From Flavobacteriaceae bacterium (GTDB lineage: Bacteria; Bacteroidota; Bacteroidia; Flavobacteriales; Weeksellaceae), in the NCBI GenBank assembly GCA_031277475.1, contig JAITMJ010000143.1, forward strand, positions 1 to 39,967: DNA of 39,967 bases, written 5' to 3'. A program made the position numbers and the translations under genes. Position 1 is the first letter of the stretch, and the number at the start of each line of letters is the position of its first letter. Under the pieces are notes generated by a model. The model saw nothing but the letters and a program-made list of their open reading frames with translations. It did not search any database and had not been told where the DNA came from. Positions 1 through 39,967 of the stretch are shown in pieces.

Positions 1-1
1 A

Positions 2-34
2 AAGTATGCAACGCTTGAAGTGCGAATTAATTAA
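2..34 (+). CDS. 3' end of an upstream gene (partial)
   Basis: Frame 2 reads KYATLEVRIN and then a TAA stop, and a strong hairpin terminator follows a few bases later. That fits the last codons of a plus-strand gene that begins outside the window. Ten residues are too few to name a family. Another frame ends at 39-41, so the frame choice is an inference from the more ordinary residue content. Confidence 0.3.
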   Translation, partial: KYATLEVRIN

Positions 35-46
35 AATGTAATTTCA

Positions 47-96
47 AAATACCCGGATTAAAAAAAACGAGCTTCTCAGATTCGGGTATTTTTTTA
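47..96 (+). terminator. Rho-independent terminator of the upstream gene
   Basis: A twelve-base stem starting AAATACCCG pairs with CGGGTATTT about 20 bases later, with one G-T pair, and runs straight into a T tract. It separates the upstream gene tail from the small secreted protein. Confidence 0.7.
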
Positions 97-126
97 ACAA
101 AAACAATGGGAAGACAAAATTTAGAA

Positions 127-579
127 ATGAAAAATTTATTTAAAATTTTTAGTGTATGTATGTTAGTGTTCGGAAGTATGGCTTTCGGGCAAGCGAGAAC
201 AGCGGTAGCGACTACATCCGGAAATCCTGATGTAATTGCTATGGCAAATATGGTAGAGGCTGCGGCTCCGGATTATGTAAAAGGGACAGATTTGGTAGCG
301 GCTTTTTGTGCTCAATCCGTAGAGGAAGTTAATTTTGTAAAAAGGCTACAGGCATATTTAGATGCAGGAACTTCTAAACAAGAAATCTTGAGAACTTATG
401 ACGGAAGAGAAGTAAAGGCTTTGAGGGATTATATTGCAAAAATTGCTCCTAAGAAACCATTTGCGTGTATAAATACGGTAGATTTTAATGGTAAAGGATG
501 GTTCAAGAAACTCTTGAAAGCTATTGTACACGTTTTATGTGATTTTGAAATTATTTGTCTAGGTGATATTATCGATTAA
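127..579 (+). CDS. Small secreted protein of unknown function
   Basis: A 150-residue protein that I do not recognise. I chose ATG 127 over the in-frame ATG 106 because it starts directly with a signal peptide: MKNLFKIF, then a hydrophobic stretch ending SMAFGQA, with probable cleavage after about residue 23. The mature part is predicted helical and contains AxFCAQS, a lysine-rich KKPFAC segment and a cysteine-containing tail (HVLCDFEIICLGDIID), so disulfides are possible in the periplasm or outside the cell. It stands alone between two strong terminators and therefore looks monocistronic. I see no TAnnTTTG promoter immediately upstream. It could be a small secreted or surface protein; no function is assigned. 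Confidence 0.7.
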   Translation: MKNLFKIFSVCMLVFGSMAFGQARTAVATTSGNPDVIAMANMVEAAAPDYVKGTDLVAAFCAQSVEEVNFVKRLQAYLDAGTSKQEILRTYDGREVKALRDYIAKIAPKKPFACINTVDFNGKGWFKKLLKAIVHVLCDFEIICLGDIID

Positions 580-592
580 CCTTTCTATTATC

Positions 593-631
593 AACCCAAA
601 GAGATAAAAAACTTATCTCTTTGGGTTTTTA
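593..631 (+). terminator. Strong Rho-independent terminator
   Basis: A perfect 15-bp stem (AACCCAAAGAGATAA pairing with 613-627) closes a five-base AAAAC loop and is followed by Ts. It ends the small secreted protein gene before the next promoter. Confidence 0.9.
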
Positions 632-651
632 ATAGTATTGAATAAAAGTAG

Positions 652-659
652 TAAATTTG
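652..659 (+). promoter_or_regulatory. Bacteroidota -7 promoter element, TAAATTTG
   Basis: Exact match to TAnnTTTG, six bases before ATG 666. The in-frame TTG at 657 lies inside this element, so the ATG is preferred as the start. Transcription would begin at or very near the ATG. The -33 TTG was not convincingly located. Confidence 0.65.
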
Positions 660-665
660 CCGATT

Positions 666-1814
666 ATGAAAAATATCGTTTATTTATTAGTATTATCCGT
701 TGTTCTTACAAGTTGTAAGGCTATGAAAATGTATAAAAAAGAGGAAATTGTCGCAAAACCGTCCGGAGTTCAAAAATTTGAAATCAAAAACAAAAGAATT
801 TTGCTTACGTCTAAAATAGATAATAAAGATTGTTTGTTGTTTTTTGATACCGGAGCAATGGTTACAGACATAACAGACACATTGTTAATAAGCAATTTTT
901 CAACATTGGAAAAATCAACTTTTGGGTCGGGAACGGATGCGTTGGGGAAAAATTTTAGTATTCTGCGTTTTCCCGCTTCTTTTGAGAATGATTTATTTTC
1001 TTCAAAAAACAAGGTGATTACTTATGTATCGAAAGCCAAGAGTACATCGGGTTGCCCTGCCCCTGCGAATGTTGATAAAATACAGGGGATTTTTGGAATA
1101 GATTTTTTTGAATATAGCGAAACCAATTTTTTATTGGATTTTTCAAACAGCCAAATAGAGGTTGTTTCACAAGAAAAACAAAATCAATTAATAGCAGAAG
1201 GATTTAAAGAAATAAAATCTAAATTTCCTTCGTTCAGTTTGATGAAAATTTTTCTAAACATAAACGGTAAAGAATACGCGATGGATTTTGATACCGGAAA
1301 CACTTCAAGTCTTGTTTTGCCATATAAAGAAGTTGAAAATTTTAAAAATCTCCAAACTCAAAAGGCAATAGGAATTACTCATTTTTCTGTAGCCGGAGCA
1401 AGTGAAAGCAATACGACCTATTATTACAATGATGCTCCTATTTCTGTTGGAAATGAAAATGTAAAATCTGCATTAACCGTTTCGGAAAATTTAAAGATTT
1501 ACAATGTTGGTCTGGGTTTTATCAAAGGGTTTGACTGGATTATTGATTATAAAAACAAAAAAGTTTATTATCGAAAAAATAATCTGGAAATTTCTACAGA
1601 ATCGACAAGTCCAAAAATCGGGGCTATGATTCAAGATGAAAAATTAAAAATCGTACTTCTCGCCGGAGAATTTATTAATCAATACAATCTCGGAGATGAG
1701 ATAGTTTCGGTAAACGGCGAAAAAGTAACCACAGAAAATATCTGTGAAATGCGAAATTTAGTTCTCACAACAGAAGACCAGAACACGTTGAAAATTGAGA
1801 TTAAGAAAAATTAG
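666..1814 (+). CDS. Aspartic protease-like lipoprotein with C-terminal PDZ domain
   Basis: A 382-residue retropepsin-like aspartyl protease family protein. The signal peptide ends in a lipobox, LTSC, with Cys17 as the lipidated residue, so it should sit on an envelope membrane. Two catalytic-type motifs are visible: FFDTGA at Asp61 and DFDTGN at Asp209. This makes a single-chain, two-lobed pepsin-like arrangement. The last 70 residues (QYNLGDEIVSVNGEKV) form a PDZ-like peptide-binding module. It is the first gene of an apparent operon with a TraB-like lipoprotein and a thioredoxin, which suggests work on periplasmic or outer-membrane protein processing. The substrate is unknown. Start chosen at ATG 666 rather than TTG 657, because the TTG overlaps the promoter. 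Confidence 0.8.
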   Translation: MKNIVYLLVLSVVLTSCKAMKMYKKEEIVAKPSGVQKFEIKNKRILLTSKIDNKDCLLFFDTGAMVTDITDTLLISNFSTLEKSTFGSGTDALGKNFSILRFPASFENDLFSSKNKVITYVSKAKSTSGCPAPANVDKIQGIFGIDFFEYSETNFLLDFSNSQIEVVSQEKQNQLIAEGFKEIKSKFPSFSLMKIFLNINGKEYAMDFDTGNTSSLVLPYKEVENFKNLQTQKAIGITHFSVAGASESNTTYYYNDAPISVGNENVKSALTVSENLKIYNVGLGFIKGFDWIIDYKNKKVYYRKNNLEISTESTSPKIGAMIQDEKLKIVLLAGEFINQYNLGDEIVSVNGEKVTTENICEMRNLVLTTEDQNTLKIEIKKN

Positions 1815-1818
1815 AAAA

Positions 1819-2535
1819 ATGAAAAAGTTTATAATACTATCTTTATTATCAATTTGTGCTGTAAGTTGTAATGCTATAAGAAACGCTGCGTTTCAATCCA
1901 TAGGAATTTATGACGACAAAATAAGTTTGCAAAGCGTAGAACACGGAGATAAAAGAATCGTATTTTTCCCAATGCACCATATCGGAACCAAAGCGTTTTA
2001 TGACGATGTAACGGCAAAAACAGATTCTTTAAAAGCGGAGGATTATTTCTTTTTATATGAAAAAGTAACAGCAAGCAAAAAAAATGATACTTTATTAAGA
2101 AAATATAGAAAGTTGATGGGGCTACCCGTGGCCAAGTCGTCAGAAGAAGGGTATATTGGAATTATCAATGCAAAATTTCCAAAATTCAAATTTAAAAAAG
2201 AGGTGGTTAATCAGCCGTCTTATGAAGAATTTGGATTAACGCCGGAAAACAGCATCAATGCTGATGCCAATTTATCGGAAGTGATTGATTTCTACGAAAG
2301 TAAATATGGAAAAGTAGTGTTATCCGAGTGTGATTTTGAAACTTCGCCTTATGAAGAATATTCTCGAAATTGTAAAAAAATGAATAAAATAAATAGTGAA
2401 AACTTCGATGATGCCATTGTCAATTTTCGCAATGATGTTATTGTGCAAAAAATAAATGAACTGCCAAATAAAAAAATTGCGGTTATTTATGGGGAAGATC
2501 ATATAAAAGGAGTTATAGAAAAATTAGAAAAATGA
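1819..2535 (+). CDS. TraB/GumN-like lipoprotein, putative metallopeptidase
   Basis: A 238-residue lipoprotein. Its signal MKKFIILSLLSICAVSC ends in lipobox AVSC (Cys17). The body resembles the TraB/PrgY/GumN family: an N-terminal histidine motif (PMHHIGTKAFYDD, His53/54), a central acidic region, and a C-terminal NxRNDVI...INELPNKKIAVIYGEDHIKG block with a second GxxH-type histidine (His228). In that family the paired histidine motifs are proposed to bind metal, but activity is poorly characterised. ATG 1819 lies four bases after the preceding stop. The 3' end overlaps the next ATG (ATGA), indicating translational coupling. Family assignment is by motif pattern and is only moderately sure. 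Confidence 0.6.
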   Translation: MKKFIILSLLSICAVSCNAIRNAAFQSIGIYDDKISLQSVEHGDKRIVFFPMHHIGTKAFYDDVTAKTDSLKAEDYFFLYEKVTASKKNDTLLRKYRKLMGLPVAKSSEEGYIGIINAKFPKFKFKKEVVNQPSYEEFGLTPENSINADANLSEVIDFYESKYGKVVLSECDFETSPYEEYSRNCKKMNKINSENFDDAIVNFRNDVIVQKINELPNKKIAVIYGEDHIKGVIEKLEK

Positions 2536-3077
2536 AAAAACCACTCATTATTATAGGAATTATTTTGGTTGCTACTGTTTTTATCATTTACAATTTTGGG
2601 ATTCAAATCGGAAATGTGAAAATCGGGAAACAACAGGATGAAATTTCAAATCATCATAAAAATGATTTTGAAAATAGCGCGTTTTACAAAAATCAACTTC
2701 ACGGCGAAAAACCTGTAGTTATGAATCTTTGGGCAACTTGGTGCGTGCCTTGCATCGAAGAAATGCCGAATTTTAAACAACTTCAAAAGGAAAATCCCGA
2801 TGTTGATTTTGTATTTCTTTCCATAGATACGGATAGCGCGAAACTTCAAAATTATCTGGCAAAAAATCCGGAAATCAAAGACATTACTTTTGAAAACCGA
2901 GATTATAGGAAATCCATCCGAAATTTTCTTGAAGACAGAGATTTGAACAGCCTGATTAAAACCGAAGTTGTTCCTATTACCTATTTCATCAATGAAGGAA
3001 AAGTGAAAAATAAAATGGAAGGTTCTTTGGAAATGGATGAATTGAAAAAACTGATTGAGCAGATAAAAACCAATTGA
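2532..3077 (+). CDS. TlpA/ResA-type thioredoxin-like oxidoreductase
   Basis: A 181-residue membrane-anchored thioredoxin. One N-terminal membrane helix (residues 4-22) is followed by a periplasmic domain with the redox motif WATWCVPC (Cys71, Cys74) and the cis-proline segment EVVPITYF. Such proteins reduce or exchange disulfides in the periplasm, for example in cytochrome c maturation or protein repair. The start overlaps the previous stop by four bases, so it is the third gene of the envelope operon at 666-3077. The partner is unknown. The two upstream products are lipoproteins, so a role in thiol quality control of secreted proteins is possible but inferred. Confidence 0.85.
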   Translation: MKKPLIIIGIILVATVFIIYNFGIQIGNVKIGKQQDEISNHHKNDFENSAFYKNQLHGEKPVVMNLWATWCVPCIEEMPNFKQLQKENPDVDFVFLSIDTDSAKLQNYLAKNPEIKDITFENRDYRKSIRNFLEDRDLNSLIKTEVVPITYFINEGKVKNKMEGSLEMDELKKLIEQIKTN

Positions 3078-3141
3078 AAGAAATTAGAGAGAAACACATC
3101 TAATTAATTGTAAATCAAAAACTTAAAACAATTATTTTCAT

Positions 3142-3260
3142 CCTGTCTAAAAGACAGGGTTTCTATCAACTTTGTCAAAGTTGAAAATCTTTGACAAAGT
3201 TTGGGGGAAACGTGAGGCGGCTCGAAGAGCCGGATTTTCATAACCGTAGGCAAGCGCAGC
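3142..3260. repeat. Composite intergenic hairpin repeat
   Basis: A run of separate inverted repeats. CCTGTCT/AGACAGG is at 3142-3158. The palindrome CAACTTTGTCAAAGTTG is at 3167-3183. CTTTGTCAAAG is at 3170-3180, with its complement at 3189-3199. CGGCTC-GAA-GAGCCG is at 3218-3232. The 33 bases 3214-3246 recur exactly in inverse orientation at 8853-8885. No coding sense is seen. Confidence 0.8.
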
Positions 3261-3302
3261 GCAGCCTGCGGGAAATAAAACTCAACCTCATTTCGCATCT
3301 TT

Positions 3303-3331
3303 CTCCCCTCCTTCGGAGGGGTTGGGGGAGG
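3303..3331. repeat. GC-rich 29-bp interspersed repeat, copy 1
   Basis: Contains the hairpin CCCCTCC-TTC-GGAGGGG. Its reverse complement matches 15597-15625 in 28 of 29 positions, and that second copy lies in dnaX. The C/G-rich blocks also resemble the ends of the element at 7740-7920. This copy lies 36 bases before the next ATG. Confidence 0.85.
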
Positions 3332-3366
3332 ATGGCGATACAAAAGAAAAATAAAACAAAATCAAA

Positions 3367-4515
3367 ATGAAAAATTTTAAAAAGATAATATTAATTTTCC
3401 CGATTTTCCTTTCGTCTTTTTGGATGAAAGCAGGGGGAAAACCACCCGAAACCGACGATCCGAACATCATCGTAAACGAAATGTACGGAGAAATTTCGCA
3501 GGTTTACAATCGGCGTTTTGCGGCATTCGAGTTCTACAACGCGGAAATTAGAAAAATAAATGCGGAACTTTTAAAGGAAAATTCTCTCGAGAAAAAAGTG
3601 GATTTGCTTTTGCAAAAGGACTTTCTGAAGGAAAAAATCGCCGAAGAAAAAACGGATATGGAAAGCGAGATTTCCAAAATTCGCTACATCAAAGGTTTGC
3701 AAATCATCAAAATTCTGTACGAAAAAGTTTTGGGTTTGGATCATCATTTTGCGTCTGTGCGCACATTTTCGGAGATTTCGAAAATCGCCAACCCGAACCA
3801 ATATCCGGAATTTGAAAAAGTGAAAGAAGTCCTCAAAAATAAACGCGACAAAAAAGAAGGTTTTGACCTCACAACCGTTCTGGGAGCCAATAGTTTAGCG
3901 TCGGTCATCAATACATTTACGGGAATGTTGGTTTCCAATATGTCGAAAGAAGAAAAGGAAAACGAACTCGGAAAAGTGGATTGCATCATAGATTTCACGC
4001 TGCGAATGCAAAATGATTTGAACACGATTTATTTTGAAACCGGATTTTTGCAAACGTCCAACGAAACCGTGAAAACCGATTTGGAAACGCTGTTCCGCGA
4101 TTACACCAAACCCATCGGCTACGAAAAATCTTTAAGAGATTGCCGAGACAGTGATGATTGGGACGAAGTGAAAGACAAACTCACGAATTTCCTTCTGACC
4201 ATCGAAAAATCAGACGATTTGAAAAAACGAAAAATGCGAATCGAAGTAGAATTTCCGATAGATCGGCTGATACAATTTATCGGTTCGTACAACAATTTCA
4301 TCAATTCCGGCGAGCAGTTTTACCAAAAATTCAGCATCATTTTAAGCAGTTACGAAAACGAAAAACAGTGCGAAAGCAAACTTCCCATCGAATATTCCAA
4401 ACTGAAATCGGACGTCGGCGTTGCCATCGAAAAATTCAACGTAGCCTACAAACCTGTGGAAATCAACGGCACCAAAATGAAAGAAATTTTGTACGGAATT
4501 AATGAGTTTGAGTAG
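3367..4515 (+). CDS. Secreted helical protein of unknown function
   Basis: A 382-residue protein that I cannot assign. It starts with a signal peptide (MKNFKKIILIFPIFLSSFW, then a small-residue region around AGG). The rest is charged and mostly helical, with likely coiled-coil segments between residues 45 and 105 (for example LLQKDFLKEKIAEEKTDMES). A short hydrophobic patch, VINTFTGMLVSN, lies near the middle, and only a few cysteines are present. There is no enzyme motif. It lies alone after repeat-rich DNA and converges with ilvE, separated by only 26 bases. A cell-envelope or effector-like structural role is conceivable but unsupported. Confidence 0.75.
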   Translation: MKNFKKIILIFPIFLSSFWMKAGGKPPETDDPNIIVNEMYGEISQVYNRRFAAFEFYNAEIRKINAELLKENSLEKKVDLLLQKDFLKEKIAEEKTDMESEISKIRYIKGLQIIKILYEKVLGLDHHFASVRTFSEISKIANPNQYPEFEKVKEVLKNKRDKKEGFDLTTVLGANSLASVINTFTGMLVSNMSKEEKENELGKVDCIIDFTLRMQNDLNTIYFETGFLQTSNETVKTDLETLFRDYTKPIGYEKSLRDCRDSDDWDEVKDKLTNFLLTIEKSDDLKKRKMRIEVEFPIDRLIQFIGSYNNFINSGEQFYQKFSIILSSYENEKQCESKLPIEYSKLKSDVGVAIEKFNVAYKPVEINGTKMKEILYGINEFE

Positions 4516-4541
4516 GCGGTTCGGGTTTCGAGATATTTGGG

Positions 4542-5606
4542 TTAATAAACATTTTTTTCCACCAAAACACGCCAGCCGAAGGGATCTTCCGCTTTGTTGG
4601 TTTGGATGTCTATCAAATCTTTTTGAAGCGTGAGCGCAAAACTTTCTTCGGGCGAAAGTTTCGGAAGTTCATATTTTTCGTCTTTGTATCCCAATGCTTG
4701 AAAAACGCTGGTAACCACTGCAGTTCCGACTCCCCAAATCTCTTTCAGTTCGTTGTTTTTATAAGCCTCCAAAACACTTTTCACGGAAATTGGTTCTTCG
4801 CGAATGTCAATTCCTCTTCGTTTCGCAAGTTGGATAAAACTATCTCGCGTAACGCCCGCCAATATTTTTTCGGAGGTCGGCGGTGTGTAAATCGTATCGT
4901 TTATTCTCACAAAAACGTTCATCGTTCCGCTTTCTTCAAAATATTCGTGAGAGGTATCGTCTGTCCAAATCACCTGTTCGTAACCTTCTTCTTCGGCGAG
5001 TTTCGTGGGATAAAACGCTGCCGCATAATTTCCCGCCGCTTTTGTAAACCCGATTCCTCCGTTTGCCGCTCTGGAATAATGTTCGGAAATTTTTACGGAA
5101 ACCGGCGCGGTGTAATAACTTCTGGCAGGCGAAGCAACGATGGCGAACATATATTTGCTTGATATTCTGGCTTTTAAGGCTTCTTCGGTTGCGAAAATCA
5201 GCGGACGAATGTAAAGCGATTTTCCTTCGCCGAACGGAATCCAATCTCTGTCGATATCCATCAAAGTTTTCAAACCGCCGATGAACATTTCGTGTGTGAT
5301 TTCCGGAATGGCAAGTCGTTTTGCGGATTTATTAATTCTTTCAAAATTCTTTTCCGGACGAAACAAAAAAACTTGTCCGTCTTTATCTTTATACGCTTTC
5401 ATTCCTTCAAAACAGGCTTGTCCGTAGTTCACGCCCATCATTGCCGGCGAAAAAGGAAGCGGACCGTAAGGCATAATTTTGATGTCGCCCCACGTTCCGT
5501 TTTCATATTCGCAAACGAGCATGTGGTCGATAAATGTGGTTCCGAAGGTGAAATTTTCGGGATCAAAAGTTGATATTCTGGAATTTGAAGTTTTTTGAAT
5601 AATCAT
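4542..5606 (-). CDS. ilvE: Branched-chain amino acid aminotransferase
   Basis: A 354-residue class IV PLP aminotransferase that interconverts Leu, Ile and Val with their 2-oxo acids, using glutamate/2-oxoglutarate, in the cytoplasm. The sequence has YGQACFEGMKAYK and FRPEKNFERINKSAKRL near the N terminus. GFTKAAGNYAAAF carries the expected PLP lysine (Lys189), and a later EESGTMNVF block binds cofactor. Length and motif order match the eukaryotic-like BCAT subgroup common in Bacteroidota. It is a single gene with its own -7 element 27 bases upstream. Confidence 0.93.
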   Translation of the reverse strand: MIIQKTSNSRISTFDPENFTFGTTFIDHMLVCEYENGTWGDIKIMPYGPLPFSPAMMGVNYGQACFEGMKAYKDKDGQVFLFRPEKNFERINKSAKRLAIPEITHEMFIGGLKTLMDIDRDWIPFGEGKSLYIRPLIFATEEALKARISSKYMFAIVASPARSYYTAPVSVKISEHYSRAANGGIGFTKAAGNYAAAFYPTKLAEEEGYEQVIWTDDTSHEYFEESGTMNVFVRINDTIYTPPTSEKILAGVTRDSFIQLAKRRGIDIREEPISVKSVLEAYKNNELKEIWGVGTAVVTSVFQALGYKDEKYELPKLSPEESFALTLQKDLIDIQTNKAEDPFGWRVLVEKNVY

Positions 5607-5633
5607 AATTTTGAAAATTTAATAGATATTTCA

Positions 5634-5641
5634 CAAATTTA
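5634..5641 (-). promoter_or_regulatory. -7 promoter element (TAAATTTG) for ilvE
   Basis: Minus-strand TAAATTTG, exact TAnnTTTG match, leaving 27 bases before the ilvE ATG at 5606. The gene pair ilvE/mnmD is divergent, with separate promoters. Confidence 0.6.
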
Positions 5642-5690
5642 GTATTATTTTTTTAATGTGAAAAATTTAATTAATCCGAAAAATTTAATT

Positions 5691-5698
5691 TAATTTTG
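5691..5698 (+). promoter_or_regulatory. -7 promoter element (TAATTTTG) for mnmD
   Basis: Exact TAnnTTTG match ending 12 bases before ATG 5711. The TTG at 5696, which is in frame with mnmD, lies within it and is unlikely to be the start codon. Confidence 0.55.
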
Positions 5699-5710
5699 AA
5701 AAAAATCCCG

Positions 5711-6415
5711 ATGAAACGGCAGATAAAAACCACTTCGGATGGAAGTAAAACTTTGTATGTCAATTCTTTAAATGAAAGTTATCATTCCTTGCACGGTGCT
5801 TTGAACGAAGCTAAACACGTTTTTATTGATAATGGAATGAAACTGATAAATAATTACGAAATAAATATTTTAGAACTTGGTTTTGGAACGGGTTTGAATG
5901 TTTTGGCGGCTTTCGATGAATTTTTAAAAAACCCGAATATTTCAAAAATCAATTATTATGCGATTGAAAAATATCCCGTTACCAAAGATGAGATTGAAGA
6001 ATTGGGCTATCATCGGCTGTTTGAAGGCGAGGATATGGAATATTTTTACCCAAAAATTCACGATTCGGATTGGGAAAAACTTGTGGAAATTTACCCGAAT
6101 TTTTATTTAAAAAAAATAAAATCCGATTTTTTTGATTTGGAAAATCTCGAAATTCCACCCATAGATTTGGTTTGTTTTGATTGTTTCGGGGCGCGGGTTC
6201 AGCCCGATTTGTGGGAAAAACCTTTGTTTGAGATGATTTCTAAAAAGATGAGAATCAATTCATTACTCACAACATATTCATCCAAAGGAAGTGTGCGAAG
6301 GATTTTGCGGGAACTCGGTTTTAGGGTTGAAAAAAAAACGGGACCGCCCGGAAAAAGGGAAATGATGGTGGCGATTTTTGAAGATACAAACTTTTTTAAT
6401 CAGACAGATGTTTGA
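5711..6415 (+). CDS. mnmD: tRNA 5-methylaminomethyl-2-thiouridine methyltransferase, MnmD type
   Basis: A 234-residue stand-alone version of the MnmC methyltransferase half. It would methylate nm5s2U34 to mnm5s2U in wobble positions of certain tRNAs, using S-adenosylmethionine. Visible motifs are the SAM loop ILELGFGTGLN (residues 53-63), the DLVCFDCFGARVQPDLW block, the TTYSSKGSVRRILRELGF segment, and the GPPGKREMMVA tail, in the order of the family. There is no FAD oxidase domain, so this is the monofunctional form. ATG 5711 is preferred over the promoter-embedded TTG. It converges with the DUF4350 gene. Confidence 0.85.
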   Translation: MKRQIKTTSDGSKTLYVNSLNESYHSLHGALNEAKHVFIDNGMKLINNYEINILELGFGTGLNVLAAFDEFLKNPNISKINYYAIEKYPVTKDEIEELGYHRLFEGEDMEYFYPKIHDSDWEKLVEIYPNFYLKKIKSDFFDLENLEIPPIDLVCFDCFGARVQPDLWEKPLFEMISKKMRINSLLTTYSSKGSVRRILRELGFRVEKKTGPPGKREMMVAIFEDTNFFNQTDV

Positions 6416-6570
6416 AAACGATCTAATTTTTGATTTGGCGGGTTTGGCAAATGCGAGAACAAAAGAGCAAATATTTTTTTTAACATTGTGGAAAATTAAA
6501 TATTAATAATCATTTCATAATGAATATTTTACCATTGTTTTTCGAAATGTTTTCACAGAATCACGAGAAG

Positions 6571-6604
6571 TTCATCTAAAATTTCAAAATTTCATCTAAA
6601 ATTT
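6571..6604. repeat. 20-bp-period tandem duplication over a stop codon
   Basis: TTCATCTAAAATTT occurs at 6571-6584 and again at 6591-6604, a 20-base offset. It overlaps the 3' end of the DUF4350 gene and supplies its present stop codon. Confidence 0.8.
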
Positions 6605-7739
6605 GGTTCATTTTTATCAAATCTTCGCGTGTAACTTGGGAATATCTGTCGTTTCCTTTTTGGATTAAAAGAAGTGCTTCGTTTATTTTTTCAATGTTTT
6701 TTCCGGTTTTCAGTTGAAGTTTTTTAGCAAAATTTTCATCGAGATTTTGGGTGTCTATCAGCAAATCCATTCTCACTTTGTGAAGAAAGTATTGTGCTTT
6801 TTTTGCCATCATATCGTGGAAATCGCCTTCTTGAAGGTAAAGATTTCCGATGCTTTTCACAAATTCTACGGATTTATTTTTCAGCGGCTCGATGATGGGG
6901 ACGATGCGCTGCCGCCGTTTCGCATTGAAAATTGCAAACAGCAAAAGCCCGCCCAAAAGCAACCACCACGCGTATCTCAAACCCGGATTCATTAAAATAA
7001 AACGAATCGGAATTCGTGATGCTCTTCCGGAATTTTCTGTGAACCAAACGGTTTCGCGATCGGGAAGATATGAAAAAACATCTTGCGCGTATTTTTCGTT
7101 TTCGGATTTTAAAAGATAATAATTGGTGAGAAACAGCGGCTCGGAATGAACATAAAAATGCCCTTTTCCGAAATTTATTTTGATGAAATTCGAACTGTTT
7201 TCCGAATTTGTTGCCGTAAGTTTCCCCAGAATTTCATGTTCTTTGGAGATGTACATAAATCCCCGATTGGAAGGAAATTTATCCAAAATCACTTTATCAT
7301 TTTTGAATTTCACGTCGGTCAGTTCGAGATTTGTAACGTCGTCATAACTCATATTCGAGTGGGTGAATTTCAAGGAATCCGCGACTTTATACGGAAAAAA
7401 CTCGGAAACAATCATCGCATCGGAGCCTTTGGAAACTTCGTCCATCAGTTTTTTCCAAGATTCTTCGTCTATTGATTTTTCTATCAGCAAAATATTATGT
7501 GGTTTGGAATTGGGATTTTCGTTGTAATAATTGTACGGTGAATTTTCGATTTTTTTCAATTTGTTTTTCAGCAGAAATTCGGATTCTTGGTTGAAAATAT
7601 ACAGCCCGAAAGGAGCTTTGCTGTCGGTTTCAAAATTTTTCCGCCAGTTCACTTTTTCGGATTTATTGATTTGCAACAGCACCAAAAGTGCCATCACTAC
7701 AACGAAAATCACGATATATATTTTGAAAGTTTTATTCAT
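6576..7739 (-). CDS. DUF4350 domain membrane protein
   Basis: A 387-residue protein with two membrane helices (about residues 5-23 and 255-272). The large domain between them resembles DUF4350, with its LYIFNQESEFLLKN start and a central segment that ends before RIPIRFILMNPG. A cytoplasmic C-terminal tail rich in helices follows. In Bacteroidota such genes usually lie with DUF4129, MoxR ATPase and DUF58 genes, in a system thought to chaperone envelope or metal-related complexes; the molecular role is not established. Here it is the last gene of a minus-strand run from SpoIIM to DUF4350. Its ATG directly abuts a GC-rich repeat, so no normal leader exists, and its 3' end carries a small duplication. 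Confidence 0.75.
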   Translation of the reverse strand: MNKTFKIYIVIFVVVMALLVLLQINKSEKVNWRKNFETDSKAPFGLYIFNQESEFLLKNKLKKIENSPYNYYNENPNSKPHNILLIEKSIDEESWKKLMDEVSKGSDAMIVSEFFPYKVADSLKFTHSNMSYDDVTNLELTDVKFKNDKVILDKFPSNRGFMYISKEHEILGKLTATNSENSSNFIKINFGKGHFYVHSEPLFLTNYYLLKSENEKYAQDVFSYLPDRETVWFTENSGRASRIPIRFILMNPGLRYAWWLLLGGLLLFAIFNAKRRQRIVPIIEPLKNKSVEFVKSIGNLYLQEGDFHDMMAKKAQYFLHKVRMDLLIDTQNLDENFAKKLQLKTGKNIEKINEALLLIQKGNDRYSQVTREDLIKMNQILDEILKF

Positions 7740-7920
7740 AAGCCCCCTGCCCCCCGAAGGGGGAATATTTCTAATAATTTTACATTAAATAAAGTTTTCA
7801 ATATTATTCTTTTTTCACCCCATTTTTTGGAAATATTATTTTTTACATAAATATTTTTCAACATTATTTTTTACCGTTTTTTTTTCGGATTTATTTCCCC
7901 CTTTGGGGGACAGGGGGCTT
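7740..7920. repeat. MITE-like element with about 26-bp terminal inverted repeats
   Basis: The left end (7740-7769) and the complement of the right end (7891-7920) both begin AAGCCCCCTG and agree at 24 of the first 26 positions. Each end also forms its own hairpin of Cs and Gs. The interior is very AT-rich and noncoding. The element fills the whole gap: its left edge touches the ATG of the DUF4350 gene and its right edge touches the stop of the DUF4129 gene. No target-site duplication or transposase is visible. Confidence 0.7.
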
Positions 7921-8697
7921 CTATTCTTCAAATTTCTGTTTAAATTTTTCATAATCCGTTTCATTAATATCAAATTCGCCGTACCAAACATAATCAAAAA
8001 TATGAACCAATTCCCGAAATTTCTTTTTCAAATTTTTGTCTTGTATTTCGTGGAGATAATCTTTGTTGGTTTTTTCTATGTTCCAATCAATCAGTTTTTT
8101 ATCCGAGAGTTTTTTCAAAATAAATAAAAATTGATAGCGGATTGCCGCGCGGAAATCCTTTTGTTTTTCGAGGGCGAGAATGGTTTGCGGAAAATTGATT
8201 TCGTGGATGTTTTCGCGGATGTCGTTTTCGGCGATGTGCAATTTCCGGTTTTTCTTGCTGAAAAAGAAATTTCCGTCCTTGCTCATTAAAAATTTTATTA
8301 AAAAATAAAGAACCACGCCGATGAGCAAAACGCCCAAAATCCGAAGCACGGTTTCTGCATAAGAATTGGTTTTGCTCAATTTTCCAAAAATGGATTCTAA
8401 AAATCGGTCAATTCTTTTTTTCAATTTTTGCCAAAACGATTCTTTAGGTTTCGAGGCGGAATAATCGAAATCGGGGTCTTTTTTATATTTATTTTTAAAA
8501 TCGGCATCAAAAGTTTTCGGAAAAACGGTGTTGGAAGTTTCGGGATTGGCTTCTAACAAGGAATCTGCGGAATAGGTGTCGCGATAATGATTGTCGAAAT
8601 AATCTTCTACAACCACAGACGGCGGTGCTTCTTCTTGCGAAAAGAAAAATTTGAATGTAAACAGGAAAATAAATATAAAAATTTTAAGTTTCATCAT
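7921..8697 (-). CDS. DUF4129 domain protein
   Basis: A 258-residue protein with an N-terminal hydrophobic signal (MMKLKIFIFIFLFTFKFFFS), an acidic extracytoplasmic linker, a membrane helix at residues 117-137, and a cytoplasmic C-terminal DUF4129 domain. The last includes RAAIRYQFLFILKKLSDK and the terminal DYVWYGEFDINETDYEKFK block typical of that family. The domain has no proven biochemical activity and travels with MoxR/DUF58/DUF4350 genes. It sits between the multi-pass protein gene and the DUF4350 gene on the same strand. The start could be either of the two adjacent Met codons at 8697 or 8694. Confidence 0.8.
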   Translation of the reverse strand: MMKLKIFIFIFLFTFKFFFSQEEAPPSVVVEDYFDNHYRDTYSADSLLEANPETSNTVFPKTFDADFKNKYKKDPDFDYSASKPKESFWQKLKKRIDRFLESIFGKLSKTNSYAETVLRILGVLLIGVVLYFLIKFLMSKDGNFFFSKKNRKLHIAENDIRENIHEINFPQTILALEKQKDFRAAIRYQFLFILKKLSDKKLIDWNIEKTNKDYLHEIQDKNLKKKFRELVHIFDYVWYGEFDINETDYEKFKQKFEE

Positions 8698-8798
8698 GTT
8701 AAACTTAAGTTAGCCGATTATTGAAAATTTTTCCGTATTTCGTTCTGAACACAATGCGATATAATAATTTTGTGTAACTCATAATTTTAATTTTTAGT

Positions 8799-8885
8799 CC
8801 TGCCTTTCAGGCAGTAATTCGCCGCTTTCAATGTCCGCAGGTCGTTGACCTGCGGTTATGAAAATCCGGCTCTTCGAGCCGCCTC
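8799..8885. repeat. Composite hairpin repeat, partner of 3142-3260
   Basis: Three consecutive hairpins: CTGCCT-TTC-AGGCAG (8800-8814), a perfect nine-pair stem CCGCAGGTC-GTT-GACCTGCGG (8835-8855), and CGGCTC-TTC-GAGCCG (8868-8882). Bases 8853-8885 are the exact inverse of 3214-3246. It lies in the 201-base gap between two minus-strand genes of the membrane cluster. Confidence 0.85.
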
Positions 8886-8898
8886 GTCCCAATCAATA

Positions 8899-9876
8899 TC
8901 AGTTAATTTCCTCATTCTTTCCAATAGAATCTATTTCGGTGATGTCTTGATTTCTGTGAAGGTCTAATCGGCTGTCGTAGTACATAAATCCGGCGTTGAT
9001 GTAAATAATATTCATCAATGTGAAAGCAATCAACATATATATTCCGTAGACCACATAAAACATAATTCCCATTGCTCCGAACGGATTTTCATTGTAATCG
9101 GTTTCTGCTTCTACGGTTGTGAAAACGGATGCCATAAGTATAATGTACGGAATGAAGGAAAATATGGAAAGAACGATTTGAACAATCATATATGTGATGA
9201 TCCACGAACCCCAATATTTCCAAAACGGCGACCGCAATCTTCCGTTGGAATAGGAAAACTGCGAACGAATGGCATAACTGAGCGACGAGAAAAATCCGCC
9301 GCGGTCCGTATGAAAATAATCAAAAAGCAAGAAATTGACGACATTCGCCATTACCGGAACCATGAGCAAGAGCAAAAATATTCCGATAATAATCAGCACC
9401 AAAACGACTGAAATCCCGAACAATACAGCGGCAATCGGTGTTACGATAAACGTTGCCCCCAAAAAGAAAATAAAAAATTTGCCGATATTTTTTTTGATGT
9501 CGCCCAAAATTTCGTCCGATTTTATGTTGGTATTTCCGGTTTCGCTGATGCGTTTCATATACAAAACCGGATATAAATAATTGATTATCAATGCGGCTAA
9601 CATTAAAATAAAAGATACGGTTAGTACCAAAATCAGCGTCAGTTCATTATCCTGAAAATATTCCTCGAAAAGGTAGGTTTCGCCGTCGAGATTGGAGCCT
9701 CCGAATTGCTGAAAAAACTCGTAGTAGCCAATCATCACAATCACAATCATCAAAATCAGCAAAATGCCGTTGATTAGAAAATAATTTTTAAAATAATTTT
9801 TGCCGTGAAGTTTCAGAAATTGAAAAGTATCGCTAATCATTTCGCCGAAATCTCTCTTTTTATAAAATTGTATCAT
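8899..9876 (-). CDS. Multi-pass integral membrane protein
   Basis: A 325-residue protein with about six membrane helices, for example GILLILMIVIVMIGYY, LTLILVLTVSFILMLAALI, VVLVLIIIGIFLLLLMVPV and ILSIFSFIPYIILMASV. The soluble start IQFYKKRDFGEMISDTFQFLKLHG resembles the N terminus of DUF4013 or glycerophosphodiesterase-membrane-domain families, which have no known catalytic role by themselves. It lies between SpoIIM and the DUF4129 gene on the same strand and probably works in the same membrane assembly. Family assignment is tentative. Confidence 0.65.
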   Translation of the reverse strand: MIQFYKKRDFGEMISDTFQFLKLHGKNYFKNYFLINGILLILMIVIVMIGYYEFFQQFGGSNLDGETYLFEEYFQDNELTLILVLTVSFILMLAALIINYLYPVLYMKRISETGNTNIKSDEILGDIKKNIGKFFIFFLGATFIVTPIAAVLFGISVVLVLIIIGIFLLLLMVPVMANVVNFLLFDYFHTDRGGFFSSLSYAIRSQFSYSNGRLRSPFWKYWGSWIITYMIVQIVLSIFSFIPYIILMASVFTTVEAETDYNENPFGAMGIMFYVVYGIYMLIAFTLMNIIYINAGFMYYDSRLDLHRNQDITEIDSIGKNEEIN

Positions 9877-9934
9877 ATTTTTTTATTTTGGATGTCTAAA
9901 AATAAATTATTTTTTTTGAAATATATCCGAAAAT

Positions 9935-10918
9935 TCAAGTTATCAAATCGGCTTTCATTTTTTTCGCCACAATTTGCGGATAAATAAAATAATAAAACGC
10001 AATGAACGAAAATGTTCCGAAAATGATTAATAAATCCAGAAACAAAGGCATCGTCAAAGCGTAGCGCGTGATGAAACCCTCGATGATTCCGGCACAAATG
10101 GTGAACGGAACCGTGCTGATGAAAATTTTAAAAGAATCTCGAAAACCCCTTACCAACGAATTAAAACGCGAATATGTTCTCGGAAATAAAATCGAAGCAC
10201 CCAAAATTAAACCGGCTGCGGCTTCGACAATCATTGCGAAAATTTCAAAAACACCATGAAGCCAAAGTCCTTTTGAAAATTCGGTTAAAGCGTTGTATTC
10301 CCCGTATTCGTAGAGTAATTGATGAATAGTTCCAAGCATAATACCATTAATCAAAAGATAGAGCAAAGTTCCGACTCCCGCAAAAATTCCGTAAACATAC
10401 ATTTTTACGCCAACTCCAATATTGTTGAAAATCAATGAAATAGTGCTGCCTAATTGAGAGCCTTCCTGATAAACACCAACCGCATTGTGGTTTTTAATGT
10501 TTTCAACCGTTTTATTCACATAACCTTCGCTCAGAAAAAAATCATTAAAATCTTTATCATAAATTGCAGAAACCAACCCGATTAATGTGAAAATAATAAA
10601 AAAACCGAACGCATAAAGCAGATATTTTCGGTATTGATACATCAAAAGCGGAACGTCTGTTTTGAAAAAATAAACCAAACGATTTTTCTCGATTCTTCGC
10701 GTTTTATAAATTTTTTGAAAAATGGAGGATGCCAAATGATTCAGGTAAATTGTGGTCTTACTTTTCGGGTAATAGGTCTGCGAGAACGACAAATCGTTCA
10801 CCAAATTGATGTAAATCGAGGAGAGTTCGTCGGGATTTTTTTTCACATTTCCGGACACTACTGTTTCAATTCCCAACCATTTTTCTTTATTTTGCTTAAT
10901 GAATGCAACTTCTCTCAT
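9935..10918 (-). CDS. Stage II sporulation protein M family membrane protein
   Basis: A 327-residue SpoIIM/DUF95 family protein. It has a cytoplasmic N-terminal helical part that begins REVAFIKQNKEKWLG, followed by about five membrane helices. The conserved HGVFEIFAMIVEAAAGLILG segment in the middle is typical of the family. In non-spore-formers such proteins are not sporulation factors and occur with RDD, DUF4129 and MoxR genes, so a role in membrane remodelling or envelope complexes is inferred. It is divergent from the RDD gene, with only 97 bases between them, and heads the minus-strand cluster. Confidence 0.88.
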   Translation of the reverse strand: MREVAFIKQNKEKWLGIETVVSGNVKKNPDELSSIYINLVNDLSFSQTYYPKSKTTIYLNHLASSIFQKIYKTRRIEKNRLVYFFKTDVPLLMYQYRKYLLYAFGFFIIFTLIGLVSAIYDKDFNDFFLSEGYVNKTVENIKNHNAVGVYQEGSQLGSTISLIFNNIGVGVKMYVYGIFAGVGTLLYLLINGIMLGTIHQLLYEYGEYNALTEFSKGLWLHGVFEIFAMIVEAAAGLILGASILFPRTYSRFNSLVRGFRDSFKIFISTVPFTICAGIIEGFITRYALTMPLFLDLLIIFGTFSFIAFYYFIYPQIVAKKMKADLIT

Positions 10919-11015
10919 TTTTTGTTTTTAGATTTTAAAGACGTGAGACGTAAGACACAAGATTTTCGGGCAAAAAGCCATTAGCCAAAAGCCAACCGCT
11001 AAAATAAAAAAAAAT

Positions 11016-11759
11016 ATGTCGCAAATCGCTATTAACACTTCACAAAACGTAAATGTTTTTTTCAATACCGCCAGCGTCGGCGAAAGGCTCGCGGCTTATG
11101 TGATTGATATGGTTATAAAAATAGCATACGTTTTCTTCATACTTTTGGTTTTTTTTCGATGGCTGAAACTTGGCGATTATTTGTATAGTTTGGACAAATG
11201 GTCTCAAAATGCTATTTATATTTTACTTTTTTTTCCGTTTTTCGTTTATACAATCGTTTGCGAGAGTTTGATGGAAGGGCAAACTTTCGGGAAAAAAGCG
11301 ATGAAAATAAAAGTCGTAAAAATAGACGGCTATCAAGCGAATTTTTCGGATTATCTCATCCGTTGGGTCGCGCGGTTGATTGATTTGGATTTTCTGCCGG
11401 TCGGTTTGGTTTTTGCGATTATTTCTAAAAACAATCAGCGTTTGGGAGATATGGCAGCCGGAACTGCAGTGATTTCTCTAAAAAATTCGGTGAACATTTC
11501 GCACACCATTTTGGAAAATCTGCAACAAGATTATGTTCCCGCTTTTGCCGGCGTCATCGCACTTTCCGACAATGATGTGCGCATCATCAAAGAAAATTTT
11601 CGCAAAGCAATTCTTACGGACGACCGACAAATTATCCGCCGACTTTCCGATAAAATAAAAGAAACTTTGAAATTGGAAAACCATCCGAAAGACTACACCG
11701 AAAGGCAATTCATCGATAAAATTATTAAAGATTACAATTTTTATACGGGGAAAGATTAG
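11016..11759 (+). CDS. RDD family membrane protein
   Basis: A 247-residue protein with the RDD signature: ASVGERLAAYVIDMVIK carries the family Arg24 and Asp31, and a later GQTFGKKAMKIKVVKIDG loop and RWVARLIDLDF follow in order. It has about three membrane helices in the first 140 residues. An 85-residue soluble, charged C-terminal extension (from about residue 165) goes beyond the basic domain. The function of RDD proteins is mostly unknown; a few are linked to ion exchange. It is divergent from SpoIIM and converges with the GH3 gene, with a gap of only 17 bases. Confidence 0.88.
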   Translation: MSQIAINTSQNVNVFFNTASVGERLAAYVIDMVIKIAYVFFILLVFFRWLKLGDYLYSLDKWSQNAIYILLFFPFFVYTIVCESLMEGQTFGKKAMKIKVVKIDGYQANFSDYLIRWVARLIDLDFLPVGLVFAIISKNNQRLGDMAAGTAVISLKNSVNISHTILENLQQDYVPAFAGVIALSDNDVRIIKENFRKAILTDDRQIIRRLSDKIKETLKLENHPKDYTERQFIDKIIKDYNFYTGKD

Positions 11760-11776
11760 CGAGCTTTAAATTTTTA

Positions 11777-11798
11777 TCACGCTGAGCCTGTCGAAGCG
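11777..11798. repeat. Interspersed repeat forming the end of the GH3 gene
   Basis: A 22-base sequence whose complement starts CGCTTCGAC and ends CTCAGCGTGA. Related CTTCGAC...CTCAG sequences lie at 38328-38342 and 39730-39745. Here it encodes the last residues, ASTGSA, and the stop codon of the GH3 protein. Confidence 0.6.
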
Positions 11799-13288
11799 TT
11801 AAACCTCAAAATATCCGCAATTTCCCTGTTGTTCGCCAATCTCGGAATTTTGTTTTGTTCGCCGAGTTTTCCTTGAGATTTTGCGTAGTCGAGGAAAGCA
11901 TTTTTTTGCAGTTTGGTGATTTTTAGCGGCTGCAAAATATTTCCGGAAATCAAATCGTCGTAATACACGTTTCGTTTTCGCATTTCGTCATCCAATTTTT
12001 TACGAAAATCTTCAATGTTTTCCGGCTCTTTTTCAAATTCTATAAACCATTCGTGATAAGGCAAACCTTCCTTAGGATTCACTTGCGGCGCGAGATGAAA
12101 TTCTGAAATTTGTGCGGGAAACGCCTCAATCGTAGATTTCATCGCTGCTTCCGCTTCATACGCGATGATGTGCTCGCCAAACGCCGAAGTATAATGTTGG
12201 GTTCTTCCGGCAACCAAAATTCTGTACGGATTTTTAGAAACAAACCTCACGACATCGCCGATGGAATAAGCCCAAAGTCCGGAATTGGTGGTGATAATCA
12301 GCGCGTAATCTTTGTTCAGTTCGATGTTTTTTAAAGTCAAGCGTTCGGGATTTTTTTCGCCGATTTTTTCCAAAGGAACAAATTCATAAAAAATTCCGTG
12401 ATGCGTTTGCAACAAAAGTCCTTCGCTGTTAAAATCGTCTTGAAACGCAAAAAATCCTTCGCTTGCCGGAAACGTTTGGATGATGTCCGTTTTTCCGCCC
12501 AAAAGTTCTTGCATTTTTTCGCGGTAAGGTTCGTAGTTTACGCCGCCGGTTACGATGAGTTGCAGGTTTGGGAAAAGTTGTTTTATTTTTTTCCCGTTTC
12601 TCTCGGTCAGTTTTTCAAAATACATCATCAGCCAAGGCGGGATTCCGGAAATCAGCGTCATATTTTCGGTTTCGGTTTCTTCGGCAATTTTGTTGATTTT
12701 CGTTTCCCAATCGTCAATCGTGTTGGTTTCGTATTTCGGCAATCGGTTTTTTTGGAGGTAATTCGGGATGTGATGCGCCACAATTCCGGAAAGTCTGCCC
12801 GTTTTTATGCCGTTCATTTCTTCGAGTTTCGGGCTTCCTTGCAGGAAAATCATTTTTCCGGTTACGAAATCGGCGTTGTTTTTTCTGAAAATATAATGCA
12901 ATAAAGCACTTTGAGCGGCATCAATTTGAAAACGCATTCCTTCTTTGGAAATCGGGATGAATTTGCTTCCGGAGGTGGTTCCCGAAGTTTTGGCGAAATA
13001 TTTCGGGATTTTCGTCCAAAGAATATCGGGTTTGCCGAGTTTTATTTCTTCGATAAATGGTTTTAAATCTTCATAATCTGCGATGGGAACGCGGTTTTGG
13101 AAATCTTCCACAGATTTTATTTCCTCGAAATGATGTATTTTTCCGAACGATGTTTTTTCTGCGGTTTTCACCAAATCCTGTAAAAGTTTTTCCTGAATTT
13201 CAACGGCATTTTTATTGAAATTTTCGGAGTTTTCGACGTGCCTTTTTGCCCACGCCAGCGCAATTTTTTTCTTTATAAAATTCGGCAT
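11777..13288 (-). CDS. GH3-family adenylate-forming amide synthetase
   Basis: A 503-residue member of the GH3 auxin-responsive promoter family. Plant members activate a carboxylic acid with ATP and join it to an amino acid; the substrates of bacterial members are mostly unknown. The ATP-binding P-loop-like motif AKTSGTTSGSKFIPIS is clear near residue 110. Later blocks include LIVTGGVNYEPYREKMQ, FPASEGFFAFQ and LIITTNSGLWAYSIGDVVRF, which match the family order. The start is ATG 13288, three bases after a TAAATTTG element; an in-frame TTG upstream is part of that promoter. The C terminus, ASTGSA, comes from an interspersed repeat. It is a single-gene unit, so context gives no substrate. Confidence 0.9.
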   Translation of the reverse strand: MPNFIKKKIALAWAKRHVENSENFNKNAVEIQEKLLQDLVKTAEKTSFGKIHHFEEIKSVEDFQNRVPIADYEDLKPFIEEIKLGKPDILWTKIPKYFAKTSGTTSGSKFIPISKEGMRFQIDAAQSALLHYIFRKNNADFVTGKMIFLQGSPKLEEMNGIKTGRLSGIVAHHIPNYLQKNRLPKYETNTIDDWETKINKIAEETETENMTLISGIPPWLMMYFEKLTERNGKKIKQLFPNLQLIVTGGVNYEPYREKMQELLGGKTDIIQTFPASEGFFAFQDDFNSEGLLLQTHHGIFYEFVPLEKIGEKNPERLTLKNIELNKDYALIITTNSGLWAYSIGDVVRFVSKNPYRILVAGRTQHYTSAFGEHIIAYEAEAAMKSTIEAFPAQISEFHLAPQVNPKEGLPYHEWFIEFEKEPENIEDFRKKLDDEMRKRNVYYDDLISGNILQPLKITKLQKNAFLDYAKSQGKLGEQNKIPRLANNREIADILRFNASTGSA

Positions 13289-13291
13289 AGG

Positions 13292-13299
13292 CAAATTTA
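13292..13299 (-). promoter_or_regulatory. -7 element (TAAATTTG) abutting the GH3 start
   Basis: Minus-strand TAAATTTG followed by CCT and then ATG. A start point about five bases downstream would fall on the start codon, so a leaderless mRNA is predicted. Confidence 0.65.
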
Positions 13300-13406
13300 C
13301 GGATTTTAAAATCTGAAATTGGAACTCGGAAAAAATTAGTCTTTGTTTTTCTTCGCGTTGATTTTTTTTACAAAAACACTTCTTAAATGTACAATATAGT
13401 TTTAGA

Positions 13407-14027
13407 TTAAAACCTCACCCTCACCCCGAGATTGAAATTCAGCAGTGTGGATTTTGAATAATATTTGTTCCAATGCGGTTCGGCGATGGAAACATTGCTG
13501 TCGAAAAAATATATTTTTGTGCCGCCAATCAAATTTAAAGTGCCGTCTTTTGTAAGCGCATAAATTGCTTTTGCCCCAAGAAAAAAAGCACTGCCGTCTT
13601 CTTTGAAATCCTTGTCCCAATATTCGGATTCGCTTTTAAGGCTGACCACACTTCCGCCCAAATCGCCTTCCAATGCGAATTTTTTGCTCACCGGATAATA
13701 ATAAAGCGCGTAAATATCTATAAATCTGAATTTGGAACTCTCCAAATCTCCGAAAACACTCGCGTCTTTTATCTTTGCGGAAGCGCTGCTAAATTCTATG
13801 CCCAAACCAATATTTTTGTGAAAAGTTCCGCTGAAACTGAACGCAAATCCGGATGCAGATTTCAATCCGTCTGCAATGAAACTATCGCCGATTCCTTGAA
13901 CAAGATTTCCTTTTAGTTCGAAGGTGAAAAAACTTTTTTCAGTTTCAGTTTTTATTTCAGATTCTGTTTCCTGCGGGAAAACAAGTGAAGAAATCAGCAA
14001 CGAATAAATGTAAAATATTTTTTTCAT
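13407..14027 (-). CDS. Outer-membrane beta-barrel protein
   Basis: A 206-residue protein with a signal peptide (MKKIFYIYSLLISSLVFPQ). Alternating hydrophobic/polar strands follow, such as FIDIYALYYYPVSKKFALEGDLGGSVV and LNFNLGVRVRF. The C-terminal Phe is typical of outer-membrane barrels, and the length suits an eight-stranded barrel. Function and ligand are not recognisable. The start overlaps the stop of the preceding secreted protein gene by four bases (ATGA), so the two are probably co-translated. Confidence 0.75.
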   Translation of the reverse strand: MKKIFYIYSLLISSLVFPQETESEIKTETEKSFFTFELKGNLVQGIGDSFIADGLKSASGFAFSFSGTFHKNIGLGIEFSSASAKIKDASVFGDLESSKFRFIDIYALYYYPVSKKFALEGDLGGSVVSLKSESEYWDKDFKEDGSAFFLGAKAIYALTKDGTLNLIGGTKIYFFDSNVSIAEPHWNKYYSKSTLLNFNLGVRVRF

Positions 14028-14383
14028 TCCAATTCTATTTGATTGAATTTCACATAAGTAATTTTTTCCGGAAGAATAATTTCCATAGAATCATAAGAAA
14101 GTTTGCAACCGAGAGTTCCGGTGGAGAAACTTTTTATTTTTCTGTTAAACGTTACTTCCACAGAATCCGTAATTCCGGGACCGCCCAAACCAAAACTGCC
14201 ATCGCTTTTGGTGGTAGATTTCGACACCACAAAAAAAATACTACGTTGTAAAATTACAGGAACGTTTCCAACATTGGTTTTTCCTTCCACGTAAATTCTT
14301 GTGTTATCCTCGTATTCAGGTCCACATTCTCCTGATGAAAGTAAAAAACCGATTGCAACAAGACCTAAAATTTTGATTTTCAT
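14024..14383 (-). CDS. Small secreted or envelope protein, function unknown
   Basis: A 119-residue protein. The chosen ATG 14383 is directly followed by a hydrophobic signal (MKIKILGLVAIGFLLSSGEC); a longer in-frame reading upstream gives no signal and runs into the promoter. The Cys before GPEYED is near a lipobox position, but the -1 Glu is not canonical, so lipidation is doubtful. The mature part looks like a beta-sandwich (IYVEGKTNVGNVPV, KSDGSFGLGGPG), similar in style to carboxypeptidase-regulatory-like domains, though this is only an impression. It overlaps the following beta-barrel gene, so the two may act together at the outer membrane. Confidence 0.65.
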   Translation of the reverse strand: MKIKILGLVAIGFLLSSGECGPEYEDNTRIYVEGKTNVGNVPVILQRSIFFVVSKSTTKSDGSFGLGGPGITDSVEVTFNRKIKSFSTGTLGCKLSYDSMEIILPEKITYVKFNQIELE

Positions 14384-14398
14384 ACTAAAATTTTGAAT

Positions 14399-14406
14399 CA
14401 AATATA
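14399..14406 (-). promoter_or_regulatory. -7 element (TATATTTG) for the secreted protein/barrel operon
   Basis: Minus-strand TATATTTG, exact TAnnTTTG match, 15 bases before ATG 14383. It supports that ATG as the start. Confidence 0.55.
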
Positions 14407-14496
14407 TACAAAAATGCGAAATGCAAAATAAAAAATCCATAAATATCGGATTATGGAAATTATGATTTTCAAATTCCAAATCTCAAAAATAATCCC

Positions 14497-14504
14497 TATT
14501 TTTG
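14497..14504 (+). promoter_or_regulatory. -7 element (TATTTTTG) for dnaX
   Basis: Exact TAnnTTTG match, four bases (ACCA) before the dnaX ATG at 14509. Predicts an mRNA with almost no leader. Confidence 0.65.
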
Positions 14505-14508
14505 ACCA

Positions 14509-15591
14509 ATGGAAAATTTCATCGTATCTGCACGAAAATACCGTCCGCAAGAGTTTGACACTGTTGTCGGGCAATCGCACATCACCGATACTTTGGAACA
14601 CGCCATCGAAAATAATCAACTCGCACAAGCCTTGCTTTTTTGCGGTCCGAGAGGTGTCGGGAAAACCACTTGCGCCAGAATTCTCGCCAGAAAAATTAAT
14701 GAAAAAGACGGCTCCACTTCCGAAGACGGATTTGCTTACAACATTTATGAATTGGATGCTGCTTCCAACAACGGCGTGGAACACATCCGCGAACTGACCG
14801 ACCAAGTGCGTTTTGCGCCGCAAATCGGAAAATATAAAGTTTATATCATTGACGAGGTTCACATGCTTTCGCAAGCGGCTTTCAACGCTTTTTTGAAAAC
14901 TTTGGAAGAACCGCCCGCTCACGCCATTTTTATTTTGGCGACTACCGAAAAACACAAAATCATCCCGACCATTTTGTCGCGCTGCCAAATCTATGATTTT
15001 AAACGAATTACGATTGAAGATATTCAGGAACATCTCCGCAAAATCGCCGAAAAAGAAGGCGTGAAATATGAAGATGATGCGCTTTATCTCATCGCTCAAA
15101 AAGCAGACGGCGCGCTTCGCGATGCACTTTCTATTTTCGACCGACTTTCCACGTTTTCGCAGCAAAATATCACGCTTCAAAAAGCGGCGGAAGTGCTGAA
15201 CGTTTTGGACTACGACGAATATCTGAACATCGCAGATTTGGCTCACGAAAACAAAATTCCCGAGATTTTATCGGCGTTTGACGGAATTGTGAAAAAAGGT
15301 TTTGACGCGCATATTTTCATTGCCGGATTGGGAAATCATTTTCGAGATTTGATGATGGCGCAAAATCCTTCGACATTGAGTTTGATAGAAGTCGGCGAAA
15401 AAACCAAAGCAAAATTTTCCGAACAAAGCAAGAAATGGTCGGCTCAACAACTGATTAATGCGATTGAAATTTGCAACCACGCGGACATCAATTACAAAAC
15501 TTCCAAAAACCAGAGATTGACGGTGGAAATCGCATTGATGCAACTTTCAAGCCTTACTGCAAACACTTTGGATAAAAAAAAAAGTTCCTGA
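14509..15591 (+). CDS. dnaX: DNA polymerase III gamma/tau, gamma-like form
   Basis: A 360-residue frame encoding the clamp-loader AAA+ ATPase. It has the N-terminal block SARKYRPQEFDTVVGQ, Walker A GPRGVGKT (46-53), Walker B VYIIDEVH (111-118), the ATTEKHK sensor, the LSRCQ arginine-finger segment and a complete domain III. The four-cysteine zinc module of the E. coli protein is missing; the stretch after TCARILARKI has no further cysteines. The frame ends DKKKSS and a stop, right after ten consecutive A residues. The tau-specific region continues in the -1 frame, so this is either the short gamma product of frameshifting, or a gene broken by a homopolymer or assembly indel. It is followed by dnaB in a replication block. 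Confidence 0.93.
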   Translation: MENFIVSARKYRPQEFDTVVGQSHITDTLEHAIENNQLAQALLFCGPRGVGKTTCARILARKINEKDGSTSEDGFAYNIYELDAASNNGVEHIRELTDQVRFAPQIGKYKVYIIDEVHMLSQAAFNAFLKTLEEPPAHAIFILATTEKHKIIPTILSRCQIYDFKRITIEDIQEHLRKIAEKEGVKYEDDALYLIAQKADGALRDALSIFDRLSTFSQQNITLQKAAEVLNVLDYDEYLNIADLAHENKIPEILSAFDGIVKKGFDAHIFIAGLGNHFRDLMMAQNPSTLSLIEVGEKTKAKFSEQSKKWSAQQLINAIEICNHADINYKTSKNQRLTVEIALMQLSSLTANTLDKKKSS

Positions 15592-15623
15592 TTAATCCTC
15601 CCCCGACCCCTCCGAAGGAGGGG
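15574..15623 (+). other. dnaX: Candidate programmed frameshift / slippage site in dnaX
   Basis: Ten A residues (15574-15583) are followed by G. In frame 0 they read AAA AAA AAA AGT TCC TGA. A shift to the -1 frame, or one extra A in the transcript, gives AAA AAG TTC CTG and remains open into the frame that ends at 16232. A GC-rich hairpin (CCCCTCC-GAA-GGAGGGG, 15607-15623) lies about 23 bases downstream. That distance is longer than the spacing at the E. coli dnaX site. The A run alone also resembles the Thermus dnaX transcriptional slippage site. Confidence 0.6.
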
Positions 15624-15625
15624 AG
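15597..15625. repeat. GC-rich 29-bp interspersed repeat, copy 2 (within dnaX)
   Basis: Matches the complement of 3303-3331 with one mismatch. In the -1 frame it encodes a proline-rich PPPTPPKEG linker between the ATPase core and the tau C-terminal region. The identical arrangement outside genes at copy 1 indicates that the repeat entered dnaX, not the other way round. Confidence 0.85.
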
Positions 15626-15629
15626 TTTC

Positions 15630-16232
15630 GTGGAAAAAATTGAAATTCCTGTAAAAAAATCTGAAATTTCGGCGGAGAAATCCGAAGTTGAGGCGAAAGA
15701 AAAACCCGGAATTTCTAATGGCGATTCTCAAAAAATTGGGATTGAAAAAACTTCTGCGCCGCTTGGAACTCAAAAACCTGCCGGAAAATATAATCTCCAA
15801 CAAAAACTCAACGAAGCCGAACCGGAAACTCCCGAAATTACCGAAGAAACCAAAGTAGAAGATTTGCCGCAAAATCATTTTTCGGAAACCGATCTTCAAA
15901 CGGAATGGAATCTTTTTTTGGAAAATATTAAAACCAATAACAAGGTGATTTACAATGCTATAAGTGGTTTTAAACTTTCAAAAACGGATGAAAACACGAT
16001 TTCCGTGAAATATCCGTCCGAAATTGCAAAAGCGGAATTTGAGAAAATTCAGGATGATTTTTTTAATCATTTTAAAAGGAAAGTCAATAATCACGCTATT
16101 TCCGTGCAATATGAGATGGATGGGAATCTGAAAGTTGAAATAGTAACCAAGCGGAAAATTTTTGATAAAATGCTGGAAATCAATCCACTTCTGAAAGATT
16201 TGGACGATTTGATGAAGTTTGATTTTTCATAA
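15630..16232 (+). CDS. dnaX: DnaX tau-specific C-terminal region, -1 frame
   Basis: About 200 residues in the -1 frame relative to the gamma-like part; the open frame actually reaches back to 15576 in the A run. It starts with a charged Glu/Lys/Pro-rich linker (KIEIPVKKSEISAEKSEVEA). It then forms a compact C-terminal domain from about TDLQTEWNLFLENIK to DDLMKFDFS, which I take to be the DnaX C-terminal part that links to polymerase and helicase. The first ATG lies near the end (in YEMDG), and only GTG 15630 could serve as a separate start, so independent translation of the whole domain is unlikely. A fusion product of roughly 570 residues by frameshift or slippage is the simplest functional reading. 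The alternative is a decayed or mis-sequenced gene. Confidence 0.7.
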   Translation: MEKIEIPVKKSEISAEKSEVEAKEKPGISNGDSQKIGIEKTSAPLGTQKPAGKYNLQQKLNEAEPETPEITEETKVEDLPQNHFSETDLQTEWNLFLENIKTNNKVIYNAISGFKLSKTDENTISVKYPSEIAKAEFEKIQDDFFNHFKRKVNNHAISVQYEMDGNLKVEIVTKRKIFDKMLEINPLLKDLDDLMKFDFS

Positions 16233-16328
16233 AATCAAGAGTTGAGAATTAAGATAAAACAACCCTTCCGGTGTTTTCAGATGCCGAACATAAAATTCAT
16301 ATTCCGAACCTTAAAAACTTTTAACTTT

Positions 16329-16337
16329 TTATCCACA
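16329..16337 (+). other. DnaA-box-like sequence
   Basis: Exact TTATCCACA, the consensus DnaA box, about 100 bases before dnaB. A single box does not make an origin; it may be a regulatory site or chance. Confidence 0.3.
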
Positions 16338-16431
16338 ATTCAAATTCAAATTCCAACGTTTTGGAGTAAAAGGTTTGCGGCTTTTTTTGATTTCTTTTAA
16401 ACATCATCGGTGAAAATTTTTTACAAAAAAC

Positions 16432-16439
16432 TACTTTTG
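16432..16439 (+). promoter_or_regulatory. -7 element (TACTTTTG) for dnaB
   Basis: Exact TAnnTTTG match, four bases before the dnaB ATG at 16444, so the mRNA would be nearly leaderless. Confidence 0.65.
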
Positions 16440-16443
16440 CTTT

Positions 16444-18039
16444 ATGGTACAGAAAGAAACATTATCATCGCTCACACACGGCAATTTTGCAAGGGAACTC
16501 TCGATTTCAGACGGGAAAATGCCGCCCAATGCAGTAGATTTTGAAAGGCTCGTGATCGGAACTTTTTTAATCGACAAAAAAGGACTCGACTATTCCATAG
16601 ATTTGCTTTCGCCGGAAGTTTTTTACGACCCGAGACATCAAGTTATTTTTGCCGCAATTTTAAGATTGTTCGAAAGCGGAAAACCCGTAGATTTAAGAAC
16701 CGTAATTCAGGAATTAAAACGCGAAGACAATCTGAATCTCGCCGGCGGAGACCATTACATCATTGAACTCACAATGTCCGTTTCTTCCAGTGCCCACATC
16801 GAATATCACGTCCGCATCATCCTTGAAAAATATATTTTAAGAAGCCTAATCAATGTTTCTGCCAACGTAATTGACAATTCCTACAAAGAATCTACCGATG
16901 TTTTTGAACTTTTAGACAAAGCCGAACAATCTTTTTTTGAAATCACCAACGGAACCATTAAAAAAGGTTTTGACACCGCAAATTCTTTAGTAAAAGAATC
17001 CATTAAAATTATCAAAAAACTCAGAGAACAAGAGGGTCTTTCGGGAATTCCGTCCGGTTTTGCAAGGTTGGATCAGGAAACCGGAGGCTGGCAAAATTCG
17101 GATTTAATCATTATTGCAGCGCGTCCGGCGATGGGAAAAACCGCTTTCCTGCTTTCGATGGCGAGAAATATCGCCGTTCAACATAAAATTCCGGTGGCTT
17201 TATTTTCTTTAGAAATGGCTTCTATTCAGCTGATTACCAGAATGATAGCATCTGAAACAGGGATTTCTTCGGACAAATTGAGAAAAGGAAATCTATCCGA
17301 TGAAGAATGGAATCGCCTGTTTTCCAACGTCAACGAATTGGAAAACGCACCGTTATACATTGACGAAACACCGGCACTTTCCGTTTTTGATTTTCGCGCA
17401 AAATGCCGAAGATTGGTGATGCAACACGGCGTAAAAATCATAATGGTGGATTATCTCCAATTGATGACTGCCAACAGCGGCGGAAAAGGAGCAGGAAATC
17501 GCGAGCAGGAAATCGCAACCATTTCCCGATCTTTAAAGGCGATTGCCAAAGAATTGGATGTTCCTGTAGTCGCGCTTTCCCAACTTTCCAGAAATGTGGA
17601 ATCTCGCCCCGGAAAACGTCCGCAACTTTCGGATCTTCGGGAATCCGGTGCCATCGAACAAGATGCGGATATTGTTTCATTTATTTACCGACCCGAATAT
17701 TATAAAATTCTGACTTGGGACAACGACAGGGAAGGCGAAGAAACTTCTACGGAAAATCAGGCGGAACTCATCATCGCAAAACACCGAAACGGCGCAACCG
17801 CAGATGTTCGCCTTTCGTTTTTTAAAAATATTGCAAAATTTGCAGACCTCGATATTTTTGCAAGCGGCTACGGCTATTCGCCAAGCAATTCCGGAACTCA
17901 AAATTCGGACGGATTCGACAGAATTAAAACCACCATCGAACCGGGAGCCGCTTTCGATTTACCCGAAAAACCGGATTTTTCAGGACTTTCAGGATCGTCA
18001 ATGAATGATCGGGATGAAGATGGAGAGATGCCGTTTTAG
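16444..18039 (+). CDS. dnaB: Replicative DNA helicase
   Basis: A 531-residue DnaB, the hexameric 5'-3' helicase that unwinds DNA at the replication fork and binds primase and tau. The N-terminal helical domain has NAVDFERLVIGTFLIDKKGL. A linker leads to the RecA-like core with GIPSGFARLDQETGGW, Walker A ARPAMGKTAF, the IIMVDYLQLM Walker B block, and LSQLSRNVESRPGKRPQLSDLRESGAIEQDAD in pieces of the expected order. A glycine- and serine-rich acidic tail ends the protein. It directly follows dnaX, so two replisome genes are neighbours, but each has its own promoter. Confidence 0.95.
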   Translation: MVQKETLSSLTHGNFARELSISDGKMPPNAVDFERLVIGTFLIDKKGLDYSIDLLSPEVFYDPRHQVIFAAILRLFESGKPVDLRTVIQELKREDNLNLAGGDHYIIELTMSVSSSAHIEYHVRIILEKYILRSLINVSANVIDNSYKESTDVFELLDKAEQSFFEITNGTIKKGFDTANSLVKESIKIIKKLREQEGLSGIPSGFARLDQETGGWQNSDLIIIAARPAMGKTAFLLSMARNIAVQHKIPVALFSLEMASIQLITRMIASETGISSDKLRKGNLSDEEWNRLFSNVNELENAPLYIDETPALSVFDFRAKCRRLVMQHGVKIIMVDYLQLMTANSGGKGAGNREQEIATISRSLKAIAKELDVPVVALSQLSRNVESRPGKRPQLSDLRESGAIEQDADIVSFIYRPEYYKILTWDNDREGEETSTENQAELIIAKHRNGATADVRLSFFKNIAKFADLDIFASGYGYSPSNSGTQNSDGFDRIKTTIEPGAAFDLPEKPDFSGLSGSSMNDRDEDGEMPF

Positions 18040-18073
18040 AAAAAAGACAGGCATTTAAGAGTGAAATTTTATA

Positions 18074-18081
18074 TAACTTTG
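18074..18081 (+). promoter_or_regulatory. -7 element (TAACTTTG) for rpe
   Basis: Exact TAnnTTTG match about 86 bases before the rpe start. It would give an unusually long leader compared with other genes here. Confidence 0.45.
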
Positions 18082-18123
18082 AAGAAATAATTTACAATTA
18101 AAAAATAAAGAATAAAGAACAAA

Positions 18124-18150
18124 GAGAATGTCTTGATTCTCGTGTTTTTT
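18124..18150 (+). terminator. Weak hairpin with T run before rpe
   Basis: GAGAAT (18124-18129) pairs with ATTCTC (18136-18141) and is followed by GTGTTTTTTG. It may terminate dnaB transcripts. If rpe uses the promoter at 18074, it lies in the rpe leader and could act as an attenuator. Confidence 0.35.
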
Positions 18151-18167
18151 GTTTTGTATCTAAAAAA

Positions 18168-18818
18168 ATGAAGACAAAACTCATCGCTCCGTCATTGCTT
18201 TCCGCAGATTTTGGAAACCTCGAAAAAGAAATTGAAATGTTGAACCGTTCGCAAGCCGATTGGATTCATATCGACGTGATGGACGGGCGTTTCGTGCCGA
18301 ATATTTCTTTCGGATTTCCCGTGATGAAAATCGTGAAAAACCACGCCAAAAAATTTGTAGATGTTCATTTGATGATTGTAGAACCCGAAAAATACGTGGA
18401 AAAATTTATTGATTTCGGGGCAGATTTGGTTTCCGTTCATTATGAAACTTGCACTCATCTTCACCGAACGATTGATTTAATCCAAAATTCCGGAGCAAAA
18501 GCAGGCGTAGTTTTGAATCCCGCAACGCCGGTTTTGATGCTGGAAGACATCATTTCCGAAGTGGATTTGGTTTTGCTGATGAGTGTGAACCCCGGATTTG
18601 GCGGACAGCAATTCATCGAAAATACCTACAAAAAAATCGCCGAAACTCGAGATTTAATTTTATCCAACAATTCCACAGCACTGATAGAAGTGGACGGCGG
18701 CGTGAATTTGGAAAATGCCGCTAAACTTTTCGAATCCGGAGCCGATGTTCTGGTTGCCGGAAATTCCGTTTTTTCCTCTGAAAATCCCGAACGCACGATT
18801 GAACTTTTGAAGATTTGA
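18168..18818 (+). CDS. rpe: Ribulose-phosphate 3-epimerase
   Basis: A 216-residue TIM-barrel enzyme of the pentose phosphate pathway that interconverts ribulose 5-phosphate and xylulose 5-phosphate. The sequence has APSLLSADFGNLEKE, the metal-ligand block WIHIDVMDGRFVPN, VDVHLMIVEP, VLLMSVNPGFGGQQF and EVDGGVNLENA, with the metal-binding His and Asp residues in the expected places. Length is typical. It is followed by a shared terminator facing the tRNA gene. Confidence 0.96.
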   Translation: MKTKLIAPSLLSADFGNLEKEIEMLNRSQADWIHIDVMDGRFVPNISFGFPVMKIVKNHAKKFVDVHLMIVEPEKYVEKFIDFGADLVSVHYETCTHLHRTIDLIQNSGAKAGVVLNPATPVLMLEDIISEVDLVLLMSVNPGFGGQQFIENTYKKIAETRDLILSNNSTALIEVDGGVNLENAAKLFESGADVLVAGNSVFSSENPERTIELLKI

Positions 18819-18841
18819 GATTTGAGCATTTTTTTAAACGA

Positions 18842-18881
18842 AAAAAAACAGGAAAAAGCGTAATGTTTTTCCTGTTTTTTT
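18842..18881. terminator. Bidirectional terminator between rpe and the tRNA
   Basis: CAGGAAAAA pairs with TTTTTCCTG around an eight-base loop. A tracts on the left and T tracts on the right extend the stem, so it can end transcripts from either side. Confidence 0.8.
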
Positions 18882-18882
18882 G

Positions 18883-18956
18883 TGGTCCCACCTGGGCTCG
18901 AACCAGGGACCACTTGATTATGAGTCAAGTGCTCTAACCGACTGAGCTATAGGACC
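18883..18956 (-). tRNA. tRNA with CAU anticodon, probably tRNA-Ile2
   Basis: The minus strand folds as a complete cloverleaf: acceptor GGTCCTA/TGGGACC, D-arm GCTC/GAGC, anticodon loop CTCATAA with anticodon CAT, T-arm CCTGG/CCAGG with TTCGAGC loop, and discriminator A. The 3' CCA is not encoded. The G1-C72 pair excludes initiator tRNA. Pairs C4-G69 and C5-G68 match the reported TilS identity pairs of tRNA-Ile2, whose C34 becomes lysidine, and differ from E. coli elongator tRNA-Met. Automatic tools may label it Met. Confidence 0.92.
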
Positions 18957-19019
18957 TGAAAAATTCGGTTAGAATTTTGTGAGTGCAAAAATAATCTTTT
19001 TTGTGAAATTTCCCAAACA

Positions 19020-19415
19020 TTACTTTTCTTGACAGAGTTCTATCAAAACGCCGTTTGTGGATTTCGGGTGCAGAAAAACCACGAGTTTGTTGTCTGCGCC
19101 GTCTTTGGGTTCTTCGGAAATAAAGGCGAATCCGGCGTTTTTCAATCTTTCGATTTCGGATTTTATATCGCTTACGCCGAAAGCGATGTGGTGAATGCCT
19201 TCGCCTTTTTTTTCCAAAAATTTTGAAATCGGACTTTCGGGATTTGTGGCTTCCAAAAGTTCGATTTTACTTTCGCCGATTTTGTAAAATGAAGTTGTAA
19301 CACCTTCTCTCTCAATAGATTCGTGTTTGTAGTTTTCTTTTCCGAAAAGTTTTTTAAACAAATCATCGGAAAGATTTAAAGATTTTACGGCAATGCCGAT
19401 GTGTTCTATTTTCAT
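19020..19415 (-). CDS. mce: Methylmalonyl-CoA epimerase
   Basis: A 131-residue VOC-fold metalloenzyme that epimerises (R)- and (S)-methylmalonyl-CoA in propionate/succinate metabolism. It starts MKIEHIGIAVKSL, with the first metal His at residue 5. The central GIHHIAFGVSDI carries the second His, and the end, NGVLIELCQ, the Glu ligand; the TSFYKIGESKIELLEAT block also fits. Length is typical. It is close to gldG on the same strand but has its own promoter; mutase genes are not in this window. Confidence 0.88.
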   Translation of the reverse strand: MKIEHIGIAVKSLNLSDDLFKKLFGKENYKHESIEREGVTTSFYKIGESKIELLEATNPESPISKFLEKKGEGIHHIAFGVSDIKSEIERLKNAGFAFISEEPKDGADNKLVVFLHPKSTNGVLIELCQEK

Positions 19416-19419
19416 TGGG

Positions 19420-19427
19420 CAAAAATA
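19420..19427 (-). promoter_or_regulatory. -7 element (TATTTTTG) for mce
   Basis: Minus-strand exact TAnnTTTG match, four bases (CCCA) before the mce ATG at 19415. Confidence 0.65.
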
Positions 19428-19492
19428 TTAATTTGTATGAAAATTAAAAATATTTCAGGTCAAATAATAATTTTGTGCTTATTGTAATATTT

Positions 19493-21148
19493 TCACGCAA
19501 ACTTTTTTTTCCGAAGAAAAACAAAAAATCCGCCGATTAAACCGATGGTTAAAATCGGAATTAAAAGATTGAACCACTGCCATTTAGATTTTTCTTCGTC
19601 AATTCTTTGCAAGTCCAAAAGTCTGGCTTCAATGTTTCGGTTTCGCAGTTCGATAAGGTTGCTGTCGTCCAAAAGAAAATCCAAAACATTTCTTAAAAAT
19701 TGCACATTTCCGTATTGCTGTTGCGTGAGCAAATCTACACCGAGTGGAAGCGGTTCGCCTTTATGCAAAGCATTTCTGCCGACATCGCCGTCTGCAATAA
19801 TCACCATTTTATTTTCGGGGCTTTCGTTTTTGAAATTCGGATAATCATTTTTCTCGATTCGGTTCGCATAAGCCGAAGTGAATTTTCCTTCCAAGGCGAC
19901 GGCGTAAATTTTGGGAACGCTCGGTATTTCCCGCATTCCGAGACTGTCCACACTCGCAATTTCTTTCAATTCCACAAAATTCGGAACTTGTTTTAAAATC
20001 GTTTTTTCGCCGGATTCAAACAAAACTTCGGTTTTGATGTTTTTTCTTCCCAAAGTATCGATGAAAGTCGGAAATTCAAATTTCACAGGGTTGATATTTT
20101 TGGTAATCGGATGATTGTTTTCAGCGATTCCGATCGGAAAATAAGGCCACGGCAAACTCGCATATTGCGGATTTCCGGAAACTTCGCCGGTGATGATTTT
20201 CAGCAAGGAAAATTTCTGCAAATCTTTCACCAACACCGAATTGATGCGGATTCCGTAGTTAAAGAAAAAATCCGTCATATTCAAATCTATAGGATACGGC
20301 ATTATTCTTTTGGAACGCGTGAGGGTGTCCATTTCCGCATTCACGGCATCAATCATCCAAAGCGTTTTTCCGCCGTTCATAATGTATTGGTCTAAAATCA
20401 CTTTTTCGTTTGTAGTAAATGCTTTTCGAGGTTTTGCGACTACGAGCGCATCGGTTCTTTTCAAATTCGGAACATCGTCCAAAGCGAGTTCCACTCCATT
20501 TTTTGGAATAATGGGAAACGCAGTATAATTTTCCGATGCCAATTCCATAAAACCTGCAAATTCCTTCGGTCCCAATTCGTCTTGATTGATTAAAATTCCG
20601 ATATTTTTTTGCATTTCGGAAGTGATGGATTTAAGGTTTGAAATCAAGTTATATTCCAGATTTTCAATGGATTTCGTGAGTTGTTCCGAAGCGTCCAAAC
20701 CTTGTTGTTCGATAATCAGCGGTGTGGAAATTCCGCGTTTTTTGTATTTCAAAACGGCGTAAGGATAAAGAACGATGTTGGTAAATTTTCCGTCTTTTTT
20801 GTAAGGCAACATTGACGGCTGCATTCCCATCGCTTCCAGCGTGTCTTGCGGCATTTTTGTGGCAATGGGATCAATGAATTTAAAATCTATTTTCGGATTT
20901 ATTCTGCGAAATTCTTCGAGCATAAATCGGGTTTCGCTTTGCAATTGTTTAAAACTCGCCGGAAAATCGCCATCCAAATAAACCTCGAAGGTTAAAGGAT
21001 TTTCTACGGATTTTAAAACATTCAGCGTCTGCTCCGAAAGCGTGTATCGTTTTTCTTTCGTCAAGTCGATACGAAATTTAAAAACCCCGAAAACACCCAA
21101 CAAAAGAGCGATTGCGAGAATGAGATATGTAATATTTTTTTTGTTCAT
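19493..21148 (-). CDS. gldG: Gliding motility ABC transporter auxiliary protein GldG
   Basis: A 551-residue GldG-type ABC_transp_aux protein: an N-terminal membrane helix (residues 4-22), a large periplasmic domain starting FRIDLTKEKRYTLSEQTLNVL, and a C-terminal helix (WFNLLIPILTIGLIGGFFVFL) before a basic tail. In Flavobacterium it works with permease GldF and ATPase GldA and supports gliding. The start is ATG 21148; an in-frame TTG two codons upstream is less likely. No gldF adjoins it: the gene on its upstream side is lnt on the opposite strand. It may therefore be a separated partner or belong to a non-gliding lineage. Confidence 0.85.
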   Translation of the reverse strand: MNKKNITYLILAIALLLGVFGVFKFRIDLTKEKRYTLSEQTLNVLKSVENPLTFEVYLDGDFPASFKQLQSETRFMLEEFRRINPKIDFKFIDPIATKMPQDTLEAMGMQPSMLPYKKDGKFTNIVLYPYAVLKYKKRGISTPLIIEQQGLDASEQLTKSIENLEYNLISNLKSITSEMQKNIGILINQDELGPKEFAGFMELASENYTAFPIIPKNGVELALDDVPNLKRTDALVVAKPRKAFTTNEKVILDQYIMNGGKTLWMIDAVNAEMDTLTRSKRIMPYPIDLNMTDFFFNYGIRINSVLVKDLQKFSLLKIITGEVSGNPQYASLPWPYFPIGIAENNHPITKNINPVKFEFPTFIDTLGRKNIKTEVLFESGEKTILKQVPNFVELKEIASVDSLGMREIPSVPKIYAVALEGKFTSAYANRIEKNDYPNFKNESPENKMVIIADGDVGRNALHKGEPLPLGVDLLTQQQYGNVQFLRNVLDFLLDDSNLIELRNRNIEARLLDLQRIDEEKSKWQWFNLLIPILTIGLIGGFFVFLRKKKFA

Positions 21149-21344
21149 GAACAAATTAATGATATGAGTCTTCGGGTTTGTTAATATGATAAATTTAAAA
21201 ACTCATAATTTTTATGCGAAAATATGAAATTCTCCAAATCTATTGACGTGCAAATAATCTATTATGCAATTTCATGATAGAAATGATTATCGTAATTTTA
21301 TACTGATTTTTTTGTCTGCTTATCGGTTATATTTTGTAAAAGAT

Positions 21345-21352
21345 TATTTTTG
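21345..21352 (+). promoter_or_regulatory. -7 element (TATTTTTG) for lnt
   Basis: Exact TAnnTTTG match, 12 bases before ATG 21365. The TTG at 21350, in frame with lnt, lies at the end of the element. Confidence 0.6.
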
Positions 21353-21364
21353 AACTTTGAATAT

Positions 21365-23008
21365 ATGAAATACATCCTCCTTTCGCTGATTTCCACAACA
21401 TTGCTTTCCGTTTCATGGCCGGTTTACGGCGTTCCGTTTTTTATTTTTGCGGCATTGGTTCCGCTGTTGATGATGGAACACGAAATCTCTAAATTTTCAA
21501 AAATCAAAAGAAAAAGTTGGGCAATTTTCGAACTTTCGTATTTGTGTTTTTTGGTTTGGAACATCGCTACGACAGGCTGGCTCTACGGCTCAAAAAATCC
21601 GGACGGCAGCAATTCTTTGCAAGCGGTTTTGCTTCCGGTTTTGATAAATTCATTTTTGTATTCGTTGGTTTTTCAGTGCTATCATTGGTATAAAAATGCG
21701 CGAGGAACGTATTGGGGATTGGCTTTTTTCATCGCAATTTGGATGGGTTTTGAAAAACTTCATTTGGGTTGGGAACTTTCCTGGCCCTGGCTGAATCTCG
21801 GAAATGTGTTCTCCGAATATCCGAAATTAATTCAATGGTACGATACTTTCGGAGCAACCGGCGGAAGTTTCTGGATTTTAATCGTGAATGTGTTTATTTT
21901 TTATACCGTCAGAATTTGGCAGGCGGGCAGAAAACGCAAAAGTTTAATTAAAAATCTTTTGATTACTGCGGTTTTAATCGTTTTTCCGATGATGATTTCG
22001 CTCATTAAATTTAATAATTTTGATGAAAAACCAATCGGGCAAATCAACGTTTTGATGCTTCAGCCCGACCTCGATCCGTACAACGAAAAATATGTGAAAG
22101 ACAACGCCGAAATTCAATCCGAACTTTTGGAACTCGCCGAAAAAAAATCTGCGGGAAAAATTGATTTTTATATCGCTCCCGAAACGGCACTTCCGGGAAG
22201 CGGCTCGATTTTGGAAACCGATTTTGAAAAAAGTTTTACTTTAATAGGTCTTAAAAATTTCCTCGAAAAACATCCGAAATCTGTGTTCGCAACAGGCGTT
22301 TCTTCGCACCGATTTTTCTTTAACGCCGATGAAAAACCAAGCAGAGCCTACGAAATCCAAGACGGCGTTTGGATAGAAAATTACAACACGGCAATTCAAA
22401 TCGTCTCGAATGGAGAAATCGAAGTTTATCACAAAGCAAAATTGGTTCCGGGCGTGGAAATTTTTCCGTACATCGGTATTTTAAAACCAATTCTCGGCGA
22501 TTTGATGCTGAATTTCGGCGGAACCACATCATCACTCGGCATCGACAAAGAAAGAAAAGTATTTACCAATCCATATAATCAAGGAAAAATGGCACCGATT
22601 ATTTGCTACGAAAGTGTTTACGGCGAATTTGTAACCGATTATGTGAAAAAAGGCGCGAATTTTTTGGGAATTATGACGAACGATTCTTGGTGGGGCGTTT
22701 CGCAAGGGCATAAACAACTGCTTTCTTACGCAAAACTTCGTGCGATAGAAACCCGCCGAGAAATTGCACGCGCCGCCAACAGCGGAATTTCTGCACACAT
22801 CAACGCAAAAGGTGAAATTTTGGAAGATACTTTTTATGGAGACGAAACCGCGTTGTTTGCGAAAATAAATCTTTATGACGGCGAAACTTTTTACACTCGA
22901 ACCGGCGATTTGCTTTCCCGATTTTCAATTTTTGTACTCGGATTTCTGCTATTTTATCCGTTGTTTAAATGGATTTTTAGATTAGTTGCAAATCTAAATT
23001 TTAGATGA
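21365..23008 (+). CDS. lnt: Apolipoprotein N-acyltransferase
   Basis: A 547-residue membrane enzyme that adds the third acyl chain to the N-terminal Cys of lipoproteins. About eight membrane helices come first (for example FFIFAALVPLLM and WILIVNVFIFYTV). A nitrilase-like periplasmic domain follows, carrying the catalytic triad motifs FYIAPETALPG (Glu), YHKAKLVPGVE (Lys) and PIICYESVYGEF (Cys). A final helix, FSIFVLGFLLFYPLF, anchors the C terminus. Starting at ATG 21365 agrees with the promoter 12 bases upstream. Divergent from gldG. Confidence 0.93.
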   Translation: MKYILLSLISTTLLSVSWPVYGVPFFIFAALVPLLMMEHEISKFSKIKRKSWAIFELSYLCFLVWNIATTGWLYGSKNPDGSNSLQAVLLPVLINSFLYSLVFQCYHWYKNARGTYWGLAFFIAIWMGFEKLHLGWELSWPWLNLGNVFSEYPKLIQWYDTFGATGGSFWILIVNVFIFYTVRIWQAGRKRKSLIKNLLITAVLIVFPMMISLIKFNNFDEKPIGQINVLMLQPDLDPYNEKYVKDNAEIQSELLELAEKKSAGKIDFYIAPETALPGSGSILETDFEKSFTLIGLKNFLEKHPKSVFATGVSSHRFFFNADEKPSRAYEIQDGVWIENYNTAIQIVSNGEIEVYHKAKLVPGVEIFPYIGILKPILGDLMLNFGGTTSSLGIDKERKVFTNPYNQGKMAPIICYESVYGEFVTDYVKKGANFLGIMTNDSWWGVSQGHKQLLSYAKLRAIETRREIARAANSGISAHINAKGEILEDTFYGDETALFAKINLYDGETFYTRTGDLLSRFSIFVLGFLLFYPLFKWIFRLVANLNFR

Positions 23009-23378
23009 AATTAGTGAAATGCCTTTGGATTTACAGGTAAAATCATTTCAAGAACATAGAAAGTCGGCAGTATTTTGTTTTTTAGTCGAACTCAATAATC
23101 CATTTTGCATGGCTGAACGGTTTTCGAAGATTGTCAAAAAATTATGAAAAACCCGCCAATATTTGTGAAACAATTATTATTGATTTCTCTTGTTTGATGA
23201 TTAAAAACTCTTTCGGTTAGAACAAACTTGAAAGTATAATTTATTGATCTTTAATTATATATAAATGTAAAAATGAATGATTCCTTTTGATATTTTTAGT
23301 TCTTTAATCCGTCAATCTTTAAACTTTTAAATCTCTTAACCTCAAAATTTTTATCTTTGCAGCCGTAAAATTTTCGTG
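23009..23378. other. 370-bp gap between lnt and prfA
   Basis: AT-rich. Contains the prfA promoter at its right end. I see no convincing gene, RNA fold or terminator; short Lys/Asn-rich frames lack a start and promoter. A stretch of TTTAAAC-like words (23310-23340) resembles the heptad-like tracts seen at other gene borders. Confidence 0.5.
23352..23359 (+). promoter_or_regulatory. -7 element (TATCTTTG) for prfA
   Basis: Exact TAnnTTTG match, 19 bases before ATG 23379. Confidence 0.6.
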
Positions 23379-24455
23379 ATGTCAAAGTCCTTAATTCCCA
23401 AATTGGAAGCCATAAAACAACGTTTCAATGAAGTTGCCGACCTGATTATTCAGCCGAACATTATTTCAGACCAAAAAAAATATTCCGCTTTGAATAAAGA
23501 ATACAGCGATTTGGGAAAAATCGTGAACATTTATGATGAATATAAATCTGCTTTGGACACGATTGAAGAATCAGACGAAATCATTGCAGACGGCTCGGAC
23601 AAAGATTTGGCGGACTTGGCAAAAATGGAAAAACTCGAAGCGCAAGAAAAAATTCCCGATTTGGAAGAGCAATTAAAAGTGCTTCTCATCCCGAAAGATC
23701 CGGCAGACGATAAAAACGCCATCGTGGAACTGAGAGCCGGAACCGGAGGCGATGAAGCGGCAATTTTCGTGGAAGATATTTACAGAATGTATTCGATGTA
23801 TTTTAAACAAAAAGGCTGGAAACACGAAATCACAGACTCCAACGAAGCATCCAAAGGCTATAAAGAATTGATTATGAAAGTGGAAGGCGACGGCGTTTAT
23901 GGAATTATGAAATTTGAATCCGGCGTTCACCGCGTTCAGCGCGTTCCGGAAACCGAATCCCAAGGCAGAGTTCATACTTCCGCAATCACGGTTGCCGTTT
24001 TGCCGGAAGCGGAAGAAGTGGACGTGGAAATCAATCCCGCCGACATCGAAATGCAAACTTCGCGTTCCAGCGGAGCGGGCGGACAAAACGTGAACAAAGT
24101 GGAAACCAAAGTTCAGCTCACGCACAAACCTTCCGGAATCGTGGTGATTTGCCAGCAAGCGCGTTCCCAACTCGCAAACAGAGAATTGGCGATGGAAATG
24201 CTTCGCGCAAAACTATACGACATCAAATTGCAGGAAGTTCAAGGAGACATCGCTGCACAAAGAAAAACGATGGTTTCTACCGGAGATCGCTCCGCAAAAA
24301 TCAAAACCTACAATTATCCGCAAGGCAGAGTTACGGATCATAGAATCAACAAATCCGTTTACAACCTCGATGTTTATATGAACGGCGATATTCAAGAAAT
24401 GATGGATGCCGTAATTATGGCGGAAAATGCTGAAAAAATGAAAGGAGAAGATTGA
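23379..24455 (+). CDS. prfA: Peptide chain release factor 1
   Basis: A 358-residue class I release factor that recognises UAA and UAG and releases the finished peptide. The codon-recognition tripeptide is PET (190-192, in [17 protein letters not shown]), the PxT type of RF1, not the SPF of RF2. The catalytic GGQ is at 234-236 ([10 protein letters not shown]). Length and domain order are normal. ATG 23379 is used; a GTG codon stands just before it. Confidence 0.96.
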
Positions 24456-24475
24456 TTTGATTCTTAAAATTATTT

Positions 24476-25081
24476 TTACAAAATCCGTAAATCCAAAACT
24501 TTTTTATCTTCCAAAAATGCTTCCAGAATATCGTTTTCTTCTACTTTTCCAACGCCTTCCGGAGTTCCGGTAAAAATCAAATCGCCGACTCGAAGCGTGA
24601 AATATTGTGATGCAAAAGCAATGATTTCATCAAAACCGAAGATCATATTTTTCGTAAAACCATTCTGAACTTGCTCTCCGTTTTTGTTTAAATCGAAATT
24701 AATATTTTTAATATTAAAATCATTTTTTGAGAAAAATTTACTTATCGCTGCGGAACCGTCAAAACCTTTCGCCAATTCCCAAGGCAAACCTTTGGTTTTC
24801 AATTCGTTTTGCAAATCTCTCGCCGTAAAATCTATTCCCAACCCGATTTCTTCGTAATGTTTGTTTGCATTTTCTTTTTGAATGTATTTTCCGCCTTTGG
24901 AAATTTTCAAAACCACTTCCAATTCATAATGCACGTCATCGGAAAATTCCGGAAGATAAAAATCATTTCCTTGCAAAACAGCAGTGTCGGGTTTAATGAA
25001 AATGACAGGTTTCTCGGGGATTTCATTTCCCAATTCTTTAGCGTGTTTGCTGTAATTTCTTCCGATGCAAATGATTTTCAT
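24476..25081 (-). CDS. Fumarylacetoacetate hydrolase family protein
   Basis: A 201-residue FAH-fold protein of the short FAHD1 type, which acts on acylpyruvates or oxaloacetate using a divalent metal. It has IGRNYSKHAKELGNE, IFIKPDTAVL, the metal-ligand region DVHYELEVVLKI, GIDFTARDLQNELK and the terminal LRVGDLIFTGTPEGVGKV. The exact substrate cannot be read from sequence. It is the last gene of a probable operon with pssA and a DnaQ-like exonuclease; no functional link between them is evident. Confidence 0.88.
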   Translation of the reverse strand: MKIICIGRNYSKHAKELGNEIPEKPVIFIKPDTAVLQGNDFYLPEFSDDVHYELEVVLKISKGGKYIQKENANKHYEEIGLGIDFTARDLQNELKTKGLPWELAKGFDGSAAISKFFSKNDFNIKNINFDLNKNGEQVQNGFTKNMIFGFDEIIAFASQYFTLRVGDLIFTGTPEGVGKVEENDILEAFLEDKKVLDLRIL

Positions 25082-25139
25082 GTCAATAAAATTTAGAGAT
25101 TTGAGATTTTAAGTTTGAGATTTAGAGATTCCAAATTAT

Positions 25140-25898
25140 TTATTTTCTCAACTGTATTCTCGTCAGAATTTTCTTTGTATATAAAGGAAAATCAGCATTT
25201 TGAATCCAACCGAAATAGCCTACATCTTTCCGGAAAACTTCTTTCACGTTTTGTCCTTTGTATTTCCCGAATGTAAAAATCTCATTTCCGCCATCATCAT
25301 AAGCGATGAAACCCGCTAAATCCGCAAAGTTTTTTCGATGAGAATATTCACTGAGTCCCGAAATATCGTTCGGAAGATCTTCATATTTAGCGATTTGCGC
25401 ATCCAAAACTTCAAACGTTGCCAACACATCGGCTTCGGCAGAATGGGCGTTTTCCAAATCTTTGTTGCAATAAAATTTATATGCCGCCGACAAATTTCTC
25501 GGTTCTTTTTTGTGATAAATGGCGAGCGTATCTACAAGTCGGAATTTTTCCAAATCGAAATCCAATCCTGCACGCAAGAGTTCTTCTCCCAAAAGCGGAA
25601 CATCAAATCGGTTGGAATTGAATCCGCCCAAATCGCTGCCGGAAATCATTTCCATAATTTTTGGTGCAATTTCTTTGAAAACGGGTGCATCTTTCACATC
25701 GTCATCAGAAATTCCGTGAACTTCCGTAGCATCTTTCGGAATCGGTATTTGCGGATTTACGAGCCAAGTTTTGCTTTCGCGAGAAGCGTCCGGATTCACT
25801 TTCAAAATGCAGATTTCCACGATTCTGTCTTTCGCGATATTGGTTCCTGTGGTTTCGAGGTCGAAAATACAAAGCGGTTTGTGAAGTTTTATGTTCAT
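25140..25898 (-). CDS. DnaQ-like 3'-5' exonuclease with DUF3820-like tail
   Basis: A 252-residue protein. The N-terminal exonuclease domain has DEDDh motifs: IFDLETTGTN (Asp, Glu), GGFNSNRFDVPLLGEE, and AHSAEADVLATFEVL with the last His and Asp. The C-terminal part, EIFTFGKYKGQNVKEV...YFGWIQNADFP, resembles the DUF3820 module often fused to such exonucleases. It could act in DNA or RNA trimming or proofreading-like repair; it is not a PolC subunit. ATG 25898 is preferred to an upstream TTG. It lies 18 bases after pssA on the same strand. Confidence 0.85.
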   Translation of the reverse strand: MNIKLHKPLCIFDLETTGTNIAKDRIVEICILKVNPDASRESKTWLVNPQIPIPKDATEVHGISDDDVKDAPVFKEIAPKIMEMISGSDLGGFNSNRFDVPLLGEELLRAGLDFDLEKFRLVDTLAIYHKKEPRNLSAAYKFYCNKDLENAHSAEADVLATFEVLDAQIAKYEDLPNDISGLSEYSHRKNFADLAGFIAYDDGGNEIFTFGKYKGQNVKEVFRKDVGYFGWIQNADFPLYTKKILTRIQLRK

Positions 25899-25916
25899 AA
25901 ATTCAAGGTTCAAAAT

Positions 25917-26636
25917 TCAGGATTTTCCAAGTTTTTTCTGAAAAATCAATGAAATCAAAATATAATAAATCACCGCAAGCGGAATTCCGGCGGTTTTAAA
26001 AAATATTAAAATTAATATGATGCCAATTAATAATGCTATTTTCGGATAATTGTCTTTCAGTTTTTTGGATTGAAATTTCAGAGAAATCATTTTTATCGGG
26101 CTGATGAGAAGCCAAGATGAAATCAATATGAAAATCAATAAAAAAACAGGATTAATCATCAAAAAACTGTATTGCCCCAAAACTTTGCAAACGTAAAAAT
26201 ATCCGAAAATCAAAATCGTATTTGTAGGCGTGTTTAAGCCTTTAAAATAATATTTTTGTTCGGTGTCCACATTAAAAATCGCCAATCGTAAAGCGGAAAA
26301 AACCGTAATCAGAAATCCGAAATATTTTAAATCAAACGGAAGATAAATTCCTGAAATTTCGTTTCCGAAAGGTTCCAGCGCTTTATACATCACCATTCCG
26401 GGAAGAAATCCGAAACTGATCATATCTGCCAAAGAATCCAACTGAACGCCCAAATCGGAATCGGATTTTAAAATTCTGGCAACGAATCCGTCAAAAAAAT
26501 CTAAAACCAAAGAAACGATAATACAAATTGCCGTAATTTCATAATTTCCTGATATTAAATTAATTATACCAACGCAACCCGAAAAAAGATTTCCCAGAGT
26601 GAGCAGATTCGCAAAATGATTTCGGATGAAATTCAT
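25917..26636 (-). CDS. pssA: CDP-diacylglycerol-serine O-phosphatidyltransferase
   Basis: A 239-residue membrane enzyme that makes phosphatidylserine from CDP-diacylglycerol and serine, the precursor of phosphatidylethanolamine. The CDP-alcohol phosphotransferase motif is complete: Asp46, Asp49, Gly50, Ala53, Arg54, Gly63, Asp67 and Asp71 (LDFFDGFVARILK then DLGVQLDSLADM). Seven or so membrane helices fill the rest. It heads a probable three-gene minus-strand unit. Confidence 0.92.
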   Translation of the reverse strand: MNFIRNHFANLLTLGNLFSGCVGIINLISGNYEITAICIIVSLVLDFFDGFVARILKSDSDLGVQLDSLADMISFGFLPGMVMYKALEPFGNEISGIYLPFDLKYFGFLITVFSALRLAIFNVDTEQKYYFKGLNTPTNTILIFGYFYVCKVLGQYSFLMINPVFLLIFILISSWLLISPIKMISLKFQSKKLKDNYPKIALLIGIILILIFFKTAGIPLAVIYYILISLIFQKKLGKS

Positions 26637-26641
26637 GCTTG

Positions 26642-26649
26642 CAAAAGTA
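26642..26649 (-). promoter_or_regulatory. -7 element (TACTTTTG) for pssA
   Basis: Minus-strand exact TAnnTTTG match, five bases (CAAGC) before the pssA ATG at 26636. Confidence 0.65.
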
Positions 26650-26709
26650 GATATTTTTTTGTTTTTTTGTCTCTTTACTTTTTATTTTTTTTCATTGCCC
26701 GCAATCCTG

Positions 26710-26717
26710 TATTTTTG
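26710..26717 (+). promoter_or_regulatory. -7 element (TATTTTTG) for the phosphosugar mutase
   Basis: Exact TAnnTTTG match, 14 bases before ATG 26732. Confidence 0.6.
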
Positions 26718-26731
26718 TAAAAATTAAAAAT

Positions 26732-28105
26732 ATGTCTCTAATAAAATCCATTTCCGGAATACGCGGAACCATCGGCGGAAAAGTGAACGACAATCTTACG
26801 CCGCTCGATATTGTGAAATTTTCATCGGCATTCGGAACGTGGCTTCAAAACACGAAAAACGAAAAAAAATTGACGCTCGTCATCGGTCGAGATGCGAGGA
26901 TTTCCGGAGAAATCGTTTCATCTTTGGTTGCCGCCACTTTGCAAGGATTGGGAATAAACGTAGTAGATTTGGGACTTTCCACAACGCCGACTGTTGAAAT
27001 AATGGTTCCCGAACTCAGTGCAGACGGCGGAATTATTTTGACGGCTTCGCACAATCCCAAACAATGGAACGCTTTGAAATTATTAAATGAAAAAGGCGAA
27101 TTTATCAACGCAAAAGACGGCGCAGAAGTTTTAGAATTGGCTGAAAATGAGGATTTTAATTTCGCCGAAGTAAACGATTTGGGAACTTACGAAATGCGAA
27201 AAGACGGATTTGATATTCACATTCAAAAAATTCTGGATTTGCCGATGGTGAATGCGGAAATCATTAAAACTAAAAAATTTAAAGTGGTTTTGGATGCCGT
27301 AAATTCTACCGGCGGGATTTCCATTCCGCTACTTTTGGAAAAATTGGGCTGCGAAATTGTGAAATTATATTGCGAACCGACCGGCGATTTTCCGCACAAT
27401 CCCGAACCTTTGAAGGAACATCTTTCGGATATTTGCAATCTCGTGAAAAAAGAAAATGCAGATTTGGGAATTGTGGTGGATCCGGATGTGGACAGGCTTG
27501 CGTTGATTGACGAAAACGGCGAAATGTTCGGCGAAGAATACACTTTGGTTGCGGTTGCGGATTATCTTTTGAGGCACAAAAAAGGAGCGGCGATTTCCAA
27601 TCTTTCCTCGAGCCGTGCTTTGAGAGATGTTGCGAAAAATCTCGATTCGGAATATTTTGCAAGTTCCGTTGGCGAAGTGAATGTCGTGAATTTGATGAAG
27701 GAAAAAAACGCAGTCATCGGCGGCGAAGGAAATGGCGGAATTATTTATCCCGATTTGCATTTCGGGAGAGATTCTTTGGTTGGTATCGCATTGTTTCTCA
27801 CGCATTTAGCAAAAGAAAACAAAACGGTTTCGGAACTTCGGAAATCTTATCCCGCATATTTTATGGGAAAAAAGAAAGTGGAACTCCGCCCCGAAATTGA
27901 TGTGGACGCGCTTTTAATAAAGATTCAAGACGAATTTAAAAACGAGGAAATTTCCACGATTGACGGCGTTAAAATTGATTTTCCCGAAAGTTGGGTTCAT
28001 TTAAGAAAATCAAACACAGAGCCGATTATCAGGATTTACACCGAAGCAAAATCTCAAGAAAAAGCCGATGAATTGGCGGATGAAGTGATGAGGCTTTTGG
28101 TTTGA
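26732..28105 (+). CDS. glmM: Phosphoglucosamine mutase / phosphohexomutase
   Basis: A 457-residue alpha-D-phosphohexomutase. The active phosphoserine is Ser106 in ILTASHNPKQWNALK, the metal loop is DPDVDRLALID, the sugar-binding segment is GGEGNGGIIYPDLHFGRD, and the C-terminal phosphate-binding loop is RKSNTEPIIRIYTEA. All four domains are present. The sugar loop GEGNGG differs from the GExSGH of classical GlmM, so phosphomannomutase activity is also possible. A role in UDP-GlcNAc or surface sugar synthesis is inferred. The gene symbol is tentative. Confidence 0.88.
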   Translation: MSLIKSISGIRGTIGGKVNDNLTPLDIVKFSSAFGTWLQNTKNEKKLTLVIGRDARISGEIVSSLVAATLQGLGINVVDLGLSTTPTVEIMVPELSADGGIILTASHNPKQWNALKLLNEKGEFINAKDGAEVLELAENEDFNFAEVNDLGTYEMRKDGFDIHIQKILDLPMVNAEIIKTKKFKVVLDAVNSTGGISIPLLLEKLGCEIVKLYCEPTGDFPHNPEPLKEHLSDICNLVKKENADLGIVVDPDVDRLALIDENGEMFGEEYTLVAVADYLLRHKKGAAISNLSSSRALRDVAKNLDSEYFASSVGEVNVVNLMKEKNAVIGGEGNGGIIYPDLHFGRDSLVGIALFLTHLAKENKTVSELRKSYPAYFMGKKKVELRPEIDVDALLIKIQDEFKNEEISTIDGVKIDFPESWVHLRKSNTEPIIRIYTEAKSQEKADELADEVMRLLV

Positions 28106-28192
28106 GTTAAAAAATCTTAGTCTTCAAAAACCATGATCCTAAAAATTCACATGATGGTTCTGAACATCAGTAATGAACCTTTTGAGGTTTAT

Positions 28193-28789
28193 TTATAAAA
28201 TGGCATTGATTTTATCAATATAACTTAAAATTTCTTTTGTTCCCTGTTTTTTTTCGGCGGAAGTTGTGAATATTTCAGGCAATTCTTCCCAAAATTTCAG
28301 AAGTTCTTCTTTATAAATATTCGTATGTTCAGTTGCAATGTTTGGTTTTAATTTATCTATTTTCGTAAAAACAATGGAAAAAGGAATACCGCTTTTTCCG
28401 CACCACTGCATAAATTCCAAATCTAATTTTTGTGGATGATGTCGAATATCAATTAAAACAAAAAGATTGACTAAATTTTTTCTATTCAGAATATAATTGG
28501 TAATTAATTTTTCAAAATCTTTCCGCAGAGATTTCGAAACTTTTGCATAGCCGTAGCCCGGTAAATCCGTAAGAAACCACGTTTCATTAATTAAAAAATG
28601 ATTGATAAGTTGCGTTTTTCCGGGAGTTTGCGAAGTTTTTGCCAAATCTTTCCGGTTCAATATGGCGTTAATAAGCGATGATTTTCCTACATTCGACCTT
28701 CCGATAAAAGCATATTCGGGAATTTTCGGTTCGGGACAATCTTGCCATTGTTTGCTGCTTTTTACAAAATTCGCCGTTTTGATGACCAT
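28193..28789 (-). CDS. engB: Ribosome biogenesis GTP-binding protein
   Basis: A 198-residue GTPase of the EngB/YihA/YsxC family, which helps assemble the large ribosomal subunit. G1 is [15 protein letters not shown]2 is [12 protein letters not shown]3 is [10 protein letters not shown]4 is FTKIDKL, and the G5 region is TTSAEKKQG. Length is standard. It converges with the mutase gene. The 87-base gap between them has only a weak AACCT/AGGTT hairpin. Confidence 0.94.
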
Positions 28790-28831
28790 ATTTTTATATT
28801 TTAATAAGTTAGATTCGGAAATGGGCTGTCA

Positions 28832-29809
28832 TTAACTCCACTTGGAATTTCCATAAAAATGTTCCAAATCCGAATCGGCAAAATTAATGTATATTTTTTC
28901 TATTTTTTGCTGAAAATTAGTGGCAATCGGCATTCCGTTTTTGGACTTAAAAAAAAGATTTTTCTTTAAAATCGGAAATTCTTCGGTATTGGATGAAACG
29001 TTTATAATCACATCTTTACCGAGTTTTTTTGAAATGTTTTTTACGGTTTTAATGATTTCCGAAAATTGGTTAGGGGCTGAAAAATTGTAACGATAATCTA
29101 CCAAAAGCAATGCGTTTAAACTTTTCCAAACCACGTTTCGCAATACGAAATAAGAATTATTTTTCTCATTTTGAAAGAAAAAATATTTATCGGTTTCCGC
29201 GAAATATCGCCATTGCACAAATTCTTTTGTTCGGCTAAATACAACGGAATTTTTTTCATTAAATTCAAAATTAAAATTTATATTTTCAACATCTCTTTTT
29301 AAAATAAAATTGCCGAATTTTTCGGATATAGTTTTTGAGGGTTTTGGATTTTGCTTTTTGAAAAACACTTTTAATAATGAGAACGGACGCGATACGAAAA
29401 TAAATTTAGAGGCTTTGCCAACGATTTTTTCATCAAAAGTCAAATGAATTTTCATCGAAATTCCGGACATATTTACGTCAAAATGGTTTTCGGATTTCAT
29501 CACTTTTTCGGCAAGCATATTTCCAAAGCCTTTTCCACGATATTGCTCTTTTATGATGTAATCTGTTCCCCAAGCTCCGGAATATTCGATATTGTTGTAC
29601 AAAAATTTCGTTCCCATTAAAAGAAATTGTCCGAAAATTTCGCTTTCGTTCAGCAAAATGAAAGAATTTTCAATCCCGTTTTTTTGAAAAGGATTTGCAA
29701 AAAACCTCCAATCAAAAGATTTTTCGATGCCTTTTCTCGATGGATAAATCTCTTTATTAAAAGCGATGACAGCGGAAAGTTCTGTATTTTTAGGAATGGA
29801 GAGTTTCAT
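28832..29809 (-). CDS. GNAT-family acetyltransferase
   Basis: A 325-residue protein. Its N-terminal half has the acetyl-CoA site IIKEQYRGKGFGNMLAEKV, preceded by GAWGTDYI, typical of GNAT enzymes. The N-terminal W-R-F-F-A-N-P segment is often seen in envelope- or polysaccharide-linked acyltransferases. The second half continues with unassigned alpha/beta sequence. It overlaps the end of the polysaccharide deacetylase gene by 20 bases, so both are probably co-translated and may modify the same surface glycan. Substrate unknown. Confidence 0.75.
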   Translation of the reverse strand: MKLSIPKNTELSAVIAFNKEIYPSRKGIEKSFDWRFFANPFQKNGIENSFILLNESEIFGQFLLMGTKFLYNNIEYSGAWGTDYIIKEQYRGKGFGNMLAEKVMKSENHFDVNMSGISMKIHLTFDEKIVGKASKFIFVSRPFSLLKVFFKKQNPKPSKTISEKFGNFILKRDVENINFNFEFNEKNSVVFSRTKEFVQWRYFAETDKYFFFQNEKNNSYFVLRNVVWKSLNALLLVDYRYNFSAPNQFSEIIKTVKNISKKLGKDVIINVSSNTEEFPILKKNLFFKSKNGMPIATNFQQKIEKIYINFADSDLEHFYGNSKWS

Positions 29810-30794
29810 TTGAGTTCCGGGATTGACAAATTAGTTTTATCTCTGCAAAATTTTTGCTTTGGAAATTACATCTGTTTTTTAAAACTTCAAAATATTTTAA
29901 AATAATTTCTAATTGGCGAAAATTTTCCTCAATGTTTTTTCCGATGTCGTGAGGATGAAACCACAATTGAAATATTTTTCCGGTTTTTGCGGCGTATTTC
30001 ATTTGCGTTTTTATTCTTCGCAGTTTCAGAAAATCCAGTTTTTTCCATTTTTCGCTGTACGGACGAAACCATCGGCTTGCACGAATCATATACAGATTTT
30101 CATTTTGTTTCACTTCGGAAATACTTTGGCAGTGCTGCGAAAACATTGGAAAATAGTAATCCGCAAAACGAACAGCGCGTTTTAAAACACCTTCAGTTCC
30201 GGTTTTTGCGGGAGAATTGTACCAAATTTTTTCGGTTCCGCGATAGGTTTCAATTCCGAATTTTGGGAAATCTTTGATGTAATCATCGTTGAGCTGGTGT
30301 CTCGGAAAAACGAATGCTTTTGCATCAATTCCGTTTTTTTTCAGAATTTTTTTCGCAGCATCCAAATCGGCTTCAAAAGAAAGTTTGGTTTGTCCGTCTT
30401 CCAAGCAATAATAATGCGAAAAAGTGTGCGTCCCAATTTCCTGATCTGGTGCAGATTTCAATGTTTCAAAAAGCGGTTTTCCGAAAATATATTGGGGATT
30501 CAGGGTTTTTATTTTGTCATAAAGTTTGTAATACGGCGAGAGAATTTTGTCGTGATATTCAGGTTTTTCAGTTGGCGTAAATTCCTGTAATTCATCAAGA
30601 TTTTCTGAAATCATGGCTCCAAGAACCGCCCAAGTTGCATGAATATTGTATTTTTTAAAAAGTTCCAAAAGTTTGGGAACCACTGTCCAAACGCCTGAAA
30701 TGTTTTCGCTATACTCTTCAATGCTTTTTTTGTCGTGAATTCCCCAATATAATTCAAAATCTATTGAGATGCAAAATATTCCGTGCTTGTTCAT
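29790..30794 (-). CDS. Polysaccharide deacetylase family protein
   Basis: A 334-residue NodB-homology protein without a clear signal peptide. Motif 1 is ISIDFELYWG, with Asp-Phe-Glu in place of the usual Asp-Asp. Motif 2, GTHTFSHYY, has the metal histidines in HxxxH form, and motif 3 is VFPRHQLN. It would remove N- or O-acetyl groups from a glycan. A cytoplasmic or precursor-acting enzyme is inferred from the missing signal. ATG 30794 is chosen; a TTG 36 bases upstream, also in frame, is not needed. It overlaps the following GNAT gene, suggesting opposite acetyl modifications in one pathway. Confidence 0.8.
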   Translation of the reverse strand: MNKHGIFCISIDFELYWGIHDKKSIEEYSENISGVWTVVPKLLELFKKYNIHATWAVLGAMISENLDELQEFTPTEKPEYHDKILSPYYKLYDKIKTLNPQYIFGKPLFETLKSAPDQEIGTHTFSHYYCLEDGQTKLSFEADLDAAKKILKKNGIDAKAFVFPRHQLNDDYIKDFPKFGIETYRGTEKIWYNSPAKTGTEGVLKRAVRFADYYFPMFSQHCQSISEVKQNENLYMIRASRWFRPYSEKWKKLDFLKLRRIKTQMKYAAKTGKIFQLWFHPHDIGKNIEENFRQLEIILKYFEVLKNRCNFQSKNFAEIKLICQSRNSNETLHS

Positions 30795-30869
30795 ATTTTT
30801 TTGTAAAATGTTTCGGTCTCGAGTATGCAATGTTTTTAGAAATTCATTTTATTTACGAGAAAGACGAGG

Positions 30870-30877
30870 CAAAGTTA
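30870..30877 (-). promoter_or_regulatory. -7 element (TAACTTTG) upstream of the polysaccharide deacetylase
   Basis: Minus-strand exact TAnnTTTG match with a leader of about 75 bases, longer than most here. Confidence 0.5.
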
Positions 30878-30944
30878 CCAAATTTTCAAACTCTGAAAAA
30901 GTTGATTTTTCCGTTGCATGCTTGAAATGACGTTGTACAGGTTG

Positions 30945-31165
30945 TTAACTATGGCTTGATGAAATGTTTTCAAATTTTGGTAAAGGAATTTCATCTTCTT
31001 CATAGATTTCGTCAACGTGTATTTTCAGCAATTTGGCAATACGTTGCCATTTGTGATGCCGAAATTTCTTTCGTAGCAGTCGTCATTTCAAAGGCGATGG
31101 ACTTTTTACAAAAACTTCAGGCAACCTTTTTAATTTTTTTTCGTCTTTAGAAATAGACGTTGAGA
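30945..31165 (-). pseudogene. Possible XRE-type regulator remnant
   Basis: One minus-strand frame reads SKDEKKLKRLPEVFVKSPSP, a TGA at 31083-31085, and then KWQRIAKLLKIHVDEIYEED to a TAA at 30945. The second part resembles the last helix of XRE/Cro-type DNA-binding domains (IAKLL...VDEIYE). No start codon is present and an internal stop interrupts it, so it looks decayed. The similarity is a personal judgement and weak. Confidence 0.35.
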
Positions 31166-31266
31166 GCAAAGAGTAAAGACAATACCTTTAAATCCTTAAA
31201 TTTTTAAATAATCATAAATACATTATACCATTAATACAACAAAAAATACATTAATACAAAAAAACA

Positions 31267-32382
31267 ATGAATAGACTAAGAACAGTAATACTAATTACGA
31301 TTTTCCCGATTTTGGGAACAGGAACATTTTTCGCGCAGAAAAATCCGGAATTGGATTCGCGAATGAAAAATTATACGCAAAACATCGACAGCATCGTGGT
31401 TTCCGAAAGAGAAAAAATGAATGTCGAAATTGAAGAAATGGAAAAAAAGTTTCAACAAAACGAAATTTCTTCCGAAGAAAAACAGAAGCAAATCGACGAT
31501 ATCGCTTCAAAATACGAACAAATCATCAATGAAAAAGTGGATGCTCAACAGCAACATTTGGAAAACGACACGAAAGTAATCGTGAAAAATGCAGTGTTTA
31601 TGAGAGGTTCGGACACGGTGAAAAAATCAAAAACGGTGATTATTTATGCCAACGATGATTCGGTAATTAAAATTTCGCGAAACAAAAAAAAGAAAGAACC
31701 CAAAGATTTCCTGCGAAACGATGATCTTTCGGTGAGTTATGCGTTTTTAAACCTCACAAAAAGCGGCGGAAGTTTGAATCCGTTTGAACAAGATTCCAAA
31801 ATGAGAATCGGAAACTCGCACAGTTTTGAAATCCAGGCGAGAAGGGAAAGACAACTCGGAAACTACGAAAGTCCGTTTTTCATCCGATACGGTTTTGCAT
31901 ACAGAAGCGATACTTATATGCCGAAAAAACCTTTGGTTGTAGAGCAAAATACAGACGAAATCTATTTTGAAAATTTTGCGGACGGAAACCTGAAACGCTC
32001 GAAACTCAGAAATGTTTACCTCACATTTCCTGTTGATTTTCAATGGGTTTTGAATCCGAAATACATAGATTATGAAGGTAAAAAATATTTAGACGGAAAA
32101 GCGAGCCAATTCAGAATCGGACTTGGCGTTTATGTGGGAATCAATCTTCGCGGCATTGTGAAAGTGAAATATCACGATGAAAACGGCAAGTTTCAAAAAT
32201 ACGATTATACTTTGGACAGCGGCGTGAACACGTTTCTTTTCGGAGCAAAATTCAGTGTGCGTTACGCGGGAATCAATCTGTTCATCAAAAAAGATTTCAC
32301 CCCGATTTTCAATGGCAACGCCCAATTTCCAAGCAAAAACGGAATCCATTTCGGAATCGATCTTATGGACTTAAATCTTTGA
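31267..32382 (+). CDS. Secreted coiled-coil protein with outer-membrane barrel-like domain
   Basis: A 371-residue protein of unknown function. The signal peptide MNRLRTVILITIFPILGTGTF is followed by a charged coiled coil at about residues 30-105 (REKMNVEIEEMEKKFQQNEI). The C-terminal half shows alternating strands, for example FRIGLGVYVGINLRGIVKV and FLFGAKFSVRYAGINLFIKK, compatible with a PorT/OmpA-like barrel. Such architecture, a periplasmic coil plus a barrel, is common in Bacteroidota envelopes. Single gene, followed by a strong terminator. Confidence 0.75.
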   Translation: MNRLRTVILITIFPILGTGTFFAQKNPELDSRMKNYTQNIDSIVVSEREKMNVEIEEMEKKFQQNEISSEEKQKQIDDIASKYEQIINEKVDAQQQHLENDTKVIVKNAVFMRGSDTVKKSKTVIIYANDDSVIKISRNKKKKEPKDFLRNDDLSVSYAFLNLTKSGGSLNPFEQDSKMRIGNSHSFEIQARRERQLGNYESPFFIRYGFAYRSDTYMPKKPLVVEQNTDEIYFENFADGNLKRSKLRNVYLTFPVDFQWVLNPKYIDYEGKKYLDGKASQFRIGLGVYVGINLRGIVKVKYHDENGKFQKYDYTLDSGVNTFLFGAKFSVRYAGINLFIKKDFTPIFNGNAQFPSKNGIHFGIDLMDLNL

Positions 32383-32402
32383 TAATCAAAATAATACATT
32401 TC

Positions 32403-32435
32403 AAAAAAGCACGTTTGAGAAAATGTGCTTTTTTT
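32403..32435 (+). terminator. Rho-independent terminator after the barrel-like protein gene
   Basis: A 14-pair stem (AAAAAAGCACGTTT with its complement, one G-T pair) around a GAGA loop and followed by Ts. Confidence 0.85.
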
Positions 32436-32658
32436 GTATTTTCGTTTCTAATGATAAGGTTTTCGGGAGTAACATAGTGTTGAAAGACAGAATTATGATA
32501 AGAATATTTTTTAATTTTGGCTTTATGTTTTTTTTCTCCGGAAAAAACACAGAATAATTTTTATTAATTATTTTGCATTGCATATTTATAATATGATATA
32601 TGTTTTTTGTGGCGCATCCGAATATACATTGAACATAATCATTAACAAAAAAATTAAA

Positions 32659-33300
32659 ATGGGAAGTTTAAAACCAAACAAACAAAGGGCTAAAAACGCA
32701 ATCATATTGATTTGGATTGTTTTTGCATTAGAAATTGCAAGTTTTATTTCGAATTATTTTGAGTATGATTTGCTTCTAAAAATATCCGCCGAAAATATGC
32801 CCGACACATTGGATATTGACGTCAACGACAGTAGACAAAGCACTCTCGCTCTCCTTTATTCTATCGCTTTCATCATTTCAGCAATCACTTTTATTATGTG
32901 GTTCAGAAGAGCGTATTACAATTTGCATCAAAGAACAAGATATCTTTCCTATTCGGAAGGTTGGGCTGCGGGCAGTTGGTTTGTTCCGATACTGAATTTA
33001 TTCAGACCGTATCAAATTATGCGGGAATTATATGTCGAAACCCGAAAATTAATTTCAAAAAATGCCGCGAGCATAGATTTTACAACAAGTTTATTATGGC
33101 TTTGGTGGACGTTGTGGATCATCAATAATATTATAGGACAATTTATTTTCCGATATGATGTCGAATCAACGGATGAATTTATTACATTTTCTGTTGCCAA
33201 TATGCTAGACAATATTGTAGGAATAATCCTTGCGCCGATTACCGTAAAAGTGATTAAAGATTATTCAAATGTGGAACCTTTATTGATGAATGAAAATTGA
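32659..33300 (+). CDS. DUF4328 domain membrane protein
   Basis: A 213-residue protein with four or five membrane helices. The characteristic block GWAAGSWFVPILNLFRPYQIMRELY, central to DUF4328, is present, with MWFRRAYYNLH before it. The start is ATG 32659 (GSLKPNKQRAKN); a longer reading upstream adds an unnatural N terminus. DUF4328 proteins are of unknown function. The next gene, purK, begins 78 bases later. Confidence 0.8.
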   Translation: MGSLKPNKQRAKNAIILIWIVFALEIASFISNYFEYDLLLKISAENMPDTLDIDVNDSRQSTLALLYSIAFIISAITFIMWFRRAYYNLHQRTRYLSYSEGWAAGSWFVPILNLFRPYQIMRELYVETRKLISKNAASIDFTTSLLWLWWTLWIINNIIGQFIFRYDVESTDEFITFSVANMLDNIVGIILAPITVKVIKDYSNVEPLLMNEN

Positions 33301-33378
33301 GATTTGAATCAAAAATTAGTAGAATTAAAAATAATAAAAACGCATTCCTCGGCGTATTTTGACAGGGGGATAAAAAAA

Positions 33379-34521
33379 ATGAAAATCGGAATTTTGGGAG
33401 GCGGACAACTCGGGAGAATGTTTATTCAAGAAGCGTTGAAATACGACGATGAATTCTATGTTTTAGACCCAAATCCGGATTGTTCCTGCGCCGGTATTTC
33501 GCATTTCACGAAAGGCGATTTTAATGATTTTGAAGACGTTTTGAATTTCGGAAAAGATAAAGATGTCCTCACCGTTGAAATCGAACATGTGAATGTGGAT
33601 GCTTTGGAAAAACTTGAAAATCAAGGTGTTAAAATTATTCCAAATCCCGAAATCATTAAAACCATTCAGCAAAAAATTCTGCAAAAAACGTTTTACAAAA
33701 AACACGAAATTCCAAGTCCCGAATTTCAAATTATTCAAAACAAACACGAACTCGATTTCCCTTTGCCTTTTGTTCAAAAATTAAATTCCGGCGGATATGA
33801 CGGGAAAGGCGTGCAGATGATTTTCTCCGAAAAAGATTTGCAAAACCTTTGGGATTTGCCTTCGGTTGTGGAGAAACTTGTGAACATCGAGAAGGAACTT
33901 TCCGTGATCGTTGCCAAAAATGAAAGCGGAGAAATCAAAATTTTTCCTGTAACGGAAATGGTTGCCGACCCGAAACTCAACCTTTTGGATTTCAATATTT
34001 GTCCCGCCGAAATTTCGCAAAACACACAAAATCAAATAGATGAAATTTGCAGAAAATTTGTTGCCGCCGCCGATTCTCCCGGACTTTTCGCCATCGAATT
34101 GTTTCTCGACAAAAGCGGAAAAGTTTGGGTAAACGAAACCGCTCCGAGATTGCACAATTCCGGACATCAATCTCAGGAAGGCAACGCCAATTCTCAGTTT
34201 GAGCAATTTTACAGGGTTTTGAAAAATTTTCCATTGGCAGATGTAGATGCGCTCGGTTTTTCGGGAATGCTGAATTTGGTTGGCGGTGAAAATTCCATCG
34301 GAATTGTGAAATATGAAGGTTTGGAAAGCGTGCTGAAAATTCCGAAAACCTACGTTCATCTCTACGGAAAAAAGGAAACAAAACCGGGCAGAAAAATGGG
34401 GCACATCAATGTTTTGGCAAATTCTCGCGAAGAACTTTTGGAAAAACTTTTGCGGGTGAAATCTTTGATTAAGGTCAAAAATCAAGATAAAAAAAGTGAA
34501 AAAACCGAAATTAGCAAATAA
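33379..34521 (+). CDS. purK: 5-(Carboxyamino)imidazole ribonucleotide synthase
   Basis: A 380-residue ATP-grasp enzyme of purine synthesis that carboxylates AIR to N5-CAIR using ATP and bicarbonate. It begins with KIGILGGGQLGRMFIQEA. It carries the QKLNSGGYDGKGVQ nucleotide-binding loop, and metal-binding segments including LFAIELFLDKSGKVWVNETAPRLHNSGH in parts. The end, VHLYGKKETKPGRKMGHINV, is typical. Start at ATG 33379. It overlaps no other real gene; the next start is 13 bases after its stop. Confidence 0.93.
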   Translation: MKIGILGGGQLGRMFIQEALKYDDEFYVLDPNPDCSCAGISHFTKGDFNDFEDVLNFGKDKDVLTVEIEHVNVDALEKLENQGVKIIPNPEIIKTIQQKILQKTFYKKHEIPSPEFQIIQNKHELDFPLPFVQKLNSGGYDGKGVQMIFSEKDLQNLWDLPSVVEKLVNIEKELSVIVAKNESGEIKIFPVTEMVADPKLNLLDFNICPAEISQNTQNQIDEICRKFVAAADSPGLFAIELFLDKSGKVWVNETAPRLHNSGHQSQEGNANSQFEQFYRVLKNFPLADVDALGFSGMLNLVGGENSIGIVKYEGLESVLKIPKTYVHLYGKKETKPGRKMGHINVLANSREELLEKLLRVKSLIKVKNQDKKSEKTEISK

Positions 34522-34534
34522 AATTTATTACAAG

Positions 34535-34972
34535 ATGAAAGCATTTATTTTACTGTTTTTTCTATTGATTCCTATAAATTATTTTTCACAGGGAATAGCG
34601 TTAAATATTGGTTATCAATACGTTGGTCGGAGCGCCGGTTTTGCGGGATTGGACTACAGACTTTCGGAAAGAAGTTCGGAAGCACTCAATGTAGGAGCCG
34701 GAACTTACTTAACTACCATTAATAAAAAATTCACTGCAATTCCGGAATTTCACATTAATTATTCTTTTGAGGAGTTTTTTCTTACCGAACTTTCCGTAAG
34801 CACCAAAAATTTCAAACCGAGCATAGGAATAAACGCTCTCAATTTAATGCAAATGAAGTTCGGTTACGGTTTTAATCTGGGAAAAGAAAAACACTTGAAC
34901 GGATTTTTTTTCGGAATCAACTTTTTCTTGGGTGAAAATGGATTTTATGACACTTTAAATGTCATCAGATAA
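34535..34972 (+). CDS. Secreted barrel-like hypothetical protein
   Basis: A 145-residue protein with signal MKAFILLFFLLIPINYFSQG. A glycine- and aromatic-rich beta pattern follows (LNIGYQYVGRSAGFAGLDYR, FGYGFNLGKEKHLNGFFFGINFFLG). That suggests a small outer-membrane or periplasmic beta protein. No family recognised. ATG 34535 is chosen over an upstream in-frame GTG inside purK because it begins the signal peptide. Follows purK closely, so may share its transcript. Confidence 0.7.
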   Translation: MKAFILLFFLLIPINYFSQGIALNIGYQYVGRSAGFAGLDYRLSERSSEALNVGAGTYLTTINKKFTAIPEFHINYSFEEFFLTELSVSTKNFKPSIGINALNLMQMKFGYGFNLGKEKHLNGFFFGINFFLGENGFYDTLNVIR

Positions 34973-35002
34973 ATGATAAAAGGAAAACTCAAAAAATTAA
35001 AA

Positions 35003-35055
35003 GAGGCTGTCTCGAAAGTACGCAGATGACACAGATTTTGCAGATTTACGCGGAT
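35003..35055. repeat. Repeat-like remnant with GCAGAT words
   Basis: Contains GAGGCTGTCTCGAAAGT and then CGCAGATGAC...GCGGAT, with a related ATCTGCGTGTAAAT at 35100-35113. Similar words are common between genes in Bacteroidota, and the first resembles insertion-sequence ends. No transposase is present. Confidence 0.4.
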
Positions 35056-35196
35056 AAAAGAAAACATCATTATTGGCGTTTGTCCATACTATCAACGTTA
35101 TCTGCGTGTAAATTACTTTTGCCGTCCCATTAGAAAAATGGTTTTCAATCCGCAGGCTTTCGTATAAAGGTTGCTCACATCAGATTCTAAATTTCC

Positions 35197-35655
35197 TTAT
35201 TTTCCAAACGCTTTTTCGTCTATCCATCGCTCTTTGCTGTTGATATCAATAAGGTATAAAATATCTTTTTGTTTGGTGAGCAAAAGTGTTTTGGTAATCG
35301 GAATGATGATTTGTTCGCCTTCCAGCAGATCGCAACGAATGGAAACTACATTTTTTTTGCTTCGTACCACATCTCCACTGAAAACGTTGGACGAAGATTC
35401 GCCGGTTTTTTTGTCGTCAAAAATTTCCACATAAGTTGCGTGATCACCTTTTATCACTATGAAAAGCCGTTCCGTGTGGTCATTGAAATCTTTTATCAGC
35501 ACAAATTTTTTATCGTCAATGCTCACATTTTCCAGATTTTGGTTGATGCCTTTTCGTTCTTCCAATCGGTCTAAAATAGCATTGATGCTTTTGTATTGCG
35601 CGTCTGCAACGTTTGCGGCAAAAATAAAAACAAAGGTTAGGAATAAATTTTTCAT
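35197..35655 (-). CDS. Secreted hypothetical protein
   Basis: A 152-residue protein with signal MKNLFLTFVFIFAANVADA. The mature part alternates charged and hydrophobic short strands (NVSIDDKKFVLIKDFNDHTERLFIVIKG; IIIPITKTLLLTKQKDILYLIDI), consistent with a small beta protein in the periplasm. It has one Cys and no enzyme motif. I do not recognise the family. It lies alone and converges with the preceding secreted protein gene. Confidence 0.7.
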   Translation of the reverse strand: MKNLFLTFVFIFAANVADAQYKSINAILDRLEERKGINQNLENVSIDDKKFVLIKDFNDHTERLFIVIKGDHATYVEIFDDKKTGESSSNVFSGDVVRSKKNVVSIRCDLLEGEQIIIPITKTLLLTKQKDILYLIDINSKERWIDEKAFGK

Positions 35656-35756
35656 TGCTGTGTTTGTTTGGTTGTAATTGCGATTTTTAATAAAAATTCA
35701 TTTGCTAATTTACGTTTTTTTTCACCACTGTCCGATAGAAATCAGAGACGGATTTT

Positions 35757-35764
35757 TAACTTTG
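35757..35764 (+). promoter_or_regulatory. -7 element (TAACTTTG) upstream of nadE
   Basis: Exact TAnnTTTG match, 146 bases before nadE and only four bases before ATG 35769 of a 24-codon frame. It could drive nadE with a long leader, the short frame, or both. Confidence 0.5.
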
Positions 35765-35768
35765 TAAA

Positions 35769-35843
35769 ATGCATATAATCAGCAAATTAATTCGTGAATT
35801 TCCTTTAAAAAACCTTTTGAAAGAATTTCATATTTTCGCATAA
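35769..35843 (+). CDS. Possible 24-residue leader peptide or small ORF
   Basis: ATG four bases after a perfect -7 element opens the frame MHIISKLIREFPLKNLLKEF...A and closes with TAA 67 bases before nadE. The peptide is basic and amphipathic. Its position matches the near-leaderless genes elsewhere in the window, which is the only reason to list it. It may be untranslated. Confidence 0.25.
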   Translation: MHIISKLIREFPLKNLLKEFHIFA

Positions 35844-35910
35844 AACAAAAATAACTCTTTCTTGTAACCGTTTCAAAGATTAAATTAAAAAAACGAATTC
35901 AAATTAAAGT

Positions 35911-36690
35911 ATGCAAAAAAAAGTAGATCATATCGTAAATTGGCTGAAAGATTATGCCGAAAAATCCGGTGCAAAAGGTTATATTGTCGGTGTTTCGGGA
36001 GGCGTGGATTCCGGCGTGGTTTCTACGCTTTGTGCAATGACGGGATTGGAAATTTTGACGTTGGAAATGCCGATTCGTCAAAAAATTGAACAATCCGAAC
36101 GCGCTTTGGAACACATTGAATTTCTGAAAAATAAATTTCCGAACGTCATCGGAAAAAGCATAGATCTGACTTCCGTTTTCGATGAAATTTATAAAACTTT
36201 TAATTTGAAAAATGATGAATTTCCAAACAAAGATCTCGCTTTTGCTAATGTCCGTTCGCGTTTGAGAATGCTCACATTGTATTTTTATGCGCAAATTCAC
36301 GGATTTTTGGTTTGTGGAACCGGAAATAAAGTGGAAGATTTCGGAATCGGATTTTTCACGAAATACGGAGACGGCGGTGTGGATGTTTCCCCAATCGGAG
36401 ATTTGTATAAAACGGAAGTTTTCGCTTTGGCAAAATTTTTAAATCTACCGGAAAATATTAAAAATGCTGTTCCGACAGACGGACTTTGGGATGCCGAAAA
36501 AACCGATGAGCAGCAAATCGGGGCAACGTATCCCGAACTGGAAAAAATACAGAAAGAATACGGAACAAAAACCGAAAATGATTATTCAGGACGAGATTTT
36601 GAAGTTTTCAAAATTTTTGACAAGATGCACAAAGCCGCTCAACACAAGATAAATCCTGTTCCGGTTTGTAAAATTGAAAGAACCAAATGA
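35911..36690 (+). CDS. nadE: NAD+ synthase
   Basis: A 259-residue NadE that converts nicotinic acid adenine dinucleotide to NAD+ with ATP. The PP-loop VSGGVDSG (Ser29-Gly35) binds ATP, and GTGNKVEDFGIGFFTKYGDGGVDVSPIGDLYKTEV supplies the substrate site in parts. There is no glutaminase domain, so the enzyme should use ammonia. Length is usual for the short form. Confidence 0.93.
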   Translation: MQKKVDHIVNWLKDYAEKSGAKGYIVGVSGGVDSGVVSTLCAMTGLEILTLEMPIRQKIEQSERALEHIEFLKNKFPNVIGKSIDLTSVFDEIYKTFNLKNDEFPNKDLAFANVRSRLRMLTLYFYAQIHGFLVCGTGNKVEDFGIGFFTKYGDGGVDVSPIGDLYKTEVFALAKFLNLPENIKNAVPTDGLWDAEKTDEQQIGATYPELEKIQKEYGTKTENDYSGRDFEVFKIFDKMHKAAQHKINPVPVCKIERTK

Positions 36691-36721
36691 TAAGAACGAG
36701 ATAATTAAAAACAGGAAATTT

Positions 36722-37105
36722 TTATGCCGCACCCAATTTTATTCGGAGATTTTCTATCAGGTTTTCCCAATATAGGCAGGTTTCTTCTTCGTCTTCGGGT
36801 TCACAAAAATCTATGATGTTCAGAGAAAGATCATCTGTAATTTCATCAATCATAATCGCCATTTCAAAGAAATATTTTGTTCCCTCATCTTCTTCCCAAC
36901 GAAAACGTACAAAATTTTCGGGTTTATATCGTATCAAAGTTGCTTTTTCCGTGGGACCGTCACTCCAACTAAAATAGAAATCATCGCCTTTTTCTACTAC
37001 TTCATCTGCAAACCATTCCGAAAGTCCTTCTGCACTTGCCAAATATTCATACAAAATCTCGGAAAGACAATGCATCGGAAATTCATACTGCACTTTTTGC
37101 TTCAT
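36722..37105 (-). CDS. START-like domain protein
   Basis: A 127-residue helix-grip (SRPBCC/START-like) protein: KVQYEFPMHCLSEILYEYL, SAEGLSEWFADEV, YFSWSDGPTEKATLI and FVRFRWEEDEG follow the AHSA1-type pattern. No ligand is known. Very acidic towards the end (CEPEDEEETCLYW). Single gene; function not assigned. Confidence 0.8.
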   Translation of the reverse strand: MKQKVQYEFPMHCLSEILYEYLASAEGLSEWFADEVVEKGDDFYFSWSDGPTEKATLIRYKPENFVRFRWEEDEGTKYFFEMAIMIDEITDDLSLNIIDFCEPEDEEETCLYWENLIENLRIKLGAA

Positions 37106-37494
37106 TACTTATTGCTGTTTATTCGTACCGCAATATATAAATTAATTTTTTAAATATGCAAAAATTAAAACCTGATTTTTAACATTTTTTTTGCTAAGTC
37201 ATTGGTGAGCAGAAATTACAAATTATCCACAATTTAATTTTGTTGACTACAGTCCTAACCCTTGTATAATTAAAAAACAAGAAATAAATTTACCGCATGA
37301 AAAAAAACATATTAATCATAAGTGTTGTTAAAAATCCATATACAATAATTAAACATAATGGATGTTGATTTGTAATAAGTTGATAATCAATGTTTAATAT
37401 TTGTCAATATAGCAATATTAATATTCTGTGTATGTTTGTCAGGTTGGCACTTCGACTTCGAAAGTCGTCAAATCAATTGTAAAAATTCTAATCA
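37106..37494. other. 389-bp AT-rich gap before the DUF3667 gene
   Basis: Contains TTATCCACA (37223-37231), an exact DnaA-box word, a 22-codon Lys-rich frame at 37298-37366 with no promoter, and a small CGACTT-CGA-AAGTCG hairpin near 37452-37466. No other gene or RNA is recognised. Confidence 0.5.
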
Positions 37495-38271
37495 ATGAAA
37501 CCCGTCCGAAAACCAAATCCTCGTAAAAAGCAACCGCGCAAATATTGTTTGAACTGCGGAAAAGAAATTGATGATAATTTCTGTTCGGGGTGCGGACAAA
37601 AAACTTCTACACACCGCATCAGTTTTAGACATTTTTTGATGCACGACCTTTTGCATGGCACTTTTCACTTTGAGCGCGGAATGTTTTTTACCGCAAAAGA
37701 AGCCTTGTTGAGACCCGGAAAAGCAGCGTTGGACTACATTTCCGGAAAACGAGTGAAATATTACAACATTTTTTATTTCATTTTGTTTATGATTGGGATT
37801 AATATTTTCTTGGGAAGCATAGGCGAAACAACTCCTGAAAACATCAAATATTCCAGTGAAATAGAAAGAAAATTAGAGGAATTCACCAATAATTATGAAA
37901 AATATATTTTTTTCTGTTTTATTCCATTTTTGGCGTTCAACAGTTTTATTTTGTTCCGAAGAAAAAAACTGAATTTCAGTGAGCATATCATCGTTTCCGC
38001 ATTTATATTTCTCGGTGTTTTGATTATTATTCCGATAAACAATATACCTCAACTTTTCCCTAAATCCATAGAAATATTTTTAGAGTTATTCGGTTATTTC
38101 ATTTTAACTCCGGGGTTTATGGCTTTCGGATATTACAACACTTTTAGAAAAGATTATAAATTGTTCGGATTTTTATGGAGAATGTTTCTGTTTCCGATGA
38201 TGTTTATCTTTGAATTTGTTGCACTTTTTGTGCCAATAGCGTTAATTTTAAGAGCGAAACATATTATTTGA
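37495..38271 (+). CDS. DUF3667 zinc-ribbon membrane protein
   Basis: A 258-residue protein. An N-terminal zinc ribbon has CxxC pairs Cys18/Cys21 and Cys30/Cys33 (YCLNCGKEI...FCSGCGQ). The DUF3667 block follows: ISFRHFLMHDLLHGTFHFERGMFFTAKEALLRPGKAALDYISGKR in parts. Four membrane helices complete it. Typical of Bacteroidota and of unknown function. Ends shortly before a repeat tract that precedes hflX. Confidence 0.88.
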   Translation: MKPVRKPNPRKKQPRKYCLNCGKEIDDNFCSGCGQKTSTHRISFRHFLMHDLLHGTFHFERGMFFTAKEALLRPGKAALDYISGKRVKYYNIFYFILFMIGINIFLGSIGETTPENIKYSSEIERKLEEFTNNYEKYIFFCFIPFLAFNSFILFRRKKLNFSEHIIVSAFIFLGVLIIIPINNIPQLFPKSIEIFLELFGYFILTPGFMAFGYYNTFRKDYKLFGFLWRMFLFPMMFIFEFVALFVPIALILRAKHII

Positions 38272-38310
38272 TGATGATAGTTTTTTTTATGAACCCTAAA
38301 CCTTGAACAT

Positions 38311-38350
38311 TTTGTCACACTGATTCTTCGACTTCGCTCAGAATGACAAA
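38311..38350. repeat. Imperfect palindromic repeat
   Basis: TTTGTCA at the left pairs with TGACAAA at the right, with inner CTGA/TCAG. The middle contains CTTCGACTTCGCTCAG, related to the repeat at the end of the GH3 gene and to 39730-39745. Confidence 0.65.
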
Positions 38351-38351
38351 A

Positions 38352-38437
38352 AACTTTAAACTTTAAACTTTGAATTTTTGAACCTTGAACTTTGAATTTT
38401 TGAATTTTGAACATTGAACATTGAACATTGAATTGAA
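38352..38437. repeat. Heptad-like tandem tract before hflX
   Basis: Successive AACTTTA, AACTTTG, GAATTTTT and TTGAACA words, with ATTGAAC repeated three or more times near the end. It ends two bases before the hflX ATG. Similar looser tracts lie at 25085-25135 and 31180-31230. Confidence 0.6.
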
Positions 38438-38439
38438 CG

Positions 38440-39642
38440 ATGATAGAAAAAAAAGAACATCAATACGAAAAAGCAGTTTTGGTCGGTTTGATTACCAAAG
38501 ATCAAGACGAAGAAAAACTCCGCGAATATATGGACGAACTGGAATTTCTGGCGTTCACCGCCGGTGCCGAAGTTGAAAAACGATTCACGCAAAAACTTTC
38601 GCAGCCGGATTCCAAAACGTTTGTAGGAAAAGGAAAAGCCGAAGAAATAAAACAATTCATCAAGGAAAACGACATCGGAACCGCCATTTTTGATGATGAA
38701 CTTTCGCCTTCCCAACTGAAAAATCTGGAACTCGAATTGGAAATAAAAATCTTGGACAGAACCAATCTCATCCTCGATATTTTTGCTCAAAGAGCGCAAA
38801 CTTCCTACGCCAGAACGCAAGTAGAACTCGCACAATACGAATATCTTTTGCCGAGATTGACGAGAATGTGGACGCATTTGGAGCGGCAGCGCGGCGGAAT
38901 CGGAATGCGAGGTCCGGGCGAAACGGAAATCGAAACCGACCGAAGAATCATCCGCGACCGAATTTCTTTGCTGAAAGAAAAATTAAAAAGCATAGACAAA
39001 CAAATGCACACACAACGCCAAAACAGAGGAAAAATGGTGCGCGTGGCGTTGGTCGGCTACACCAATGTCGGGAAATCCACGCTGATGAACGCTTTGTCGA
39101 AATCCGAAATTTTTGCCGAAAACAAACTTTTTGCCACGCTCGACACCACCGTCCGAAAAGTAGTTCTCGGAAATTTGCCGTTTCTGCTCACAGATACAGT
39201 CGGTTTCATCCGAAAATTGCCGACCCAACTCGTGGAATCTTTTAAATCTACGTTAGACGAAGTTCGCGAGGCGGATTTGCTGGTTCACGTCGTAGATATT
39301 TCGCACGAAAGTTTTGAAGACCACATCGTTTCCGTAAATCAAATTCTTCAGGAAATCGAGGCTTACAAAAAACCTATAATTATGGTTTTCAACAAGATAG
39401 ATGGTTTCACCTACGAAAAAAAAGCCGAAGACGATTTGACGCCGCCCACCCGAAAAAACATTTCCCTCGCCGAATGGAAAAAAACATGGATGGCGAAATC
39501 CAAACACCCGACGGTTTTTATTTCGGCTCTTACAAAAGAAAATTTTCCCGAACTGAAAAAAACAATTTACGACGAAGTCCACAAAATCCACATCTCGCGC
39601 TTTCCGTACAACGATTTTCTGTTTGAGTATTTTGAGGAATAA
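38440..39642 (+). CDS. hflX: GTPase HflX
   Basis: A 400-residue HflX, a ribosome-associated GTPase that rescues or splits stalled ribosomes. The N-terminal HflX domain runs to about residue 160 (SKTFVGKGKAEEI, LDRTNLILDIFAQRAQT, GGIGMRGPGETEIETDRR). A helical linker follows, then the G domain with G1 GYTNVGKS (206-213), DTVGFIRKLP and NKID. The tail is short, without the long E. coli C-terminal extension. ATG 38440 stands directly after a repeat tract. Confidence 0.94.
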   Translation: MIEKKEHQYEKAVLVGLITKDQDEEKLREYMDELEFLAFTAGAEVEKRFTQKLSQPDSKTFVGKGKAEEIKQFIKENDIGTAIFDDELSPSQLKNLELELEIKILDRTNLILDIFAQRAQTSYARTQVELAQYEYLLPRLTRMWTHLERQRGGIGMRGPGETEIETDRRIIRDRISLLKEKLKSIDKQMHTQRQNRGKMVRVALVGYTNVGKSTLMNALSKSEIFAENKLFATLDTTVRKVVLGNLPFLLTDTVGFIRKLPTQLVESFKSTLDEVREADLLVHVVDISHESFEDHIVSVNQILQEIEAYKKPIIMVFNKIDGFTYEKKAEDDLTPPTRKNISLAEWKKTWMAKSKHPTVFISALTKENFPELKKTIYDEVHKIHISRFPYNDFLFEYFEE

Positions 39643-39775
39643 AAGTAAACATAGTGTTCTTTTTATGTTTTCATCAGTAAGATTAGTAGGTTTTTCTAAC
39701 TATGAAAACAGTATATAGTTTAAAAACCTTTCGACCTCACTCAGCGCGATAAGCCAAAAGCAAGAAGCCAAGTTT

Positions 39776-39967
39776 TCACCTTGTAAAAAGCATTTCCCGA
39801 TATTTCGTCATTGGCCAGAGTTCATCGTCCACCATCATTTCTAAAGCGTCTGAAGCGTTGCGAATGTTGTCGAACAAAGGTTTTACGCGGTTGCAATATT
39901 CCTCCGCTTTTTTCAAACTTTCGCCTTCGCCGTGTAAAAGCGAGGCTTTTTCTTTTGCGGCAAGCAG
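39776..39967 (-). CDS. glnA: Glutamine synthetase type III, C-terminal end (partial)
   Basis: The last 63 codons of a minus-strand gene that starts beyond the window. The end, ASDALEMMVDDELWPMTKYREMLFTR, is the conserved tail of Bacteroidota type III glutamine synthetase, which makes glutamine from glutamate, ammonia and ATP. The active-site region is outside the window. It converges with hflX; the 133-base gap between them contains an inverted repeat, TGTTTTCAT/ATGAAAACA, and a GCCAAAAGC-rich tract. Confidence 0.85.
   Translation of the reverse strand: MLAAKEKASLLHGEGESLKKAEEYCNRVKPLFDNIRNASDALEMMVDDELWPMTKYREMLFTR

Follow-up and report, generated by a model that had tools for sequence, protein, structure and literature searches.

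The locus

The window, the whole stretch of 39,967 nucleotides that was analysed, contains a DUF4129-like gene followed on the minus strand by a DUF4350-like gene. Both proteins score just below the curated Pfam cut-offs (29.7 against 30.4, and 24.6 against 24.8). The entire gap between the two genes, with no base left over, is occupied by an element at 7740–7920. The features of the locus are as follows:

7740–7920: whole element, two inverted half-palindromes and an AT-rich interior (from the fold, the pair listing and the gap comparison)
7740–7763, minus strand: End A half (CCCCCTTCGGGGGGCAGGGGGCTT outward), abutting the ATG of the DUF4350 gene; one mismatch to the family pattern
7771–7776, minus strand: inner motif of End A, TATTAG (CTAATA on the plus strand); this or two variants mark 23 of 85 copies
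7897–7920, plus strand: End B half (CCCCCTTTGGGGGACAGGGGGCTT outward), abutting the stop codon of the DUF4129 gene; no mismatches to the family pattern
7921–8697, minus strand: upstream DUF4129-like gene (ORF and Pfam), whose stop codon TAG (7921–7923) touches the element
6576–7739, minus strand: downstream DUF4350-like gene (ORF and Pfam), whose ATG, starting at 7739, touches the element

The arms at 7740–7765 and 7895–7920 are 26-nt inverted repeats separated by a 129-nt spacer, with 24 of 26 positions paired (92% complementary). In 200 mononucleotide shuffles of the region 7601–8050, no inverted repeat of 26 bases reached 24 matches. The predicted RNA fold of the transcribed strand has an energy of −61.9 kcal/mol (z = −6.3), and none of 200 shuffles was equally stable. 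A sequence-only reading of this DNA had described near-perfect inverted-repeat ends, a stable hairpin, and contact with a stop codon on one side and an ATG on the other, all of which these values and coordinates bear out. In the fold, the base that directly follows the TAG is paired with the one that directly precedes the ATG. Each arm is a small palindrome in its own right, and single arms also occur. There is no ORF of 80 codons inside the 181-bp element, and the region 7400–8300 gave no match to Rfam at E values up to 1.

The arms are copies of a dispersed repeat

Both arms are copies of CCCCCTTYGGGGGACAGGGGGCTT. An initial DNA search of the same genome (2.99 Mb in 156 contigs) gave 80 matches. 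With up to three mismatches the pattern CCCCYTTYGGGGGACAGGGGGCTT occurs at 82 places, compared with 11 for a reversed control, and the exact 21-base core occurs at 42 places, compared with none for the control. The 85 copies analysed below are those counted at up to four mismatches in the stretches around all 82 places plus the window. They occur singly and as inverted pairs with GGGGGCTT outward; the 20 pairs listed span 75–288 bp and have variable interiors, with two compact pairs at 88 bp. Resemblance between the interior of the 7740–7920 copy and that of other copies is confined to the parts near the ends, and this copy is without the tip stem described below. In 55 near-exact copies, T occupies the final two positions of GGGGGCTT in 85% and 82% of cases, and conservation of the following base is weak (A in 44%); the boundaries at 7740 and 7920 therefore fit those of the repeat.

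The sequence-only reading had envisaged one 181-bp non-autonomous element and suggested a genome search for further copies. Further copies do exist, but the description was too narrow given the range of pair lengths, the common single halves and the many coding copies. The non-autonomous character is supported by the many copies elsewhere, the absence of an 80-codon ORF, and the tight junctions in relatives (below).

The exact core was found in five of 320 genomes of the family, 42 times in this genome and once or twice in each of four others, one of which (G011) is the closest relative. Across the phylum, 17 of 395 genomes carry a looser pattern: this genome (66 places), 10 genomes of a second family of the order (f3, probably Flavobacteriaceae), four in other families of the class and two beyond it. 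The usual form of the core in f3 is CCCCCTTYGGGGGYTRGGGGG. The exact core was also found in one viral contig.

Other repeats appear beside some copies. On contig C62, copies at 2963, 6209 and 10953 (L067) look as if neighboured by another repeat, two having an identical, partly palindromic outer flank, CTCATATTTTTATATGATTTTTCACT, and the third a variant of it. On contig C123 (2490–3138; L091), five motif copies form a cluster interspersed with another repeat, TCACGTTGAGC[AG]AAGTCG.

The element shares with REPs and REPINs an imperfect palindrome of 20–40 bp, in many copies and often in inverted doublets, and with MITEs the terminal inverted repeats that enclose no transposase gene. The copies could be MITEs whose parent is a DDE insertion sequence that ends in AAGCCCCCTGTCCCCC, which would account for the inverted repeats, the lack of a long ORF and the dispersal. 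A weak excess of flank matches of 3–4 bases points the same way (5/20 and 4/20 pairs, values reached by 3% and 1% of controls; they are uncorrected and the matches overlap element bases). However, there is no constant target duplication, flank matches of 5–9 bases show no excess, and half elements are common. The three ORFs scanned, of eight between wider inverted pairs, encode no transposase, and no parent insertion sequence or transposase-bearing copy with these ends was seen in the fetched loci. We consider a DDE parent to be improbable.

Junctions without the element in other genomes

We compared the DUF4129–DUF4350 gap in a set of 17 loci that match DUF4350. A DUF4129 match is also present at 15 of them, among which L162, L164 and L167 were unreadable, the DUF4129 match beginning inside the protein. 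The gap is 181 bp here and ranges from −8 to +11 bp at 10 of the 15 loci. In the closest relative (L153), an unrelated 132-bp stretch occupies the same gap. The sequence-only reading had proposed this comparison, reasoning that a gap of the same conserved sequence in relatives would indicate a gene-specific region; the 10 loci have no such gap. Their tight junctions suggest that in the ancestor the two genes most likely adjoined each other, stop to start, and were later split by the element.

These junctions bear on the idea of a regulatory or terminator hairpin specific to this gene pair. The hairpin is very stable and lies between co-directional genes, and two terminator-like matches were found, but both are on the plus strand, with none on the transcribed minus strand. 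With ten loci of other genomes having no gap and the same sequence occurring in many unrelated places, such a function is very unlikely to explain the element. A sigma-70 scan (8 sites, 2.0 in shuffles) was set aside, the model being unsuited to Bacteroidota.

The two ends differ and one is tied to start codons

The two ends of a doublet usually differ. End A carries TATTAG or one of two variants some 8–10 bases inside the palindrome (23 copies), and the other 62 copies are End B, often in the forms GCCACATTTT or CTGCGGATTT. A related End A, CCTA[GA]TAGGAAT[TG]C, occurs in three f3 copies (L250, L259 and L273). An ORF of at least 70 codons begins with an ATG within 25 nt outward of 14 of the 23 End A copies (0–16 nt away) and of 2 of the 62 End B copies (Fisher p = 2e-8). 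The same rule was satisfied at 7.3% of 20,000 random positions of these loci, a control that admits any position and is mostly coding. End A can be recognised in 15 of the listed doublets, and nine of these have an ATG outward of it; the doublet of L073 is oriented against both flanking ORFs.

Stop codons of genes lie within 25 nt outward of 14/62 End B and 4/23 End A copies (p = 0.77), compared with 2.2% of random positions. Stops are enriched at both types of end and starts at End A only. The polarity therefore rests on the start-codon side, since the tie to stops does not separate the two ends. The full order of stop, End B, End A and ATG in the direction of transcription is found in the 7740–7920 doublet and in L060, L066 (twice), L071 and L085.

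In 9 of the 23 End A copies a tip stem lies beside the end, the letters of which vary yet pair (GACG/CGTC, AGCG/CGCT, CCGC/GCGG, TGGC/GCCA). The mean tip-stem score was 4.09, compared with 1.03 in 300 mononucleotide shuffles (sd 0.53, maximum 2.37); since the score was devised after seeing the sequences, this is suggestive only.

An asymmetric hairpin between a stop and the next start recalls the attC sites of integrons, in which polar hairpins serve recombination. Integron-like sites are nevertheless a most improbable reading: the flanking genes are conserved neighbours rather than cassettes, the copies are dispersed and some lie inside genes, and the attC core, GTTRRRY, is absent from the ends of the element.

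REPs that adjoin stop codons are already known (PMC3733652, seen in part). In the excerpts of the literature on REPs and Rickettsia palindromic elements (RPEs) available to us, we did not find a start-codon rule for one end.

Copies inside genes

Twenty-four of the 85 copies (23 End B and one End A) lie within ORFs of at least 190 codons, and MraZ (162 codons) is a further case. These coding copies are translated in three ways. In nine genes the copy lies within an apparent signal peptide, as judged by reading the N-termini, and always in one frame, giving (I)FPLWGTGG(L) or a near variant; the hosts are DsbD-like, Porph_ging, two LRR proteins, an outer-membrane barrel, a weak LolA-like protein (below the Pfam cut-off), a LysM-glucosaminidase, an M1 peptidase and a histidine kinase. 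Other coding copies read PPSGDRGL or, on the opposite strand, SPLSPEGG. They are found in MurG, the C-terminal linker of FtsZ, the C-termini of MraZ, RsmH and a D-Ala-D-Ala ligase, and the C-terminal T9SS sorting domains of two proteins (L069 and L083).

Several of the hosts are division or cell-wall genes (L087, L100, L059 and L074), namely mraZ, rsmH, murG, ftsZ, the D-Ala-D-Ala ligase gene and, likely, ftsQ; this last, which had no Pfam match, we take to be ftsQ from its appearance. An inverted pair spans the mraZ–rsmH junction.

For three of the hosts we compared orthologues. The MurG insert is present in this genome (G000) and in G011 and is absent from the other 20 of 22 usable rows (25 rows, with L135, L136 and L149 dropped as wrong ORFs). 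RsmH is longer at both ends than in all 14 relatives, in which the alignment runs from a YH.(P)VLL start and the protein ends 5–9 residues past SAKMR or SAKLR. Here there are ∼45 extra residues before the YH.(P)VLL start, provided that translation begins at the Met shown, and 17 residues after SAKMR, with element peptides in both extensions. The signal peptide of the LysM-glucosaminidase is 25 amino acids long, compared with 19–20 in the nine closest orthologues (10 more distant ones were too divergent and were left out). Judged from these alignments, the inserts in MurG, RsmH and the LysM-glucosaminidase are clean gains in this lineage.

In a genome of another genus (G005; L129), a stretch near the N-terminus of MurG, SNEISPFGGKGDFRV, is a related palindrome read in a different frame.

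Sister elements and the DUF559 domain

We sampled sister elements at 30 loci from seven f3 genomes. The IleRS gene of f3 contains an in-frame 94-base doublet that corresponds to ∼24 extra residues relative to a solved homologue. Further in-frame copies lie in a B12-binding/MeaB/mutase protein, in a signal peptide (FPLWGLGG) and at the N-terminus of a glycosyltransferase. In two host genes the insert consists of a palindrome, a DUF559 domain and a second palindrome: MetH, in L266 and at the same site in L173 of another genus, and LeuRS, in L263, the left end of which is decayed and was assigned by reading. In-frame insertion into unrelated genes that have element-free homologues, the mark of a coding palindrome, is thus seen for MurG, RsmH and the LysM-glucosaminidase and, among sister copies, for IleRS, LeuRS and MetH.

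The DUF559 matches to PF04480 have E-values of 5.8e-35 (L266) and 2.3e-36 (L263); that of L173 was recognised by tblastn to L266 (68% identity). In alignments with solved homologues, 141 residues of MetH stand against 19, and 155 residues of LeuRS against 6. The domain matches one solved chain, 3hrl, an ‘Endonuclease-Like Protein’ (E 5e-18). We take DUF559 to be a PD-(D/E)XK, Vsr-like endonuclease. Thus, in two host genes, ends of this kind carry, or at one time carried, a nuclease domain with them. The form bearing DUF559 may be the autonomous one, mobilising the short copies.

A tblastn search with two DUF559 queries over the loci, which include up to ∼3 kb on each side of the 82 places, matched L173, L263 and L266 only; within that span, no copy in this genome has a DUF559 nearby. 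Among 80 loci from viral contigs with the looser motif (793,906 bases, from at least 120 stretches), none was found at E 1e-3, the positive control being recovered; a general link between DUF559 and the motif is disfavoured because of this result. An inverted pair within 300 bp was present in two of those 80 loci. The 40 plasmid records with DUF559 relatives included no Bacteroidota among the matches listed.

Y1_Tnp loci and RAYTs

A canonical REPIN, that is, a REP doublet mobilised by a REP-associated tyrosine transposase (RAYT), would have the same anatomy of inverted pairs with outward ends plus singles, and Bacteroidetes RAYTs of subclass 2.6 have been reported with atypical structures copied in the genome (PMC6006769, seen in part). 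Nonetheless, none of the five Y1_Tnp matches of this genome has the motif within 1.5 kb, the nearest seen being 3.4 kb away on contig C30; three of the five have the IS200-like YI.NQ motif, one is short and one lies inside a long ORF. Of 39 matches in eight further genomes, 30 loci were inspected and none had the motif in up to 1.5 kb on each side. Two 2.6-like RAYT loci (L211 and L221) adjoin a different palindrome, CCGCACGATT..AATCGTG-like, and base frequencies in the 55 near-exact copies show no GTAG or CGTC tag at the hairpin foot. A RAYT as the mobiliser is therefore unsupported by the Y1_Tnp loci examined in the nine genomes, and we regard a canonical REPIN as unlikely, though less so than a MITE of a DDE element.

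The Y1_Tnp match inside the long ORF (L052/L104; G000:C133:19092–22412) is a RAYT-like domain in frame within more than 1100 amino acids, together with apparent methylase motifs (DPACGSGAF, GNPPY) and the repeated peptides NKGINPLV and RGLNPL. The arrangement resembles a restriction-modification enzyme into which a RAYT has been inserted along with coding REPs of its own.

Discussion

The DUF4129–DUF4350 gap very probably arose when a dispersed palindromic mobile element, non-autonomous and similar to a REP doublet or MITE, inserted there. Sequence comparison shows a many-copy repeat that is absent from homologous junctions and of which several genes in this lineage have made clean gains. In most doublets the two ends differ and the whole folds as a long hairpin, with End A strongly tied to the upstream side of starts. 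Copies sit after stops, before starts, in loops, in C-termini and in apparent signal peptides.

We envisage that an enzyme acting in trans would recognise the hairpin ends and move the element, and that purifying selection may have removed copies elsewhere, thereby setting the sites that are visible. At the present locus the element would have split a tight stop–start junction, and a fully paired stem would keep the TAG and the ATG at one hairpin foot, since the fold pairs the bases next to each. Hypothetically, the closed stem could preserve coupling of the two genes. The comparisons used one genome per species, and present-day movement is beyond their reach.

Tentatively, these elements could form a ‘protein-tolerated’ palindromic family of the Flavobacteriales. 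Its autonomous form would be a DUF559 endonuclease between the same ends that enters essential enzymes in frame without splicing, and the 181-bp element would be a non-autonomous form whose stem acts as an RNA splint to keep termination–reinitiation coupling. We lean against this full scheme at present, as distinct from the insertion itself.

The closest known systems are the RPEs and intragenic REPs, which are likewise palindromes between genes and in frame in unrelated proteins, as singles and dimers (PMC3733652). That likeness is drawn from their description; RPEs belong to another phylum, and the element here has no CGTC tag. In the portion of that account available to us, RPEs are described with neither the recurrent one-frame use of apparent signal peptides nor an end tied to starts. 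The REP/REPIN/BIME repeats with RAYTs share the short palindromes, the inverted doublets, the many copies and the frequent position beside stops, whereas the present element has no GT[AG]G or CGTC foot and no motif-bearing RAYT locus among those examined in nine genomes. Bacterial MITEs such as those of Coxiella burnetii (PMC5896051, seen in part) also have terminal inverted repeats without a transposase and lie beside or within genes; unlike these, the element here has no parent insertion sequence in the fetched loci and no constant target duplication.

The element is thus of a known kind, a palindromic mobile repeat, and the sequence family appears to be undescribed. In the titles and abstract openings of the open PubMed Central literature, a scope outside which most subscription journals fall and which makes this weak evidence, we found no description of the element or of palindrome-flanked DUF559 inserts, and the motif letters gave no matches in those papers.

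In the literature available to us, coding palindromes have been described for Rickettsia and some REP-rich genomes. As an enzyme that might move such repeats, the DUF559 nuclease found between the same kind of ends in sister lineages is a concrete candidate. The present lineage adds a Bacteroidota example with dozens of copies, clear empty sites, inserts in several essential proteins and an end tied to starts. It also provides a natural set of stop–hairpin–start junctions in which translational coupling may be studied.
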